Assembly (NCBI GenBank): GCA_028716525.1 | Contig: JAQUPQ010000001.1 | Location: 124,001 to 188,000 of the forward strand | Length of the DNA stretch: 64,000 nucleotides | Origin: Terriglobia bacterium | GTDB taxonomy: Bacteria > Acidobacteriota > Terriglobia > JAIQFV01 | Reading direction: 5' to 3' | Shown here: positions 1 through 64,000 of the stretch, in pieces | Position numbering within the stretch: the stretch's first letter is position 1 | Layout: every line of letters starts with the position of its first letter | The notes under the pieces: generated by a model | What the model was told of the DNA's origin: nothing | Databases searched by the model: none | What the model saw: the letters and a program-made list of their open reading frames with translations, nothing else | Position numbers and translations under genes: made by a program

Positions 1-376
1 CATCGAACACTTTGGGATGAGCGCGCATGGCCGTCGCCAAGGTCGACCCGCTTTCCACTTCCCCCCGAACTGCCGCCACCACTTTCTTGAAGGACTTATT
101 CTCGCTCTGCGACGACAGGCTCTCCAAGGCCTGCACCAACGGAAGCCCGGCATCAATCATCACGGAGAATTGGCGCGTGAACACCGCCAACTCGCGCGGT
201 TTGACCTTGCCGCCCATCGAAGACTTGCCGAACATGGCGCGCTTTTCTTTGATGCTCAGCGGGCTGATTTGCTCGCGGTGCAGCATGGACGCGAGCATTT
301 GTTTGTTGTCGGCGGTGCGCTCGCCCATGACCAGCGCCCCAGCCTTGGTTCGCGCCCGATAGGAGTAAACCGGCAT
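1..376 (-). CDS. pilC: PilC, type IV pilus inner-membrane platform protein (partial, C-terminus off the window)
   Basis: N-terminal 125 codons of a type II secretion F / PilC family protein. PilC is the polytopic inner-membrane platform on which the PilB and PilT motors act. The reading frame begins MPVYSYRARTKAG, as is usual for the family, and enters the first T2SSF domain ('VFTRQFSVMIDAGLPLVQAL', about residues 55-75). The ATG at 376 is preceded by an AGGAAGG ribosome site. The gene lies 62 bp after pilT in the same direction, and the order pilB-pilT-pilC is the common type IV pilus arrangement. The gene runs off the left edge, so its length and C-terminal membrane segments cannot be judged. 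Confidence 0.9.
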   Translation of the reverse strand, partial: MPVYSYRARTKAGALVMGERTADNKQMLASMLHREQISPLSIKEKRAMFGKSSMGGKVKPRELAVFTRQFSVMIDAGLPLVQALESLSSQSENKSFKKVVAAVRGEVESGSTLATAMRAHPKVFD

Positions 377-438
377 ACCACCTTCCTTAACTGTGAATTC
401 CTAAGAGAGCGATGAGAATTCTATCGCCGCCCGCGACG

Positions 439-1584
439 TCACCGGGCCGCAACGCCGGGAACGTTTTTTGCGGCGGAGTTGATCCCGTTCGAGGTCTTCC
501 AAACCGTCGCCGGCAGACCCGTTCCCCGATTGATCATGTCTTGCAATTCTTCCGGATTGGAAGACATGGTCAAAGCCGTTTGCAGGGTGATCTGTTTCTG
601 AAAATAAAGGGTGGCGAGCGACTGATTGAAGGTCTGCATTCCGTATTTTTCCTGCCCGACCTGCATCGAGGAATAAATCTGGTGAATCTTGTCCTCGCGG
701 ATCAGGTTTCGAATAGCCGCATTCGGGACCAGAATCTCCATGGCCATGGCGCGACCCACTCCGGAGGCTTTGGGCAGCAACGCCTGAGTCAGAATGCCTT
801 CCAAAACGAAGGATAACTGAGCTCGAATCTGAGGCTGCTGATGGGCCGGGAAGACATCCACGATGCGGTTGATGGAGGTCACCGCCGAATTCGTGTGCAG
901 GGTCGCGAAGGTCAGATGGCCCGTTTCGGCGATCCGCAGCGCCGATTCGACGGTCTCCAAGTCGCGCATTTCTCCGATGAGTACCACGTCGGGGTCTTCA
1001 CGCAAGGCCGCCCGCAAGGCGTCGGAGAAGGTATGCGTGTCGCTCTTGAGCTCACGTTGATTGACGATGCAATTCTTGTGCTGATGCAAATATTCGATCG
1101 GGTCTTCAATGGTAACGATGTGTTGATGACGGTCGGTGTTGACCTTGTCGATCATCGCCGCCAGCGTGGTCGACTTACCGCTGCCGGTGGGACCTGTGAC
1201 CAGAATCAATCCGCGCGGCCGGTCGCAGAGTTTGCGCACGATTGGAGGCAGACCGAGTTGTTCAAAATTGCGAATTTCGAATGGAATATTGCGGAAGACT
1301 GCCGCCACGGCTCCGCGCTGAAAGAAAACGTTGGCGCGGAAGCGGGCCATGTCTTTTACGCCGAATGAAAAATCCAATTGCCAATCTTCCTCAAATCGAT
1401 GTTTTTGCTGATCGGTCAGGACACTGTAAGCCAGCTGTTTGGTTTCGGCGGGGGTCAGCGGCTTCATTTCCAAGGGACGAAGAATTCCATCCACGCGAAT
1501 TTGCGGAGGCGTCCCGGTCGTGATATGCAAATCACTCCCGTTGACTTCCAACATCTTCTTGAGGAGTTCACTGAGCGATAACAT
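439..1584 (-). CDS. pilT: PilT, type IV pilus retraction ATPase
   Basis: Hexameric secretion-superfamily ATPase that powers pilus retraction (twitching). Walker A is GPTGSGKSTT at residues 131-140. The Asp box (IVTIEDPIEYLH), Walker B (DPDVVLIGEMRD) and His box (ATLHTNSA) follow. The AIRNLIRE motif that distinguishes PilT from PilB is present near the C-terminus. The ATG at 1584 is chosen because GAAAGGGG precedes it at good spacing; a TTG at 1599 would add five residues. At 381 aa it has a normal PilT length plus a short tail. A perfect TGTGA-N6-TCACA operator lies about 170 bp upstream, in the gap after pilB. Confidence 0.95.
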   Translation of the reverse strand: MLSLSELLKKMLEVNGSDLHITTGTPPQIRVDGILRPLEMKPLTPAETKQLAYSVLTDQQKHRFEEDWQLDFSFGVKDMARFRANVFFQRGAVAAVFRNIPFEIRNFEQLGLPPIVRKLCDRPRGLILVTGPTGSGKSTTLAAMIDKVNTDRHQHIVTIEDPIEYLHQHKNCIVNQRELKSDTHTFSDALRAALREDPDVVLIGEMRDLETVESALRIAETGHLTFATLHTNSAVTSINRIVDVFPAHQQPQIRAQLSFVLEGILTQALLPKASGVGRAMAMEILVPNAAIRNLIREDKIHQIYSSMQVGQEKYGMQTFNQSLATLYFQKQITLQTALTMSSNPEELQDMINRGTGLPATVWKTSNGINSAAKNVPGVAAR

Positions 1585-1754
1585 GGCCACCCCTTTCAAA
1601 CATCAAAGAACTCAAAAGGCGCTTCCCTGCTCGCCCCAGCGATGACTCCCCAGAAAACGGACTGCCTCCGCTCGTTCGCACGTTAGGTCTCCCTTCCGAC
1701 GCCCCCAGTCTCTTCTCAAATCATCACGAGAATATTTCAGTCTTTTTTTTGAGA

Positions 1755-1770
1755 TGTGACCCGCGTCACA
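1755..1770. promoter_or_regulatory. Perfect CRP/FNR-family operator upstream of pilT
   Basis: The 16-mer TGTGACCCGCGTCACA matches the consensus TGTGA-N6-TCACA of cyclic-AMP receptor protein family regulators at all ten defined positions. It sits in the 253-bp gap between pilB and pilT, next to a run of eight T. No CRP-family gene is in the window, so the regulator is unknown; control of pilT is inferred from position. Confidence 0.6.
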
Positions 1771-1837
1771 CGGCGGAAACAGGCCGAACTACAACACCGG
1801 GGAATGAAATGCCGGGGGAGGGCTTCCGGGCGAGGCG

Positions 1838-3586
1838 CTAACGGACAGTTTCGCGGAGAACTTCTTCCATGGTGGTGATGCCTTCCTTGATTTTGCGAAG
1901 GCCGCTGCCGCGCAGCGTGATCATGCCGTTGTCTATGGCCTTCTTGCGGAGCTCCAGGGCGGAGGCCCCCACCAGCACCAGCTCGCGGATTTCGTCGTTC
2001 ACTTCCATGACCTCATAAAGACCGACACGTCCTTTGTAGCCTGTTCCATTGCAGGTGGTGCAGCCCTGGCCGCGATAGAGTTTGATCGCCTTGGACTCTT
2101 CCGGAGAGAAGCCGGCTTCGATCAATACCTTTTGCAGGGTGTTGATTTCTTCCTTGCAGTCCTTGCATATGCGCCGGACCAGGCGCTGCGCGCCGATCAA
2201 ATGAACCGAGGTGGCGACCAGAAACGGTTCAATGCCCATGTTCATCAAGCGCGAAATCGTGGAGGGCGCATCGTTGGTATGAAGGGTGGAAAGCACCAGG
2301 TGGCCGGTCAAGGCCGCCTTGACGGCGATCTCAGCCGTTTCGAAGTCCCGGATCTCGCCGACCAGAATAATGTTGGGGTCCTGGCGTAAAAAAGCGCGCA
2401 GGGCGGCGGCAAAATTCAGTCCGATCTGCTCCTTCATCTGAACCTGATTGATGCCGGGCAACTGAAATTCCACCGGATCTTCCGCCGTCATGATGTTGGT
2501 CTCGGCCGTGTTCAGCCGCGAGATGGCGGAGTACAGGGTGTTGGTCTTCCCGCTTCCCGTCGGGCCCGTCACCAACACCATGCCGTAGGGCTTGAGAATC
2601 GCTTGCTCGAATTTTTGAAGAGACTCCGGTTCGAACCCCAGCCGCGTCATGTCGAGCATGAGGTTTTCTTTGTCGAGCAGCCGCAGCACCACTTTCTCAC
2701 CGTACAACGTCGGGAGCACGGATACGCGAAAATCCAGCTCTTTGCGTTTTCCCAGGTGTTTCATCTTCATCAGAATGCGGCCGTCCTGGGGCAATCGTTT
2801 CTCAGAAATATCCAGTTTCGCCATGATTTTCAGGCGGGAAGTGATGGCGTCGCGCAATTTTAAGGGCGGCGACATGATGTTGTAGAGAACCCCGTCAATG
2901 CGGAAACGCACACGGTATTCTTTTTCGTAGGGCTCCAGATGAATATCGGAGGCGCCGCGGCGCAGCGAGTCGACCAGGACGAGGTTGACGAGTTTGACGA
3001 TGGGGGCTTCTTCAGCGGCGCGCTCCAGTTCCTCCAGGTCGACTTCTTCCTCATCGCTGGCCTCCAGCTCCAAGTCGGCTTCCGACACGGCTGTACCGTT
3101 CGACTCCGCCTGCTCCGATACCGCAATCGACTCCATCACTTTCTTGAGCTCAATGGCATGCGGAGTTCCATAATACTTTTCAATGGCTTCTTCGAGGGAG
3201 TTCTCCGACGCCACCACCGGCTCAATGTTGAAACCCGTCATGAACTTGATATCATCGAGGGCCGTCACGTTGGTCGGATCCAACATGGCGATGGTCAGAA
3301 CCGAGCCAATGCGGCTCAAGGGAAGCACCTGATATTTTCGGCAGGTATCCGCCGGGATCAGTTGGATGACGGCGGGATCAATTTCGAAATACGACAGATT
3401 GATGGAGGGAACGCTGTAGCGGCGCGACAGAACCTTGGCAATATCTTCGTCGCTGGCAAAACCCAGTTTGACCAGGCATTGCCCCAGGCGCTTGCCGCTG
3501 CGGCGGTGCATCTCGTCAGCTTCTTTGAGCTGCGTCTTGGTAATGATGTTGTCGGCAACCAAAAGGTCGCCTAAGTTGGAGGGCAT
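1838..3586 (-). CDS. pilB: PilB/GspE-type type IV pilus extension ATPase
   Basis: Assembly motor of the type IV pilus, 582 aa. An N-terminal MshEN-type domain (about residues 1-140) contains the RLGQCLVKLG motif of the class that can bind cyclic-di-GMP. An acidic linker (about 160-195, rich in E/D) follows. The ATPase core has Walker A GPTGSGKTNT at 341-350, Asp box TAEDPVEFQLPG, Walker B DPNIILVGEIRD and His box STLHTNDAPST. The C-terminal zinc-binding cysteines CKDC and CTTC (about 474-512) are typical of PilB/GspE. It is the first gene of the visible pil block, 253 bp upstream of pilT. GspE of a type II secretion system is a less likely alternative because PilT and PilC follow. Confidence 0.93.
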   Translation of the reverse strand: MPSNLGDLLVADNIITKTQLKEADEMHRRSGKRLGQCLVKLGFASDEDIAKVLSRRYSVPSINLSYFEIDPAVIQLIPADTCRKYQVLPLSRIGSVLTIAMLDPTNVTALDDIKFMTGFNIEPVVASENSLEEAIEKYYGTPHAIELKKVMESIAVSEQAESNGTAVSEADLELEASDEEEVDLEELERAAEEAPIVKLVNLVLVDSLRRGASDIHLEPYEKEYRVRFRIDGVLYNIMSPPLKLRDAITSRLKIMAKLDISEKRLPQDGRILMKMKHLGKRKELDFRVSVLPTLYGEKVVLRLLDKENLMLDMTRLGFEPESLQKFEQAILKPYGMVLVTGPTGSGKTNTLYSAISRLNTAETNIMTAEDPVEFQLPGINQVQMKEQIGLNFAAALRAFLRQDPNIILVGEIRDFETAEIAVKAALTGHLVLSTLHTNDAPSTISRLMNMGIEPFLVATSVHLIGAQRLVRRICKDCKEEINTLQKVLIEAGFSPEESKAIKLYRGQGCTTCNGTGYKGRVGLYEVMEVNDEIRELVLVGASALELRKKAIDNGMITLRGSGLRKIKEGITTMEEVLRETVR

Positions 3587-3768
3587 AGAACGGCCTCACC
3601 GCTTGATCCCCTGGCTCGAACCAACCTCGAAAACATCCTTCTTCAAACCCTGGCGAAAAACCGGCTCCCGCGATGGATTCGGGAGGCTTTTAACACGGCT
3701 GTGGACACCGTCGGAGAAGTCGGAAGAACTTATGAATGCCACGGGAGCGAGAACGGCGCCGCCGCTGG

Positions 3769-4743
3769 TCAGCGAATGTCAGGACGGTCCTTGAAAAATT
3801 CTATCACCGATCTGATGGTATCATCGAGCGAGGTGGGATTAACACACCCGATCAGCTTTTCCACTTTGGAAACATCCGGTACGCGACGCTCCATGTCTTC
3901 AAACCCGCTCTGGTAGGCCTGCTCGTAAGGAACAATCTTAATCGTGGACTTGCTGTCGGTCAGCTCGATGATGCGTTTCGCCAGATCAAGGATGGTAATT
4001 TCCTTGGATCCGCCAATATTGAACACCTGGCCATAGGCTTCGGGCATGCCGATCAAACGGCGAACCGCCTTGACCGCGTCGTAAACGCAGGTGAAGGTGC
4101 GCGATTGCTGACCGTTGCCATAGACGGTCAAATCCTCGCCGCGTAAGGCCTGGCAAACCAGTCGAGGAACAACCATCCCGTACCGCCCCGTCTGGCGGGG
4201 TCCAATAATATTGAAAAATCGGATGATCACCACCGGCAAATGGGTCGTTTGCCAATACGCCAATCCCAGAAACTCGTCCAAGGCCTTGCCCGCCGCATAA
4301 CTCCATCGCACCACGGCGGTCGAACCGTAGGTCCGATTGTCGTCCTCCCTCAAAGGAACCTTGTTGTTCCGCCCGTATACTTCGGAACTGGAGGCGATGA
4401 GCACACATTTCTGGAATTTATTCGCCAATTCCAGCAACAGGTCCGTTCCCCGAAAATTGATCTGGATGGAGAGTAGCGGATTTTCCAGAATGTACTCCAC
4501 GCCCACCGCCGCCGCCATGTGAAAAACCGCATCGCATGAGCCGACCAACTCTACCATACGGCTGTAATTCATGATGGAGTCTTGGACCAACTTGAGGTGC
4601 GGGTATTTTTCGAGATGCTTGAGGTTATCTCGTCGTCCCGTCGCGAAATTATCCAAAACCACGACTTCGTTGCCGTTCTGGAGACACTCCTCCGCAAGGT
4701 GCGAACCGATAAACCCCGCTCCGCCTGTTACAAGATACTTCAT
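3769..4743 (-). CDS. NAD-dependent sugar-nucleotide epimerase/dehydratase (extended SDR)
   Basis: 324-aa extended short-chain dehydrogenase/reductase acting on a nucleotide sugar. The NAD-binding motif GGAGFIG is at residues 7-13. The catalytic triad is Ser119/120 with Tyr149-x3-Lys153 (RWSYAAGK). The substrate region has RFFNIIGPRQTGRYG and the C-terminal part VFNIGG. These fit UDP-glucose 4-epimerase or UDP-glucuronate decarboxylase-type enzymes, but sequence alone does not fix the substrate. It stands alone on the minus strand, 182 bp from pilB, and could supply sugars for surface polysaccharide or pilin glycosylation. The gene start faces the plus-strand glycosylase across a 329-bp divergent gap. 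Confidence 0.85.
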   Translation of the reverse strand: MKYLVTGGAGFIGSHLAEECLQNGNEVVVLDNFATGRRDNLKHLEKYPHLKLVQDSIMNYSRMVELVGSCDAVFHMAAAVGVEYILENPLLSIQINFRGTDLLLELANKFQKCVLIASSSEVYGRNNKVPLREDDNRTYGSTAVVRWSYAAGKALDEFLGLAYWQTTHLPVVIIRFFNIIGPRQTGRYGMVVPRLVCQALRGEDLTVYGNGQQSRTFTCVYDAVKAVRRLIGMPEAYGQVFNIGGSKEITILDLAKRIIELTDSKSTIKIVPYEQAYQSGFEDMERRVPDVSKVEKLIGCVNPTSLDDTIRSVIEFFKDRPDIR

Positions 4744-5072
4744 GGGTAAAAGCGGCCTCTCTTGGCTTCAGGAAGTAATTTCAAACTCGAGGCAATGATG
4801 CGACTATTCGGCCTCCGGCTGCAGGCGAGTACACTTGATAAACGCGCCTGTAACATAGTGAAAGGACACCATGAAGTCAAGAATTTTCAAGGAACGCCAC
4901 GACAACATGACGTGTTCACGAGTCCCCTTCGGCTCCGCAACGCACTTCTCTCGTGGTTGATTTTCAGAGTCCCGGAATCCGGACCTTTCGGACCCCGCCA
5001 GCTTGACTCTGACTGAGAACTGGAGTTAGAGTGTGAGCCCACTGTGGCAGAATTGCAACACTTCATCTCGGC
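4744..5072. other. Divergent intergenic region
   Basis: A 329-bp gap between the starts of the minus-strand epimerase and the plus-strand glycosylase. It must hold promoters for both directions, but no convincing sigma-70 pair is visible. I see no coding potential, RNA gene or repeat in it. Confidence 0.4.
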
Positions 5073-5807
5073 TTGGCAAAGGATGGTTTCTCGAACGGCT
5101 TGAAGGTTCAACGACGAATTTCGGCAAAAATTCTGCGAAGAGTTTTTGAAATCCTGGACGATGCTTTAGGCCCGCAACACTGGTGGCCCGGGGAAACGCC
5201 CTTTGAGGTTGCGGTCGGGGCAATTCTGACCCAGTCGACGGCTTGGAGCAACGTCGAAAAGGCCATTGGAAACTTGAGGCGGGCGGGCGCCCTTTCACCG
5301 AAAGCCTTGAACCGGTTGAGCGAAGGAAGGTTGGCGCAACTCATTCGTCCTTCCGGGTACTTCAGGCAGAAGGCCAGAAAATTGAAGAACTTTCTCCGGT
5401 TTCTGCCGCGAAATGGATCGCTGCAAAAGATCATGAACATGCCGGCACAGGAGCTGCGAAGGGAGTTGCTGGAAGTTAAAGGAATCGGGCCGGAAACCGC
5501 CGATTCGATTGTCTTGTATGCTGCCGGGCGTCCGGTTTTTGTGATTGATGCCTACACCCGCCGCATTTTTTCACGACACGGCTGGGTCGATGAAAGAATA
5601 TCGTATGACGATTTTCAAGCCTTGTTTCATCGCAACCTCCCCGAAAACACAGCGATGTTCAATCAATATCATGCTTTGTTGGTAAGAACCGGAAAGGATT
5701 ACTGTACGCGCACGGCCCCCCGTTGCAGCGCCTGTCCTCTGGAGTCCTTATTGCCGGTTCCATGGCCTGATTTTCAGGTGGCGGAAAAACGACCGATTAA
5801 ACACTGA
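5073..5807 (+). CDS. Endonuclease III-like HhH-GPD DNA glycosylase (MagIII-like)
   Basis: Base-excision-repair glycosylase of the HhH-GPD superfamily, 244 aa. The helix-hairpin-helix is VKGIGPETA (residues 135-143) and the general-base aspartate is Asp159 in VIDAYTRR. EndoIII has a catalytic lysine two residues after the second hairpin glycine; here that place is Glu141, so a monofunctional glycosylase without beta-lyase activity is expected, as in 3-methyladenine glycosylase III. Only three of the four iron-sulfur cysteines remain (C211, C218, C221; position 227 is Leu). The start is a TTG without a clear ribosome site and may lie somewhat downstream. The stop is 3 bp before the kinase ATG, so the two are probably cotranscribed. 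Confidence 0.8.
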   Translation: MAKDGFSNGLKVQRRISAKILRRVFEILDDALGPQHWWPGETPFEVAVGAILTQSTAWSNVEKAIGNLRRAGALSPKALNRLSEGRLAQLIRPSGYFRQKARKLKNFLRFLPRNGSLQKIMNMPAQELRRELLEVKGIGPETADSIVLYAAGRPVFVIDAYTRRIFSRHGWVDERISYDDFQALFHRNLPENTAMFNQYHALLVRTGKDYCTRTAPRCSACPLESLLPVPWPDFQVAEKRPIKH

Positions 5808-5810
5808 CCC

Positions 5811-8090
5811 ATGACTCCACGGACCAGGAAGATATTCATTTTGGCGGGCTCGGCTGCATTCCTGCTGTTGCTGCTTACGATTGTCTTTGTGGAAGCAGCT
5901 TTCAACCTCAGCCGATATCTCTCACCCACGGAGCCCTCGCAAACGGTCGTCCTGTTTGCTCTGAATGCCATCATTGTGGTGTCGCTGATCGTTTTTTCTC
6001 TGGTTCTGACCCGATACCTGATTAAGTTGTACGTGGAGCGGAGATCGGCGCAACTCGGCTCGAATTTCAAAACCAAATTGCTGGCTGCGTTCCTGGGACT
6101 TCCGCTCATTCCCACAATCTTCTTGTTCATCTTTGCCTACGGTCTGATCAACCGGAGTCTGGACAAATGGTTCAGCATGCCGGTGGACACGGTCCTCGAT
6201 AATGCCCGCGCGATTGTGAAGCAGTACCAAAGCGGCTTTCAGGATCAAACCTATTTTTACAGCAAAGAGTTGGCTCTTTCCCCCACGATCCTGGGGGCCG
6301 TGCGGTCCGCCGATACCGGCAAGCTGCGATCCACCGTCGAGCGCACCGCCAAGCAATTCCAAATCGAGGCGGTGGGATTTTTTGACCGGACCGGAAAGCC
6401 CATTTTGCTGATTCATCTGCCCTCCCCGGTGCTGGTAAAACACCTTGATCAGCAATTGAATTTGTTCGCTCAATCATTGCGGGAACGCTCGGATATTGTG
6501 CAAGAGGGCAACGTCGCCGGCTTTCCGTTTGTGGCGGCGGGAACCGAGATTTTGGACGAGCGGCTGCATCTGGCGGCGTCGGTGGTGGTGCTAAATTTCT
6601 ATCCCTCGGACTTGCAGGAGAAGGTCCGCCAGATCAATCTCGAGCGGTCCAACTACGCGATTCTGGCTCGGGACATCAAGACCTTCAAGACCGTGAAGGT
6701 GCTCACGCTGTTGCTGATTACCATCGCCATCCTGTTCAGTGCTTCCTGGATCGCCGTTTATCTATCGAAACGCATCACGATTCCCATTCAAGCGCTCGCC
6801 GAGGCGACTCAAAAAGTGGCCGGAGGCGATCTCAACCACCGCGTCTCCGTGGAAGCGCAGGACGAGCTTAAATTGCTGGTGCAATCGTTCAATGACATGA
6901 CCCAGCAACTGCACGACAAGAGCGAAGTCATCCAACAATCCACGGCCGAACTGGAAGCCGCCAACCGCGAGCTGGAAACCCGGCGCCAATACATCGAGAC
7001 GGTAGTGGAATCGATCCCCAGCGGCGTGGTTTCATTGAACAACGAATTCATGGTCACGCACCTGAACGGCGCCGCCATCCGTCTACTGAACACTGAAGCC
7101 TCACTGCCCTGCTCCTTGAAGGAGATTTTCGATCCTTCGGTTTTCGACATTCTGGATCAGCTTCTGCGGCGGGCCAGGGTGTTGTCCATTTCCAGCCGCG
7201 AACTGGCGCTTCCGGTCCCCGGGGAACGGCAGCTCTATGGTGCCATTACCGCCTGTGCGCTACGCGGCGGGGACGGCGAAAACCTGGGATATCTTCTGGT
7301 CATCGAAGACCTCACCGAATTGTTGAAGGCTCAGAAGAGTGCGGCCTGGCGCGAGGTGGCGCGGCGCATGGCTCACGAAATCAAAAATCCCCTGACGCCC
7401 ATTCAACTGAGTGCGGAACGCATACTCAGAAATTTGACCCGTTTGCACGACACACCCCGACCCGCCGAGAGCGCCGCCTCCAGCGAAGCCTTGGAAGACG
7501 TCATCGAGGAGTGCGCCTCTACGATCAACCAGGAGGTGACGGCGCTCAAAAATCTGGTCAATGAATTCTCCCGGTTTGCCCGGCTGCCCTCGGCCGATCC
7601 CATGCCCACGGACTTGAACAAGATCATCGAGCAAACGCTTTCAGCCTACGACGGCCGGTTGAAAGACGTCGCCATCGAGACCGAGTTCCGCGTCGAGCTC
7701 CCGAGAGTCAAAGTGGATCCCGAGCAGTTCAAACGCGTCCTCGTCAATCTGATCGACAACGCTGTGGAAGCCATGGCAAATATGCCGAATAAGCATTTGG
7801 TGTTCAGAACCCGATTCGACAAACTGAGGGAAACCGTGGAGATGACCATTGCAGACTCCGGTCATGGAGTGCGGCCTCAAGATAAAGACAAACTATTCCT
7901 GCCGTACTTTTCAACCCGCAAGCGCGGCACGGGCTTGGGCCTGGCCATTGTGAATCGCATCGTGTCGGATCACAATGGAATCATTCGTGTGGAGGAGAAT
8001 CCTCCGCGCGGAACGCGTTTTATCATTGAGCTCCCGGCAATGGCCGAGGAACCCTCGGCCCTCAAGGAATTGAACCGCGAAGCTTCGTGA
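5811..8090 (+). CDS. NtrY-like membrane sensor histidine kinase
   Basis: 759-aa sensor kinase. Three hydrophobic segments lie near the N-terminus (about residues 8-30, 43-68 and 82-107), then a periplasmic sensor region and a fourth membrane helix (about 296-320). These are followed by HAMP (about 317-370), a PAS domain (about 385-490) and HisKA with phospho-accepting His522 in RRMAHEIKNPLTPIQ. The ATPase domain has N box NLIDNAVEAM and G boxes DSGHGV and GTGLGLAIV. This architecture and the MAHEIKNPLTPIQLSAER motif are characteristic of NtrY. It starts 3 bp after the glycosylase and is followed after 72 bp by its likely partner regulator. The signal sensed cannot be read from sequence. Confidence 0.9.
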   Translation: MTPRTRKIFILAGSAAFLLLLLTIVFVEAAFNLSRYLSPTEPSQTVVLFALNAIIVVSLIVFSLVLTRYLIKLYVERRSAQLGSNFKTKLLAAFLGLPLIPTIFLFIFAYGLINRSLDKWFSMPVDTVLDNARAIVKQYQSGFQDQTYFYSKELALSPTILGAVRSADTGKLRSTVERTAKQFQIEAVGFFDRTGKPILLIHLPSPVLVKHLDQQLNLFAQSLRERSDIVQEGNVAGFPFVAAGTEILDERLHLAASVVVLNFYPSDLQEKVRQINLERSNYAILARDIKTFKTVKVLTLLLITIAILFSASWIAVYLSKRITIPIQALAEATQKVAGGDLNHRVSVEAQDELKLLVQSFNDMTQQLHDKSEVIQQSTAELEAANRELETRRQYIETVVESIPSGVVSLNNEFMVTHLNGAAIRLLNTEASLPCSLKEIFDPSVFDILDQLLRRARVLSISSRELALPVPGERQLYGAITACALRGGDGENLGYLLVIEDLTELLKAQKSAAWREVARRMAHEIKNPLTPIQLSAERILRNLTRLHDTPRPAESAASSEALEDVIEECASTINQEVTALKNLVNEFSRFARLPSADPMPTDLNKIIEQTLSAYDGRLKDVAIETEFRVELPRVKVDPEQFKRVLVNLIDNAVEAMANMPNKHLVFRTRFDKLRETVEMTIADSGHGVRPQDKDKLFLPYFSTRKRGTGLGLAIVNRIVSDHNGIIRVEENPPRGTRFIIELPAMAEEPSALKELNREAS

Positions 8091-8162
8091 GGACGGCGCC
8101 GCCCGGAGCCGGTGAGCCCGATCTTCGGCCGGCACAACCCGCAAGCGAATCAAGGAGCATTC

Positions 8163-9518
8163 TTGAAGCAAACGATCCTGGTCGTGGATGACGAGAAAAA
8201 CATTCGCGCCTCCCTGCAGGGTGTGCTGGAGGATGAGGGATTCAAGGTGGAGACGGTGCCTTCGGGAGAAGCCTGTCTCGAAACCCTGAAGAAACGGAAT
8301 TACGATTTGGTGTTGCTGGATGTTTGGCTGGATGGGGGGATTGACGGTTTGGAAACCTTGCGCCGCATTCAGACAATGGAACAGCATCCGCCCGTTGTCA
8401 TGATTTCCGGCCACGGCAACATCGAAACCGCCGTCAAATCCACCAAGCTTGGGGCCTTTGATTTTATCGAGAAACCCCTGTCCATCGACAAAGTCACACT
8501 GGTCTTGCATCATGCCCTGGAACAACGCCGCCTGGCGGAACAGAATGAGGCCCTCCGCCGGGAGCTCAAACAAAAGTACACGCTCATTGGCGAAAGCATC
8601 CCCATGCGGGCGCTTCGCCAGCAGTTGGCGGTGGCCGCACCCACCAATGGTCGCGTGCTCATTTATGGGGAGAGTGGAACCGGAAAAGAACTGATTGCCC
8701 ACGCCTTGCATCAACAATCCTTGCGCGTCAACGAGTCCTTTGTGGAAGTCAATTGCGCCGCCATCCCCGAAGAGTTGATAGAGAGCGAATTATTCGGACA
8801 TGTCAAAGGATCGTTCACCGGCGCCACCGAGGACAAAACCGGCAAGTTTCAACAGGCCGATCGGGGAACTTTGTTCCTTGATGAAATTGGCGACATGAGC
8901 TTCAAAACCCAGGCCAAGGTTTTGCGTGTTTTGGAGACCCAGCGGTTTGCCCGGGTGGGAGGAAGTGAGCTGCTGGAAGTCGACGTCCGCGTGATCGCCG
9001 CCACCAACAAGAATATTGATGAGGAAATTGCCCGGGGAACGTTTCGCGAAGACCTGTTTTACCGATTGAACGTGATCCCCTTCTACGTTCCCTCGCTGCG
9101 CGAACGCACGGAAGATATCCCGGTGCTGGCACGCTATTTCGTGGCTGAATTTTCGAGGGAATACGGCTGGAAGGAAAAAGTCCTGACCAACGATGCCATT
9201 GAAGTCTTGATGAACTATTCCTGGCCGGGGAATGTCCGGGAACTGAAGAATCTTATGGAACGCGTCGTCATCATGACCCCGGTCGTTCGCATCGAAGCCA
9301 AACACCTTCCGGCGGCCTTATTGCGCGACAACGGCTCTTTCCCCGAACCCGGCAATGGCGGACCGACCCTGGAGGCCGCCCGTAAAGCCTATGAACGAAA
9401 TTTCATCCTGCGCAAACTGGATGAATACCACGGCAACATCACGCATACCGCCAAAGCCTTGGGGGTTGAACGCAGCCACCTCTATCGCAAGATGAAGGCC
9501 CTCCGCATTCGTACCTAG
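8163..9518 (+). CDS. NtrC/NtrX-family sigma-54-dependent response regulator
   Basis: Two-component transcription activator, about 451 aa. The receiver domain (residues 1-120) has acidic pocket Asp9/Asp10, phospho-acceptor Asp53 (LLDVWLDGG) and the conserved KP pair. The AAA+ domain carries Walker A GESGTGKE and a GSFTGA loop that contacts sigma-54. The C-terminal Fis-type helix-turn-helix (ALGVERSHLYRKMKAL) binds DNA. The TTG at 8163 is preceded by AAGGAG five bases upstream and gives the expected receiver N-terminus (LKQTILVVDDE); the GTG at 8112 has no such site. Pairing with the upstream NtrY-like kinase is inferred from adjacency. Target promoters should be sigma-54 dependent. Confidence 0.93.
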   Translation: MKQTILVVDDEKNIRASLQGVLEDEGFKVETVPSGEACLETLKKRNYDLVLLDVWLDGGIDGLETLRRIQTMEQHPPVVMISGHGNIETAVKSTKLGAFDFIEKPLSIDKVTLVLHHALEQRRLAEQNEALRRELKQKYTLIGESIPMRALRQQLAVAAPTNGRVLIYGESGTGKELIAHALHQQSLRVNESFVEVNCAAIPEELIESELFGHVKGSFTGATEDKTGKFQQADRGTLFLDEIGDMSFKTQAKVLRVLETQRFARVGGSELLEVDVRVIAATNKNIDEEIARGTFREDLFYRLNVIPFYVPSLRERTEDIPVLARYFVAEFSREYGWKEKVLTNDAIEVLMNYSWPGNVRELKNLMERVVIMTPVVRIEAKHLPAALLRDNGSFPEPGNGGPTLEAARKAYERNFILRKLDEYHGNITHTAKALGVERSHLYRKMKALRIRT

Positions 9519-9541
9519 GCATAATTTTTTCTTGAGCCTCT

Positions 9542-9549
9542 CCCGTTCG
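9542..9549. repeat. Left target-site duplication of inverted-repeat element copy A
   Basis: CCCGTTCG occurs immediately left (9542-9549) and again immediately right (9702-9709) of the 152-bp element. This is what transposase-mediated insertion leaves behind. Confidence 0.85.
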
Positions 9550-9701
9550 GGTAGTGACTCATTTTGAATGGGGTGGCGCACACATGCGCTCCAGGCATGT
9601 GTGCGGAGTCCCCCTTGTTGATGTACGCACACATCGTCCGCCACGGCGGCCGATGTATGCGCCACCCAGAGGTGAAAAAGAATTCAAAATGAGTCACTAC
9701 C
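9550..9701 (+). mobile_element. 152-bp MITE-like inverted-repeat element, copy A
   Basis: Non-autonomous element with 20-nt perfect terminal inverted repeats (left end GGTAGTGACTCATTTTGAAT). Immediately internal to them GGGTGGCGCA and TGCGCCACCC form a further stem, so most of the element is a long imperfect palindrome. An 8-bp direct repeat flanks it. A second copy at 57996-58147 lies in the opposite orientation and differs at only 2 of 152 positions. It contains no plausible gene: short open frames run through it, but these have no ribosome site. It lies 31 bp after the sigma-54 regulator. The mobilising transposase is not in the window; 8-bp duplications are produced by several families, for example ISL3-like elements. 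Confidence 0.9.
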
Positions 9702-9828
9702 CCCGTTCGCCTTCGTCCTTGGAGTCCGATCTGAGTCGGGCGAAACGCATGGGAGAGCACACCGGCTTGCCGATAAAATTCTTCTAAAGGTTTTCCCTCC
9801 ATGATCCGATACCGTACGGGGGGTCTTC

Positions 9829-10218
9829 ATGGCCCGCAACGACACGGTTAAAGCAGAACATCAGTGCCCCGATTCGCTCACGTCCAGCATGTCCCTGGCG
9901 GATACTCAGGGTCACGACAAGGTCCGGCGAACTGAACCCCGGGTAGTTTTGCGCCTCCCCATCACGCTCGAAGGAACCGACCCCTGCGGAAATGATTTCG
10001 TTGAAAAAACTTCCACGGAGAATGTCAGCCGGCGCGGAGCCTGTGCAGAGCTTCCCCGGGCTATTGAAGCGGGCGCTGTTTTGCGCTTGACCTCATTGGA
10101 GCGGCAGCTCCACACTCGTGTTCAAGCCGTGGTGACGTGGTGCAGTAGTTTCGGCCCCAACCGCTTCCGTGTGGGATTACACTTCCTGGAAGCACCTTCC
10201 CAGTGGGTGGTCACTTAA
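9829..10218 (+). CDS. PilZ-domain protein
   Basis: 129-aa protein with a PilZ-type domain. The two cyclic-di-GMP contact motifs are RTEPR (RxxxR, about residues 34-38) and NVSRRG (D/NxSxxG, about 65-70), the latter with Asn for the usual Asp. The rest is beta-strand-rich (VVLRLPITLEG, AVVTW, RFRVGLHFLE) as in PilZ barrels. It is probably a small c-di-GMP effector or adaptor; a link with the nearby type IV pilus genes is possible but unproven. The ATG at 9829 follows a G-rich ribosome site. The next gene starts 12 bp after its stop. Confidence 0.75.
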   Translation: MARNDTVKAEHQCPDSLTSSMSLADTQGHDKVRRTEPRVVLRLPITLEGTDPCGNDFVEKTSTENVSRRGACAELPRAIEAGAVLRLTSLERQLHTRVQAVVTWCSSFGPNRFRVGLHFLEAPSQWVVT

Positions 10219-10229
10219 GGAGTCCTCCG

Positions 10230-10451
10230 ATGAGAAAGTGGATGCTGGTTTTCGCGCTGGTGGGATTGACAGTTCCGCTCTTTGGCGCCAAGCCCTGTGA
10301 AGAACTGAAATCCGAAATCGACGCCAAATTGCAGGCGAAAGGCGTCAAGAACTATACCCTGGAAATCGTTGTCAACGACCAGGTGAAGGAAGGAAAAGTG
10401 GTCGGCAGCTGCGACGGGGGAACGAAAAAGATCGTTTATATAAAGAAGTAG
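10230..10451 (+). CDS. Small secreted DUF1161-family protein
   Basis: 73-aa protein with a signal peptide (MRKWMLVFALVGLTVPLFGA, residues 1-20). A small mature domain follows with KPCEELKSEI at its N-terminus and VVGSCDGGTKKIVY near its C-terminus. The two cysteines probably form a disulfide. This pattern matches DUF1161 proteins, periplasmic proteins of unknown function. The ATG at 10230 is set by AAGGAG at 10217-10222. It is 12 bp downstream of the PilZ gene and probably in the same transcript. No function can be given. Confidence 0.75.
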   Translation: MRKWMLVFALVGLTVPLFGAKPCEELKSEIDAKLQAKGVKNYTLEIVVNDQVKEGKVVGSCDGGTKKIVYIKK

Positions 10452-10596
10452 AGGATTATCCGATTCCACGCCGGCGGGTTTCGGGAACTCCCACGGAGTC
10501 TTATCCCTTCTCCAAATTCTTGGAGATCAAAGTCGCGCAGAAAGCGTTCAGCGTTCGGGTGCCCGTCGTCCCGAACAAACCCATTCCGGAATGGGC

Positions 10597-11763
10597 TCAA
10601 GAGGAACGCTGTTGTAATCCGGCGCGCAATTCTCGGGTCAGAAGGTCCACTGTGGATTGAGTTCCACCCAACAGTTTCGATTTCCACTCCCCATCGGTTT
10701 CGAATCGACGATCTCCAATCGTCATCATCCACGGTGAGATGGCATCGCGGATCTTGAAGGCATCAGTGATCTCGCCGCGCCGCGCCCGGATGATCTGCAA
10801 CACTTCGGGAACAATGCGAATGAAGGCCCGCAATGATGTTCCCGATTTGATGGAATACTTCCGGCCGTACCAGGCGGATTCAAACGTCCGGGCCACCTGC
10901 TTGAAGTAACTCACAAAGAAGCGGCGCGAATCATCGCGGAACTGTTTTGCCGCGGGCGCTGAAGCCGCCGCCATGTTGGTGAAGATGGCCTTGATCTCAT
11001 CCGCCAAGGCCGCTTGCGATACTTTCCCCGGACCTACGCCCAACACCTTGATCTGGCCGAACAAAGGCGAATCTTTTTCTTCGTTCAACGCGCGGATGAT
11101 GTCGTGGGCCGCCGCCAGCCACTCGTCCTTGTATAAACGCCGACCCGCCAGCGAGATGATGTGCGAGGGGTTGAGCCGCGTGTGCTTGGCGTTGATGGTG
11201 ACGAACATTTCGACGGCGTGGTCGGGCGGCAAGAAATCAAAAATAACCGTGGGCACATAAAAATCCTTCAGGCTGCGACCCCCGCTGACAAAGGCCGGAT
11301 CGGACTGCATTTGATGGAGCGCCAGTAGACGGTGTTGACCATCCAGCACCCTCAACACCCCCACCTCGGTGGGAATATTCAAGGTTCCGAAAAATTTCTC
11401 GCGCGGACTCTGCGCGAAATCCAAACGCCGGTCCGCCACCAACAACACCGAACCCGGAATGGATGGCAGGGTGTTCAACTCCGCGCACAAATGGTAATAC
11501 TCCGCCAACTCGGCGATCTTCTTGCTGATGATGGGGCGCTGATAGGCCTCGGCGGAAGCGCGAATGACGTTCTCCAGCAGCTCCCAATTGATCTTGGCTT
11601 TGCTGCTGGATCTGGAGGCGGAGGGTTGGCGCGACATCTTGGTCCGCGGATCGTAGGTGAGTACCTCAAACGCCACCAGATGTCCGACATCCTCCGCCGA
11701 CAATGCCGCCTGATAAAACTGGACTCCGAACTGCTGGACCCGAAGCGCCGGTACTTCAATCAT
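10597..11763 (-). CDS. Solitary DGQHR-domain protein (DndB/ParB-like fold family)
   Basis: 388-aa protein with the signature DGQHR at residues 141-145 (RVLDGQHRLLALHQM), followed by the conserved FVTINAKHTRLNP block (about 185-200). DGQHR-domain proteins include DndB, the regulator of DNA phosphorothioation, and many uncharacterised proteins near mobile or defence genes. No dnd, restriction or integrase gene is next to it here, so its role is unknown. The ATG at 11763 is preceded by GGGAGG seven bases upstream. It is transcribed towards the PilZ/DUF1161 pair and away from the TPR gene. Confidence 0.8.
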   Translation of the reverse strand: MIEVPALRVQQFGVQFYQAALSAEDVGHLVAFEVLTYDPRTKMSRQPSASRSSSKAKINWELLENVIRASAEAYQRPIISKKIAELAEYYHLCAELNTLPSIPGSVLLVADRRLDFAQSPREKFFGTLNIPTEVGVLRVLDGQHRLLALHQMQSDPAFVSGGRSLKDFYVPTVIFDFLPPDHAVEMFVTINAKHTRLNPSHIISLAGRRLYKDEWLAAAHDIIRALNEEKDSPLFGQIKVLGVGPGKVSQAALADEIKAIFTNMAAASAPAAKQFRDDSRRFFVSYFKQVARTFESAWYGRKYSIKSGTSLRAFIRIVPEVLQIIRARRGEITDAFKIRDAISPWMMTIGDRRFETDGEWKSKLLGGTQSTVDLLTRELRAGLQQRSS

Positions 11764-12131
11764 GATGGGCCTCCCGCCACATAGGATGAACACTGAACTG
11801 GATCAAGGCCGCTGTTGTGATAAACTGCACAGGCTTCCAGGCGCGGAGCTGTGCTGCGCTCCCGAAAGGACGACGCCCGTTTCTTAGGGATTTCATCATG
11901 GCCCACGCTATCGCGGATTTCAAGAGGATTTTCCTTTCCCGGGCCCTGCAAATTTTGTGTCTTGCTTCGGATAAATTTATTGTGCGAGAATGAAACATCA
12001 TTCCTGAGCTGTTGAACGAGGATGTCCCGAGTTCGATCCCGGAGCGGTCTTCAGCGTGGGTTGTCCCAGGCTTCAAAACGAGCACCTTGAAATTCTCGTG
12101 GTTTCCAAATCAGCAGTGATAGGTGGGGACT
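11764..12131. other. Divergent intergenic region upstream of the TPR gene
   Basis: A 368-bp gap between two divergent genes. A candidate plus-strand sigma-70 promoter is visible at 11955-11983. No gene, RNA or repeat is supported in the rest. Confidence 0.4.
11955..11983 (+). promoter_or_regulatory. Candidate sigma-70 promoter for the TPR gene
   Basis: TTGTGT (11955-11960) and TATTGT (11978-11983) are separated by 17 bp, in a locally AT-rich stretch about 150 bp before the TPR gene start. Found by eye only. Confidence 0.35.
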
Positions 12132-13355
12132 ATGAAACAGGTTCGAGCCAAATGCTTAATTTGCCTCCTGGTGGCGGTGTCTCTGTTCGCGGTCGGACGA
12201 GAACCGCTGCTTCGCGCCCAAGTCATCGCAGGCTCGCCCGAAGATAAGGCCTACCAGGCCATCTCAAACGAAACCGACGCCAAGAAGCGATTGGAACTCC
12301 TGGACGCCTTCGTCAAGAACTTTCCCAAGACGACGGACTTGTCCCAAATTTATGAGTTTTATGCCATCACCTATCGCGAACTCAACAACGCCGACAAGGA
12401 AATTGAATATTCGGAAAAATCGCTGGCGCTCCGGCCGGACTCTCAGCTGATGCTGATGCTGGGCCGCGTGCTGTCCATTAAAGGCGACGATTTGCCCCGG
12501 GCCATTCAGACCATTAAGGATGCCAGCGCGCTTGCTCAAAAAGTGAAAGATAATCCGCCGCCGGGCGTCTCACCCAAGGATTGGATGCAGGCACAAACCG
12601 AGGTCATGGCCAATTCCAAGCCGCTGCTCGATTACGCCATCGATCGCTACAAACAGGTCTTCTTCCAACAACTGCAGCAGGAAAAGGATCCCAACAAGGC
12701 CATTGCGAGCTTGGACGATTACTCCAAGCTGGTGAACGATCCGGCTGCGCTGCCGCTTGTTTACGATGCCTACATGCGCAATTACGAGCTGCTGAATAAC
12801 CGGCCCAAAGTAGCCGAGTATGCAGAAAAAGCTCTCAGCCTGAATCCGAATGACGTCGGCATTTTAGCCTTCGTCACCAACGTCTACCTGGCTCAGCCCA
12901 TGGACGCCGACGCCGCCTTGGCGCAAGCTCAACGGGCCGTCTCCATCGCCGACAAGATCGACACGCAACCCAAGCCGGCGAGCATGACCGATGATCAGTG
13001 GAACTCCCAGAAAACCCAGTGGAAAGCATTGGCTTACTCCACGCGCGGACTCGTGGAACTCCAAAAGCCCGATTCCATGCCGGCCGCCATCACGGATTTG
13101 GAAAAAGCGCGCGATTTCACACCGAACGATGGAATCATCCAGTATCGATTGGGAATTGCTTATTGGAAGAGTGAGCGCATCGATGACGCCATCAATGCCC
13201 TGGCCAGGAGCGCCGCTGTTCCCAGCGGAATTCAAACTCAGGCGGCTCAACTTTTGGAAACTTACTACAAGGCCGCCCATAATGGTTCAACGGACGGCCT
13301 CAAGGAACTCATCGATAAGAACAAACCCGGCACTGATAAACCCAACGGAGAGTAA
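12132..13355 (+). CDS. Secreted TPR-repeat protein
   Basis: 407-aa tetratricopeptide-repeat protein with an N-terminal hydrophobic export signal (CLICLLVAVSLFAVG, about residues 7-21). At least five TPR-like helical pairs follow, for example the segments around ADKEIEYSEKSLALRPDS, RPKVAEYAEKALSLNPNDVG and MPAAITDLEKARDFTPNDG. TPRs are protein-interaction scaffolds; no partner can be named. The ATG at 12132 is chosen over the GTG at 12123 because AGGTGGGG lies just upstream. The nearest terminator is about 380 bp downstream. Confidence 0.8.
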   Translation: MKQVRAKCLICLLVAVSLFAVGREPLLRAQVIAGSPEDKAYQAISNETDAKKRLELLDAFVKNFPKTTDLSQIYEFYAITYRELNNADKEIEYSEKSLALRPDSQLMLMLGRVLSIKGDDLPRAIQTIKDASALAQKVKDNPPPGVSPKDWMQAQTEVMANSKPLLDYAIDRYKQVFFQQLQQEKDPNKAIASLDDYSKLVNDPAALPLVYDAYMRNYELLNNRPKVAEYAEKALSLNPNDVGILAFVTNVYLAQPMDADAALAQAQRAVSIADKIDTQPKPASMTDDQWNSQKTQWKALAYSTRGLVELQKPDSMPAAITDLEKARDFTPNDGIIQYRLGIAYWKSERIDDAINALARSAAVPSGIQTQAAQLLETYYKAAHNGSTDGLKELIDKNKPGTDKPNGE

Positions 13356-13877
13356 GAGGCCGGGCTAAAAACGCTTTCCATAGACCTGACCGCTCCGCGA
13401 AATAAGACGCCTTGTACATAACGGGTTCTTCAGCTTCTCTCAAATCTTCGTTTGCATCTGGTTCTCCCGCCGGCCACCCCTATCGTTCAACATCTCCCCG
13501 TTGGGACTTCCTTTCCAAAATTCCTGCCCGGTCATAAACCGGATCAGATCTTGAGCGCTTTCAACTTCGTGGGATTAAACCTTTCCGGAGAGCCTCTGTC
13601 TATGAATCCGAAGTCGCGGCCAAGCAACTTAACCCCAACGTGAAAGGTGATGTGAGGGTCATTTAAGGAAATATAAATTTGCCTCCTACCCTCCTGCCCA
13701 AATGCTGTCGCAGATTGACAGCCGTAGAGAGGCCAAGCCTTCCGGCGGACCATCGCCGGAAGGTTTTTTAGTATTTGAGGGGCTTGAAATATCAGGAAAG
13801 ACTACCGGGGCTTGGTCTGTATTCTCAGGTCGCTTTCAGTTCACTCCCACAAAATCGTCGGCCTCTTCCACCCGGTC
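13356..13877. other. Intergenic region with a strong terminator
   Basis: A 522-bp stretch between two convergent genes. Its clearest element is the plus-strand intrinsic terminator at 13738-13769. A TATAAA box at 13672-13677 sits about 65 bp ahead of that terminator and could start a short non-coding RNA. Open frames here have no ribosome site or recognisable composition. Confidence 0.4.
13738..13769 (+). terminator. Intrinsic terminator
   Basis: A perfect 10-bp stem (CCTTCCGGCG / CGCCGGAAGG) with a 6-nt loop is followed directly by six T on the plus strand. It could end the TPR transcript, whose stop is about 380 bp upstream, or a short RNA starting within the gap. Confidence 0.85.
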
Positions 13878-14915
13878 TCACTTCGCAAATCGCACCACCA
13901 CTTTGCCGAACTGCCGGCCGGATTCCAAGTATTCGTGAGCGTTGCGGATGGCTTCCACTTCGAATACACGGTCCACGACGGCATGAAGTTTCCCCTGTCC
14001 CACCAAGGATCCGATCTTAGCGAGGTCTCCGCGATTCCCCATGGTGGAGCCCAAGATCGACTGCTGTTTGAAAAATACGTAACGCAAGTCGAATTTGACG
14101 GCCGGGCCGGTGGTGGCGCCGCAAAACACCAGACGACCGCCGATGTTCATGGCGCGCAGGCTTTTTTCAAATGTGGCCTCACCCACATGATCAATGACCA
14201 CATCCACGCCGCGCCCTGCAGTTAACGTTTTGATTTCCCGCGAAACATCCCGCGCCTGGTAGTCAATCACATCGAGTTTCGGGGCAAGCTGTTTCGCCTT
14301 TTCAACTTTCTCGGCGCCTCCCGCGATGGTAATGACTCGGGCACCCAACATGGCGGCAATTTGAACCGCGGCACTCCCCACTCCGCTGGACGCGCCCCAA
14401 ATGAGGGCCGTTTCGCCGGGCTGAATTTTGGCTTTGTTGACCAACATCTCCCAAGCCGTCTGAAAAACCAATGGGATGGCGGCCGCGTCCTCAAATGAAA
14501 TGTTGGGCGGCATTGAAATGAGACGCTCTTCATCCAGTGCCAGAAATTCCGCCTGTACCCCGTTGCCGTGTTCTCCGCCAATGGAGTATTTAGCGCAGTA
14601 GTTCTCGCGCCCTGACCGGCACTCCGGACATTGGCCACATCCGTAACCGGGCACGACCATTACCCGGTCGCCGGGATTCCAACGCTTCACCTCGCTCCCC
14701 ACCTTGTGGATCACGCCCGAGGCGTCGCTACCCAAAACCAGGGGCAGTGGAAGCTTCAATCCCGGAATTCCCCGCCGCACCCACAAGTCCAGGTGGTTTA
14801 ACCCCGTGGACTTCACTTCGAGCAAAACCTCGCGAGGCTGAATGGAGGGAACTGGAATTTCATCGACGCGTAACTCTTCGACTCCACCATGATGGTGTAT
14901 GCGAACGGCTTTCAT
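13878..14915 (-). CDS. Zinc-binding alcohol dehydrogenase-family oxidoreductase (quinone-oxidoreductase-like)
   Basis: 345-aa medium-chain dehydrogenase/reductase. An N-terminal GroES-like domain is followed by a Rossmann domain with GASSGVGSAAV for NAD(P)H. The structural-zinc cysteines C93, C96, C99 and C107 are all present. The usual catalytic-zinc ligands are not: Asn40 stands where the Cys is expected (GLNHLDLW) and Ser63 where the GHE histidine is expected (LGSDASG). A zinc-independent NADPH:quinone or enone reductase activity is therefore more likely than alcohol dehydrogenation. The ATG at 14915 has AGGAGAGGAAAGG upstream. Monocistronic; a GTAG hairpin repeat lies about 90 bp upstream. 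Confidence 0.85.
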   Translation of the reverse strand: MKAVRIHHHGGVEELRVDEIPVPSIQPREVLLEVKSTGLNHLDLWVRRGIPGLKLPLPLVLGSDASGVIHKVGSEVKRWNPGDRVMVVPGYGCGQCPECRSGRENYCAKYSIGGEHGNGVQAEFLALDEERLISMPPNISFEDAAAIPLVFQTAWEMLVNKAKIQPGETALIWGASSGVGSAAVQIAAMLGARVITIAGGAEKVEKAKQLAPKLDVIDYQARDVSREIKTLTAGRGVDVVIDHVGEATFEKSLRAMNIGGRLVFCGATTGPAVKFDLRYVFFKQQSILGSTMGNRGDLAKIGSLVGQGKLHAVVDRVFEVEAIRNAHEYLESGRQFGKVVVRFAK

Positions 14916-15005
14916 GAAACCTTTCCTCTCCTTCATGTGGGGACGTCCGGTTTGTTCCCGAAGGTATACTACAGATGATGACAAAATAGAGTAACGCCTC
15001 GAGGC

Positions 15006-15034
15006 CCGCGGTGCAGAAACCGCACCGCGGCTAC
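15006..15034 (-). repeat. GTAG-type REP-like hairpin
   Basis: On the minus strand GTAG is followed by a perfect 9-bp stem (CCGCGGTGC / GCACCGCGG) with a 7-nt loop. This is the layout of repetitive extragenic palindromes handled by REP-associated transposases. It resembles the hairpins around 43.75 kb and 45.1 kb. Confidence 0.6.
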
Positions 15035-15096
15035 CCAAGCCATGGCGCGTCGAAAGGAGTGACTGTCTGCCACCTATATTTTATCCTGGTCAATAA

Positions 15097-15357
15097 TCAA
15101 TGATTGACGTTATTTCCCGTCACGGTCCATGTGAGCCATTCTTCGATGGTTTCAAACGGCAGTGGCGTCCGGGCAATTCGAATCTCCTCAACCCCATTCA
15201 TTTCGCCGCGCTCAAACAACCGCTGCATGGAATCCCCGTCCAGCATACCACGCACCAACGCCCGCGTTGGAGCGTCCAGCCGACCGCCGAACCGGTAGGC
15301 TATATACTTCCCCTCTCGGATCCTCCACCAGGAGGGCAATGATTTCTTTTTTGGCAT
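15097..15357 (-). CDS. Small hypothetical protein
   Basis: 86-aa protein with a basic N-terminus (MPKKKSLPSWWRIREGKYIA) and no signal peptide or membrane segment. I do not recognise a family. The ATG at 15357 has GGGAG at good spacing. It follows the EmrB-like transporter by 58 bp on the same strand and may be the last gene of the efflux operon. Confidence 0.55.
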   Translation of the reverse strand: MPKKKSLPSWWRIREGKYIAYRFGGRLDAPTRALVRGMLDGDSMQRLFERGEMNGVEEIRIARTPLPFETIEEWLTWTVTGNNVNH

Positions 15358-15415
15358 GATATAACTCCCATCCGAATCAATTTTTCTTTGGGGCTTGAAT
15401 AGAGCCCTCACTCTG

Positions 15416-17062
15416 TTACTCAAACACAATTTCACTTCCCGGTTTGGGGCGTCGCATCAGAAACAACAGCGGCAGCATCGCCAACATGGCCACTCCCAAA
15501 ATCCAAAAGTCTTCGACGAAGGCATTCATGTAGGCCTGGCGTTGCATGAGACCTTGAAGAAATCCCATAGACGTTCGGTGGGAAGAAGCGGGATCCATCC
15601 CGGAACTCGCCAAGCCCTGCTGCACGGCATTCAATCGCCATTGGAAATTCGGATTGAAGGGATTCAAATGCTCGCCCAAGCGGGCATTTTGAACCTGCTG
15701 GCGCCGCGAGAGCGTGGTCGCCACGATCGCAATGCCGAAGCTACCCCCCAGATTTCGCATCAGATTGAACAATCCCGTGCCGTCATTCATGCGCTCCTTC
15801 TGAAGCGAAGCAAACGCCACGGTATTCACCGGAATAAAAATGAACGCCAATCCGATGCCTTGGACAATGCGCGGCCAGATGTAGTTCGCAAATCCCAATT
15901 CCAAATTGAAATGCGACATTTGAAAAACCGAAATGGCAGTCACGGTGAATCCTGCGGCGATGGCCAACCGGGGGTCGAGCTTGGTGCCCATGAGACGCCC
16001 CACGACGGGCATCAAAAGCAGCGTGGCAATTCCGCCCGGGGAAATCACCAGCCCCGACAGCACGGCGGTGTAACCCATCAATCCCTGCAGATAAATCGGC
16101 AGCAGCACGATGGATCCGTACAACACGAAACCCGTCATGAAGATGAGGACCATGCCGGTGGCAAAGGTGCGGTCTTTCATAAGGCTGAAATTGACCACCG
16201 GGTGGGAGGTGCGCAATTCCCAAATAACAAAAAATATCAGGGCGGCGGCCGAACAAACGGTCATCCGCCAAATGAAGCCCGACTCAAACCAATCTTCCCG
16301 CTGGCCCTTGTCGAGGATAATCTGAAGGAATCCCAAACCCACCGCCAGCAGCCCCAAACCGACGGTGTCGATCCGGCCCAGTTTCTTCTTGAGGGCTTTG
16401 ATGTAAGGCGGATCGAAGACCACCAATTGAGTCATGAACACAGAAAGTGCGCCGACGGGTATGTTGATGAAGAAGATCCAGCGCCAGGAATAGTTGTCGG
16501 TGATCCAACCGCCCAAGGTCGGTCCGATGATGGGCGCGAACAAAACGCCCATGCCGTAAACCGCGGCCGCCATGCCGCGTTTTTCATGCGGAAACGATTC
16601 GAACAGGATGGCCTGCTCCGTGGGTTGCAGCCCGCCGCCTCCGACTCCTTGCAACACCCGAAAGAAAATCAACATGCTCAGCGAGGGCGCCAGGCCGCAC
16701 AACAACGAAGATACCGTAAATAGAATCACGCACAACTGGTAAAAGCGTTTGCGGCCAATCAGCCCTCCCAGCCATGGAGAAATGGGCAGGATGATGGCAT
16801 TGGAAACCAGGTAAGAAGTCAACACCCAGGTGGCTTCGTCGACGCTGGCGGAAAGGTTGCCGGCAATGTGCGGAAGCGCCACGTTGGCCACACTGGTGTC
16901 GAGCACTTCCATGAAAGTGGCCATGGTCACAGTGACGGCAATCAGCCAGGGATTCACACGCGGCGTCCCATCCGCATGGAAATTTTCATCCGCTTCCCAC
17001 TTGGGAACGCCATTCGTGGGCCGCGGGCCCTCTAATTGAACCTCTTGTTCCTGTACCGACAT
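15416..17062 (-). CDS. EmrB/QacA-type (DHA2) multidrug efflux MFS transporter
   Basis: 548-aa inner-membrane proton/drug antiporter of the DHA2 class, which has 14 membrane segments. Seen are motif A (GGLIGRKRFYQ), the TM4/5 region with GVGGGGLQPTEQA, and motif C-like GMGVLFAPIIGPTLGGW, all typical of EmrB. The N-terminus starts MSVQEQEVQ and holds about 40 cytoplasmic residues before the first helix. With the upstream EmrA-like adaptor (140 bp away) and TolC-like channel it forms a tripartite pump that moves amphipathic drugs across both membranes. The substrate is unknown. Confidence 0.92.
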   Translation of the reverse strand: MSVQEQEVQLEGPRPTNGVPKWEADENFHADGTPRVNPWLIAVTVTMATFMEVLDTSVANVALPHIAGNLSASVDEATWVLTSYLVSNAIILPISPWLGGLIGRKRFYQLCVILFTVSSLLCGLAPSLSMLIFFRVLQGVGGGGLQPTEQAILFESFPHEKRGMAAAVYGMGVLFAPIIGPTLGGWITDNYSWRWIFFINIPVGALSVFMTQLVVFDPPYIKALKKKLGRIDTVGLGLLAVGLGFLQIILDKGQREDWFESGFIWRMTVCSAAALIFFVIWELRTSHPVVNFSLMKDRTFATGMVLIFMTGFVLYGSIVLLPIYLQGLMGYTAVLSGLVISPGGIATLLLMPVVGRLMGTKLDPRLAIAAGFTVTAISVFQMSHFNLELGFANYIWPRIVQGIGLAFIFIPVNTVAFASLQKERMNDGTGLFNLMRNLGGSFGIAIVATTLSRRQQVQNARLGEHLNPFNPNFQWRLNAVQQGLASSGMDPASSHRTSMGFLQGLMQRQAYMNAFVEDFWILGVAMLAMLPLLFLMRRPKPGSEIVFE

Positions 17063-17202
17063 AAATCCTCGAACGTTCGATCCTTATCCCAACAGACAGC
17101 AGTCTCTTCCAGTAATCTCAGCGGGCCTTTAGAATTGCGGCGCCGGCTGAGGGAGCCCTCGAGCCCAAACCCGAGGGCCTTTAAAAAATGTTTCCGATAA
17201 CT

Positions 17203-18474
17203 TCAGCGCGTGTGAACCGTCACGACAACATTCATGCCGGGACGAAGCACCTGTCCGGCCTGGGAATCCGTCAATACGATCTTTATCGGGATGCGCTGCA
17301 CCACTTTGACGTAATTCCCGGTGGCATTTTCAGGCGGTAGCAATGAAAAGACGGCCCCGGTTCCGGCGGCGATGGAATTCACCTTGCCATGCAACCCCTT
17401 GCCGGAGTATGTGTCCACATCCACGTCTGCGTCCTGACCCACGCGCACATTCTTCAATTGTGTTTCCTTAAAATTCGCAATCACCCACACATCGTCCAGC
17501 GGAACAATAGCCATGAGGGGTTGACCAATGGCCACGTTTTGACCCACCTCAACGGATTTCTTGGTGATCTGACCGTGCCCGGGGGCATAGATTTTTGTGT
17601 AGCTCAACTCCAGCTGTCGAGCGGCCACATTCGCCTCCGCCTGCTTGACGCGTGCCTGGGCGGTGGAAGCTTGAGCGTGAGAAATTGAAACCTGGGCCGG
17701 AGCTGTTTGAGCCGCCAGCAAGCGCGCCTGAGCGTCGTTCCATTGGGCGTTGGCCTGCGTGATCTTCGCCACGGCCCAATCCACTTTGGCCCTGGCAGCG
17801 TCGGCGCTCTGCTGGGAGCTGGTGAGGCGCGAGGCCGCCGCCACTTCGGCCGTCTCCGCTGCTTCCAAGGTCTGTTTTGAAATTTCTTCCTTGGCCGCCA
17901 GGCGGCGATAACGCGTCACATCATCCTGGGCCTTTTTCAAATTGGCCTGGGTTGCAGACACTTCGGCCGTCGCGGCTTGCGCCATGGCTTGATTTTGTTC
18001 CAGGTCTTTCTTGGCCGTCTGAATTCCCGCCTCCGCCATCCGTACTCCGGCTTTGGCTTGGTCCCACTGCGAGGTGGTGGTTTGAGTCGTTACGGAAACC
18101 TGGGTCGTTTGGGCTCCGGCCGTGGCTTGAGCCATGGCCAGATCCGCCTGCGCCTGCTCCAAGCGGACGCGGTAATCCTGATCGTCGATCTCCGCGAGCA
18201 ATTGACCCGCTTGAACCTCCTGGTTGTCGTTCACATAAACATTCTTGATGAATCCCGTGGCCTTGGGGCTGATCATGATGACATGACCGGTCACTTGTGC
18301 ATCGTCGGTCGAGACGTGGCCGCTGGAATAGATTCTCCAGCCGCCGATGACAATCGCGAAGACGATGGCCCCGATGATCAAGCCCAGGCGCAACTGTCTT
18401 CGCCGGTTGGCATTGAATCCGTTACCGGCCGCCGGTGCGGCGTTTGAATTTTCCGGTTTCGACTCTAGAGCCAT
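17203..18474 (-). CDS. EmrA/HlyD-type membrane fusion protein
   Basis: 423-aa periplasmic adaptor. One N-terminal transmembrane helix (about residues 30-48) is followed by the first lipoyl half (VYVNDNQEVQAGQLLAEID), a long Ala/Gln-rich coiled-coil hairpin (about 105-275), the second lipoyl half (IYAPGHGQITKKSVEVGQNV) and a beta-barrel with the EmrA-typical 'VWVIANFKETQLKNVRVGQ'. It links the EmrB-like pump to the TolC-like channel. Neighbours are the TolC-like gene 92 bp upstream and the emrB-like gene 140 bp downstream, all on one strand. Confidence 0.92.
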   Translation of the reverse strand: MALESKPENSNAAPAAGNGFNANRRRQLRLGLIIGAIVFAIVIGGWRIYSSGHVSTDDAQVTGHVIMISPKATGFIKNVYVNDNQEVQAGQLLAEIDDQDYRVRLEQAQADLAMAQATAGAQTTQVSVTTQTTTSQWDQAKAGVRMAEAGIQTAKKDLEQNQAMAQAATAEVSATQANLKKAQDDVTRYRRLAAKEEISKQTLEAAETAEVAAASRLTSSQQSADAARAKVDWAVAKITQANAQWNDAQARLLAAQTAPAQVSISHAQASTAQARVKQAEANVAARQLELSYTKIYAPGHGQITKKSVEVGQNVAIGQPLMAIVPLDDVWVIANFKETQLKNVRVGQDADVDVDTYSGKGLHGKVNSIAAGTGAVFSLLPPENATGNYVKVVQRIPIKIVLTDSQAGQVLRPGMNVVVTVHTR

Positions 18475-18566
18475 GTTGGGTTTCTCCTGTTCTTTCCCAC
18501 CCGCTCAAATTTTTGTTGCCCCGTCAGAAATCCCGCTTGCCGGGCTGGCCGTGAATTGAGGGAACC

Positions 18567-20003
18567 TCATTGATAGATTCGTTCAACCTGTCCCAATGCC
18601 CGATCCAAATTTACCCGGGCCAAATTAAAAAGAAACAAAGCGTCCACTTTCCGGTCGCGCGCCTGTTCCAAAGAAGTTTGGGCGTTGACGACTTCAATGT
18701 TGTTGGTGACGCCCTCCTGGAAACGATCGCGTGACAGCTCCAGTTCCGTCTCCGCCAGCGACAAATTTTCTTCCGACACGCGGACCTGCTGGCGCGCCGA
18801 CTCGATCGTCTTCAGCGCCAACCGCACTTCGACTTCCACCTGTTGTTTCACATCCTCGCTGCGGATGGCTTCCTGCCGGACTCGCACGGATTGTTCCGCA
18901 ATGCGGCCCTCGCGCCGTCCACCATCAAAAATCGGTATCGAAGCCGCCACACCGTAAGAGCGCGTGGGAAGAGCGGAATTGTCAGGTGTCAAGCCGCTGG
19001 ATCCGTAATTGGCCGCGAAGCCAACGGAAGGCAGACGCTCGGCTTTGGTGGCGCTAAGCTGCAGTCGTGCCACGTGCTCTCGTTCCTCCTGAGACTTCAG
19101 CTCCACCCGATCATTTTCGGCTTGGGCCAGCGCCTCCGTTACGGTCAACGCCGGAACATCGTGCAACGTCATGGCATCCACCAATTTCACCTCGGTCGAC
19201 ACCTCCTTGCCCATGGCCTTCAACAATCGCAGCTTGGCGTCTTCATACGCCACTTGATCGCTGAGCAGACGTTGTTGCTGCTGAGCCAGCTGAACCTTGG
19301 CGCGGGCCACATCCACGGCCGTCCCGGTCCCGGCCTCTTTCTGGTGCTCCGCCAAACCCAACAGACTCTGGTTCAATCGAATATTGGATTGAGTCGCTTC
19401 GATGTGAGCGCTGGCCTGTAAAACTCCGTAATACAGCGCGGCGATGGTGGCGATCGTGTCGCGCCGGGCTCGCTCCGCCTCCAGCGTGCTCAGCTGGTTT
19501 CCCGCGCGCGCCGCCTGATACTGCCGAATAGCTGCAAAGTTGAACAAGGTTTGCTGCAAGTAGGCCCGGGCATCAAAAGTGTTGAACGGACCAATGAACG
19601 GATTGAAGGACGACAACAAGGGCACCCTGGAAAAATCCAATCCTTGCGCCTTCAGGTTGGCGGTGACGTTCATCTGGGATGCCGAGCCGGAGACGTTCGG
19701 TAAAAGGGCGGAGAGCGCCTGATGCGACCGCGCTCGGGCAGCATCAATCTCCTCCCGCGTTAACTGCACCTGGGTGTTGTTCTCCAAAGCCAAATCGATG
19801 GCCTGACGCAAGGTCAGAACAAGAACCCCGTCCGAGGTGGAATCGCTGGAGGCTGAAGACGCGGCGGGTGGAAGGGCCTGGGCAAAAAGCGTGGATCCTC
19901 CCAAAAGGATCATGACGCCGAGTCCCCATATCCATGATTTGCACCTTCCCCATGAATTTCCGCTTTGCCGTTTTCGCAGGTTATTTATTCTTTGGAATGT
20001 CAT
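18567..20003 (-). CDS. TolC-family outer-membrane efflux channel
   Basis: About 478 aa. An export signal (WIWGLGVMILLGGSTLFAQA) is followed by two outer-membrane efflux protein repeats rich in Ala/Gln coiled coil. The first includes LTLRQAIDLALENNTQVQL and the second ends with DRFQEGVTNNIEVVNAQTSL, the standard TolC-family motif. It forms the trimeric outer-membrane duct for the pump encoded downstream. The ATG at 20003 is preceded by GGAAGG/GAGAAG; an upstream TTG/ATG frame could add up to 23 residues. It lies 90 bp after the STAS gene. Confidence 0.9.
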   Translation of the reverse strand: MTFQRINNLRKRQSGNSWGRCKSWIWGLGVMILLGGSTLFAQALPPAASSASSDSTSDGVLVLTLRQAIDLALENNTQVQLTREEIDAARARSHQALSALLPNVSGSASQMNVTANLKAQGLDFSRVPLLSSFNPFIGPFNTFDARAYLQQTLFNFAAIRQYQAARAGNQLSTLEAERARRDTIATIAALYYGVLQASAHIEATQSNIRLNQSLLGLAEHQKEAGTGTAVDVARAKVQLAQQQQRLLSDQVAYEDAKLRLLKAMGKEVSTEVKLVDAMTLHDVPALTVTEALAQAENDRVELKSQEEREHVARLQLSATKAERLPSVGFAANYGSSGLTPDNSALPTRSYGVAASIPIFDGGRREGRIAEQSVRVRQEAIRSEDVKQQVEVEVRLALKTIESARQQVRVSEENLSLAETELELSRDRFQEGVTNNIEVVNAQTSLEQARDRKVDALFLFNLARVNLDRALGQVERIYQ

Positions 20004-20093
20004 CTTCTCAGTCCTTCCGCGGCATGTTTTCATCATGCCAGTCCTGATTTTCACTTGTTGCCTTCGATCCATCGCGAAACACCGCCTTGTTTC

Positions 20094-20402
20094 TCAGTCC
20101 GCATCTTTCACCACTTCAACTTCGCATTTCTGAAGCTTCAGTCCGCGGATGCAATCGCACAGGAAAGGATCGCATCCCACAATTTTGATCTTGGGACAGT
20201 CCACCTTCTTGAGTAGCTCTTGCCCTTCGCGATCAATCGAAGTCACGCCGGAGAAATCCAAAACCAATCGCTCGACTTTTTCGGTCAGAAAACCCTCGCA
20301 GGTCTTCTTCAACTCTTTGGCCCAGGCGCCGGAAATCTTTCCTTCGATTTTGAGTTCAACACGGCGTCCGTTATCGAATTCCTTGGACGTAATTTTCAGC
20401 AT
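20094..20402 (-). CDS. STAS-domain protein (anti-sigma-antagonist-like)
   Basis: 102-aa single STAS domain, with the core VERLVLDFSGVTSIDREGQELL corresponding to the SpoIIAA-type beta-strand/helix. In regulatory SpoIIAA proteins the loop carries a phosphorylated serine (DSSG); here it is Asp-Arg-Glu-Gly, so phospho-switching seems absent. Four cysteines cluster near the C-terminus. The ATG at 20402 has GGGAG upstream. It is the first gene of the run STAS - TolC - EmrA - EmrB and could tune expression or localisation of the pump; this is inferred from position only. Confidence 0.7.
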   Translation of the reverse strand: MLKITSKEFDNGRRVELKIEGKISGAWAKELKKTCEGFLTEKVERLVLDFSGVTSIDREGQELLKKVDCPKIKIVGCDPFLCDCIRGLKLQKCEVEVVKDAD

Positions 20403-21035
20403 CGTTCTTGCTCCCAATCGCCAATCGATCAAAGCCCGCTTGACTTCTCATTTTTTTCTTATGATCTAACTAACCCCCCATTGGTGCACATCTGATTCCA
20501 TCGCCTTTAAAATGTTTGGAATGCTCTGTTAAGTCATTTATTTTGATAGAAAATAAATATTTAAAGTAAAAACTCAACAAATCTACCGTAAGAATATAGA
20601 CTATATATCGCCAGCACGGCTACATATCGTCATTCATCCCATGCATATTTTCCCCAACCCTGAAAGGTTCATGCAACCAGAACTTCATTAAATTCAGACG
20701 GCGCGCGCTTGTGAATGAACTGCAGATAACAAGGCGCTGATCGATTCAGAATCCCTGCGCCCACTCGGCAAACTCTGCGCCGCCCCGGTGAACCATTCCG
20801 GGACCTTAGAGGGTTTGTCCTCAAGTTCCGACACACTGTTGACAAAATCCGTAACTTTTCGGGCCTATGCAACTTCCATCATTTCACGGCAACTCTCTGA
20901 ATCTAAACAAGAAAGAGTTTTGGCAAGCCACATGCGACTAGAGACGTGTGAAATGAGCGGAGCCGATAGACTCAGGAGCTGGCTTCAGAGGAATCCATCT
21001 CCACATGTTTTCAATATCAAGAGGAAGTGGGAGCG
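20403..21035. other. AT-rich divergent intergenic region
   Basis: A 633-bp gap between the efflux operon (leftward) and the HprK-like cassette (rightward). The stretch about 20515-20620 is clearly more AT-rich than its surroundings. A TTGACA at 20839-20844 followed 19 bp later by CCTATG is a weak promoter candidate for the cassette. A short frame (ATG 20932, stop 21037-21039) overlaps the next start as ATGA; it has no good ribosome site and is not called as a gene. Confidence 0.4.
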
Positions 21036-21983
21036 ATGATTCAAGATAAAAAAGACCGGTTCGAATCACGAATTAGGAACACGGTGGTAGAGTTGGTTCG
21101 TCATAGTACACAACCCCAAGAAATACTTCCGGCCGGGCTCCACAGCCCCACCGACATGGCGCCGCGTGAGATCTATCTCAAGATCGGACCCATTACTTTC
21201 ACTATCGAATCGCGCACCCGACTGTTGACGGAATTGCTCTACCGAGAATTAGGCGCCAGCATTGGAACAAAGGAGGAGTCCTCGCGACGGCTGATTTGCG
21301 ACAGCCAATGCGCGATGTATGCAAAGAGTTTCAACCCCTTCGAGAAACCATCCGTAGAGCCGCGATCCCATTATTGGGTTCTCAGCTCCAAGCAGGTGGA
21401 GGCCTCCTACTTTCCGCGTTATCGATTGGCGTGGGCTGCTCTTCCCGAGAACGCCCACTCCCTGCGCTGTCTGCTTCAAATGCTGTTCACTTTGTGGATG
21501 GAAGAACAGCAGGGACTTCTCGTCAGCGGATCGACGGTCGTGCACCACGGCATGAGCTACCTTCTTTTGGAGGAAACGAATCATCAACAGGCGGACCGCC
21601 CGACCCCTATCCAGCCGACGCTGCTGGGAAAAGAGATCTCGATGCTCGGACTTTCGGAGAAGGGTGAGTGTTATGCCTATTCCACACCCCTGGGCGACGA
21701 CGGCCTCGAAAAGCGTCCTGCCGAAGGAGCGCCACTCCAAGGAATTTTCCTGATTGGGCGCGATTCCACCGATTCCCCGCGGGTGATGTCGTTGGAAGAG
21801 GCAAGTTATTCCCTCCGTCGGTCAACTCTCTGTTTTTCGAAGGCTGGGGAGGTGTTCGAACGTATCAACGAACGCACTCAGGAAATTCTTGGCAAAATTA
21901 AAGCTTACCGAACTGCTGCCAATGGAAGCGAAGATTTCTGGAAAATCGGGCCAAGCCAGAACGCACCAGCTCCTGAAATGTAA
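21036..21983 (+). CDS. HprK/PEPCK-like protein without a P-loop (pseudo-kinase)
   Basis: 315-aa protein whose second half follows the layout of HprK-related kinases found in PqqD/nucleotidyltransferase clusters. It has a helix before the expected nucleotide site, GSTVVHHGMSYLLLEE (about 165-180), and the C-terminal segment 'TPLGDDGLEKRPAEGAPLQG' to 'FLIGRDSTDSPRVMSLEEA'. Where such kinases have GxxGxGKST after the hydrophobic strand, this protein has ETNHQQAD (180-187), so no Walker A exists. The family assignment is by eye and moderate. The ATG at 21036 is preceded by GGGAG/GAGGAAG. It is followed after 89 bp by an S24/S26-like peptidase gene. Confidence 0.5.
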   Translation: MIQDKKDRFESRIRNTVVELVRHSTQPQEILPAGLHSPTDMAPREIYLKIGPITFTIESRTRLLTELLYRELGASIGTKEESSRRLICDSQCAMYAKSFNPFEKPSVEPRSHYWVLSSKQVEASYFPRYRLAWAALPENAHSLRCLLQMLFTLWMEEQQGLLVSGSTVVHHGMSYLLLEETNHQQADRPTPIQPTLLGKEISMLGLSEKGECYAYSTPLGDDGLEKRPAEGAPLQGIFLIGRDSTDSPRVMSLEEASYSLRRSTLCFSKAGEVFERINERTQEILGKIKAYRTAANGSEDFWKIGPSQNAPAPEM

Positions 21984-22072
21984 TGCAGGAGAGTAGGCCC
22001 GGAAGCGGTATTCAAGAGGAGAATTGAAGAGCAGTTCTTTTAAATAATCCTAAGGCCCGGAGAGAAATTGTC

Positions 22073-22501
22073 ATGTCGCCTCAATATTTGAGTTATGCGC
22101 TGGTTCGTGACTTCGTAAAAACCCATCCCTACCGACAATTCCGCATGCGTTACGACGGCCGCTCCATGCAGCCCGCGCTCCAAGGCGGGGAGCTCCTGAC
22201 GTTGATCGCGGCGGATGGCGAGAATCTTTCAGAGGAAGATATTGTGCTGGCTCAAACCGAGGAGGGATTGCGTCTGTATCGCATCAAATTGCGGCGTGGC
22301 AGCTATTTTCTCTTGAAAGGCGACGCCCAACGCGAACCCGTGTCTCCCGTAGAACTGGATCAGATTTTGGGAAAGGTGGTGGCGCATCAACCCTACCCCA
22401 AAATCCGCAGAATGGGAGACCGCTTCAAGATGTGGCTCACGGGATGGTTGAGCACTCAAATCTGTGAATTCATATTGGAGAGCCAAAGCCGTGAGGTTTG
22501 A
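22073..22501 (+). CDS. S24/S26-family peptidase-like protein
   Basis: 142-aa protein resembling the catalytic domain of signal-peptidase-like S24/S26 enzymes. The nucleophile motif is GRSMQPAL (Ser31). The strand 'LYRIKLRRGSYFLLKGDAQ' (68-86) corresponds to the 'HRI...GD' region, and LGKVV follows. The histidine that acts as base in SipW-type members is Tyr69 here; Lys72 or Lys82 might substitute. There is no obvious N-terminal membrane anchor. The ATG at 22073 follows GGAGAG. It sits between the HprK-like and nucleotidyltransferase-like genes, a combination known from RiPP-like and HprK-related clusters. Confidence 0.65.
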   Translation: MSPQYLSYALVRDFVKTHPYRQFRMRYDGRSMQPALQGGELLTLIAADGENLSEEDIVLAQTEEGLRLYRIKLRRGSYFLLKGDAQREPVSPVELDQILGKVVAHQPYPKIRRMGDRFKMWLTGWLSTQICEFILESQSREV

Positions 22502-22541
22502 ATATTTGGTGGGCTCGCAATCCGTCGAACTGGAGTACGAA

Positions 22542-23714
22542 ATGCCGCTCCTAAACAGAGCCGGTTCAGAGTCACCCGGGGTCCACGAGCCCGCAGGGAT
22601 GGTCTCCTCTGCTCCCGCCGCCGGATCCGACACGAAAGCGTTGCTTCTGGCCGCCGCCAGCCCCTGCACGACCCGTTCGACTTGGCGGGAGGCACGTGCT
22701 CTGGCCTTGCGCGCTGACTGGAAAGTTTGGGAGTCGCTCGCCAAGAAACACGATCTTCTGCTCCTGGCCGAGGGACGCCTCCGAGAACTATCTTCCCTTC
22801 AGGCGGTCAAACACATCTTGACGGAATCTCGCAAAACCAATTTCCGAACGTTGCGCCACAATCTCGAACTCGACAATCTCACCGTGCAGTTGGCCCTTTT
22901 GATTTCGGAAGCCCGGTGCCCCGTCCTGTTGATTTCAGGAACACCTTTCGTCCGCCAATTTTATGGAGATCTCGGACTCCGAGAAGTTCACGAGGTTCAA
23001 TTGGTCATTTGGCGCGAACACCTGTCCCTGGTCTGCGATATTCTGGCTTCCAATGGATTTTTTAAAGAGGGCGAAGATTCTTCCGACGACGCCGCGAGGG
23101 GTAGTTCCTACTCGCACACCGTGCATGGCCGGACGATTCGAGTCCGGTTGCAAACCGACATTTCGGCGGCCTTGAATTGCCCGGAGTTAGAAGTCAGCCT
23201 TTGGCGGAGTGCCATTCCCTATTCAGAATCCGCAGCCACAGAAATGAACTGGTCGGAATTTGATCATCGACTCATTCGTCCAAATATTTTTGCCGCTTCA
23301 CCTGAACTTCAATGGATTGCCGCGTCGCTGCAGGCGGCCGTAAAAGCATTCGAGCCCTGGTGCACGATTGCCGACTTCTGCCAGGCCAGCATGGTCTTGC
23401 AACGAATTCTCAACTGGGAAGAGTTGGCTCAAGAAATTGAACGGTTAGGTTTGAAAAAGAGGATTGCCAGAACTCTCGAGGCCGCTCGACCGTGGGGGCT
23501 TACTCTCCCGGATTCATTCACCGAGGCATTCGGGCCCGCAACCTTTAAGCCACAAAAGCCTCTCCTGCCTGCAAAAGAGAAACCCGCGAATCCCCTGGAC
23601 TCCCCGTGGACGGAATCGCTTCTCGACGACAGAGCAGGTTTAACGTCGCCCTCTGATCTTCGGGGCATTTCCACGAAACTTCAACTCCACAAACGGCGGT
23701 CAGCCGTCGCCTAA
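22542..23714 (+). CDS. Nucleotidyltransferase-family (PF14907-like) protein with altered active site
   Basis: About 390 aa. The N-terminal helical half (ADWKVWESLAKKHDLLLLAEGRL) and the central strand 'CPVLLISGTPFVRQFYGDLG' match the layout of the uncharacterised nucleotidyltransferase family PF14907, where a KG motif is followed by R-x3-DxD. Here KG is SG (132-133) and the paired aspartates are Glu151 and Gln153 (REVHEVQLVIW). Metal-dependent nucleotidyl transfer is therefore doubtful. The ATG at 22542 has GGAG six bases upstream; a GTG at 22491 overlapping the peptidase stop is an alternative. It ends the three-gene cassette. Confidence 0.6.
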   Translation: MPLLNRAGSESPGVHEPAGMVSSAPAAGSDTKALLLAAASPCTTRSTWREARALALRADWKVWESLAKKHDLLLLAEGRLRELSSLQAVKHILTESRKTNFRTLRHNLELDNLTVQLALLISEARCPVLLISGTPFVRQFYGDLGLREVHEVQLVIWREHLSLVCDILASNGFFKEGEDSSDDAARGSSYSHTVHGRTIRVRLQTDISAALNCPELEVSLWRSAIPYSESAATEMNWSEFDHRLIRPNIFAASPELQWIAASLQAAVKAFEPWCTIADFCQASMVLQRILNWEELAQEIERLGLKKRIARTLEAARPWGLTLPDSFTEAFGPATFKPQKPLLPAKEKPANPLDSPWTESLLDDRAGLTSPSDLRGISTKLQLHKRRSAVA

Positions 23715-23796
23715 GAACTGAAGTTTTGGACTTCGAAAATCAATTTGGCTACACACCGCCGGGTCTCTCCAACGCCTGTTCTTCCAAACCTCACTC

Positions 23797-26304
23797 TTAT
23801 TGTGTGCAAAGGACATCATCCAGATAATTAATCAAGGCGCGTCGGGGTTTTTCCTTGAGTGAACCCAGGGGAACCTCCTGCTCGAAACTGCTGTTCCCGA
23901 TTATCCGGGCGCTGCCCAACCGGACCACCCGCCCATCGGCGAGTTCCAGATAGATGGGCACCAGCATGACAAAATTGTCGTTCACTTCCGATTGCGTCAA
24001 TTTGACCTTCAAGACGGGTTGATTCTGTGCGTTTGTTCCGATCGATTGATCGAACTGATAGTGAGGCAGCGCCGTCCCGTAGACATACTCATCGAAGAAC
24101 CAATCCATAGTTCCATTGCCGAGTTGTTTGATCCCTGGCGCGATGTATTTTTCGACCTCGGCCTTGAAATCCTCTGTGGTGGCATCACGATTCTGATAGG
24201 TCTTCACGAAATCGTGCATCATTTCAATAAAGTTTTGATCCCCGGTCCGCCTGTCCCACATCATCATGCGGATCATGTGGAGAATGTAAGCACCTTTGGG
24301 ATAAATCAGTCTTCGAGTAATCCCCATCCCTGAACGGCTGTTGCTGAGACGATAACCCATGGTGACCGGGCCGACATCGATGGCTCGAAAGCCGAGATTG
24401 TTCTTTTCGGTCAGCAGTGTTTTTTCGTCATCCCAGAATTTAATGAACTCCTTGGGGTTTTTCTGAATGACCTGGACGAAGAGTGAGGCGGAAAACTCCG
24501 CAAAACCTTCGCTCATCCACTGATCGCGATAAGAATCAAATCCCACAGCGTGGCCCCACCATTGATGGGCAACCTCATGGGATGCCACGGTCTTAAAAAA
24601 GCCTTTGGTCTCGTCGAAACCCAACTGATGCCGAATGGTTGAATCCAAGAAGGACGTAATAGGCAGATACACCAACGAAGGCCAGGATTGCCCGAATCCC
24701 ATGGCCGTTTGCTGCGTCATCGCGATTCGTTTGTAAGGGAGCGGACCGAAGTAGTTGGTATAGATATCGATCGAAAGTTGAGCCTCCGCCAAGGCCTTCT
24801 TGCTCAAGCCCGTGGTGGTGAGATTGTTTAATGTCGTCTCCGATCGAATCCCCTCCCGTTCCATGGCTTCCAATTGGTATTGCAAGTCGCGAAACATGTT
24901 GGGCTCTTCTTTATTGGCATAAGACTCAAACGCAAAACCCAGTTTATCGTTCTTGGCCGATTCCATTTTGAATCCGCCAAAATTAAAGCCCGCCACCGCC
25001 TGGAGAGCTTCGCTGTGCCAGACAGTCACATTCTGGCTGCCGTCATTGCTTTCGCTTGTTTTGGCGCCGCTGGCGACCAGGGTCAGACCCTTGGGAATTC
25101 GAAAGGTCATGGTGTAATTGGCGTAATCTCCAAACCGCGTGTTGGGATACCAACTGGCCCGCGCTGCGGGGTTCGGAAAATAGTTTCCGCCGCTTTCATT
25201 GGACACTGCTTCTTTCCCTTCGTAGGCCGTTTTTATCAGGAGTTTTTCGCCGCGCCCCACGGGTTTGGGAAGAATTACAAAGAATTGAGGATCTTCCTCT
25301 TTGTTCTCCTGGATGAAATTCAAGTCTTGTCCGGAGGCATCTTTGACGCTCTGGACGCGGAGGGATTTATAAAGATCGAACGGAACCACGCGGACTCCGT
25401 CTCGCAGCGATTTCACCTCCGTGATTGCCACTCCCGTCAACTTCCCGTTCCGCTCAATGCTGGTATCGAGGTTTTGAGAAACATCAGCAATCACTCCGTT
25501 CTGCTGATTTCCGCGGGCCTCGCCCGTCTTGTATTCTTCCATGAGATGCATGGCACACCAGACGCCCAGTTTCGCTTCATCATAAGTAGCCAAGGCCACC
25601 TCTTCGGGTTGTACCGGGAGAGGGAGCAAGTCAGAAATCCCTTGAGGGTCGACAGCAAAGATCATTTTGCCGCTGTACTTCCTGCCTTTGATGAAGGCTA
25701 CAAACAAACCACCGGGTTGCGTGCTGAGGACATCCTCGAGGATTCGGCCGTCGAGGTTGTAATTGATCTTGTGTCGAAGTGTGGCGCGAATGTCGTTCAA
25801 CACGTCGGAGGCGTGAGCGTCGGCTGTTCCCGTGTTGACGCTGCCATGGCGCTTGAGTTCTGCAAAGGTGTCATCGGTAAAGCGCAGGACCAATTGATTA
25901 AACTCCTCGTTGATGACTCCTTCCGGATCTTTCGTCAGAAGCGACAGACTCTTCCGCTCCCAAGGGAAAAATGGGGACATTTGAAAAACACCTTCACCGA
26001 TGAACACGGCGCCGGTGACCTTTCCAGCGACCGGGGTCAGAAAATACAGCGTCCCGGTTTTAAGAATGAAATTTCCAACGTCTCTCTTGAGCGTCACGTT
26101 GGTTACGGCAAACGTTTCACCGCTCAATCCCGCCTGGCGTAGTTGTTGATAGATGGGATCGCTGTTCGGAGCCACCGTCGGGTTGGCGGTGCCTTCTGCG
26201 TACAAAAGTGCAGGCAGGGTGAATACGACTACAAAAGCCAGGACCGCAACGGCACCGGAGAACATAGGCCGCCTGGATCTCCAAAAATTCTCAAAGCCCA
26301 ACAT
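23797..26304 (-). CDS. M1-family zinc metallopeptidase (aminopeptidase N-like), exported
   Basis: 835-aa gluzincin. The zinc site is HEVAH at residues 576-580 with the third ligand Glu599, giving HExxH-x18-E. Upstream, QTAMGFGQSWPSLVYLP occupies the place of the substrate-binding GAMEN region. The first 37 residues form a long signal peptide or anchor (basic, then GAVAVLAFVVVFTLPALLYA). About 350 residues of N-terminal beta domain precede the catalytic part. It probably trims peptides in the periplasm. Transcribed towards the cassette at 21-23.7 kb, with only 82 bp between the two stops. Confidence 0.9.
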   Translation of the reverse strand: MLGFENFWRSRRPMFSGAVAVLAFVVVFTLPALLYAEGTANPTVAPNSDPIYQQLRQAGLSGETFAVTNVTLKRDVGNFILKTGTLYFLTPVAGKVTGAVFIGEGVFQMSPFFPWERKSLSLLTKDPEGVINEEFNQLVLRFTDDTFAELKRHGSVNTGTADAHASDVLNDIRATLRHKINYNLDGRILEDVLSTQPGGLFVAFIKGRKYSGKMIFAVDPQGISDLLPLPVQPEEVALATYDEAKLGVWCAMHLMEEYKTGEARGNQQNGVIADVSQNLDTSIERNGKLTGVAITEVKSLRDGVRVVPFDLYKSLRVQSVKDASGQDLNFIQENKEEDPQFFVILPKPVGRGEKLLIKTAYEGKEAVSNESGGNYFPNPAARASWYPNTRFGDYANYTMTFRIPKGLTLVASGAKTSESNDGSQNVTVWHSEALQAVAGFNFGGFKMESAKNDKLGFAFESYANKEEPNMFRDLQYQLEAMEREGIRSETTLNNLTTTGLSKKALAEAQLSIDIYTNYFGPLPYKRIAMTQQTAMGFGQSWPSLVYLPITSFLDSTIRHQLGFDETKGFFKTVASHEVAHQWWGHAVGFDSYRDQWMSEGFAEFSASLFVQVIQKNPKEFIKFWDDEKTLLTEKNNLGFRAIDVGPVTMGYRLSNSRSGMGITRRLIYPKGAYILHMIRMMMWDRRTGDQNFIEMMHDFVKTYQNRDATTEDFKAEVEKYIAPGIKQLGNGTMDWFFDEYVYGTALPHYQFDQSIGTNAQNQPVLKVKLTQSEVNDNFVMLVPIYLELADGRVVRLGSARIIGNSSFEQEVPLGSLKEKPRRALINYLDDVLCTQ

Positions 26305-26433
26305 AAATCCTCCTTAGATTTATAAATGGACGGACGAGCAATGGCAGTGACGATCAACAACTTCCGTGAAAGCCTCTTGGGAAAGATCCTCTACAGGTCC
26401 GATCGACTCATCGATTGAGGAGGAGGGGAGATT

Positions 26434-26511
26434 TGGGGTGGGTGATGGGGATCGAACCCACGGCCACCAGGGCCACAACCTGGCGCTCTACCTAGCTGAG
26501 CTACACCCACC
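26434..26511 (-). tRNA. tRNA-His (GTG)
   Basis: Cloverleaf with anticodon loop TTGTGGC (anticodon GUG). The acceptor stem is GTGGGTG/CACCCAC, with the histidine-specific extra 5' G opposite discriminator C73. The 3' CCA is encoded. The TTCGATC T-loop and AGCTCAGC D-arm are present. It lies 60 bp downstream of tRNA-Arg on the same strand. Confidence 0.95.
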
Positions 26512-26571
26512 GTGAAGAACAAAATCCAAATACCAAATTCCAAACATATGGACCAAATCCACATTGAAAAC

Positions 26572-26648
26572 TGGTGCGCCCGGCCCGACTCGAACGGGCG
26601 ACCTGCGGATTCGAAGTCCGACGCTCTATCCAACTGAGCTACGGGCGC
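26572..26648 (-). tRNA. tRNA-Arg (TCG)
   Basis: 77-nt cloverleaf. The acceptor stem is GCGCCCG/CGGGCGC with CCA encoded, the anticodon loop CTTCGAA has anticodon UCG, and the T-loop is TTCGAGT. It is the promoter-proximal gene of a two-tRNA unit with tRNA-His. Confidence 0.95.
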
Positions 26649-26678
26649 TCACGCTCCGCGGACTTCCGGAGCGCAGGG

Positions 26679-26708
26679 AGTGTACCACAAAATCGCACGG
26701 TGGGTGAA
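26679..26708 (-). promoter_or_regulatory. Candidate promoter of the tRNA-Arg/tRNA-His unit
   Basis: On the minus strand TTCACC (26708-26703) and TACACT (26684-26679) are 18 bp apart, about 30 bp before tRNA-Arg. A GCTCCG/CGGAGC hairpin lies between the -10 and the tRNA. Confidence 0.4.
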
Positions 26709-26750
26709 TGGCCGGACACCGGCCCGCCTCCTTCGATTTGACCTGTTCCG

Positions 26751-26779
26751 GTAGCCCCGGCCGTTTTGTGAGCCGGGGG
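26751..26779 (+). repeat. GTAG-type REP-like hairpin
   Basis: GTAG is followed by a stem CCCCGGC / GCCGGGG with a 10-nt loop and a short T-rich tail. It is similar in layout to the other GTAG hairpins of the window. An alternative reading is a weak terminator. Confidence 0.4.
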
Positions 26780-26869
26780 ATTTTCTCTGAATGCGCGCAC
26801 GAGCCTCCGGCCTGTGGACCTGGAATCACGCCGGAACCCCATGCTTACCGCCTTTTGTTTGATGAATTC

Positions 26870-27196
26870 TCACACCAAGATGGCAACCCTTGAAACCAGC
26901 CCCAATACATTTCCCAAAAAATTCAATATTGAGAGCGCGCTTTGAAGTTCGTTCAAACTTTGATCCAAATTCTGGATTCCCGCTTTCAAATCGGAAGACA
27001 AAAGGTCCAGCTCATGAGCGATATGATCGAGCTCTGCGTTGGTCAGTTTTCCAACCAACAGCGATACTTCCTGGCGGAAAGCGACGAATCTCTTCCGGGT
27101 TTCCGCATCCTGATTTTCAAAAAGGTTTTGAACGGACACAGAAAATAGCTGTGTTTGCAGATTTCGAAGGGAAGATAAGAGTTCCCCCAGTGACAT
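26870..27196 (-). CDS. Small helical hypothetical protein
   Basis: 108-aa, almost entirely helical protein: leucine-rich heptad-like segments (about residues 5-90) and a hydrophobic C-terminus (LSILNFLGNVLGLVSRVAIL) that may be a membrane anchor. No family is recognised. A strong GGAGGTGA ribosome site precedes the ATG at 27196. It starts 14 bp after the stop of the lipoprotein gene, so the two are very likely cotranscribed and may act together at the envelope. Confidence 0.6.
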   Translation of the reverse strand: MSLGELLSSLRNLQTQLFSVSVQNLFENQDAETRKRFVAFRQEVSLLVGKLTNAELDHIAHELDLLSSDLKAGIQNLDQSLNELQSALSILNFLGNVLGLVSRVAILV

Positions 27197-27210
27197 CTGT
27201 CACCTCCATG

Positions 27211-28080
27211 TCATCTCTTCAGAGATTCGGCAAATTCCAGGATCGAACCAAAGTCCGCCAGCAACCCTTTGACTCGATCCCTGTTGAGCGAACCCGCCAC
27301 CGATTCTTCGAACGCCAGGCGCAGGCGGGAGACTGCTTCGGATGCCCCGTTGAGCTCCTGGCTCACTTGGGGTGTTGTCAGGAAGCGGTGTCGCGCGGCC
27401 ACCCATTGATCGGGATTTGAAATTGCACGCGAATCGATCAGCGGTTTGATTACCAGCCGTTGTTCCTGAATCTCACTGATCTGTTTCAAATCCGCATCCA
27501 TGGCGCCGGCCAACGCTTTCAGCAACTCTGCCTGCAATTGTAGCTCGCCATCGATCGTATCTTTTCTCTGCTCCAATTCCCTGCGCAGCCGACCTCGAAT
27601 AATGGACCCGACGACCAGTTGTGTCCCCGTGGCCACCGCGCCCTTGTTTTTTAGAAGATCCGAACCACGGAGCTCTTGGCCAAGAGCGTTCAAGGGATCA
27701 ACTATGCTCCCGATACTATCGGCGATTTGCGATGGGGCTTTCGACGCGGCCAGGTCATTCAATGCTTGAAAATACTCTCCCATCAACCGCGCATGACTCT
27801 GCAACCGCCGAAGAATGATGATCCGGTCGCGATCGACTTGAGTCTGGGCGTTGTAATCAGCCAAGGTCGGAGTTGCGAGAAGTTTGTTTTGGAGCATCCG
27901 CTCAGAAGTTGCATTGACAGAAATGTCGATGCAGGCGTCCAAAAGTTTATCCATCGCTTGGGCATAAGTGACCCCGGCCTCCGCCAGATTGATGTAGGGC
28001 TCCGTGGGGGCACACGAAGACCCCGCCAACATTATAATAAGGATGCAGAACGCCACTGCTGCCCACGGCGGTCTTCCCAT
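27211..28080 (-). CDS. Predicted lipoprotein, helical, unknown function
   Basis: 289-aa protein with a lipoprotein signal peptide (MGRPPWAAVAFCILIIMLAG followed by SSC; lipobox LAGSSC with the lipidated cysteine near residue 23). The mature part is helical and charged, with long coiled-coil-like stretches and a central more hydrophobic part (about 150-165). I recognise no family. The ATG at 28080 with AGGAGG just upstream is preferred over the GTG at 28098. It forms a tight pair with the 108-aa gene downstream. Confidence 0.65.
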   Translation of the reverse strand: MGRPPWAAVAFCILIIMLAGSSCAPTEPYINLAEAGVTYAQAMDKLLDACIDISVNATSERMLQNKLLATPTLADYNAQTQVDRDRIIILRRLQSHARLMGEYFQALNDLAASKAPSQIADSIGSIVDPLNALGQELRGSDLLKNKGAVATGTQLVVGSIIRGRLRRELEQRKDTIDGELQLQAELLKALAGAMDADLKQISEIQEQRLVIKPLIDSRAISNPDQWVAARHRFLTTPQVSQELNGASEAVSRLRLAFEESVAGSLNRDRVKGLLADFGSILEFAESLKR

Positions 28081-28293
28081 ACGGCCTCCTATTCCCACAC
28101 CGCTTAACCTCGGCCCAAAATCATCCTTCTCTAGACTTCATGTGATTTCAGATGGACTTGCAGTTTTGCGAGCGTCAAATACAAGTAAGGCTTAGGGACT
28201 ATCAAGCAGGGGTGCAAACGCTGCGATGGTAAGCTTGAGTCTAAGGCAAAGTCAAGCCGAATACCTGGAGGGCTTAATCAGAAACCGAATCAT

Positions 28294-28887
28294 TTAAACC
28301 GGAGAACTAGAGAGGCTTTGGGTAGGCAGGTAAGGATTATGGCGAGGTAAAATTTCTTTGACAATATAATCAGCGTAACGTTCACGGCTGACGCCGGCGA
28401 CCTCCAAATCGACCAATTCATTCAAGCGCTCGGCGAAAGGAGAAGTTCGGACCAAACCGCGCACCCGCAGATCAATGGTGCGCTGAAACTCCATATTTTC
28501 GGATCTGAAACCGTCGGCCTGAATGTCGCCGTTTCGCAGGGGAATATAAATCAACAAATCGTAGGTTCGAAGCCATTGTGACAGCATGGGCTCCAAGTGA
28601 TACTGGCGGTCGAATTTGTTGGCCAGATAAGCGTAATTATCAATGACAGCGCGATCGCACACGACATACTGAGCTCGCGGGGTCGCTTCCAATTCCTGGG
28701 CTATCTGTTGATGTAAAATCCAGAGCTGGGATTCCAGCGTGGTTCCTTCATTCACCGGAAAAGGCGACCGCCGTGCAATTTCGGTCACAAGTTCGACACT
28801 GTATCCGGCGATCTTCAACTGCGCACAGACTTCGAACGCCAGGGTCGTCTTCCCAACTCCATGTGTCCCGATCAGTGCCAGTTTCAT
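28294..28887 (-). CDS. P-loop ATPase/kinase of the AAA_28 (NadR-like) type
   Basis: 197-aa P-loop protein. Walker A is GTHGVGKTT (residues 7-15), and VVCDRAVIDNYAYL is a Walker-B-like segment followed by a kinase-like lid region. This matches the AAA_28 family, which includes the ribosylnicotinamide-kinase part of NadR and small nucleotide- or metabolite-kinases. The substrate is unknown. It lies about 210 bp upstream of the lipoprotein pair on the same strand. No strong ribosome site is seen at the ATG. Confidence 0.7.
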   Translation of the reverse strand: MKLALIGTHGVGKTTLAFEVCAQLKIAGYSVELVTEIARRSPFPVNEGTTLESQLWILHQQIAQELEATPRAQYVVCDRAVIDNYAYLANKFDRQYHLEPMLSQWLRTYDLLIYIPLRNGDIQADGFRSENMEFQRTIDLRVRGLVRTSPFAERLNELVDLEVAGVSRERYADYIVKEILPRHNPYLPTQSLSSSPV

Positions 28888-28978
28888 ATGAGTCCCGGGA
28901 TGATTTCAAACTTCGCCGATAATTCTTTGTCTGGATCGAATCCTGCACCTGTTCGCTTCATGAGACAACACCCGCTTC

Positions 28979-29197
28979 TCAGTGGAACCGTTGCTCGTCT
29001 CGAATGATCTTGATATTTAAAGCGATGGTAAAGATCAACAAGGCCAACACAATCTGGACCAACACGCGGGGAGCAAACAATTCACTATAGAAAGCGACAA
29101 AGAAGCTGAGGAGTTTGATGATCAGACCGGCCACAGAAAAGCCGGCCGCCACCACCATGACCAGATCCGAAAGGGCTCTCAGTTGTTGGTTGTGCAT
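28979..29197 (-). CDS. Small two-helix membrane protein
   Basis: 72 aa with two hydrophobic segments (about residues 12-36 and 44-64), a short soluble N-terminus and a charged C-terminus (IIRDEQRFH). GGAGG lies eight bases before the ATG. No family recognised. It is upstream of the P-loop gene on the same strand. Confidence 0.5.
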   Translation of the reverse strand: MHNQQLRALSDLVMVVAAGFSVAGLIIKLLSFFVAFYSELFAPRVLVQIVLALLIFTIALNIKIIRDEQRFH

Positions 29198-29409
29198 TCC
29201 TCAATCCTCCACGCAATAGAATCCTACGCTCACTTACAACTTGGTCCGCCAGCAAATAAAAACCTATGACTTGATTGCTGCCATCGGCTGGACCTCGTTG
29301 TTGCATTTCCATTCCCGAGGGAAAATATCCCCTGCCGATACCGTATCGACCGCACGGTGGCCCGTTCAATCGCGGGTCGGATAATACTTTCTTTCAGACG
29401 TGATTGCAA

Positions 29410-29645
29410 GGCGCCGCAGTGCGGCGCCATATGGAAGCCTGGGGTGGTGGGCTTGAGCTTCATCAAGCCCACCACCCCAGGGAAAATCGGCAACAATTCA
29501 CGCTAATCCTGCCGCCCTGATCAGGGCGGTCGGATGCGGATTAATGGCATGAAGGGGGCAACGCTGGTCCTTGGGTCGTGGGCTCCGATGAAACTGGAGC
29601 CCTTGATCCCCCGCGGGGGACTACCCAATTATGCCGCTCCGCGGC
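29410..29645. repeat. Cluster of six perfect hairpins/palindromes
   Basis: In order: GGCGCCGCA/TGCGGCGCC (29410-29428); a 19-bp perfect stem with 6-nt loop (29438-29481, arms starting CCTGGGGTGG); palindrome CCGCCCTGATCAGGGCGG (29512-29529); GGGCTCC/GGAGCCC (29580-29602); palindrome TCCCCCGCGGGGGA (29607-29620); GCCGC/GCGGC (29633-29645). No T-runs follow, so these are not ordinary terminators. Confidence 0.7.
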
Positions 29646-29671
29646 AAAGGTGGCTCTGCCGTCGATAAAAC

Positions 29672-29690
29672 TTCAAATTGAGTCACTACC
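29672..29690 (+). repeat. Solo terminal repeat related to the 152-bp element
   Basis: TTCAAATTGAGTCACTACC differs at one base from the right end of the 152-bp element (TTCAAAATGAGTCACTACC). No matching left end or target duplication was found nearby, so this is probably a decayed or related element. Confidence 0.6.
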
Positions 29691-29864
29691 CAGGCGAGGC
29701 ATTTCTCTTCGCCGGCTCGATTGAAACATCAACCGGACTATGGTAAGTATGGAGCCGCGTATTCATTATCTTCCCGTTCGCTGGTCCAATGACTGTGGAA
29801 GCCGCTGTCTTCAATCGGCAACACCGCATCATTTATTATTAACACCAATTCCCAAGGAAGGCCC

Positions 29865-31190
29865 ATGAAACTCACCATCATCGGATCCGGGTATGTGGGG
29901 CTCGTCAGCGCTGTCTGTTTCGCCGACGTTGGCCATCAGGTCCTGTGTGTCGACAACGACCGCCAGAAAGTCGAGCGGCTTCAGAGCGGGAAATTGACGA
30001 TTTACGAGCAGGGACTGGATTTTCTTTTCAATCGTGTCCGTCGGGAGGGGCGGTTGAAATTCACCACCTCACTCGAGGAAGGGGTCAAAGCCTCATCGAT
30101 TTATTTTCTTTGTTTGCCGACTCCGGAGGGCGAAAACGGCGAAGCGGATTTGAGCCACGTTTTGAAAGTCAGTGAGGATATCGGAACCATTTTGGAAAAG
30201 AGCGGAAGTCACGAACCTTCGATGGTGGTGACCAAGAGCACGGTGCCGGTGGGAACTTCCGAGCGCATCCGCAACATCTTAAAAAAAAGCGCTCCCCAAG
30301 CCGACGTCGACGTGGCTTCCAATCCCGAGTTTATGCGCGAGGGTTTCGCGGTGGAAGATTTTCAGCGCCCTTCGCGCGTCGTCATCGGATCCGCCAGTCC
30401 CCGCGCCCTGGAGATCTTAAAAGAATTGTACGGACCGTTCGTCCGCACCGGCAATCCCATTTATGCAATGGATGAACGGAGTTCAGAACTCACCAAGTAT
30501 GCCGCCAATTGTTACCTGGCCATGCGCATATCCTTTATAAACGAGATTGCCACGCTGTGCGAAGCGGTTTCGGCCAATGTTGACGATGTACGGCTGGCTG
30601 TCGGTTCGGACCCCCGCATCGGAAAACAATTTCTTTTTCCCGGGCTCGGATACGGCGGTTCCTGCTTCCCCAAAGACGTTCGCGCCTTGATCCGAACCAG
30701 CCAGGAATTCAAATCGCCCATGACCTTGATGGTGGCCGCCAACGAGGCCAATTCCCAACAGCGACAGCGCTTCTGTCAGAAAATTCACCGCCATTTCAAG
30801 GGACAACTGGCGGGATTGCGTTTTGCCGTTTGGGGTCTGGCTTTCAAGGCCAATACCGATGACGTCCGGGAATCGCCGGCGCTCGATGTGATCGCGTTTT
30901 TATTGAAAGGCGGCGCCAAGGTGGTCGCCTACGACCCCGAGGCCATGACCACCACGCGGCGCATCCTCGGCGACCGCATTGAATACGCGGCTTCGGCCCA
31001 CGAGGCCGCCATGGACGCCGATGCACTTATCGTGGCCACGGAATGGAATGAGTTCCGGCAACCCGATTTAAATTTTTTGAAGAATCGAATGAAGAGCCCC
31101 ACGGTGTTCGACGGACGCAATCTATTCCATTCGAAACAACTGAAGAATTTGGGATTCACGTACGTCAGCGTGGGACGTGGCATGGCTTGA
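29865..31190 (+). CDS. ugd: UDP-glucose 6-dehydrogenase
   Basis: 441-aa NAD-dependent enzyme oxidising UDP-glucose to UDP-glucuronate for polysaccharide and sugar-nucleotide synthesis. The N-terminal NAD site is GSGYVGLVSAVCFADVGH, the catalytic cysteine is Cys267 in GYGGSCFPKD, and the C-terminal domain (about 310-441) includes GLAFKANTDDVRESPALD. All expected family motifs are present and the length is normal. The ATG at 29865 has AAGGAAGG upstream. UDP-glucuronate could feed an epimerase/decarboxylase such as the one at 3.8 kb. Confidence 0.96.
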   Translation: MKLTIIGSGYVGLVSAVCFADVGHQVLCVDNDRQKVERLQSGKLTIYEQGLDFLFNRVRREGRLKFTTSLEEGVKASSIYFLCLPTPEGENGEADLSHVLKVSEDIGTILEKSGSHEPSMVVTKSTVPVGTSERIRNILKKSAPQADVDVASNPEFMREGFAVEDFQRPSRVVIGSASPRALEILKELYGPFVRTGNPIYAMDERSSELTKYAANCYLAMRISFINEIATLCEAVSANVDDVRLAVGSDPRIGKQFLFPGLGYGGSCFPKDVRALIRTSQEFKSPMTLMVAANEANSQQRQRFCQKIHRHFKGQLAGLRFAVWGLAFKANTDDVRESPALDVIAFLLKGGAKVVAYDPEAMTTTRRILGDRIEYAASAHEAAMDADALIVATEWNEFRQPDLNFLKNRMKSPTVFDGRNLFHSKQLKNLGFTYVSVGRGMA

Positions 31191-31630
31191 AGGTTAGGTA
31201 ACCCCTTCAGGGTTAGATTGTCGCGAGCCGATTCCATACCCAGTCCCCCGCGGGGGACTGGGCTATTTAAGTTGTCCCTTTCAGGGACGAGTTCGGATGG
31301 GATTCAACCGCATTCTTCCACTTTCATGTTCCCGCCATGCGGCGTGTCCCAAAAACACCCAAGGAATTCTTTGCGCAATCTCAGCGTGCTCGGCGCCGCG
31401 GCGGTGAATGAGGGGTCTGAGCAGCAACAGACCTTTAGAGAATTAACAGCCTCCAACGCAACTGGGGAAAGACACAAGAATAAATTCCAAATTCCAGATT
31501 CCAAAACCCAAATAAATTCCAATCATCAAATTCCAAACTGGAGCATGAGAGAAAATTATTCGTGAACACAGTTTTGTTTGAAATTTGAAACTTGGAGCTT
31601 ATTTGGAATTTGGTGCTTGGAGCTTGGAAT
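31191..31630. other. Intergenic repeat region between convergent genes
   Basis: A 440-bp gap after ugd. It holds a hairpin TAACCC/GGGTTA (just after 31197), a perfect 24-nt palindrome (31239-31262, centre CCCCCGCGGGGG), a hairpin GTCCC/GGGAC (31274-31288) and a low-complexity stretch built of AATTCCAAA-like words bounded by a 25-bp inverted repeat (31466-31648). No gene is seen. Confidence 0.5.
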
Positions 31631-31648
31631 TTATTCTTGTGTCTTTCC
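31466..31648. repeat. 183-bp unit bounded by a perfect 25-bp inverted repeat
   Basis: Positions 31466-31490 and 31624-31648 are exact reverse complements (arms begin GGAAAGACACAAGAATAAAT). The interior is made of AATTCCAAA / TTTGGAATT words. The right arm extends into the last codons of the MFS gene, so its C-terminal GKTQE and stop codon lie inside the repeat. No target duplication is evident. Confidence 0.75.
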
Positions 31649-32905
31649 GGCTTTTGTCCATTGCCACGGCCTCAACCCCCGGGCCTTTCCAATGATCAGC
31701 ACACCTGAAATCAAGACGACCATGACGATGGCGTGCAGGATGCGGTACCCAAGCTCGGGCACACGGGCGTTGAAATGATCGATGATCCACCCTCCCAAAA
31801 GCGTCGACACAATCTGAGGAACGATGGTTGAAACCGTCCAAATCCCCATATCCTTGGCGTAAGAGTCCGCGCCCGGCAAAACATCGGTGACCATGGCCCA
31901 ATCCACGGCCGCAAAAGCACCGTATCCGAACCCAAAAACCACGGCCGCCCAGCGAATGGCGATTTCAGAATGTTGCGCGGCGAACATCAATGCAGCCACG
32001 GCCATCAGCGTCCCGGCAAAGTAAACGATGGCTCGGCGCCCTACTCGGTCCGACAGAAATCCCGCGAGAACCGCGCTGCCGAGCGCCGCCCAACTGGCAA
32101 TTTCCAGCAACAAGCCGGTGCTTCGCTCCGGATTCGCCACATGCACCACATCGCGCAAAAAGTATTCCAAAAAGAACATCACGGTGTAAAAGGTGAAGAG
32201 GATGGACATGCGGCTGAGACACAGCCACCCGAAGCTGGGATGAGCTCGAAAATCAAATCGAAAACTCGAAAACATTTCTTTGAGATGAAACGGCCGCGCC
32301 GGCGGGGCGGGCGGTTCCTTCAATCCAAACACCGTCATCAAAAAGAAAATGCCGACCACGCCCACAATGACCCACATCATGACATGGGGTTGATCACTGC
32401 CCATGAACCTGTTGGCCGCGCGCGCCGCCGCGATGGTTCCCAGCACGGACATGAACCCGATCCAGCTGGAGACGGCGCCGCGCTGATCTTCATTCACCAG
32501 GTCCGGCACCAGCGCCGTATATGCCGATCCCATGGCATTGTTGGCGATGATCAACAAAAAATACCAGGCCACGTATTCAATAAATCGCCCGTGCGCCGCC
32601 GCGCTGAACAGTCCATACAGCGCCACCAGATTAATCACGATGCCGAGCGTCATTTGAGGCCGCCGCCGCCCCCACCGCGAATGGGAGTGATCGCTCAAAC
32701 CCCCGAAAAACGGCTGCGCCAGCATTGACAAAATGGCGCCGCCGCCCAGCACCAATCCCAAGGCCCGGCCCCGCAAGGCTTCCGGCGCTAACAGGTAGAC
32801 TTGCGACTGCACCACCACGACCAGCAGTGCGCTCCAATGAAAATTGTAGGCGAACCAGAAATTAGTCAGAAAAAACTGTCGGGTGGGCGAGAGGGGAGAC
32901 TTCAT
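31631..32905 (-). CDS. MFS transporter (sugar/cation symporter-like)
   Basis: 424-aa major facilitator with 12 predicted helices. The N-terminal motif GGLSDHSHSRWGRRRPQM resembles the SLC45/GPH type of sugar transporters more than drug exporters, and FLSDRVGRRA lies between helices 8 and 9. The substrate is unknown. Its ATG overlaps the stop of the upstream C45-type hydrolase by four bases (ATGA), so the two are translationally coupled; import of a substrate or export of a product of that enzyme is a fair guess. The extreme C-terminus comes from an inverted repeat. Confidence 0.85.
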   Translation of the reverse strand: MKSPLSPTRQFFLTNFWFAYNFHWSALLVVVVQSQVYLLAPEALRGRALGLVLGGGAILSMLAQPFFGGLSDHSHSRWGRRRPQMTLGIVINLVALYGLFSAAAHGRFIEYVAWYFLLIIANNAMGSAYTALVPDLVNEDQRGAVSSWIGFMSVLGTIAAARAANRFMGSDQPHVMMWVIVGVVGIFFLMTVFGLKEPPAPPARPFHLKEMFSSFRFDFRAHPSFGWLCLSRMSILFTFYTVMFFLEYFLRDVVHVANPERSTGLLLEIASWAALGSAVLAGFLSDRVGRRAIVYFAGTLMAVAALMFAAQHSEIAIRWAAVVFGFGYGAFAAVDWAMVTDVLPGADSYAKDMGIWTVSTIVPQIVSTLLGGWIIDHFNARVPELGYRILHAIVMVVLISGVLIIGKARGLRPWQWTKAGKTQE

Positions 32906-34149
32906 GAGGGCTGTCCGACATCCGCGGTCGGCGAATACGGAATGAATTTAGGAACACGGCGCATCACCCAGGAATCGCGCAGCACATAAGTTTGAAATGG
33001 CGCGTGCGGCGCATGGCGCTGTCCGAAGGCGGCCCACATCGTGAGACGGCTGGAATTGACCACCACACTGCACAACACCGAGCTTTCAAGAGTTCCGCCG
33101 CCCCGGCCTGCCTCGTGTGCGGAATCGTGACTGCACACCGTATTCGGAGAAGGATGCTCCTCCTGGTGTTCCAAGTCCCAATGATCACGCAACAATTCCA
33201 TGGCCTTGGGAGCGTCGAACCGGCGGTGACATTTTTCAATTTGCTCTTGAGCTCGATCAAAGCGCAGGGTTGAAGAAGCATCCCACACTTTGCCTTGCTG
33301 CGGGCGCAAGGCGGCGCTTTGAAAATGGTTGGTCGCAATCATGTGGGATCGCCGCGGACGCACCACCGAGTATTTATGACCCGCCATCTCAAGGCTCACG
33401 CACTCGTCGGTCTTGGCGTCAGAAATCATCAGTTGAAAACCGGAGGTGCGCAGTGACGGCGCCGCTTGCACCCAATCAATCGCCTCCTGAACCGAGGCAC
33501 AATGGGCTGCCAGTTGGCGGCATATTAACGCCGCCGGCATTCCCCGAACCGCTCGCTCCCGCGCCGGCGAGGGGCTCAGTGAGACCGTGATCCCTTTTTC
33601 ATTGAGCGCCGTCAACGCGAAGAGCGTGCCGGCCAGCTGAGGCGTCATAAACATGTAGCCGTCGGGCGGCTTGTAGAACACCATGACAACAAAGGAGTGT
33701 CCGTTGCCGAAAAGAGTCTCCTCAAAATTCCGCCCATGAATCATGTTTCCCTCAGCAGAGCCTTCACCCCAAACCGCAAACTGTGTTCCCCCCAACACGC
33801 GAGCGCGCAGGCTCAAAGGAAACCAGAAGCTGCAGTGGTGCAACAGGACTTTGTGAAAGGAAAGGTCAGCTCCCTCGGCGATTCCCTGCAACTCCTCCAT
33901 CTCACCTTCCGGAAGAAACTGCCGTACTTGATGGGCGTAGCGCCGCAGCAGAAAACCGGGAATAAGCCGGGTGCGGCGGCGATAAGAGGTCCAGTAGGCG
34001 GGATAATATTCTTGAATCGATTCGCGTAACAGCACTCCATGTTGAAAACCCATTTCATAGGGGGTGCCCGTGAGGAACAAGAGTTGCCGTCCCTCGCGTG
34101 AGACCAAGCGGCCTTGGTGCATGCGGTCGTCTTTTCTTGGAGAAGACAC
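32902..34149 (-). CDS. C45-family (acyl-CoA:6-APA acyltransferase-like) Ntn-hydrolase homologue
   Basis: 415-aa protein of the linear-amide hydrolase/C45 group. It shows the N-terminal helix region (GTPYEMGFQHG), the precursor cleavage region RVLGGTQFAVWG (118-128), the family block GNMIHGRNFEE, and the 'TPQLAGTLFALTALNEKGIT' strand pair. Active C45 enzymes cleave themselves before a cysteine (GCT); here the place reads Gly120-Gly121-Thr122, so either Thr122 is the nucleophile or the enzyme is inactive. The GTG start has GAGGT five bases upstream. Coupled to the MFS gene. Confidence 0.75.
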   Translation of the reverse strand: MSSPRKDDRMHQGRLVSREGRQLLFLTGTPYEMGFQHGVLLRESIQEYYPAYWTSYRRRTRLIPGFLLRRYAHQVRQFLPEGEMEELQGIAEGADLSFHKVLLHHCSFWFPLSLRARVLGGTQFAVWGEGSAEGNMIHGRNFEETLFGNGHSFVVMVFYKPPDGYMFMTPQLAGTLFALTALNEKGITVSLSPSPARERAVRGMPAALICRQLAAHCASVQEAIDWVQAAPSLRTSGFQLMISDAKTDECVSLEMAGHKYSVVRPRRSHMIATNHFQSAALRPQQGKVWDASSTLRFDRAQEQIEKCHRRFDAPKAMELLRDHWDLEHQEEHPSPNTVCSHDSAHEAGRGGGTLESSVLCSVVVNSSRLTMWAAFGQRHAPHAPFQTYVLRDSWVMRRVPKFIPYSPTADVGQPS

Positions 34150-34373
34150 TTTGACCTCTGCGCCCGGAATTTTTTAGTCCGCCCTCGGTGTTCGGGAATC
34201 CGACATTATGTGGTTTGAAATGCGGAGAACCCACCCTCTGCCGCTCCTGTCGCCGATTTTTTGAAATCCTAACAAATCGATTTTGGAAACACAAACGGAA
34301 TCCCCCGGCTCCTGACGGGCCGGGTTGCATTTTCCCGGGGGCTTCGAGAGAATACGCGCCGGAGGCTTAGGCT

Positions 34374-35522
34374 ATGAAGATGAGTCGCAAACAGTTTCTG
34401 CGCACCGCAGGATTGGCCGCAGGAGCGACACTTTTCCCTGTCCCATCTCAAACTCAAGAGGTTGCCGTGAAAAGCAAATCCGCTCCCAGGAAACCGTCGC
34501 AGCCGCAGCTGGTCGCCAAACGGTTTGATTTGAATCTGCGTCATGCTTGGACTCTGTCACGAAACACCTCCACGGTGAAAAACAACGTGTTCGTTCGCTT
34601 GGAACGCGACAGCCTGGTGGGTTGGGGAGAAGCCGGACCGAATGTCCGTTACAACGAGAATTGGGAGAGTACGCTCCAGGCCATTGAGGAAGCCCGCCCC
34701 ATTTTTCAAAAGGAAGATTGGCGGCACTTCGCCGCTATTTCCGACGAAGTCATGCGCACCGTCCACCATGATTCCTGCGCCAAAGCGGCACTCAACATCG
34801 CGCTGTATGATTGGGTGGGAAAGAAAATGGGAGTGCCGCTCTATCAAATGCTCGGCCTCGATCCTGCCCGGACACCTGTGACAACCTTTTCCATCGGTAT
34901 AGACACCCCTGAGGTCATGCAACAGAAACTGAAAGAAGCTGACGAATTTCCCGTCTATAAGATCAAAGTCGGCCTGAAAAATGATGAGGAAATCATCCGG
35001 GCTATCCGCCAGGTCACCGACAAGCCGCTGCGCGTCGACGCCAACGAAGGATGGAAATCGAAAGAAGAAGCCGTTGAGAAAATCAATTGGCTGGCTACCC
35101 AGGGAGTGGAGTTTGTGGAACAGCCCATGCCCGCCCCCATGCTTGAAGAAACCCGCTGGGTGCGGCAACGCGTCAAACTCCCACTCATCGCCGACGAAGC
35201 CTGCCTGAGCGCTGCCGACATTCCCAAGCTCGCGGGGGCTTTCGACGGCATCAACATCAAGCTGATGAAAGCCGGCGGGATCTATGAAGCCCTGAAAATG
35301 ATTCAGTTGGGACGTTCGCTGAATCTCAAGATCATGCTGGGCTGCATGATCGAAAGTTCGGTGGGTGTGACGGCGGCGGCCCACATTTCGCCGCTGGTCG
35401 ACTATGCCGATCTCGACGGAAATTTGCTGATCAGCAACGATCCCTTTCAAGGTGTGAAGGTGAAGCAAGGAAAATTGATTCTGCCGAAAGGCCCGGGACT
35501 GGGAGTTACAGGAAGAGTGTGA
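34374..35522 (+). CDS. Dipeptide epimerase (L-Ala-D/L-Glu epimerase-like), exported
   Basis: 382-aa enolase-superfamily enzyme of the muconate-lactonizing subgroup. The catalytic lysines are Lys196/Lys198 (YKIKVG) and Lys296 (NIKLMKAGG); metal ligands are Asp222, Glu249 and Asp274. This set is that of dipeptide epimerases that recycle murein peptides. The N-terminus (MKMSRKQFLRTAGLAAGATL) is a Tat-like signal with Arg-Lys instead of twin Arg, so the enzyme may act in the periplasm, which is unusual for the cytoplasmic AE-epimerases. An alternative is a related sugar-acid dehydratase, but the motif spacing favours epimerase. Confidence 0.8.
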   Translation: MKMSRKQFLRTAGLAAGATLFPVPSQTQEVAVKSKSAPRKPSQPQLVAKRFDLNLRHAWTLSRNTSTVKNNVFVRLERDSLVGWGEAGPNVRYNENWESTLQAIEEARPIFQKEDWRHFAAISDEVMRTVHHDSCAKAALNIALYDWVGKKMGVPLYQMLGLDPARTPVTTFSIGIDTPEVMQQKLKEADEFPVYKIKVGLKNDEEIIRAIRQVTDKPLRVDANEGWKSKEEAVEKINWLATQGVEFVEQPMPAPMLEETRWVRQRVKLPLIADEACLSAADIPKLAGAFDGINIKLMKAGGIYEALKMIQLGRSLNLKIMLGCMIESSVGVTAAAHISPLVDYADLDGNLLISNDPFQGVKVKQGKLILPKGPGLGVTGRV

Positions 35523-35800
35523 GGGGGAAGCTATCAGCCGTCAGCTATCAGCTATCAGCCAAAAGCCCTAAGCCGTAAGCTCTAAGCAATCAGACATCAG
35601 ACGTCGATAATCAATCCAAAGAGGACTTCTCTTAAAACCTCAATCCGAAAAGAGAACAAACTCTCATTTTTTTGTTTGCTTGAAGCTTAGGGCTTGAAGC
35701 TTTTAGCTGAAATCTGACAGCTGATAGCTGAAATCTGACAGCTGATAGCTGAAAGCTGATGGCTGACAGCTAACCGCTAACCCGACACCTGACACCCTTG
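35523..35800. repeat. Low-complexity AGCTATCAGC/GCTGATAGCT repeat tract
   Basis: About 280 bp composed of degenerate copies of TATCAGC / GCTGATAGCT and TAAGC/GCTTA words. The left half and right half are roughly inverted, so the tract can fold back on itself. It fills the gap between the epimerase and tRNA-Val; no gene is seen. Confidence 0.7.
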
Positions 35801-35830
35801 TTGCAGACCTCTCAAACCCCGTGCTAGTAT
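35801..35830 (+). promoter_or_regulatory. Candidate promoter of tRNA-Val
   Basis: TTGCAG (35801-35806) and TAGTAT (35825-35830) with an 18-bp spacer, ending 13 bp before the tRNA 5' end. Confidence 0.5.
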
Positions 35831-35843
35831 CATCGCCGCTTGT

Positions 35844-35920
35844 AGGGCCGTAGCTCAGTTGGTATGAGCGCTTCCTTGACACGGAAGAGGTCAGCGGTTC
35901 GATCCCGCTCGGCCCTACCA
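35844..35920 (+). tRNA. tRNA-Val (GAC)
   Basis: 77-nt cloverleaf with acceptor stem AGGGCCG/CGGCCCT and encoded CCA. The anticodon loop TTGACAC has anticodon GAC, on stem CTTCC/GGAAG, and the T-loop is TTCGATC. Confidence 0.95.
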
Positions 35921-36048
35921 CTTCCCCCGCGCATTTCAATCTGGAAACGTCCCGCCCGATTCGCCCTCAACGAGAGGAATCAGCCTCCTTGGGGAGTTGG
36001 CACGACTTCCTCCACCGTCGCGCCAACTCGGAATCAAACCACCAGGAT

Positions 36049-36390
36049 TCATTCAAGAACCAAGTATTCTTTCTTGTTGGCGAAATGGATTTCTGTCACG
36101 TCGTTGTTCACGAGTATGACCCGACTGTCCGCCGACTTCGTGGGGGTTTGCTCCACTTTAACCGGAACTTTGACCATCAACTTCCCATCATCATCCCGCC
36201 TGACGACCAATTGATCGCCCTTGAGAGCGAAGTCATAAGTTCCCGCTTTCAGCTGTGTGCCGTTCACGACGGAAGTGTCGATGCTGATCGTCGTATGAAG
36301 TGGGCTGGCCCATGTCGGAACCGAAAATCCCAAGCTGAAGATCAAAAGGGCTGAGGATACAATGATTCGATTGAATATCTTAAAACGCAT
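36049..36390 (-). CDS. Small secreted hypothetical protein
   Basis: 113-aa protein with a signal peptide (MRFKIFNRIIVSSALLIFSL, continuing to a WAS cleavage-like site near residue 28). The mature beta-rich part begins SPLHTTISIDTSVVNGTQL, with KAGTYDFALKGDQLVVRRDD in the middle. I do not assign a family with confidence, although the 'G-T-Y-D/F' pattern is common in small exported proteins of soil bacteria. AAGGAG lies seven bases before the ATG at 36390. Stands alone. Confidence 0.65.
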   Translation of the reverse strand: MRFKIFNRIIVSSALLIFSLGFSVPTWASPLHTTISIDTSVVNGTQLKAGTYDFALKGDQLVVRRDDDGKLMVKVPVKVEQTPTKSADSRVILVNNDVTEIHFANKKEYLVLE

Positions 36391-36976
36391 AGATACTCTC
36401 CTTTCCATATCGCAGGGCGGATTCAGGCCGCTCTGCAGTGTTTTGATATGCGTGATTCTTCCACTGCAGTGACGGATGCAGGCTTCGGCAGAAGTGGTTG
36501 CCGGTCGGCATATGTCCTCAGCAGCTCAAGAAACCAAAGGCCGTGCCGTCATTCACATCCGGGGTGTGCAAAAATTTGTAATGCGGAGGACCCAAAAATT
36601 GTGCAACCTACTCGACGCTTCATCCGTCATAAGAAAGCCTTACCGGGCGAAACCGCCTTTTTATTCTTGCAGGCGATTAATCCAGGTTAAAATGGTCCGG
36701 TTTGACCGTGAGGGCAACGACGATGGCTACACGCTTCGTCGGTGTAATGCATTTGGTCAGGTTCATAAGTCGATCGCATTAGGGGGCGAAATCCACTCGC
36801 AGCATCGCGTGAGCGCGTTAAAGCCAAGCACCGAGCAACTCGGCATATGACGACTCGGTTCAGCACTGCCGCGTGAATACGCACGGGAGAAGGTTGTTAA
36901 GTAACCAACCTTCCAACACTTCCCGCAGGAGCGGGGCGAGTGCTTCAGCTTTAACGCCGATCTTAAACTCTTTAGC
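36391..36976. other. Intergenic region upstream of the hybrid kinase
   Basis: A 586-bp divergent gap. The only clear structure is a near-palindrome at 36890-36912 (AAGGTTGTTA / TAACCAACCTT), 65 bp before the kinase start, which could be an operator or hairpin. Open frames in the gap show no ribosome sites and no recognisable protein. Confidence 0.4.
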
Positions 36977-38914
36977 ATGCTAACCATCCAACAGTCGCTC
37001 CCCGGTCACCCCTCCCTGCCTTCTGCCGTTCGGCAGCTTGTTCGAGCCTTTGGCCTCATAACCCTCATTTTGGGAGGAATATCGTTATTGGGCTGGTCCA
37101 TCGGAAGCGGGTTCTTAATTAGCATTCGCCCCAATTACATACCGATGGCTCCCAACTCCGCGCTTTCCTTTGTTCTGTTGGGATTGTCGCTCTTGCTTCT
37201 TCCCGGCAAGGGGCGGAGGATACTTTTGACATCTCTGGCCGTCCCCGTAATTCTTCTCTCCGCACTCCGGACGGTGGAGCTGGTTGGCGGCATCGACCTG
37301 GGTGTCGATCACCTACTATTACGATTCCCCACCTCTAAACTGGGCCTGGCGCCGACCGGGCATATGTCCTTGTTCACCGCCATCGCCTTCGTTTTCGCAG
37401 GGGCAGCTCTCGTTCTTTCATGCCAGCCCAAGAAGCAACGTTTGGTGAACGATATCGCCATCATTTTTTCCCTGGTTCCCGGCTTCATCGGAATTGCGTT
37501 CCTTCTCGGGTATTTATACGGCGCTCCCCTGATGTATGGTGGTGCCGCCATACCCGTGGCATTGAACACGGCGATTGCGTTCGTGGCCACCGGAGTGGGG
37601 CTCGTCTTACACGACCTCGGCAACGAATGGGCAGCCCGACACGAAGCCGAACTGGCATTGCGGCAAGCCTATGATCAGATGGAAGAGCGTGTTCAGCAGC
37701 GCACGGCCGAGGTTTCTGCCGCACACCAGGAATTACAGAAGGAATTTTCCGAGAGAAAACAATTGGAAAAGCAGCTTCTCCAATCGCAAAAAATGGAAGC
37801 CGTAGGTCGCCTGGCGGGAGGCATCGCCCACGATTTCAACAATCTCCTGACCATCATCAACGGATACAGCGAACTGCTTTTGCAAACCATGCCCCCTTCT
37901 GATCCCCGCTTCAACAAGGTGGGAGAAATTCGAGAAGCGGGCGAGCGCGCCAAAACTCTGATCCGTCAGCTGCTGGCTTTCAGTCGTCGACAAGTTCTCC
38001 AGCCCCGGATTGTGAGTATCAACGAAATTGTCAAAGGCATCCAGAAAATGCTCCAGCGCCTCATCGGCGAAGACGTTGAGGTGTCGCTCTCCCTGGCTTC
38101 TTCCCTAGCGCCTGTGAAAGCCGATCCGGGTCAGTTGGAACAGGTGTTGTTAAACCTGGCCGTCAACTCGCGGGATGCCATGCCTCAAGGAGGACGGTTA
38201 ACTATCGAGACCGACAATGTGGTCCTTGATGAAACGTACGCCCAGAGCCATGCGGAGGTGCAACCGGGGCCGTACGTCATGATGGCCGTCAGCGACACCG
38301 GCTGCGGAATGGATGCCGAAACACTCACTCATGTTTTTGAGCCGTTCTTTACGACCAAAGAACAGGGCAAAGGCACCGGTCTGGGCCTTTCCACGGTGTA
38401 TGGCATCGTGGAACAGAGCGGCGGAACCCTCTGGGTCTACAGCGTTCCCGGCCAGGGCACGACCTTCAAGATCTATCTCCCGGCCGAGAGTGAGCCCGTG
38501 GGGGTCGAAACCGCAGAGGTTTCACGCAGTGAATCACTGCAGGGTACCGAGTCGGTGCTGGTAGTGGAAGATGATGAAGGCGTACGGCGATTGACATGTC
38601 AGATTCTGCATCTTTACGGTTACAAGGTCCTCGAGGCCAGCAACGGGAAGGAAGCGCTGGAGATTTGCAGATCCTATGGCGAGCCCATCCACCTGACGCT
38701 GACGGATGTCATCATGCCTCATATCGGGGGACGAGAATTGGCCGAACAACTGGTGAAGATCCGACCGGAAATGAAGGTCTTGTACATGTCGGGTTATACC
38801 GACGACACCGTCATCCATCAAGGCTTGTTGCATGAAGGTACTCCCTATCTGCAAAAACCTTTCTCCGCTCTATCCTTGGCACAAAAAGTGCGCCAGACAC
38901 TGGGGAAGAAATAA
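36977..38914 (+). CDS. Hybrid sensor histidine kinase with N-terminal membrane domain
   Basis: 645 aa. An N-terminal region with about six hydrophobic helices (residues 20-220) leads to a coiled coil (225-270). HisKA follows with phospho-accepting His285 in GGIAHDFNNLLTIINGYSELL, then the HATPase domain (NLAVNSRDAMPQGG; DTGCGM; GKGTGLGLSTVYGIVEQSGG), and a C-terminal receiver domain with acceptor Asp577 (LTDVIMPHIGG). The AHDFNNLL box marks the HisKA class common in hybrid kinases. No partner regulator is adjacent and the input signal is unknown. The start ATG has no strong ribosome site. Confidence 0.9.
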   Translation: MLTIQQSLPGHPSLPSAVRQLVRAFGLITLILGGISLLGWSIGSGFLISIRPNYIPMAPNSALSFVLLGLSLLLLPGKGRRILLTSLAVPVILLSALRTVELVGGIDLGVDHLLLRFPTSKLGLAPTGHMSLFTAIAFVFAGAALVLSCQPKKQRLVNDIAIIFSLVPGFIGIAFLLGYLYGAPLMYGGAAIPVALNTAIAFVATGVGLVLHDLGNEWAARHEAELALRQAYDQMEERVQQRTAEVSAAHQELQKEFSERKQLEKQLLQSQKMEAVGRLAGGIAHDFNNLLTIINGYSELLLQTMPPSDPRFNKVGEIREAGERAKTLIRQLLAFSRRQVLQPRIVSINEIVKGIQKMLQRLIGEDVEVSLSLASSLAPVKADPGQLEQVLLNLAVNSRDAMPQGGRLTIETDNVVLDETYAQSHAEVQPGPYVMMAVSDTGCGMDAETLTHVFEPFFTTKEQGKGTGLGLSTVYGIVEQSGGTLWVYSVPGQGTTFKIYLPAESEPVGVETAEVSRSESLQGTESVLVVEDDEGVRRLTCQILHLYGYKVLEASNGKEALEICRSYGEPIHLTLTDVIMPHIGGRELAEQLVKIRPEMKVLYMSGYTDDTVIHQGLLHEGTPYLQKPFSALSLAQKVRQTLGKK

Positions 38915-39252
38915 TCTGATCAAACAGATGCTACGGCACCTCGAATGAGTCCGCCCGGATCGCCCGAAGTTATTTGTTCAATAAACGGCCGAAAGAGATT
39001 ATTATTTTCGGGCGTTTCGGATGACGCAGGCGCAGGGATAGACCGCAAGAGGGTTCGCTTACTGAGGGAGATCTTACCCGGTGGACAAATGAACGGCCCC
39101 GGGACTTGAGGCTTTGTCGTAACCCACCTTGGCGACGCGGCGTCTTGAAAGTTGAATTGGGCGACGAAGGATTTTTTATTGGATTGACGAAGCGCCGCTC
39201 CACTCCTCTAACTCTCGGGTTGTTAGCCCACTTTTTGCAGGAAGGTACCCGC
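38915..39252. other. Intergenic region upstream of the RND operon
   Basis: A 338-bp gap. It contains an 8-bp inverted repeat CGCCCGAA / TTCGGGCG with a long loop (about 38960-39015). The frame upstream of the adaptor ATG is open but not taken as coding. No promoter stands out. Confidence 0.35.
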
Positions 39253-40518
39253 ATGGAAATTTTTTCCCGGCATAATGAAGAGTCTGCACCAACGCTTGGA
39301 ATCTACCGGACCGCCCTCCGGCTGGCGTTCGCAGGCTGCAGTCTCGGACTTCTCCTTATTGCGGCGAGTTGTTCCAAAGAAATTCCCGGAAAATCTACGG
39401 ACCCTTCGGCCCCAGGTAAGGCCACGGCGGTTCGCGCGCTGCCGGTGCAACTCCAGGAAATTCATCGCACCGTCGATTCCGTGGGATCGCTGTTTGCGTA
39501 TGACGAAGTCACCGTCAGCTCGGAAGTCGAAGGACGCGTGGACGAGGTGTTGGTCGATGTCGGTGATCACGTGACCAAGGGGCAGCCCCTGGTGAAGGTG
39601 TCACCCGTGGAGCTTCAGTACGCGTTGGAGCAGGCCCGCGCCGCGCTGCAGCAGGCCCGGGCGAGATTGGGATTGCCGATTGATGGCCCCGATTTGAAAG
39701 ATGTCCGCGAGGCCGCTGAAGTTAAGAAGGCCGCGGCCGATCGTGATGATGCGGAACAAAAATACCGCCGCGCCTCCGGACTCAAGGATCAAGGCATTCT
39801 CCCGCAGCAGAGTTTCGATGAGGTCGAAGCCAAGTATCGCTCCGCCAAAGCCGCCTACGATTTGGCGATCCAAAGTGTTGAAAATCTGCGGGGTCAAGTG
39901 GTGCAATACCGCGCGACCGTGGCCCTGGCGCAGAAGAAGCTGAACGATGCGGTCATCCGGGCGCCTTTTTCAGGACGCATCAAAGAACGCAACGTGACGC
40001 AAGGACAATACTTGCGTGTCCAAACGGCGGTCATGGTCATTGTGAATCCCGATCCGTTGAGGGTTCGGCTGAAAGTTCCGGAGAAGATGGCCCAATGGAT
40101 ACGCGTCGGGCAGGAAGTCAGTCTGTCGGTGGAAGCCTTTCCCAACCGGATTTTTAAAGGACAGCTCTCTCGCATCAACCCGTCGGTCGACCAGCAAACC
40201 CGCACCTTCGAGATTGAAGCTCTGATCAACAATCACGACGAAACGTTGAAGCCGGGATTTTTTGTGAAGGCGACCATTCCCTCGGACTTGGTGGAGAAGG
40301 CGCTCCTGGTGCCTTATGGCTCACTGCAATACATTTACGGTTTGTACAAGGTATATCTCGTGGATGGAAAAGTGGCCAAGGAGCGGGACGTGAAGATTGG
40401 CGAACGTTCGGGCGATCAGGTGGAAATTGTCGATGGCGTGAGCAGCACAGACCGTCTCGCCGTGCCCGTCAAGAACCAAGCCTTGAAGGACGGCACTCCG
40501 ATCGACGTCGTGCAGTGA
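39253..40518 (+). CDS. RND efflux periplasmic adaptor (membrane fusion protein), lipoprotein-like
   Basis: 421 aa. The N-terminus carries a signal with a lipobox-like LIAASC (Cys about residue 40). Domains in order: first lipoyl half (VEGRVDEVLVDVGDHVTKGQ), Ala/Gln-rich coiled-coil hairpin, second lipoyl half (IRAPFSGRIKERNVTQGQYL), beta-barrel and membrane-proximal domain. The ATG at 39253 has AGGAAGG upstream, better than the earlier GTG/ATG frames. It is followed after 18 bp by its RND pump, so both are one operon. No outer-membrane channel gene is adjacent. Confidence 0.92.
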   Translation: MEIFSRHNEESAPTLGIYRTALRLAFAGCSLGLLLIAASCSKEIPGKSTDPSAPGKATAVRALPVQLQEIHRTVDSVGSLFAYDEVTVSSEVEGRVDEVLVDVGDHVTKGQPLVKVSPVELQYALEQARAALQQARARLGLPIDGPDLKDVREAAEVKKAAADRDDAEQKYRRASGLKDQGILPQQSFDEVEAKYRSAKAAYDLAIQSVENLRGQVVQYRATVALAQKKLNDAVIRAPFSGRIKERNVTQGQYLRVQTAVMVIVNPDPLRVRLKVPEKMAQWIRVGQEVSLSVEAFPNRIFKGQLSRINPSVDQQTRTFEIEALINNHDETLKPGFFVKATIPSDLVEKALLVPYGSLQYIYGLYKVYLVDGKVAKERDVKIGERSGDQVEIVDGVSSTDRLAVPVKNQALKDGTPIDVVQ

Positions 40519-40536
40519 ATTTTTGCGGGGCCTTTC

Positions 40537-43500
40537 ATGACTCTTGCTGAAGTCTGCGTCAAGCGGCCGGTTTTCGCGGTCATGCTGATCAGTTTTCTCG
40601 TGGTGCTGGGAATCTTTTCGTTCCGCGAGCTGGGCGTGGATTTATTTCCGAAGGCCGATCCGGCCACAGTGTTCATCAATATCCGATTGCCCGGGGCCAC
40701 ACCGGAAGAAGTCACCACGCAGGTCATTTTGCCGCTGGAAGAAGCCGTCAGCACCATCAGCGGCTTGGATGAATTGAACTCCACCGCTTCGGAAGGCAGT
40801 GCCCGGGTGGTGTGCAAGTTCGTTCTGGAGCGCGACATCGAAAGCGCCGCCCAGGATGTCCGCGAAAAAGTCGCCGGCGCTATTCGTCAACTGCCTCCCA
40901 ATATTTATCCTCCTATTATTCAGAAAGCCGATCCGGATTCCGACCCGGTGGTCTCGTTGGTCGTGGCCAGCGACAAGAGTCTTCGGGAAACCAGCGAGAT
41001 CGCCGACAAACAAATCAAACGCGTGCTGGAAACCGTGGACGGCGTCGGTGAGGTCAGCCTGACCGGCGCGCGCATTCGCGAAGTTCGGGTGTTCGCCGAT
41101 GCCGAAAAACTGAATGCCTACGGCATCACCATCAATCAGGTGGAACAGGCCATTCAAAACGAAAACGTCGAAATTCCCGGCGGACGCATTATTCGCGGAG
41201 ACAATGAAATTGGCGTGCGCACTTTGGGACGCATCGATGCCGTCAGCCAGTTCGGAAATATCATCGTGGCCAACGTCAAGAACGCGCCCATCCACATCAA
41301 TGACATCGGGCGCGTCGAAGACAGTTTCGCGGAACCGGCGTCTTGGAACACCTTGGAGGGCAAGCAGGCGGTGACGTTGGATGTCCGCCGGCAGTCCGGC
41401 ACCAACACCGTCGAGATCATCGACTCGGTCAAAAATAAAATCCGCCAAATTCAGAAGACCTTGCCGCCGGGCGTGGCCATTCGCATCATTCGCGATCAGT
41501 CCGTCTTTATCAAAGCCTCGGTTGCTTCTCTGGAAGAACATCTGCTCTTTGGCAGCCTGCTGGCCAGCCTGGTGGTCTTGCTGTTCATTCGCAATCTCCG
41601 GTCCGTCATCATCGCTTCGATTGCCATCCCCACCTCGATCATCGCCACATTCACGCTGCTTAAGGCCATGGATTTTACCTTGAACAATATGACCTTGCTG
41701 GCGTTGACCCTGGCGGTCGGCATCGTCATTGACGACGCCATTGTGGTCTTGGAAAACATCGTGCGCTATTTGGAGGAAAAACAGTTTCCGCCCAAGCAAG
41801 CGGCCATCGAAGCCACCAAAGAAATCACACTGGCCGTGATGGCCACCACCCTGTCGCTGGTGATCATTTTCCTTCCGATTGCCTTCATGAGCGGATACGC
41901 ACGGCGTTATGTCAATCAGTTCGGATGGACCATGGCGTTTTCGATCATGGTGTCCATGCTGGTGAGTTTTACATTGACGCCCATGTTGAGTTCAAAGTTG
42001 TTGAAGCGCCTGGGTGAGAAGAAAAACGGCGACTCAGCGGCGGCAGCTCAACCCGGGGCTCCGAAACACACCTCCAAGGATTCTCGCTTCTTTGGCTGGA
42101 TCGACGGTCACTACGGGCGGCTTCTGGAGTGGTCGTTGAACCACCGGGGCATCGTGGTGTTGGTTCTGATGGCCACGTTTGCGCTGACCTATCCTCTGAA
42201 CAAATTTGTGGGGCGCGACTGGATTCCTCCCGACGATCAAAGCGAAATGACGGTGTTGATCGACCTTCCGGTGGGCACTTCGCTGGATGCCACCTCCAGG
42301 GTCGTCACACAAGTCGCTCAACGCATCGCCCGGTTGAAGGGAGTGGACTTCGTCAACCCTTTCATCCACGAGGGCAATGCCGCTCACGCTCACATCTACG
42401 TGCGGTTGGTGGACATTTCCAAACGCGATTTCACGAACCAGGATTTCGCCAACGACATCCGAAAAGTTACTGCCGACTACCAGGACATGCGCAGCCGCGT
42501 GATGATTCCTTCAGCCCTGGGCGGAGGGGAAACGTTCTTCCCCATTCGCGTACCGATCCTGGGCCCGGATTTCAATCGCGTAACCGAAATTGCCAAGCAG
42601 GTGGCTTTGCGCATGCGTCAAGTTCCGGGGCTGCTCGACGCCGATCCCGGAATGAGCATCAACAGCCCCGAATTGCAGGTGAAGATCGACCGTCAACGCG
42701 CCTCCGACTTGGGCGTGCGGGCGACCGATGTGGCCAGCGCCGTGCGGCTGATGATCGCCGGTGAAGATCAAATCTCCACTTACAAAGAGGGCGACGAACA
42801 ATATGACGTCACCATGCAACTGCTGCCGGAACAGCAGAAAAACCCCGAGATGTTGTCGCGGCTGATGATTCCCTCCTCCACGGTGGGTCAGGTCCGGCTC
42901 GACAATGTGGCCAGCGTCCAACGCGGCCTTGGCCCGGCCCGCATCGAACGCTACAACCGTCAATTCCAGGTTTCCGTCAACGCCAGCAATGCGCCGGATT
43001 TTCCGTTGGACGTCGCCGCCCGCACTGTCGGAAATGTGATTCGAGAGGTGGGAATGCCGCCCGGGTACTCATTCCGGTTCACCGGGGCGGTCAAAATTCT
43101 CGACGAAACCACCACCAATCTGATTATTGCGTTTTTGTTGGCTTCGATCTTCATGTACATGGTGCTGGCAGCACAGTTTGAGAGCTTTCTGCATCCGTTC
43201 ACCATCATGTTGAGCCTGCCGCTCTCCATTCCCTTCGCGCTCTTTTCACTGTTCATCACACACCGCACCCTTAATCTCTGGAGCGCACTGGGAGTGCTGT
43301 TGCTGTTGGGCATTGTGAAGAAGAACGGAATTCTACAGGTCGACTACACCAACAAACTGCGCCAGCAAGGTGTGCCTTTGCGCGAAGCCATTGTTCAAGC
43401 CAACCATGTGCGCTTGCGGCCCATTCTCATGACCACGCTGTCGATCGTGGCGGGTTTGATTCCGACCGCCATCGGGATTGGGGCGGGCTCGGCGCAGCGC

Positions 43501-43686
43501 TCCGCCATTGCCGTCACCATCATCGGCGGGCAAACGTTGTGTTTGCTCCCCACGCTCCTGGTGACCCCGGTGGCGTATTCGATTTTTGCGGAAATGGAAG
43601 GTAAGAAGTTTTTCTCGTCGGCCTCGGCCCAACTGGCCCGCCTCAAATTGACCGCCACCCGGTTTTTCACGTTTCTGATTCGATAA
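40537..43686 (+). CDS. RND-family efflux pump (HAE1/AcrB-like)
   Basis: 1049-aa inner-membrane proton-driven exporter with the duplicated RND layout: TM1 at about 10-30, the first periplasmic loop, TM2-6, the second periplasmic loop and TM8-12. The proton-relay aspartates are Asp399-Asp400 in GIVIDDAIVVLENI, as in hydrophobe/amphiphile exporters rather than heavy-metal CusA pumps. The C-terminal GIVKKNGILQVDY and LRPILMTTLSIVAGL blocks are standard. It works with the adaptor 18 bp upstream and presumably a TolC-type channel encoded elsewhere. The substrate is unknown. Confidence 0.94.
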   Translation: MTLAEVCVKRPVFAVMLISFLVVLGIFSFRELGVDLFPKADPATVFINIRLPGATPEEVTTQVILPLEEAVSTISGLDELNSTASEGSARVVCKFVLERDIESAAQDVREKVAGAIRQLPPNIYPPIIQKADPDSDPVVSLVVASDKSLRETSEIADKQIKRVLETVDGVGEVSLTGARIREVRVFADAEKLNAYGITINQVEQAIQNENVEIPGGRIIRGDNEIGVRTLGRIDAVSQFGNIIVANVKNAPIHINDIGRVEDSFAEPASWNTLEGKQAVTLDVRRQSGTNTVEIIDSVKNKIRQIQKTLPPGVAIRIIRDQSVFIKASVASLEEHLLFGSLLASLVVLLFIRNLRSVIIASIAIPTSIIATFTLLKAMDFTLNNMTLLALTLAVGIVIDDAIVVLENIVRYLEEKQFPPKQAAIEATKEITLAVMATTLSLVIIFLPIAFMSGYARRYVNQFGWTMAFSIMVSMLVSFTLTPMLSSKLLKRLGEKKNGDSAAAAQPGAPKHTSKDSRFFGWIDGHYGRLLEWSLNHRGIVVLVLMATFALTYPLNKFVGRDWIPPDDQSEMTVLIDLPVGTSLDATSRVVTQVAQRIARLKGVDFVNPFIHEGNAAHAHIYVRLVDISKRDFTNQDFANDIRKVTADYQDMRSRVMIPSALGGGETFFPIRVPILGPDFNRVTEIAKQVALRMRQVPGLLDADPGMSINSPELQVKIDRQRASDLGVRATDVASAVRLMIAGEDQISTYKEGDEQYDVTMQLLPEQQKNPEMLSRLMIPSSTVGQVRLDNVASVQRGLGPARIERYNRQFQVSVNASNAPDFPLDVAARTVGNVIREVGMPPGYSFRFTGAVKILDETTTNLIIAFLLASIFMYMVLAAQFESFLHPFTIMLSLPLSIPFALFSLFITHRTLNLWSALGVLLLLGIVKKNGILQVDYTNKLRQQGVPLREAIVQANHVRLRPILMTTLSIVAGLIPTAIGIGAGSAQRSAIAVTIIGGQTLCLLPTLLVTPVAYSIFAEMEGKKFFSSASAQLARLKLTATRFFTFLIR

Positions 43687-43747
43687 CGCTATTTCAAGTT
43701 TAGATCTCATCGCAGCCTTAACCTCCAAACAAGGATGTATTGCTGTG

Positions 43748-43780
43748 GTAGCCGGGATACGCGCTGTTGGCGTATCCCGG
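43748..43780 (+). repeat. GTAG REP-like hairpin 1
   Basis: GTAG followed by a perfect 11-bp stem CCGGGATACGC / GCGTATCCCGG and a 7-nt loop. Confidence 0.75.
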
Positions 43781-43842
43781 ATCCTCCGATTCAATCGCGA
43801 CCTCACAAAATTCGGGTTCCACAATGCTACCGGGACGCATTG

Positions 43843-43870
43843 GTAGCCCGCCCCCGATGCATCGGGGCTG
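43843..43870 (+). repeat. GTAG REP-like hairpin 2
   Basis: GTAG followed by CCCGCC and the palindrome CCCCGATGCATCGGGG. A GCTACC / GGTAGC inverted repeat straddles its left end. Confidence 0.6.
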
Positions 43871-43917
43871 GAGCAAGGGGTGTGCAGGAGGTGGAGGTTG
43901 TATCTCTACGGAAAAAT

Positions 43918-43952
43918 CCGGGATGCTCCAAAAAACAGAGCATCCCGGCTAC
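43918..43952 (-). repeat. GTAG REP-like hairpin 3 (inverted)
   Basis: Perfect 11-bp stem CCGGGATGCTC / GAGCATCCCGG with a 9-nt loop, followed by CTAC, so GTAG is on the minus strand. With hairpin 1 it makes an inverted pair typical of bacterial interspersed mosaic elements. Confidence 0.75.
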
Positions 43953-43986
43953 CAGTTTCACGTTACTGTATTGTTGAAAACCTACT

Positions 43987-44508
43987 TTACTTTTTGCCGA
44001 TTCGAAACACAACGCCGGCGGAGAAACGGAAGTTATTTTCCGTGGTGCCAGAAGACCGCGTCATCAGGTATTCCGCTTGCGCTAAACGGATCGCGACAGC
44101 GGGACTGACATTGACGTCCACGCCCCCGCCCGCCGTCATGGCAAAGGCATTGTCCGATACTCCCCCACCGCTGAGGCGAACGCCGCCGAAGAGCGTCTGG
44201 AAGAAAGGCGTCACCTTTGCATCTGATCGATAGGAGAATCGCGGGCCAAAGGTGTATGAAACGGCATTCACGGAAACACCGGCTACTTTCGATCGATAGT
44301 ATCCGACGTCTGCCACCACTCCGAGCCAGTTGTTGACATTGCCGGCCACGGAGCTGGAAAATCCATTAAAGTTGAGAGAGCTTGTCCCCGTGCGGATATA
44401 CGAATACCCTCCAAATACTTCCGCCTGTGGTGTTTCCTGCGCCCAAGAAGCGAATGGAATCAAAATTAAAAAGGCTCCAATTACGAGAAATGCTTTTCGA
44501 AGTGTCAT
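43987..44508 (-). CDS. Outer-membrane beta-barrel protein (OmpA/OmpW-like size)
   Basis: 173-aa protein with a clear signal peptide (MTLRKAFLVIGAFLILIPFA, cleavage near SWAQ-ET). Eight alternating beta-strands follow, such as AEVFGGYSYIRTG, WLGVVADVGYYRSK, YTFGPRFSYRS, VTPFFQTLFGGVRL and NFRFSAGVVFRIGKK. The last residue before the tail is aromatic/basic, as in small eight-stranded barrels with an OMP_b-brl domain. The function is unknown; it could be an adhesin-like or structural porin. AAGGAG lies seven bases before the ATG at 44508. Confidence 0.85.
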   Translation of the reverse strand: MTLRKAFLVIGAFLILIPFASWAQETPQAEVFGGYSYIRTGTSSLNFNGFSSSVAGNVNNWLGVVADVGYYRSKVAGVSVNAVSYTFGPRFSYRSDAKVTPFFQTLFGGVRLSGGGVSDNAFAMTAGGGVDVNVSPAVAIRLAQAEYLMTRSSGTTENNFRFSAGVVFRIGKK

Positions 44509-45190
44509 CAAGAATCTCCTTTGTTTATGCTGATAGCATGGTTAGTGGTTGTAAGAGCACTCAAGAAACTAATTGGAACAAACCGGTTCCTTCTGTCTAA
44601 GCAACTGGAATATGGATTCATTTCATGCAGGCTTCGCGATTAGGTTGCGGACATATCCACTCCGTTTTCAGGCGATGCAAGAAAATTCCAGGAAATGACT
44701 TTCGCCTCCTTTTAATCAAGCCTCCGGATCAGATCATCACTAGCAATTCAAACCCGATCATGTAGTTCCTTATTTGAACAAAAAGATCGGCTGGAGGATG
44801 CCTGACATCTCGGCGGATGCGGAAATTCTTTACCCTATGGCAATCATTCCTTTAACGTAAGCTTACCTAAGAAAATGATCGCCTGAAGGAAAAGCACGCC
44901 ATTAGACTTCGCCCCACCGATCAGCCAGTCTTCTGACCCTTGCTTGCAAGGCATTCTATAGCATGGCGTCAAAATGTCAAGGTGGATGGCAGAGCTGTGG
45001 GGTGCCGTGACTCAATTCCCTTGGCACCAGGAAAAGAGTGGTTTTGGAGAGGCCAAACGGGGCTGCCCGACGTGAGGGGAGCAATCTACCCGCGCCAGCG
45101 GGGACATCGAGTAGCCGGGGGCGTGAGCCCTCGGAAAGGCATCGCTGCAGGTCAGAGCCGCTTCAGCGGCGAAAGTTGCCGAAAGAAAAT
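44509..45190. other. Intergenic region between the barrel protein and the transposase
   Basis: A 682-bp gap. The first 430 bp show nothing beyond normal promoter-like AT-rich DNA. TGACTCAATTCC at 45008-45019 recurs at 45947-45958 on the other side of the transposase. The left 66-bp REP unit (45111-45176) lies at the right end. Confidence 0.45.
45111..45176 (+). repeat. Left two-hairpin REP unit of the transposase locus
   Basis: Starts with GTAGCCGGGGGC, folds as CCGGGGGC/GCCCTCGG, and has a second hairpin GCCGC-TTCA-GCGGC followed by GAAAGT. The same 66-nt architecture occurs inverted at 45696-45761 (45 of 66 positions identical without gaps). Confidence 0.8.
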
Positions 45191-45643
45191 CTATTTCCAA
45201 ATATACCGTTCATCATATTCAATGTGGTGCGCTCTTAAGAACTCTCGAAATTCAGTCTTGAAATCGACACGTTGATGATGTTTTGTCTGCCCCACGATGT
45301 ACCGAGCCACGCGCGCTTCTGCCGAGGCGCTCACAGTGAAAGCTCCATACCCATCCTGCCAATGGAAATTTCGTCTCGGTGAACACTCGCCTTTTATCCA
45401 TCGTGATGAATCTGTTTTGATCAGCCGCAGAATTTCAGCGATGGATTGGTCGGCTCGCGTGGACAAGAGCAGATGAACATGATCAGGACGACCGTTGGCT
45501 TCGATCAATTTGCCGCGTTCGTGCCGGATGATTCCGCCCATATAGGAATAAAGGTCTTTTCGCCATTCCTCGCTAATCAATGGAAGGCGGTCTTTGGTGC
45601 TGACAATGACGTGAAATCGAAGGTAGAGATAGGTGTCACCCAT
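45191..45643 (-). CDS. Y1 (HUH) transposase, IS200/RAYT type
   Basis: 150-aa single-strand transposase of the IS200/IS605 Y1 family. The metal-binding HUH motif is His55-Val-His57 (RPDHVHLLLS). The catalytic tyrosine is Tyr115 with Gln119 (RYIVGQ), and WQDGYGAF (95-102) is a family block. It is full length with an intact frame. GGAG lies eight bases before the ATG at 45643. The flanking GTAG hairpins, inverted on the two sides, point to a REP-associated transposase that recognises GTAG at the foot of a hairpin. Such proteins are usually single-copy domesticated genes that spread REPs. Confidence 0.88.
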   Translation of the reverse strand: MGDTYLYLRFHVIVSTKDRLPLISEEWRKDLYSYMGGIIRHERGKLIEANGRPDHVHLLLSTRADQSIAEILRLIKTDSSRWIKGECSPRRNFHWQDGYGAFTVSASAEARVARYIVGQTKHHQRVDFKTEFREFLRAHHIEYDERYIWK

Positions 45644-46099
45644 CGATGATCTCCGTTAGTTTTTGCGGGGGAGGGTTAAAAACATTCTGCCGATGACTTT
45701 CGCCGCTGGTGCGGCTCATCACCCGGAACTTATCTCACCGGGGGCTTGCGCCCCCGGCTACTTGCTGGCGCCGCTCACGCGGCTAGAGAGGATCACACGT
45801 CGTCACTAAACGAAGCCGAACTCCGTTTCGGACTTTGTTCAACCCTCATCAATAACCAAGCCGGTTTTTTCTATCGCGGTTAGTTACCCTTAAGATGGAT
45901 CCACCGGGGGCTGGAGCTGTTAGGGCGGACCTGATGGGGGCCATCTTGACTCAATTCCTGAAACGTTAATTCTACGTTAATCCGTCAATCAAATGGCTTA
46001 GCCCAGAGGAAAGACACCACACCACTGGCTCTCGCCGCTCACGCGACTCTAACAAGCCATTACTTCTTACATTCATCATTGAAACGATCAAAGTTCCTG
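45644..46099. other. Intergenic region between the transposase and lepA
   Basis: A 456-bp gap. It holds the right REP unit (45696-45761), further small GC-rich hairpin words (GCCGCTCACGCGGC around 45770 and a similar one near 46027) and the second TGACTCAATTCC copy (45947-45958). No gene seen. Confidence 0.5.
45696..45761 (-). repeat. Right two-hairpin REP unit of the transposase locus
   Basis: Inverted counterpart of 45111-45176. On the minus strand it begins GTAGCCGGGGGC, with perfect stem CCGGGGGC/GCCCCCGG (4-nt loop), then the second GC hairpin and GAAAGT. Confidence 0.8.
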
Positions 46100-47908
<1,809 letters not shown>

Positions 47909-48099
47909 GATAAGGACGGGCTCCGGCACACCGCTCAAACGGGTTAATATAGCAACCGGTCAGAAACGGTGTCAATTCAAGTGCGGGCGCAGATCCCTCT
48001 GGAATTCGCCATGCGGCCAGCGTATATTCGCCTTCGATTCCAATCCCGAGGCCGCCGGCCCCTTGGGTCAGGCGTCTTCGGAGGTGTGATTCCGCGGCC

Positions 48100-50688
48100 A
48101 TGACCCAGTCCAAGAAAATTCTCGAACGGGCACAGAAAAATTTGAAACGGGGGAAAGCCCGGGAGGCTCTCCAGGATTATTTGAAACTTTATCAGGAGAA
48201 TCCGAAGGACAGCGATCTCTTGACGACCATCGCCGACCTGTACCAACGAACCCATCAAATCGAAAACGCCGCGCAGGCGTTCCAAACCTTGGTCGATTTG
48301 GCCCGAGCCGAGAATTCTCCTCGCAAGGCTGTGTCGTTCCATCGCAAGATCATCAAACTTCTTCCCGATAATCCGGAGAAAATTCTGGAGCTCGCTCTTT
48401 TCTTGATTCATGAAAACAAGGTTCAGGAGGCCATCGAGGAGTTGCTCAAAGCAGCCCGGTTGTTGGATCAGCACAACCGGATAGAGCAGGCCTTGCAATG
48501 CTACGAACGAATTGTGGACTTGCTTCCAGACGATCCCCAGCACCACGAACGCTTGGCGGAGTATGCTGACGCACATCAAAAGAGCACCGCGGCGGAGCGC
48601 TCTTACCTGACCGCAGGCCGGCAACACCTCCGCGTGAATAAAACCAAAAACGCCCTGAACGACATCGAACAAGCGCTTCGCATCAACCCCGCAAACCTCG
48701 ATGCCGTGCTCCTTCTGGCCCAGCTGCATGCCGCCGAGAAAAACTGGAGGGCAGTAACCGCCTGCCTGGATCCCGCTTTGTCGGATTATCCCACCCACGC
48801 CAAACTTTTGGACCGCATGGGCGAGGCCCATTTTCAACTCGGACAACTGGACGAAGCGGACCAATTCTGGTCGCGTCTCTACGAAACCCAGCCGGAGTCT
48901 TACGGCCATCTTATTTCTCTCGCCGAGCGATGGGTGAATGCCGGCGAACTCAACCGGGCCTACGGACTGGTCCTCAAGGTCCAGGATTATTGCCTGCGCA
49001 TTCACGAATACGATTTGATCACGCGAGTGTTGGAACAAATTGTTCGCCGTGCTCCCAACAACACGACGGTGCTTTCCCACATGGCTTCCTTGTATTTCTC
49101 TCTCAATAACCATCCGGCCTACGCCCACTGCCTGGAACGATTGTTCGAGGCGCAAACAGCCTCGGAAAATTACCCATTGGCTGCAGAAACTTTGAAGCGT
49201 CTCTTGGGAGCCAACCCTACGGATGCCGTTCATTCCGAACGCTGGGAGCGTTTGAAAAATCATTTGCCGGCGGCCACGCAGAGGTCTTTGGAAGCTCATT
49301 ATCAAAAAGTCGCCGTCTACCGTCGGTCTTCGGACCGGGAAGCGGAAGCATTGTCCGAGCGATGGCGCGGGGTGGCGGAACCATCGCGGGCCCCCAAATC
49401 CCAGGCCGAGGTGGTGGAGGACTGTCTTTTGCAAGCGGAGCTCTTTTTAAAGTATGGAATTAAGGAACGCGCTCTGGATGGCCTGAACCGGCTCGAGAAG
49501 ATGCTGCCTTTGACTGCGGAACTCATGCCGCGATACCTCAGCCTGTGCGACGCTTTCGGCCGGGAGCCGGTGGCCGCTCCGCCCGCGGCGGATTCTCAAT
49601 CTTCGAGCGCCACGGCCCCCGACTCCGCGCTTAAGGAAACGGCCGCCAAGGAAATTGAAGCGCTGTCGGGGATGTACAGGAAGATTCATGGACAGCAAAG
49701 CACCAAAGCCGTGCTTTACGCCGCAGTCAACGAACTGGGTCGCTATCTGAACGTGAGCCGGAGTTTTGCAGCTTTGTCCTCGCGAGCTCAGGGAGGAAAC
49801 GCCTATTGTGAATATTGCGCACCGGGTGTGGAAAAATCAAACTCTGCAGCCCAAACTGAACTGCTGCAACTGTGCGAGTCCACCGTAGCAGCCGAGCGGC
49901 GCCCGCTGCTCTCAGAGCGCATTGAAGAAGATGTGGAATTGAGACCCATTCGAGACGCCCTTAAGACCCTGGGTGTCTTATCGATGATCGTGTGGCCGCT
50001 TCTTTCTGAGAAGCAATCCATCGGATACATCGGTTTGCAGCATGGAAAGGCGGTACATCCGTGGAGGAATGAAGAAATCCTCATCCTGCAGGCCGTTTCC
50101 GATCAGGTGGGATTGGCCTTGACGCACGCCCGCTTGCGCCAATTCATAAAATCCTTGGCGGCCATGGATAAAGAAAGTGGATTGATCAGCCGCCATTCCT
50201 TCTTCGATTGCCTGGTGTCTGAGATTTCGCACGCCCAAAAGCAAAGACGGCAACTCGCGTTGGTGTTGATCGACTTGAAACCCCGACTGGAAGGGCGCGA
50301 ACGCGGCGGCCATCCTCCCACCGCTGGCCTGCGCGATTTCGTGGAGCTTTTATCGGCCCAATCCCGCGAAACCGATCTGGCCGTCCGGTTCGACACCTCC
50401 GTCGTGGCCTTGATCCTTCCCGCCACCTCATCGTCTGAAGCAGAGCATCTGGTGGAGAAGCTTCGAACACTGATCGATTGGTCGGAGCGCACCCGGCGGG
50501 GAGCCGGGGCACCGATTCCGTCCCTAAGATTTGTGTCGGCGGTGGCGGAAGCCCTGATTCTTCCCGATATGACCCCTGAAGATGCGGCCACAGAATTGGT
50601 TTTCCGCGCGGAACAAATGCTGCAACCAACCCACCCGGGGATTGGCCCATCCGGACCCCAGCTGGAACAATCCACTTCGCGGCGATAG
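48100..50688 (+). CDS. TPR - GAF - degenerate GGDEF protein
   Basis: 862-aa multidomain protein. The N-terminal ~450 residues are TPR repeats (e.g. KRGKAREALQDYLKLYQENP, ALNDIEQALRINPANLDAV). A low-complexity Ala/Ser/Pro linker (~485-510) is followed by a GAF domain (about 530-690, ending VSDQVGLALTHARLRQFI) and a C-terminal diguanylate-cyclase-like fold (about 695-850). The GGDEF site is replaced (RFDTSVVALILP), so cyclic-di-GMP synthesis is not expected. Probably a soluble signalling scaffold. The ATG at 48100 is preceded at some distance by GGAGG. Divergent from lepA across about 190 bp. Confidence 0.8.
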   Translation: MTQSKKILERAQKNLKRGKAREALQDYLKLYQENPKDSDLLTTIADLYQRTHQIENAAQAFQTLVDLARAENSPRKAVSFHRKIIKLLPDNPEKILELALFLIHENKVQEAIEELLKAARLLDQHNRIEQALQCYERIVDLLPDDPQHHERLAEYADAHQKSTAAERSYLTAGRQHLRVNKTKNALNDIEQALRINPANLDAVLLLAQLHAAEKNWRAVTACLDPALSDYPTHAKLLDRMGEAHFQLGQLDEADQFWSRLYETQPESYGHLISLAERWVNAGELNRAYGLVLKVQDYCLRIHEYDLITRVLEQIVRRAPNNTTVLSHMASLYFSLNNHPAYAHCLERLFEAQTASENYPLAAETLKRLLGANPTDAVHSERWERLKNHLPAATQRSLEAHYQKVAVYRRSSDREAEALSERWRGVAEPSRAPKSQAEVVEDCLLQAELFLKYGIKERALDGLNRLEKMLPLTAELMPRYLSLCDAFGREPVAAPPAADSQSSSATAPDSALKETAAKEIEALSGMYRKIHGQQSTKAVLYAAVNELGRYLNVSRSFAALSSRAQGGNAYCEYCAPGVEKSNSAAQTELLQLCESTVAAERRPLLSERIEEDVELRPIRDALKTLGVLSMIVWPLLSEKQSIGYIGLQHGKAVHPWRNEEILILQAVSDQVGLALTHARLRQFIKSLAAMDKESGLISRHSFFDCLVSEISHAQKQRRQLALVLIDLKPRLEGRERGGHPPTAGLRDFVELLSAQSRETDLAVRFDTSVVALILPATSSSEAEHLVEKLRTLIDWSERTRRGAGAPIPSLRFVSAVAEALILPDMTPEDAATELVFRAEQMLQPTHPGIGPSGPQLEQSTSRR

Positions 50689-50690
50689 CG

Positions 50691-50719
50691 TTGACAGGCC
50701 AATTCGCCTTCTGTTAGCT
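50691..50719 (+). promoter_or_regulatory. Weak candidate promoter of the thiolase gene
   Basis: A perfect TTGACA -35 (50691-50696) is followed after 17-18 bp by TTAGCT, a poor -10. It is 90 bp before the thiolase ATG. Confidence 0.25.
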
Positions 50720-50781
50720 TGTTTCAGTATCGGGATCGCCATTCGTTCCTTCGAGTAGAAATCCCAGAACTGAGGTAGGTC

Positions 50782-51972
50782 ATGAGCCGAAAGGATGAAA
50801 TCGTCATCGTGTCCGGGGCGCGCACTCCCATGGCGGAATACAACGGGGTCCTCAAAGATTTCACTTTGAGCGAGCTGGGGGCCGTGGCGGCGCGAGAAGC
50901 CTTGCGGCGGGCGGCCGTGGACCCTGCAGATGTCGATCACACCATCATCGGCAACGCCATGCAAACTTCACCGGATGCCATTTACTGCGCCCGCCATGTG
51001 GGGTTGAAGGCCGGCGTGCCTTGGGAAAAACCCGCGGTCACCGTGAACCGTTTGTGCGGCTCCGGCATGGAATCCATCGTCCAGGCGGCGCACCGTATTT
51101 TGCTGGATGAAGCCCAAATCGTTTTGGCGGGCGGATGCGAGTCGATGTCTCAGGCGCCTTTTGTCATTCGAGGCGCTCGGTCCGGTTTAAGGTTCGGCAA
51201 TGCCGTGCTGGAAGATTCTTTGATGGTTTCTTTGATGGATTCTTACTGCCGTCTTTACATGGCACAAACCGCCGAAAACCTCGCCAAAAAATTCGGATGG
51301 ACGCGAGAAGACCAAGACCGTTTTGCCCTGCGAAGTCAACAGTTGGCCGCCGACGCTTGGAAAAACTGCCGCCTATCGGAAGAAGTGGTTCCCGTTGAAA
51401 TTAAGACGAGAAAAGGAACCGAATTATTCAAACAGGACGATCACATGCGGGCCGACACCACGCTCGAGGGTTTGGCTGCCCTTAAACCTGCCTTTGGCAA
51501 AGAAGGCACCGTGACCGCCGGAAATGCCAGCGGCATCGTTGACGGTGGGGCCGCCGTCGTTGTGACCTCCGCGGCCGTGGCTGCAGATCGTGGCTTAAAA
51601 CCCCTGGGGCGGCTGGTGGCCTGGGCCGTTGCCGGCGTGGAACCGGAATTGATGGGACGTGGCCCCGTTCCCGCGACGCAACAAGTGTTGAAGAAAGCCG
51701 GCATGACCCTCGATCAAATCGACCTGATCGAAGTCAACGAAGCTTTTGCCGCCCAATACCTGGGTGTCGAGCGCGAGCTCGGTCTGGACCGCGACAAAGT
51801 CAATGTCAACGGCGGCGCGATTGCGCTCGGCCATCCGCTGGGAGCTTCCGGGACGCGTCTGGTGATGACCATCCTTTATGAATTGCGCCGGCGTCAAAAA
51901 CGCTTTGGCTTGACCACGGCTTGCATCGGCGGCGGCCAGGGTATTGCACTGATTGTGGAATCGTTGAATTGA
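50782..51972 (+). CDS. Acetyl-CoA C-acetyltransferase / thiolase
   Basis: 396-aa thiolase. The nucleophile is Cys92 ([10 protein letters not shown]), the catalytic histidine lies in [17 protein letters not shown], and the second cysteine in [12 protein letters not shown]. It condenses two acetyl-CoA or cleaves 3-ketoacyl-CoA. GAGGTAGG lies just before the ATG. It is followed by a 3-hydroxyacyl-CoA dehydrogenase and an enoyl-CoA hydratase, so the three give a compact acetoacetyl-CoA/crotonyl-CoA interconversion module for butyrate-type or fatty-acid metabolism; the direction cannot be told. Confidence 0.95.
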
Positions 51973-52073
51973 TTTTTCAGCCGGAGACACATTGAGGTTA
52001 TTTATCCGAATATCAGTTCCGTTTTTAACTTCAGTTTGAATTCTTATTCCAACCTTCCTCGGGAGCTGCGATT

Positions 52074-52952
52074 ATGGAAATCAAAAAAGTAGGCGTGGTG
52101 GGCTGTGGCTTGATGGGTTCGGGAATTGCACAGGTGGCGGCAATGGCCGGTTACGACACACTGGTTCGCGAAGTGTCGCAGGCGTTGCTTGACAAGGGAT
52201 TTACCGGCATCGACAAATCGCTGGCCAAGTTTGTGGAAAAAGGAACCGTGAGCGCCGATGACAAACGCGCCATCATCAATCGATTGAGTGGCACGACGCA
52301 CCTTGAAGATCTGAAAGATTGCGACCTCATTATCGAGGCGGTCACGGAGAATCTGGAGACAAAGCACCTCACGTTCCGGACCTTGGATTCCGCATGCAAG
52401 CCGGACACCATTTTTGCTTCCAACACCTCTTCCCTTTCAATTACTGAAATTCTGGCGGCGACCAAGCGTCCCCAACGTTTTGTGGGGCTGCATTTCTTCA
52501 ATCCCGTTCCGCTGATGAAATTGGTGGAAGTGGTGAGAACGGTGGTGACCGACCCGGCGGTGTACGAGACGGTTTTCAAGTTTGCCGAATCACTCGGAAA
52601 AGTCCCGGTGAGAGCCCGCGATACCGGCGGCTTTATCGTCAACCGCCTGCTGGTCCCCTATTTGCTGGATGCTGTTCGCGCTTATGAAGAAGGCGCCGGC
52701 TCCATCGTGGACATCGACAACGGCATGAAACTCGGGTGTGGTTATCCCATGGGTCCCTTCACCCTCCTGGATTTTGTCGGACTCGATACCACCTACTACA
52801 TCGCCAACATCATGTTCGATGAATTCAAAGAAAAGCGGTTTGCATCGCCGCCGTTGCTGAAACGATTGGTGCTGGCAGGACACTTTGGCAAAAAAACCGG
52901 CCGCGGCTTCTACGATTGGAGCGACCCGAAGAATCCCAAGCCGACCTTGTAA
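52074..52952 (+). CDS. 3-hydroxybutyryl-CoA dehydrogenase
   Basis: 292-aa NAD(P)-dependent enzyme. The Rossmann motif is GCGLMGSGIAQ (residues 9-19), the catalytic histidine lies in FVGLHFFNPVPLMKLVEVV, and the C-terminal helical domain includes NRLLVPYLLDAVRAYEEG and KKTGRGFYDW. Single-domain length is that of the 3-hydroxybutyryl-CoA dehydrogenase class, not the fused FadB/J type. It lies 101 bp after the thiolase and 77 bp before the crotonase. Confidence 0.95.
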   Translation: MEIKKVGVVGCGLMGSGIAQVAAMAGYDTLVREVSQALLDKGFTGIDKSLAKFVEKGTVSADDKRAIINRLSGTTHLEDLKDCDLIIEAVTENLETKHLTFRTLDSACKPDTIFASNTSSLSITEILAATKRPQRFVGLHFFNPVPLMKLVEVVRTVVTDPAVYETVFKFAESLGKVPVRARDTGGFIVNRLLVPYLLDAVRAYEEGAGSIVDIDNGMKLGCGYPMGPFTLLDFVGLDTTYYIANIMFDEFKEKRFASPPLLKRLVLAGHFGKKTGRGFYDWSDPKNPKPTL

Positions 52953-53029
52953 AGAGACGCCGAACACACTTGTTCGCAAGGCATTTCAGGATTGTCGATA
53001 TTCATCATTCATTAACCGCGGGGTCTTCC

Positions 53030-53815
53030 ATGTCGAATTATGAAAATATTCTCTTCGAAAAGAAAAACGGTATCGCTACCGTCACCATCAATCGCCCGAC
53101 GAAGCTGAATGCTCTCAACCGCATGGTCATGCGCGAACTCGATGCTGTCTTCACTCGTATAGCCGAAGACAGCGAGGTTCGCGTTGTGATTTTGACCGGC
53201 GCCGGCGAAAAGGCTTTTGTGGCCGGTGCGGATATCGGCGAGCTGGCCACCCAAACGCCCACCGAAGGAAAGGAATTCTCGTTGTGGGGCCAGGCCGTGT
53301 TCAACAAGATCGAAAATTTAGGGAAGCCCGTCATTGGCGCCATCAACGGTTACGCCTTGGGCGGCGGCTGCGAGCTCGCCATGGCGTGCACGGTTCGCAT
53401 CGCGAGTGAGAACGCTCGCTTGGGGCAACCCGAAGTCAAACTGGGCATTCTCCCCGGATACGGCGGAACACAGCGATTGCCGCGCTTGGTCGGAAAGGGC
53501 TTGGCTCTGCAACTGTTGTTGACCGGCGAACAAATTTCCGGCACCGACGCTTTTCTCATCGGTTTGGTCAACAAGGTTGTGCCGTTTGCGGAATTGATGC
53601 CGACCGCAGAAAAAATGGCGCAGGCGATGATCGCCAATGCCCCGGTGGCGCTGAAGTTTGTGATGGAAGCAGTCCATCGCGGAATGGAAATGCCGCAGGC
53701 CGAAGGATTGTTTTTGGAAGCGACACTGTTTGGTTTGTCGTGCACGACCGAAGATATGAAGGAAGGTACGCAGGCGTTTCTGGAAAAACGTCCCGCCCAA
53801 TTCAAGGGCCGATGA
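53030..53815 (+). CDS. Enoyl-CoA hydratase (crotonase)
   Basis: 261-aa crotonase-fold enzyme hydrating trans-2-enoyl-CoA. The oxyanion loops are AFVAGADIGEL and NGYALGGGCELAMA, and both catalytic glutamates are present (GGGCELA and GQPEVKLGILPGYGGTQR). The ATG at 53030 gives the family-typical start (MSNYENILFEKKNGIATVT); the open frame extends upstream into the dehydrogenase gene but is not needed. Third gene of the thiolase module. Confidence 0.94.
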   Translation: MSNYENILFEKKNGIATVTINRPTKLNALNRMVMRELDAVFTRIAEDSEVRVVILTGAGEKAFVAGADIGELATQTPTEGKEFSLWGQAVFNKIENLGKPVIGAINGYALGGGCELAMACTVRIASENARLGQPEVKLGILPGYGGTQRLPRLVGKGLALQLLLTGEQISGTDAFLIGLVNKVVPFAELMPTAEKMAQAMIANAPVALKFVMEAVHRGMEMPQAEGLFLEATLFGLSCTTEDMKEGTQAFLEKRPAQFKGR

Positions 53816-53845
53816 GTAACCTGTTCACGTTCAATTCTGTCTAGT

Positions 53846-53905
53846 GGTCTTTTTTTGGTCTTTGGTCTTTGGTCTTGGGTCTTGGGTCTTGGGTCTTGGG
53901 TCTTA
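53846..53905 (+). repeat. Heptanucleotide tandem repeat directly before ribH
   Basis: Seven consecutive 7-nt units from 53857: GGTCTTT twice, GGTCTTG four times, GGTCTTA once, preceded by a GGTCT followed by a T-run. The tract ends two bases before the ribH ATG (53908), occupying the place where a ribosome site would be. The frame through the repeat is open in the ribH frame. Confidence 0.85.
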
Positions 53906-53907
53906 AA

Positions 53908-54387
53908 ATGTCCAAACGAAAACTCCATCGCATCAGCGGCGAACTGGATGCTCGCGGAAAAAAATTCGGGATCGTCGTCTCTCGATTCAACAATTTCATC
54001 GGCGAGCGGCTTTTGGCCTCCGCTCTGGAGGCCTTGACTCAGCTGGGCGCGAATCCCTCCCGGGATGTTACGGTCGTGACCGTTCCTGGCGCCTTCGAGA
54101 TTCCGCAAGCCGCCAGCCGGATGGCGCGTTCAAAGAAATTCGACGCCCTCATTACGTTGGGGTGCGTGATACGCGGTGAAACGCCGCATTTTGAATATGT
54201 TTGTGCCGCTTGTTCCAAAGGGATCGAAGTCGCCGCGTTAGAATCGAAGACTCCCATTGCGTTTGGCGTGTTGACTTGCAACAATTTGGAGGAGGCCATC
54301 CAGCGGGCCGGCGGTAAAGCCGGGAACAAGGGTCGTGACGCCGCATTGGCCGCAGTTGAAATGGCCGGCCTTACGAAAAAGCTCTGA
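53908..54387 (+). CDS. ribH: 6,7-dimethyl-8-ribityllumazine synthase
   Basis: 159-aa riboflavin-pathway enzyme that joins the ribityl-aminouracil with dihydroxybutanone phosphate; it forms 60-mers or pentamers. Motifs: VSRFNNFIGERLL, VPGAFEIPQAA, GCVIRGETPHFEYVC with the catalytic His, and GVLTCNNLEEAIQRAG. The length is normal. The ATG is directly preceded by a heptamer repeat tract and has no Shine-Dalgarno. It is followed by nusB 69 bp later, the usual ribH-nusB pairing. Confidence 0.96.
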   Translation: MSKRKLHRISGELDARGKKFGIVVSRFNNFIGERLLASALEALTQLGANPSRDVTVVTVPGAFEIPQAASRMARSKKFDALITLGCVIRGETPHFEYVCAACSKGIEVAALESKTPIAFGVLTCNNLEEAIQRAGGKAGNKGRDAALAAVEMAGLTKKL

Positions 54388-54456
54388 GCTGGCTTTGAAA
54401 GACCCGATAAGATTGAATCTGAGATCCGTGCTGTTTGAAAATATGGTTTACGACTG

Positions 54457-54909
54457 ATGGTCACCCGTCGAAAGTCCAGAGAGTTGGCCTTGCAAATGTT
54501 GTTCCAATGGGACACGGCGGGAACGCTACCGGAGGAAATCGACCAATCGTTTTGGGATTTGTGCGAAGAGAAAGCTGAAAATCATCCTTTCGCGCGCCGC
54601 CTGTTTATCGCCGCCACCTCCGACATTAAGCACATCGATCAAATGATCACCCAACATTCCGAGCATTGGCGCTTGGAACGCATGCCCCGGGTCGATCGCA
54701 ACATCCTGCGACTGGCCATTGCGGAGTTTTTGACCGAAAGCGAAACTCCCAAGGTCGTCATCATCAATGAAGCTCTGGAAATTGCCCGTCGCTTCAGCGG
54801 TTCGGAGGCCGTGCTTTTTGTGAACGGAATCCTGGACCGCGTCCGCGAGGAACTGGAAGGCACCGCCACTCCGCCACGCACCAGGAAGAAACACTCCGCC
54901 GGGAATTAA
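54457..54909 (+). CDS. nusB: Transcription antitermination factor NusB
   Basis: 150-aa all-helical RNA-binding protein that joins NusE/S10 in rRNA antitermination. Family features are the N-terminal [16 protein letters not shown], the central [20 protein letters not shown] and the C-terminal '[26 protein letters not shown]'. Normal length. It lies between ribH and lysS. Confidence 0.96.
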
Positions 54910-54941
54910 ACCGGACCGCAAGGTTTTCTCCGTGTTGCTCC

Positions 54942-54970
54942 TTGACCCCCCTCCAGGGCCTGCCTATAAT
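54942..54970 (+). promoter_or_regulatory. Strong sigma-70 promoter of lysS
   Basis: TTGACC (54942-54947), a 17-bp spacer and a perfect TATAAT (54965-54970). The predicted start of transcription, about 54977, lies 40 bp ahead of the TTG start of lysS. This argues against a translation start further upstream at 54932. Confidence 0.7.
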
Positions 54971-55015
54971 CCATCGTCCTTTTATTTCGGGTCGAATTTG
55001 CCGAGGAAAACGCTT

Positions 55016-56575
55016 TTGACGGAATCAACGCCTCCCACAGCTTCTGACATCGATCAGATCGCGCAGCGCAAAAAGAAGCTCGAACAAATTATTGCGCTGG
55101 GGCACTCGCCCTACCCCTCCAAGTTTGAATGGACGACGACGGCCAGTACCCTCCTCAAGGAATATTCCGCCTCCACCAAGGAACAACTCGAAACCCAGAA
55201 AATCCCGGTGCGCCTGGCGGGGCGTTTGATGACCATCCGGGGTCACGGCAAAGCGGCCTTTGCCCACCTGAGTGATGGGGCTCAACGAATTCAGATTTAC
55301 GTGCGATTGGACTCTGTCGGCGAAGAAAATTTCAAGTTGTTTCAGCTGCTGGATGTGGGTGATCTGATCGGTGCATCGGGTTATCTATTCCGGACCAAGA
55401 CGAATGAGCTCACGGTACATGTCGATCAATTGACCTTTCTGGCCAAGGCCATGCGGCCGCTGCCGGAGAAGTGGCATGGCTTGACCGACGTGGAAGCGCG
55501 ATACCGGCAACGCTACCTCGATCTGATCGTCAATCCTGAAGTTCGGGAGACGTTTGTTCGCCGCAGCCAGATTATCCGGTTCATCCGAGACTTCTTTGAT
55601 GCGCGCGGCTACATTGAGGTGGAGACCCCCATGATGCAGCCGCTCGCCGGCGGCGCCCTGGCGCGGCCCTTTGTCACCCACCACAATACCCTCGACATGG
55701 ATTTGTACCTGCGCATTGCGCCGGAACTCTACCTCAAGCGCCTTATCGTCGGCGGGCTCAATCGGGTGTACGAAATCAATCGCAATTTCAGGAATGAGGG
55801 AATCTCCACTCGCCACAATCCCGAATTCACCATGCTGGAGTTTTACCAGGCTTACAGCGATTATCGGGAACTCATGGATTTGACGGAGGAATTGCTCCGT
55901 TCGGTCGTCCGGGAAATTGTGGGTGGCAACATTGTCGAGTTCGACGGACAATCCATTTCTTTCGAAAAATTCGACCGCTGGACCATGCGTGGTGCGGTGG
56001 TGCGATTTTGGAGGGATTCAAAGTCGCCTCCCTCAGTGGAGAGTCTGCAAACTCTCGAGGGACTGCAGGCCGCCGCCAAGTCGCACAATGCGGCCGCCGC
56101 CGCAACCTCATCTCCGCGCGTGGAAGCGGGGCCGGACTCCAGCCCCGGTCAATTGCTGGGCGCGCTCTTTGAAGCCGTCGCTGAGAAGGAGTTGATCCAG
56201 CCGACCTTCATTTACGAATTCCCCGTGGAGCTTTCGCCGCTCTCGAAGCGCAATGCCGAACATCCCGCCATGGTGGATCGCTTTGAATTGTTCATTGCCG
56301 GAATGGAGATCGCCAACGCCTTCAGTGAGCTGAATGACCCGGCCGATCAAAAGGATCGCTTTGAGCAGCAGCTCCGCATGCGCGAAGGCGGCGATGAAGA
56401 AGCGCACCAAATGGACGAAGATTACATCCGGGCACTCAGCTATGGCATGCCGCCGACGGCGGGCGAAGGCATCGGGATCGATCGCATCACCATGCTGTTG
56501 ACGAATTCGAAATCCATTCGCGATGTGATTCTGTTTCCGTTGATGCGGCCGGAAAAGCCGGCCGCGGATTCGTAG
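55016..56575 (+). CDS. lysS: Lysyl-tRNA synthetase, class II
   Basis: 519-aa class IIb aminoacyl-tRNA synthetase. An N-terminal OB-fold anticodon-binding domain (about 60-165; [20 protein letters not shown]) is followed by the catalytic domain with motif 1 ([17 protein letters not shown]), motif 2 ([18 protein letters not shown]) and motif 3 ([13 protein letters not shown]). A stretch around 340-380 ([20 protein letters not shown]) is a low-complexity insertion. The TTG at 55016 is preferred: GAGGAAAA precedes it and a strong promoter lies between it and the earlier possible start. It is followed by lolC/E. Confidence 0.95.
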
Positions 56576-56674
56576 AGACTTTTCGGACCGGCCTTTACGA
56601 AGGCCAGACAAGATCGGCCCGCTTCCGAACGGCCATCCCATGGGCCACGGCAAGTGGCGCCACCGATTTCCACA

Positions 56675-57916
56675 ATGAAATTCGAATTCTTTGTCGCCGC
56701 ACGCTATTTGAAAGCCAAACGGAAGCAAGCCGTCATCTCGGTCATCACCGTGATCTCGGTTTTGGGTGTGGCCGCCGGAGTCGCCTCTCTCATCATCGCG
56801 CTGGCCATCAACGCCGGCTTCAAGGAAGACCTGCAACAGCGGCTGCTGGGCGCCACCGCTCACATCAACCTTCTTCGCATAGAAAATGACGGAATACGGA
56901 ATTACGAATCGCTGGTCGACCAGCTCTCCAGAACGCCTCATGTTTTAGCGGCGGCTCCTGCCATTTACGAAACCGTGTTGTTGTCGAGCGGCACTCGCTC
57001 CAAGGGTGTGGTGCTGAAAGGGATCGACGTCGATCGCGAATTGTGGGTGGGTGATCTGCTGCAGTCGGTTAAGGAAGGAAGTTTGGGGGCTCTCAAGCTG
57101 GAGGAGGAAGGCAGTACGGCTGTTCCGGCGCCCATCGCTTTGGGCCGGGATCTGGCGGAATCGTTGGGCGTTTCGGTGGGCGATTTTGTCACGGCCGTCA
57201 GCCCCCAAGGCAGCTTGACGCCGGTGGGTGTGGTTCCCCGCTACAAAAAATTCCGGGTGGTGGCGATTTACAATTCCGGTTTCTACGATTACGACTCCGC
57301 CTGGGTGTTCACTTCCCTGAAAGCAGCCCAAAATCTTTTTTCCCTGGGTGACGTGGTGTCTGTCATCGAATTCAAGATCAACGACATCTACCAGGCGCCC
57401 GCCGTCGGCGCCTCGCTCAAAGCCGCCGCCGGAACGGGCTACACTACCGTCAATTGGATGGACCAGAACCGTTCGCTCTTTCAAGCCTTGCGGCTCGAAA
57501 AAGTGGTCACCATCATCACCATCGGACTGATTGTGTTCGTCGCGGCGCTCAACATCCTGATCACGCTCGTGATGATGGTCATGGAAAAGAATCGCGATAT
57601 TGCCATCCTGATGGCGATGGGCGCCCGGCGCCGCCAGATTCGAAAAATTTTTATCTGGCAAGGACTCATCATCGGAGTGATCGGCACGATTCTGGGTTCA
57701 GCCGTGGGTTATACGGCCAGCTGGGTTTGCAATCATTACCATCTCATCGCTTTGAACGCTGACGTGTATTCATTTGCTTATGTTCCATTCAAGATGAAAC
57801 CACTGGATGGACTGTTGATCGCGGCCTCGGCCATTGTGATCAGTTTTCTTTCGACTCTCTATCCGGCGCGCAGCGCCGCTCGCGTGGCTCCGGTCGACGT
57901 GTTGCGATACGAGTGA
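56675..57916 (+). CDS. LolC/LolE-type lipoprotein-release permease (FtsX-like)
   Basis: 413-aa ABC permease. TM1 (about 20-45: AVISVITVISVLGVAAGVASLI) is followed by a large periplasmic MacB-PCD-type domain (50-265) and three C-terminal helices forming the FtsX domain (about 275-410; NILITLVMMVMEKNRDIAIL, then LSTLYPARSAARVAPVDVLRYE at the end). With LolD it extracts mature lipoproteins from the inner membrane for transfer to LolA. Diderms such as this often have one LolC/E-like gene instead of two. The lolD gene normally follows directly; here a 152-bp mobile element separates them. Confidence 0.92.
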   Translation: MKFEFFVAARYLKAKRKQAVISVITVISVLGVAAGVASLIIALAINAGFKEDLQQRLLGATAHINLLRIENDGIRNYESLVDQLSRTPHVLAAAPAIYETVLLSSGTRSKGVVLKGIDVDRELWVGDLLQSVKEGSLGALKLEEEGSTAVPAPIALGRDLAESLGVSVGDFVTAVSPQGSLTPVGVVPRYKKFRVVAIYNSGFYDYDSAWVFTSLKAAQNLFSLGDVVSVIEFKINDIYQAPAVGASLKAAAGTGYTTVNWMDQNRSLFQALRLEKVVTIITIGLIVFVAALNILITLVMMVMEKNRDIAILMAMGARRRQIRKIFIWQGLIIGVIGTILGSAVGYTASWVCNHYHLIALNADVYSFAYVPFKMKPLDGLLIAASAIVISFLSTLYPARSAARVAPVDVLRYE

Positions 57917-57987
57917 GACAACCTGGGAAGCAAGGTCCGACATCCATGCAGGGGAGACCGACACGCCGGCTTCCCGGCTTCAAAACG

Positions 57988-57995
57988 GGCGGCTG
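57988..57995. repeat. Left target-site duplication of inverted-repeat element copy B
   Basis: GGCGGCTG at 57988-57995 is repeated exactly at 58148-58155, directly on the two sides of element copy B. Confidence 0.85.
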
Positions 57996-58147
57996 GGTCG
58001 TGACTCATTTTGAATTCTTTTTCACCTCTGGGTGGCGCATACGTCGGCCGCCGTGGCGGACGATGTGTGCGTACATCAACAAGGGGGACTCCGCACACAT
58101 GCCTGGAGCGCATGTGTGCGCCACCCCATTCAAAATGAGTCACTACC
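57996..58147 (-). mobile_element. 152-bp MITE-like inverted-repeat element, copy B
   Basis: Reverse-orientation copy of 9550-9701 with 150 of 152 identical bases; one of the two changes is in the terminal repeat (GGTCGTGACTC here). Flanked by the perfect 8-bp duplication GGCGGCTG. It lies in the 278-bp gap between the lolC/E-like permease and lolD, two genes of one transporter. Confidence 0.9.
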
Positions 58148-58194
58148 GGCGGCTGAAACAGGGTTTGAAACTCAACAAGAATCAGGGTTAAGCC

Positions 58195-58893
58195 TTGGCC
58201 ACACTTCTCCAAGCTCAAGATCTGGCGCAAACCTTTCGCGTGGGCGATATCCCGCTGACGATATTCGAAAACCTGTCTTTGGAAATTCAAAAGGGCGAAA
58301 TGGTGGCCATCACCGGAGAATCGGGGGCCGGCAAATCCACCTTGTTATATTTGTTGGGTGGTTTGGAAGCGCCCACCCGCGGACGCATTTCGATCGCCGG
58401 AAAAGCCTTGGAAGGAAACGGACGGCGCGAACAGGCGGCCTTCCGCAATGAAGTCATTGGCTTCGTTTTTCAATTTCACTATCTTCTGCCGGAGTTCTCA
58501 GCGCTTGAAAATGTGTGCATCCCGCGATTGATCGGCGGCGAAGCCTTCCCTTCCGCTCGACCGGAAGCGGAGAAATTGCTTCGAGAGGTGGGCTTGGAGG
58601 GTCGGGCCCATCATCGTGTCGGGCAGCTTTCCGGCGGAGAACAGCAGCGCGTGGCTTTGGCGCGCGCTCTGATCAACCGTCCCCAGCTATTGTTGGCCGA
58701 TGAACCCACAGGAAACTTGGATTACAAGACCAGTGGTGCGATGATTGACCTGCTGCGCCGCCTCCATCAGGAACATCAACTAACCTCATTAATCGCCACG
58801 CACAGTTTCGAGGTGGCGGCCAAAGCGGATCGAGTTCTGAACATCCATCAAGGGCGACTGATTGAGGTTGATAAAAAGACCTTGGCTAGGTAG
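58195..58893 (+). CDS. lolD: LolD-type ABC transporter ATPase
   Basis: 232-aa ATPase of the lipoprotein-release transporter. Walker A is GESGAGKST, the signature [15 protein letters not shown] and Walker [13 protein letters not shown], with [16 protein letters not shown] around the Q-loop, as is usual for LolD/MacB-type ATPases. A TTG start at 58195 is the only start giving a complete N-terminus ([12 protein letters not shown]); AGGG is eight bases upstream. A mobile element separates it from its permease gene, which may affect cotranscription. Confidence 0.93.
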
Positions 58894-58987
58894 AATGACC
58901 TCCGCTTCGGAGAGCCTGACGTGGCTATTTTGCCTTGACTCCAGCGACCTTCCCCGACAGGGAAAAAGGGATCAAGGGTGAGAACGC

Positions 58988-61426
58988 ATGTTTGAACGGT
59001 ATACCGAAAAAGCCCGACGTGTCATTTTCTTTGCCCGTTATGAGGCCAGCCAGTTTGGCAGTCCACACATTGAATCGGAGCATCTGCTGCTCGGACTTCT
59101 GCGGGAAGACAAGGGGTTAACCAACCGTTTTCTCCGCTCCCACGCCGGTGTGGAATCCATCCGCAAACAGATCGAAGGCCGGACCATCCTGCGGGAGAAG
59201 GTGTCGACCTCGGTCGACCTGCCGCTCAGCCAGGAGTGCAAACGGGTCTTGATGTACGCTGCCGAAGAGGCCGAGAAACTGGGCTCCAAACACATCGGAA
59301 CGGAGCACCTGTTGCTGGGGTTGCTGCGCGAAGACCAATGCTTCGCGGCCGAGCTCTTGCGCGAGCGCGGACTGAAGCTTTCGGTGATCCGCGAAGAACT
59401 GGCGCGCCAGCAAAGCGAAAAGAATCCCGCCGCAAAACAGAAAGAAACCCCCTTGCTGCTGGAATTCAGCCGGGATTTGACGCATGCGGCCGCCGAAGGC
59501 CAGCTGGACCCCCTGATTGGCCGGGAAAACGAAGTGGAGCGGGTCATCCAGATTCTCTGCCGCCGCACCAAGAATAATCCCGTCCTGATGGGTGAACCGG
59601 GTGTCGGAAAAACCGCCATCGTCGAGGGGTTGGCCCAACGGATTGCCGACGGCCTGGTGCCCTCATTTCTTTCCGAGAAACGTGTCCTGGCCCTGGACCT
59701 GTCGTTGATCGTCGCCGGCACCAAATATCGCGGCCAATTTGAAGAACGATTGAAGACCATCATGAAGGAGCTGATCGAAAACCAAAACGCTATCGTGTTC
59801 ATCGACGAGCTCCACACGCTGGTGGGCGCAGGAAGCGCCGAAGGTTCGCTCGATGCGGCCAATATCCTGAAACCCGCCTTGTCGCGCGGAGAAATTCAAT
59901 GCGTCGGAGCGACCACGCCGGCGGAATTTCGCAAGTCCATTGAGAAGGACCGCTCCCTGGAGCGCCGTTTTCAAGCGGTAAAAGTGAATGCGCCGAATGA
60001 AAGCGAAGCCATCAAAATTCTGTTCGGGATCAAAGAGCGCTATGAAAAATTCCACGCCGTGACGTACGCCGAGGAAGCGCTCGAAGCCGCCGTGTATCTT
60101 TCCAATCGCTATATTTCCGATCGATTCCTGCCCGACAAAGCCATTGATCTTCTGGACGAAGCCGGGGCGCGCGTCAAATTGCGCCAAACCATGCTGCCCA
60201 CGGAAGTCAATGAAACGCAGCGCAAGATCAAAATGTTTGCTTCCCGCATGGAAAGCGCCATCGAGAACAAAGAATTCGAGAAGGCACGTTTTTACAGCGA
60301 CGAGGAGCGTCGCGAACGCGAACATTTAAAAGACCTGCGCGACACTCTGAATCTGGATGAGAATCCCACCGGCGTCGTCACGCGCGCCGAAATTGAGGAT
60401 GTGGTGGCGCGCTGGACGGGCATCCCGGTCACCTCCATCAAGGAGGAAGAAAGCGCCAAGCTGCTCCGCATCGAAGAAGAATTGCACAAGCGTTTGATCA
60501 GCCAGGAAAATGCCATCTCGGCATTGGCCCGGGCGATCCGCCGTTCCCGTGCAGGTTTGAAGAGCCCCCACCGGCCGGTCGGATCGTTTCTGTTCCTGGG
60601 ACCGACCGGGGTCGGCAAAACCGAAATGGCGCGCACGCTGGCGCATTTTCTGTTCGGCAGTGAAAAATCGCTGGTCCGCTTTGACATGTCGGAGTTCATG
60701 GAGAAGCACTCCGTATCCAAACTGATCGGCTCGCCTCCCGGCTATGTGGGATACGAAGAGGGCGGCCAACTCACCGAACGCATCAAGCGCAATCCCTATT
60801 CCGTCATTTTGCTCGATGAAATTGAAAAGGCGCATTACGACTTGTTCAATATTCTGTTGCAGGTATTTGAGGACGGCCAGTTGACCGACGGCCTCGGCAA
60901 CACCGTGGATTTCAAGAACGCCATCATCGTCATGACCTCGAATATCGGGGCCCGCTATTTGCAGAAGCGCTCTTCGGTGGGTTTCCAGGCCCCTTCCGAA
61001 CAAGTCACTCAGGAGAAGATGGAAGAGATGGTCATCGGCGAGGTGAAGCGCATCTTCAATCCCGAATTTCTGAACCGCCTCGATGAGATCATTGTGTTCA
61101 ACGCCCTGACCGACGAGGATTTGTTGAAGATCGTCCAACTGTTGGTCGATCAAATGAATCAAACCTTGCAGCAACGCAAGATCGCCGTGGTGTTGTCGGA
61201 GGAAGCCAAGCGATGGATCGTCGAGAAAACCTGTCAGGACCGCTCCTATGGCGCTCGTCCTTTACGCCGGGCGTTGCAGAAATACATCGAGGATCCTTTC
61301 TCCGAAGCCCTGATCCATAACCGGCTTCGTCCGGACTCGCAACTCGAAGTCTTTGTAGAAAACGACTCCTTGTACTATCGCACCACCGACGCTTCAGAAT
61401 TGGAACCGGTTTTACTGTACAAATAA
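58988..61426 (+). CDS. clpC: ClpC-type ATP-dependent protease ATPase subunit
   Basis: 812-aa Hsp100 unfoldase. Two Clp-N repeats (about 5-145) are followed by AAA-1 with Walker [10 protein letters not shown] (about 205), a UVR-type middle segment ([20 protein letters not shown], about 420-440), and AAA-2 with Walker [10 protein letters not shown] and [15 protein letters not shown]. The C-terminal [19 protein letters not shown] is also present. The UVR middle marks ClpC rather than ClpA or ClpB. It unfolds substrates for ClpP. It lies between lolD and bamA, where many diderms have none. A GGGTGAG ribosome site precedes the ATG. Confidence 0.94.
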
Positions 61427-61520
61427 TTCTTGAACAACTGAGCCGAGAGACGCTTCATCTTCTGGGAACTCCCGCGACGGTTTTTGATCATTGGAATTCT
61501 CAGGCAGGTAGGAGGAATCA

Positions 61521-64000
61521 TTGTTTATTTCTTTGAGGTGGACCCGTAGACCGCCCATCTACCGTGCGGCCATTTTGACCCTGCTGTGTTTTGGGGTCGC
61601 TTTCCCCTCCGGTCTACGGGCCCAATCTTCCAGCTCTTCGTCGCAGCAGTCAAAACCTCCAGCGCCCGCGGACCAGAAGAAACCGGCGACGCCGGAGAAG
61701 AAGGAAGCGAAGCCTCAAGGCCAACCCAGCCCGTTCGAAAAGATTCCGACGGCCACACCGGAAAAAGAGGAAACGCCGAAACCCGCTCCTGCTCCCGCCG
61801 CTCCGGTTCCGGCGGTCCCCAGCGCGGCTCCGAATCAGGTGATCGAGGATATCATTATCACCGGCAACCGCCGTATTCCCAAAGATACTCTGCGCGCCCG
61901 CATCCTGAGCCGCAAAGGCGATCCTTACGACCCGGAAGCGCTGAAGCGGGATTTCAACGCCCTCTGGAACACTAATCTGCTGGACGATATCAAACTCACA
62001 ACGGAGCCGGGCAGCAAGGGGATCATCGTCACGTTCACCGTGAAGGAGCGGCCCTTAATCCGGAAGATCGACTACCAGGGCATGAAATCGATCACGAAGT
62101 CCGAGCTGTTGGATCGTTACAAGGAAAGGAAGGTCGGGCTGACACAGGAATCGCAATACGATCCGACCAAGATCAAACGCGCGGAGACGGTGATCAAAGA
62201 ATATTTGGGAGAGCGTGGACGGCAATTTGCCAAAGTCACTCATGAAATAAAACAGGTTCCTCCGTCGTCCGTGGAAGTTACCTTTGTGATCGATGAAGGA
62301 CCGAAAGTGAAGGTGGGCAAGATTGAGTTCCAGGGCAACACGGTGTTTCCAGACCACACCCTGGTCCGCGCCATGAAAAACGAACGGCCCAAAGGTCTTC
62401 CACCGTTCTTCTATTTGTTCCACTCCACGTATGACAAGGCGAAGATGGCGGAGGATTTGGAACGCGTCCGCAACGTCTATCAGGACAAAGGGTACGCCAA
62501 AATTATTGTGCAGGAACCCAAGACCGAACTGGAAGATACCCGAGGTTTCGGATTGCCGCTTCCCAAGATGGGACCGCACGCCGGCAAGAAACTCAATGCC
62601 ATGATACCGGTCGAAGAAGGGGCCCAATACCGCCTCGGGACGCTGACCATTACCGGAAACAAGTTGTTCTCGGAAGAGCAAGTCCGCTCGGTTATCAGCC
62701 TCAAATCCGGCGATGTGTTCAGCGTGGGAAAAATCCGCAAGGCGTTCGACAACCTGCGAAAAGCCTATGGTGAGCGCGGATATATCAACGAGACGACGCT
62801 GCCGGATCAGACGTTCGACGACGAAAAGAAAACCGTCGACTTCGCCATCAAGTTTGACGAAGACAAGCAATTTTTTGTGCACCGGATTGAATTTACCGGC
62901 AATACCACCACCCGAGACAAGGTGATCCGGCGGGAAATGATGCTCGAGGAAGGCGCCGTGTACAACACCCGCCTGTGGGAATTGAGCTTGTTGCGCATCA
63001 ATCAGCTGGGATTTTTTAATCCCGTGAAGACGGGAAAGGATGATGACGTCAAACTGAACGAGCGCGACGGCACCGTGGATTTGACGTTGAAACTTTCCGA
63101 GCGCGGCAAGCAATCCATCGGATTCAACGGGGGCGCCAGCGGTGTGGCCGGAACCTTCATCGGCCTGACCTATCAAACCAACAACTTCCTGGGCCTGGGC
63201 GAGACGTTGACCGTTCAACTCGAAGGAGGAACCCGCCAGAAGAATTTCCTGTTCGGATTTACGGAGCCCTACTTGCGCGATCGTCCCTTGACCACGGGAT
63301 TCACGGTGTTCCGCAGCAGTTTCAATTACGACCAGGCGCGCGAAACGGCGCTGGCGTTCGGGCTGTCGTCAACCTCTCTTCTGGGTTCGAACAGCAACTT
63401 TCAACAGTACACGCAAAACTCCTCCGGCTTCACGGTCTTTGCCAGTTATCCGTTGAAGGCGTTCACGCGGGTGGGCTTGAATTTCAATTACACCAATTCC
63501 TCCATCACGAACTTGAACTCCTCCGCTCAGGATTTTTTCAATTTGCTGACGTTCAACAGCCTGGGCGGACCGAGCGCCCTGTCGAACATCCAGTCGCACA
63601 AGATCATTCCCTCCTACCAGTTTTCAACGGTCGGCGACCCGTTCCAACCCAAGACCGGAAGGGCCTTGTACATTGCGACGGAGTTTGAAGGTGGACCGTT
63701 GGGAGGAAACGTCAACACCTATCGGCCGGTGGTGGATTTCAAGATGTTCCACCCCATCTTTAAACAACGCCATGTGATCGGTTTTCACGTCCTGGCATCG
63801 TATGTTTCGGGATACGGCTCCACGACCATTCCCGATCCCACCAATCCCGGAAAGACCCTTACAACGAACCTGGTCGTGCCTCCGTATGACCGCTTTTATA
63901 CGGGCGGCGACGATTCCATCCGGGGATTCGATATTCGTGCGGTGTCGCCCATTGCGACCTTCCCGCAACAGGTATCCTTCTCGGAACCCCTACATGACGC
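61521..64000 (+). CDS. bamA: BamA, outer-membrane protein assembly factor (partial, 3' end off the window)
   Basis: At least 826 codons of an Omp85 protein that inserts beta-barrels into the outer membrane. The signal peptide ends near GLRAQ (about residue 35). A Pro/Glu/Lys-rich linker (36-105) is unusually long. Five POTRA domains follow (first begins VIEDIIITGNRRIPKDTL near residue 107; the last contains FFVHRIEFTGNTTTRDK). The 16-strand barrel is entered near residue 530; the conserved GGDDSIRGFDIRAVSP loop is reached just before the window edge. The TTG at 61521 has AGGAGG five bases upstream. Confidence 0.95.
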   Translation, partial: MFISLRWTRRPPIYRAAILTLLCFGVAFPSGLRAQSSSSSSQQSKPPAPADQKKPATPEKKEAKPQGQPSPFEKIPTATPEKEETPKPAPAPAAPVPAVPSAAPNQVIEDIIITGNRRIPKDTLRARILSRKGDPYDPEALKRDFNALWNTNLLDDIKLTTEPGSKGIIVTFTVKERPLIRKIDYQGMKSITKSELLDRYKERKVGLTQESQYDPTKIKRAETVIKEYLGERGRQFAKVTHEIKQVPPSSVEVTFVIDEGPKVKVGKIEFQGNTVFPDHTLVRAMKNERPKGLPPFFYLFHSTYDKAKMAEDLERVRNVYQDKGYAKIIVQEPKTELEDTRGFGLPLPKMGPHAGKKLNAMIPVEEGAQYRLGTLTITGNKLFSEEQVRSVISLKSGDVFSVGKIRKAFDNLRKAYGERGYINETTLPDQTFDDEKKTVDFAIKFDEDKQFFVHRIEFTGNTTTRDKVIRREMMLEEGAVYNTRLWELSLLRINQLGFFNPVKTGKDDDVKLNERDGTVDLTLKLSERGKQSIGFNGGASGVAGTFIGLTYQTNNFLGLGETLTVQLEGGTRQKNFLFGFTEPYLRDRPLTTGFTVFRSSFNYDQARETALAFGLSSTSLLGSNSNFQQYTQNSSGFTVFASYPLKAFTRVGLNFNYTNSSITNLNSSAQDFFNLLTFNSLGGPSALSNIQSHKIIPSYQFSTVGDPFQPKTGRALYIATEFEGGPLGGNVNTYRPVVDFKMFHPIFKQRHVIGFHVLASYVSGYGSTTIPDPTNPGKTLTTNLVVPPYDRFYTGGDDSIRGFDIRAVSPIATFPQQVSFSEPLHD

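Follow-up and report, generated by a model that had tools for sequence, protein, structure and literature searches.

Three adjacent genes in the window, by which we mean the whole 64,000-nucleotide stretch of DNA that was analysed, encode proteins that resemble an HprK-like kinase, an S24/S26 peptidase and a nucleotidyltransferase and that have each lost active-site residues. Our preferred reading, to which we give a probability of about 0.55, is that these genes are what is left of a RiPP tailoring arm that has been dismantled, and that their proteins were retained for a long time in a non-catalytic role. An initial annotation of this DNA had described three intact frames at positions 21036-23714, and inspection of the open reading frames agreed: all three are uninterrupted, with no stop or frameshift, and the kinase-like, peptidase-like and transferase-like genes all retain coding-like GC periodicity (Table 1).

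Table 1. Positions in the window of the three genes and of their altered or retained active-site residues.
Feature	Position	Strand	Basis
HprK-like pseudokinase, LppK-type homologue, 315 aa	21036..21983	+	Homology, predicted fold, syntenic orthologue in G001
Missing P-loop and D199K, residues 178-199: LLEETNHQQADRPTPIQPTLLGK replaces FSGVSGAGKTTISRLAPPDATLLTD	21567..21632	+	Alignments with relatives
S24/S26 (SipW/LppS-type) peptidase-like protein, 142 aa	22073..22501	+	Weak PF00717 match, predicted fold, linkage elsewhere
Ser31 codon, nucleophile kept	22163..22165	+	Alignment
Tyr69 codon (TAT) for catalytic His	22277..22279	+	Alignment; equivalent to LppS H68
Val90 codon for conserved Asp	22340..22342	+	Alignment; matched to LppS D93 by spacing
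NTP_transf_5 (PF14907, LppN-type) protein	22491..23714	+	PF14907 match; probable GTG start read from sequence
Ser-Gly for Lys-Gly motif, K148S	22935..22940	+	Alignment
Glu-Val-Gln for Asp-x-Asp metal ligands, D167E and D169Q	22992..23000	+	Alignment

Families and active sites of the three proteins

The initial annotation had read a kinase without a P-loop, a peptidase with Tyr for His and a transferase with SG and Glu/Gln, and alignments with relatives confirmed each of these changes. The kinase-like protein, which matched no Pfam or NCBIfam model and none of the HprK-related models TIGR04352, TIGR04355 and ScmC at E ≤ 5, is homologous to the P-loop kinases of related loci with e-values down to ~1e-11 outside its own family. 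The P-loop kinase fold is common to PEPCK and HprK, and an AlphaFold model of the protein built from the relatives' alignment (pLDDT 81, with low confidence in the segment of the expected P-loop) found its best match in PEPCK (E = 1.7e-7, TM only ~0.45). In the alignment the protein lacks the Gly/Gly/Lys of the P-loop as well as the Asp of the DEIS motif, and it retains 37% of the near-invariant residues of its family.

The peptidase-like protein matched PF00717 at an E of 5e-4 and 20.1 bits, under the gathering cut-off of 23.3, and its model from the relatives' alignment (pLDDT 82) matched LexA, UmuD, SpsB and SipA with e-values of ~4e-4 to 8e-4. The comparison of predicted structures proposed in the annotation therefore recovered the expected folds for both the kinase-like and the peptidase-like protein, and we rejected the idea that either has a fold foreign to the family named for it. 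Ser31, Met32, Pro34 and Asp84 are retained, together with 63% of the family's near-invariant residues, and the H68-to-D93 spacing of LppS suggests that Val90 occupies the site of D93. For the transferase-like protein the family assignment is based on PF14907 (NTP_transf_5; E = 1e-15, 58.5 bits, gathering cut-off 31.2); it retains 43% of the near-invariant residues, and a phylum-wide search with it returned remote matches only (≤32 bits). Residue loss in all three proteins thus extends beyond the active sites to other near-invariant positions.

From its sequence context, the most likely start of the transferase-like gene is the GTG at 22491, where inspection showed a GGAG ~10 bases upstream; the gene would then overlap the stop of the peptidase-like gene (22501); these two genes are probably translationally coupled. 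Scans for promoters scored no better than chance, and those for terminators scored below it. Elsewhere in the window, the ORF at 26391-26633 was rejected as a conserved gene; it is spurious, and its apparent conservation comes from its overlap with the genes for tRNA-His (26434-26510) and tRNA-Arg (26572-26648).

Intact relatives in the class and known systems

We searched a set of 61 genomes of the class and afterwards one of 399, and 50 of the 399 encode relatives of the kinase. Linkage was counted at the 48 kinase loci outside the window's family, many of them on cut contigs: the peptidase family lies near the kinase at 43 and the transferase family at 23 (some contigs being cut), and clustering of the neighbours revealed a radical SAM/SPASM protein at 38 and PqqD at 33. 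This recurrence of the families bears out the kinship with RiPP, PqqD and HprK clusters that the annotation had suspected. The usual order is peptide, peptidase, kinase, PqqD and radical SAM, with the transferase close by. Every one of the 48 kinases has a P-loop, and the peptidase His and the transferase KG/DxD are near-invariant in the alignments; the annotation had envisaged a triad with the same altered residues in other genomes, and what we found are relatives whose active sites are essentially always intact.

Next to these clusters lie short ORFs that encode one family of precursor peptides with the consensus KKPYxKPSFRxExVFETxALACGKxxxTQxxCxxxxKxS. Using a search pattern blind to the last residue, we found 31 precursors in 31 loci, and all 31 end in Ser, compared with 47 of 519 background genes. 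The precursors that were tested had no match among NCBIfam or Pfam models. An exported-looking protein of ~670 aa with a DWS motif also recurs ~2.2 kb upstream of the kinase at 22 loci (e.g. L027 1109-3112), and the one example tested had no Pfam match.

The linear polyphosphorylated peptide (LPP) RiPPs of Bacillota are associated with a SipW-type peptidase, an RRE, an HprK-like kinase and an NTP transferase, have the leader YxxPxVLxHQxIxFETxxS and are stated to be restricted to Bacillota (PMC13381572). In the LPP cluster LppA/K/B/S/D/N (PMC13381572), LppS, LppK and LppN are of the same families as the trio, and in the class loci the precursors share a YxxP...FET leader with LPP. Unlike LPP clusters, however, the window has no precursor, no RRE/PqqD and no recognised MsbA-like exporter of such a cluster, and its active sites are lost, while the class relatives add a radical SAM/SPASM enzyme and have a peptide with a C-terminal Ser and two Cys. 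In lasso peptides of the paeninodin/pseudomycoidin type, a kinase acts on the C-terminal Ser and a nucleotidyltransferase on the phosphate (PMC8498205). The likeness here lies in the pairing of an HprK-homologue kinase with a nucleotidyltransferase and in the class relatives' precursors, all Ser-terminated, but we recognised neither a lasso cyclase nor a B2 protease in the recurrent neighbourhood, and the window's proteins have no recognisable catalytic sites. SynChlorMet clusters (ScmC, ScmD, ScmE/F) resemble the class loci in their PqqD and radical SAM/SPASM neighbours, and the best NCBIfam match of an intact class-relative kinase was ScmC (6e-10, below cut-off). All scores to these SynChlorMet models were under the curated cut-offs, however, and none of the models recognised the peptidase or the PF14907 proteins.

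Judged from their parts, the intact class clusters look like an LPP-type set with an additional radical SAM step, and homology to the LPP set suggests the functions of their enzymes. We found no description of an LPP accessory set combined with radical SAM/SPASM in the literature searched, and a search on SynChlorMet and on HprK with radical SAM gave nothing relevant. The cluster with a YxxP-leader, Ser-terminated, two-Cys peptide, peptidase, HprK-like kinase, PqqD, radical SAM/SPASM and PF14907 transferase (L020-L027, L066-L105) is apparently an undescribed type of RiPP cluster. The window's order is unlikely to belong to Bacillota, given the TolC-type outer-membrane efflux protein that it encodes, and the LPP accessory set may have a wider range than the Bacillota for which it was reported.

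Gene loss and constraint within the window's order

Three genomes of the window's order were compared, namely the window's own, G001 and G002. The trio is flanked by TolC, STAS, HlyD and MFS on one side and by an M1 peptidase on the other. These flanks are syntenic, at 60-78% identity, and enclose three genes in the window, the kinase-like gene alone in G001 and no gene in G002. The TolC/HlyD/MFS efflux set that, with the M1 peptidase, adjoins the trio is thus also found in G002 without it, and the peptidase-like and transferase-like genes are present at this locus in a single genome. The annotation had further reported neither a precursor nor PqqD at the trio, and this held up: the YxxP...FET leader motif was detected nowhere in the window, the search of the window's own genome gave no precursor match at E ≤ 10, the three genomes of the order contained no convincing one, and PqqD occurs in the window's genome only on two other contigs (C20 and C29). 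On C20 it is part of a separate cluster (L028 8190-10639) that also has a P-loop HprK-related kinase and a PF14907 protein with KG and DxD intact. In that cluster the PqqD domain is joined in one protein with a TAT-like signal and a Cys-rich tail, which may make it a fusion of PqqD with its own peptide.

The kinase homologue of G001 is in the syntenic position and is 40% identical to that of the window. The P-loop is present in 48 of the 50 members of the kinase family and is missing only from this pair; a search for further kinases without one, across the 399 genomes of the class and all of the order, gave no others. At near-invariant sites the two proteins have the derived changes R148Q, A166S, R170H, A174S, F177L, T198G and F219L in common, and because they share these replacements the P-loop was probably lost before the two genera split. 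In the kinase tree they pair on a very long stem of 7.8 changes per site, on which descent and transfer are indistinguishable. Differences between the two genes at first, second and third codon positions are 0.52, 0.39 and 0.65, and dN is 0.71 against a saturated dS of 2.4. The kinase-like gene is therefore under constraint, but a weaker one than its neighbours, whose dN of 0.17-0.36 corresponds to amino-acid evolution two to four times slower.

These observations bear on the possibility that the trio consists of pseudogenes that have recently begun to decay neutrally, in a cluster that lost its purpose and whose genes have simply not broken yet. Such decay would agree with sister genomes that lack two or all three genes, with the many conserved positions changed besides the active sites and with the raised dN of the kinase, but it sits poorly with three genes free of stops and frameshifts and with a P-loop-less kinase that is intact in two genera and has clear codon-position constraint. 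We also ran a neutral simulation (3000 runs per gene) that asked whether the key residues were all lost before the first stop, an approximation in which the genes of today serve as the backbone and selection is left out. This occurred in 0 of 3000 runs each for the kinase and the transferase, and in 1.8% of runs for the peptidase-like gene (0.2% with indels). Plain decay is unlikely for the kinase and transferase because their active-site losses never preceded a stop in these simulations, and it is less firmly excluded for the peptidase-like gene; for the trio as a whole we consider recent decay improbable. Of the two findings that the annotation had said would together speak against its proposal, homologous clusters with intact catalytic residues do exist, whereas neutral decay is not indicated for the kinase and transferase.

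The annotation had suggested a dedicated and undescribed system of three non-catalytic proteins that act jointly today. Intact frames, the probable coupling of the second and third genes and the poor fit of neutral decay all speak for it, and a joint non-catalytic role is in this respect still conceivable. Even within the order, however, the three genes do not stay together, given that G001 keeps one gene and G002 none with the flanks in place, so a conserved three-gene system finds no support there and we regard this proposal as quite unlikely. Rather, the pattern fits long retention without catalysis combined with gene-by-gene loss; we infer the order of the loss events from the three genomes.

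A proposed tailoring arm under dismantling

If the trio is a dismantled tailoring arm, its ancestors would have been a signal-peptidase-like leader protease of the LppS type, an HprK-like Ser kinase of the LppK type and a nucleotidyltransferase of the LppN type that extended the phosphate. In the relatives, these three enzymes would act with PqqD and radical SAM/SPASM on the YxxP-leader, Ser-terminated peptide. At the site of the trio in the window's order, these partners and the peptide are missing, the three active sites are lost, and the trio genes themselves appear to be disappearing one by one. A non-catalytic role, most plausibly the binding of a peptide or protein partner, would have been kept for a long time and would now be in the course of being lost. 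We favour a long-lived role of this kind because the frames outlived the loss of the active sites and the pseudokinase persisted after two genera had diverged. The kinase-like protein would then be the core, and the peptidase-like and transferase-like proteins would be dispensable. It is doubtful, to our minds, that three RiPP tailoring enzymes were turned together into a non-catalytic complex that still binds such a partner and whose conserved core, in this order, is the pseudokinase.

Enzymes of altered chemistry, for instance a peptidase using Ser31 with another base and a transferase holding its metal through Glu/Gln, would account for the four residues kept in the peptidase-like protein and for the folds retained in both predicted models, but are very unlikely given a kinase without its entire P-loop and DEIS Asp, a transferase without its Lys and both Asp, and the inactivity of the H68A and D93A mutants of LppS, a published relative (PMC13381572).

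Streptococcus pyogenes SipA offers a precedent, in that it has retained the fold of a signal peptidase for a non-proteolytic role. It is a structural match of the peptidase-like model (TM 0.58) from another family and context, and its PDB title names it as a homologue of signal peptidases that is essential for pilus polymerisation. On the reading that we prefer, the trio would illustrate a RiPP tailoring arm in the course of dismantling, in which the enzymes are inactivated and their coding genes retained, and it would yield two or three candidate pseudoenzymes. The intact radical-SAM/LPP-like clusters of the class may be a more interesting result than the trio itself.
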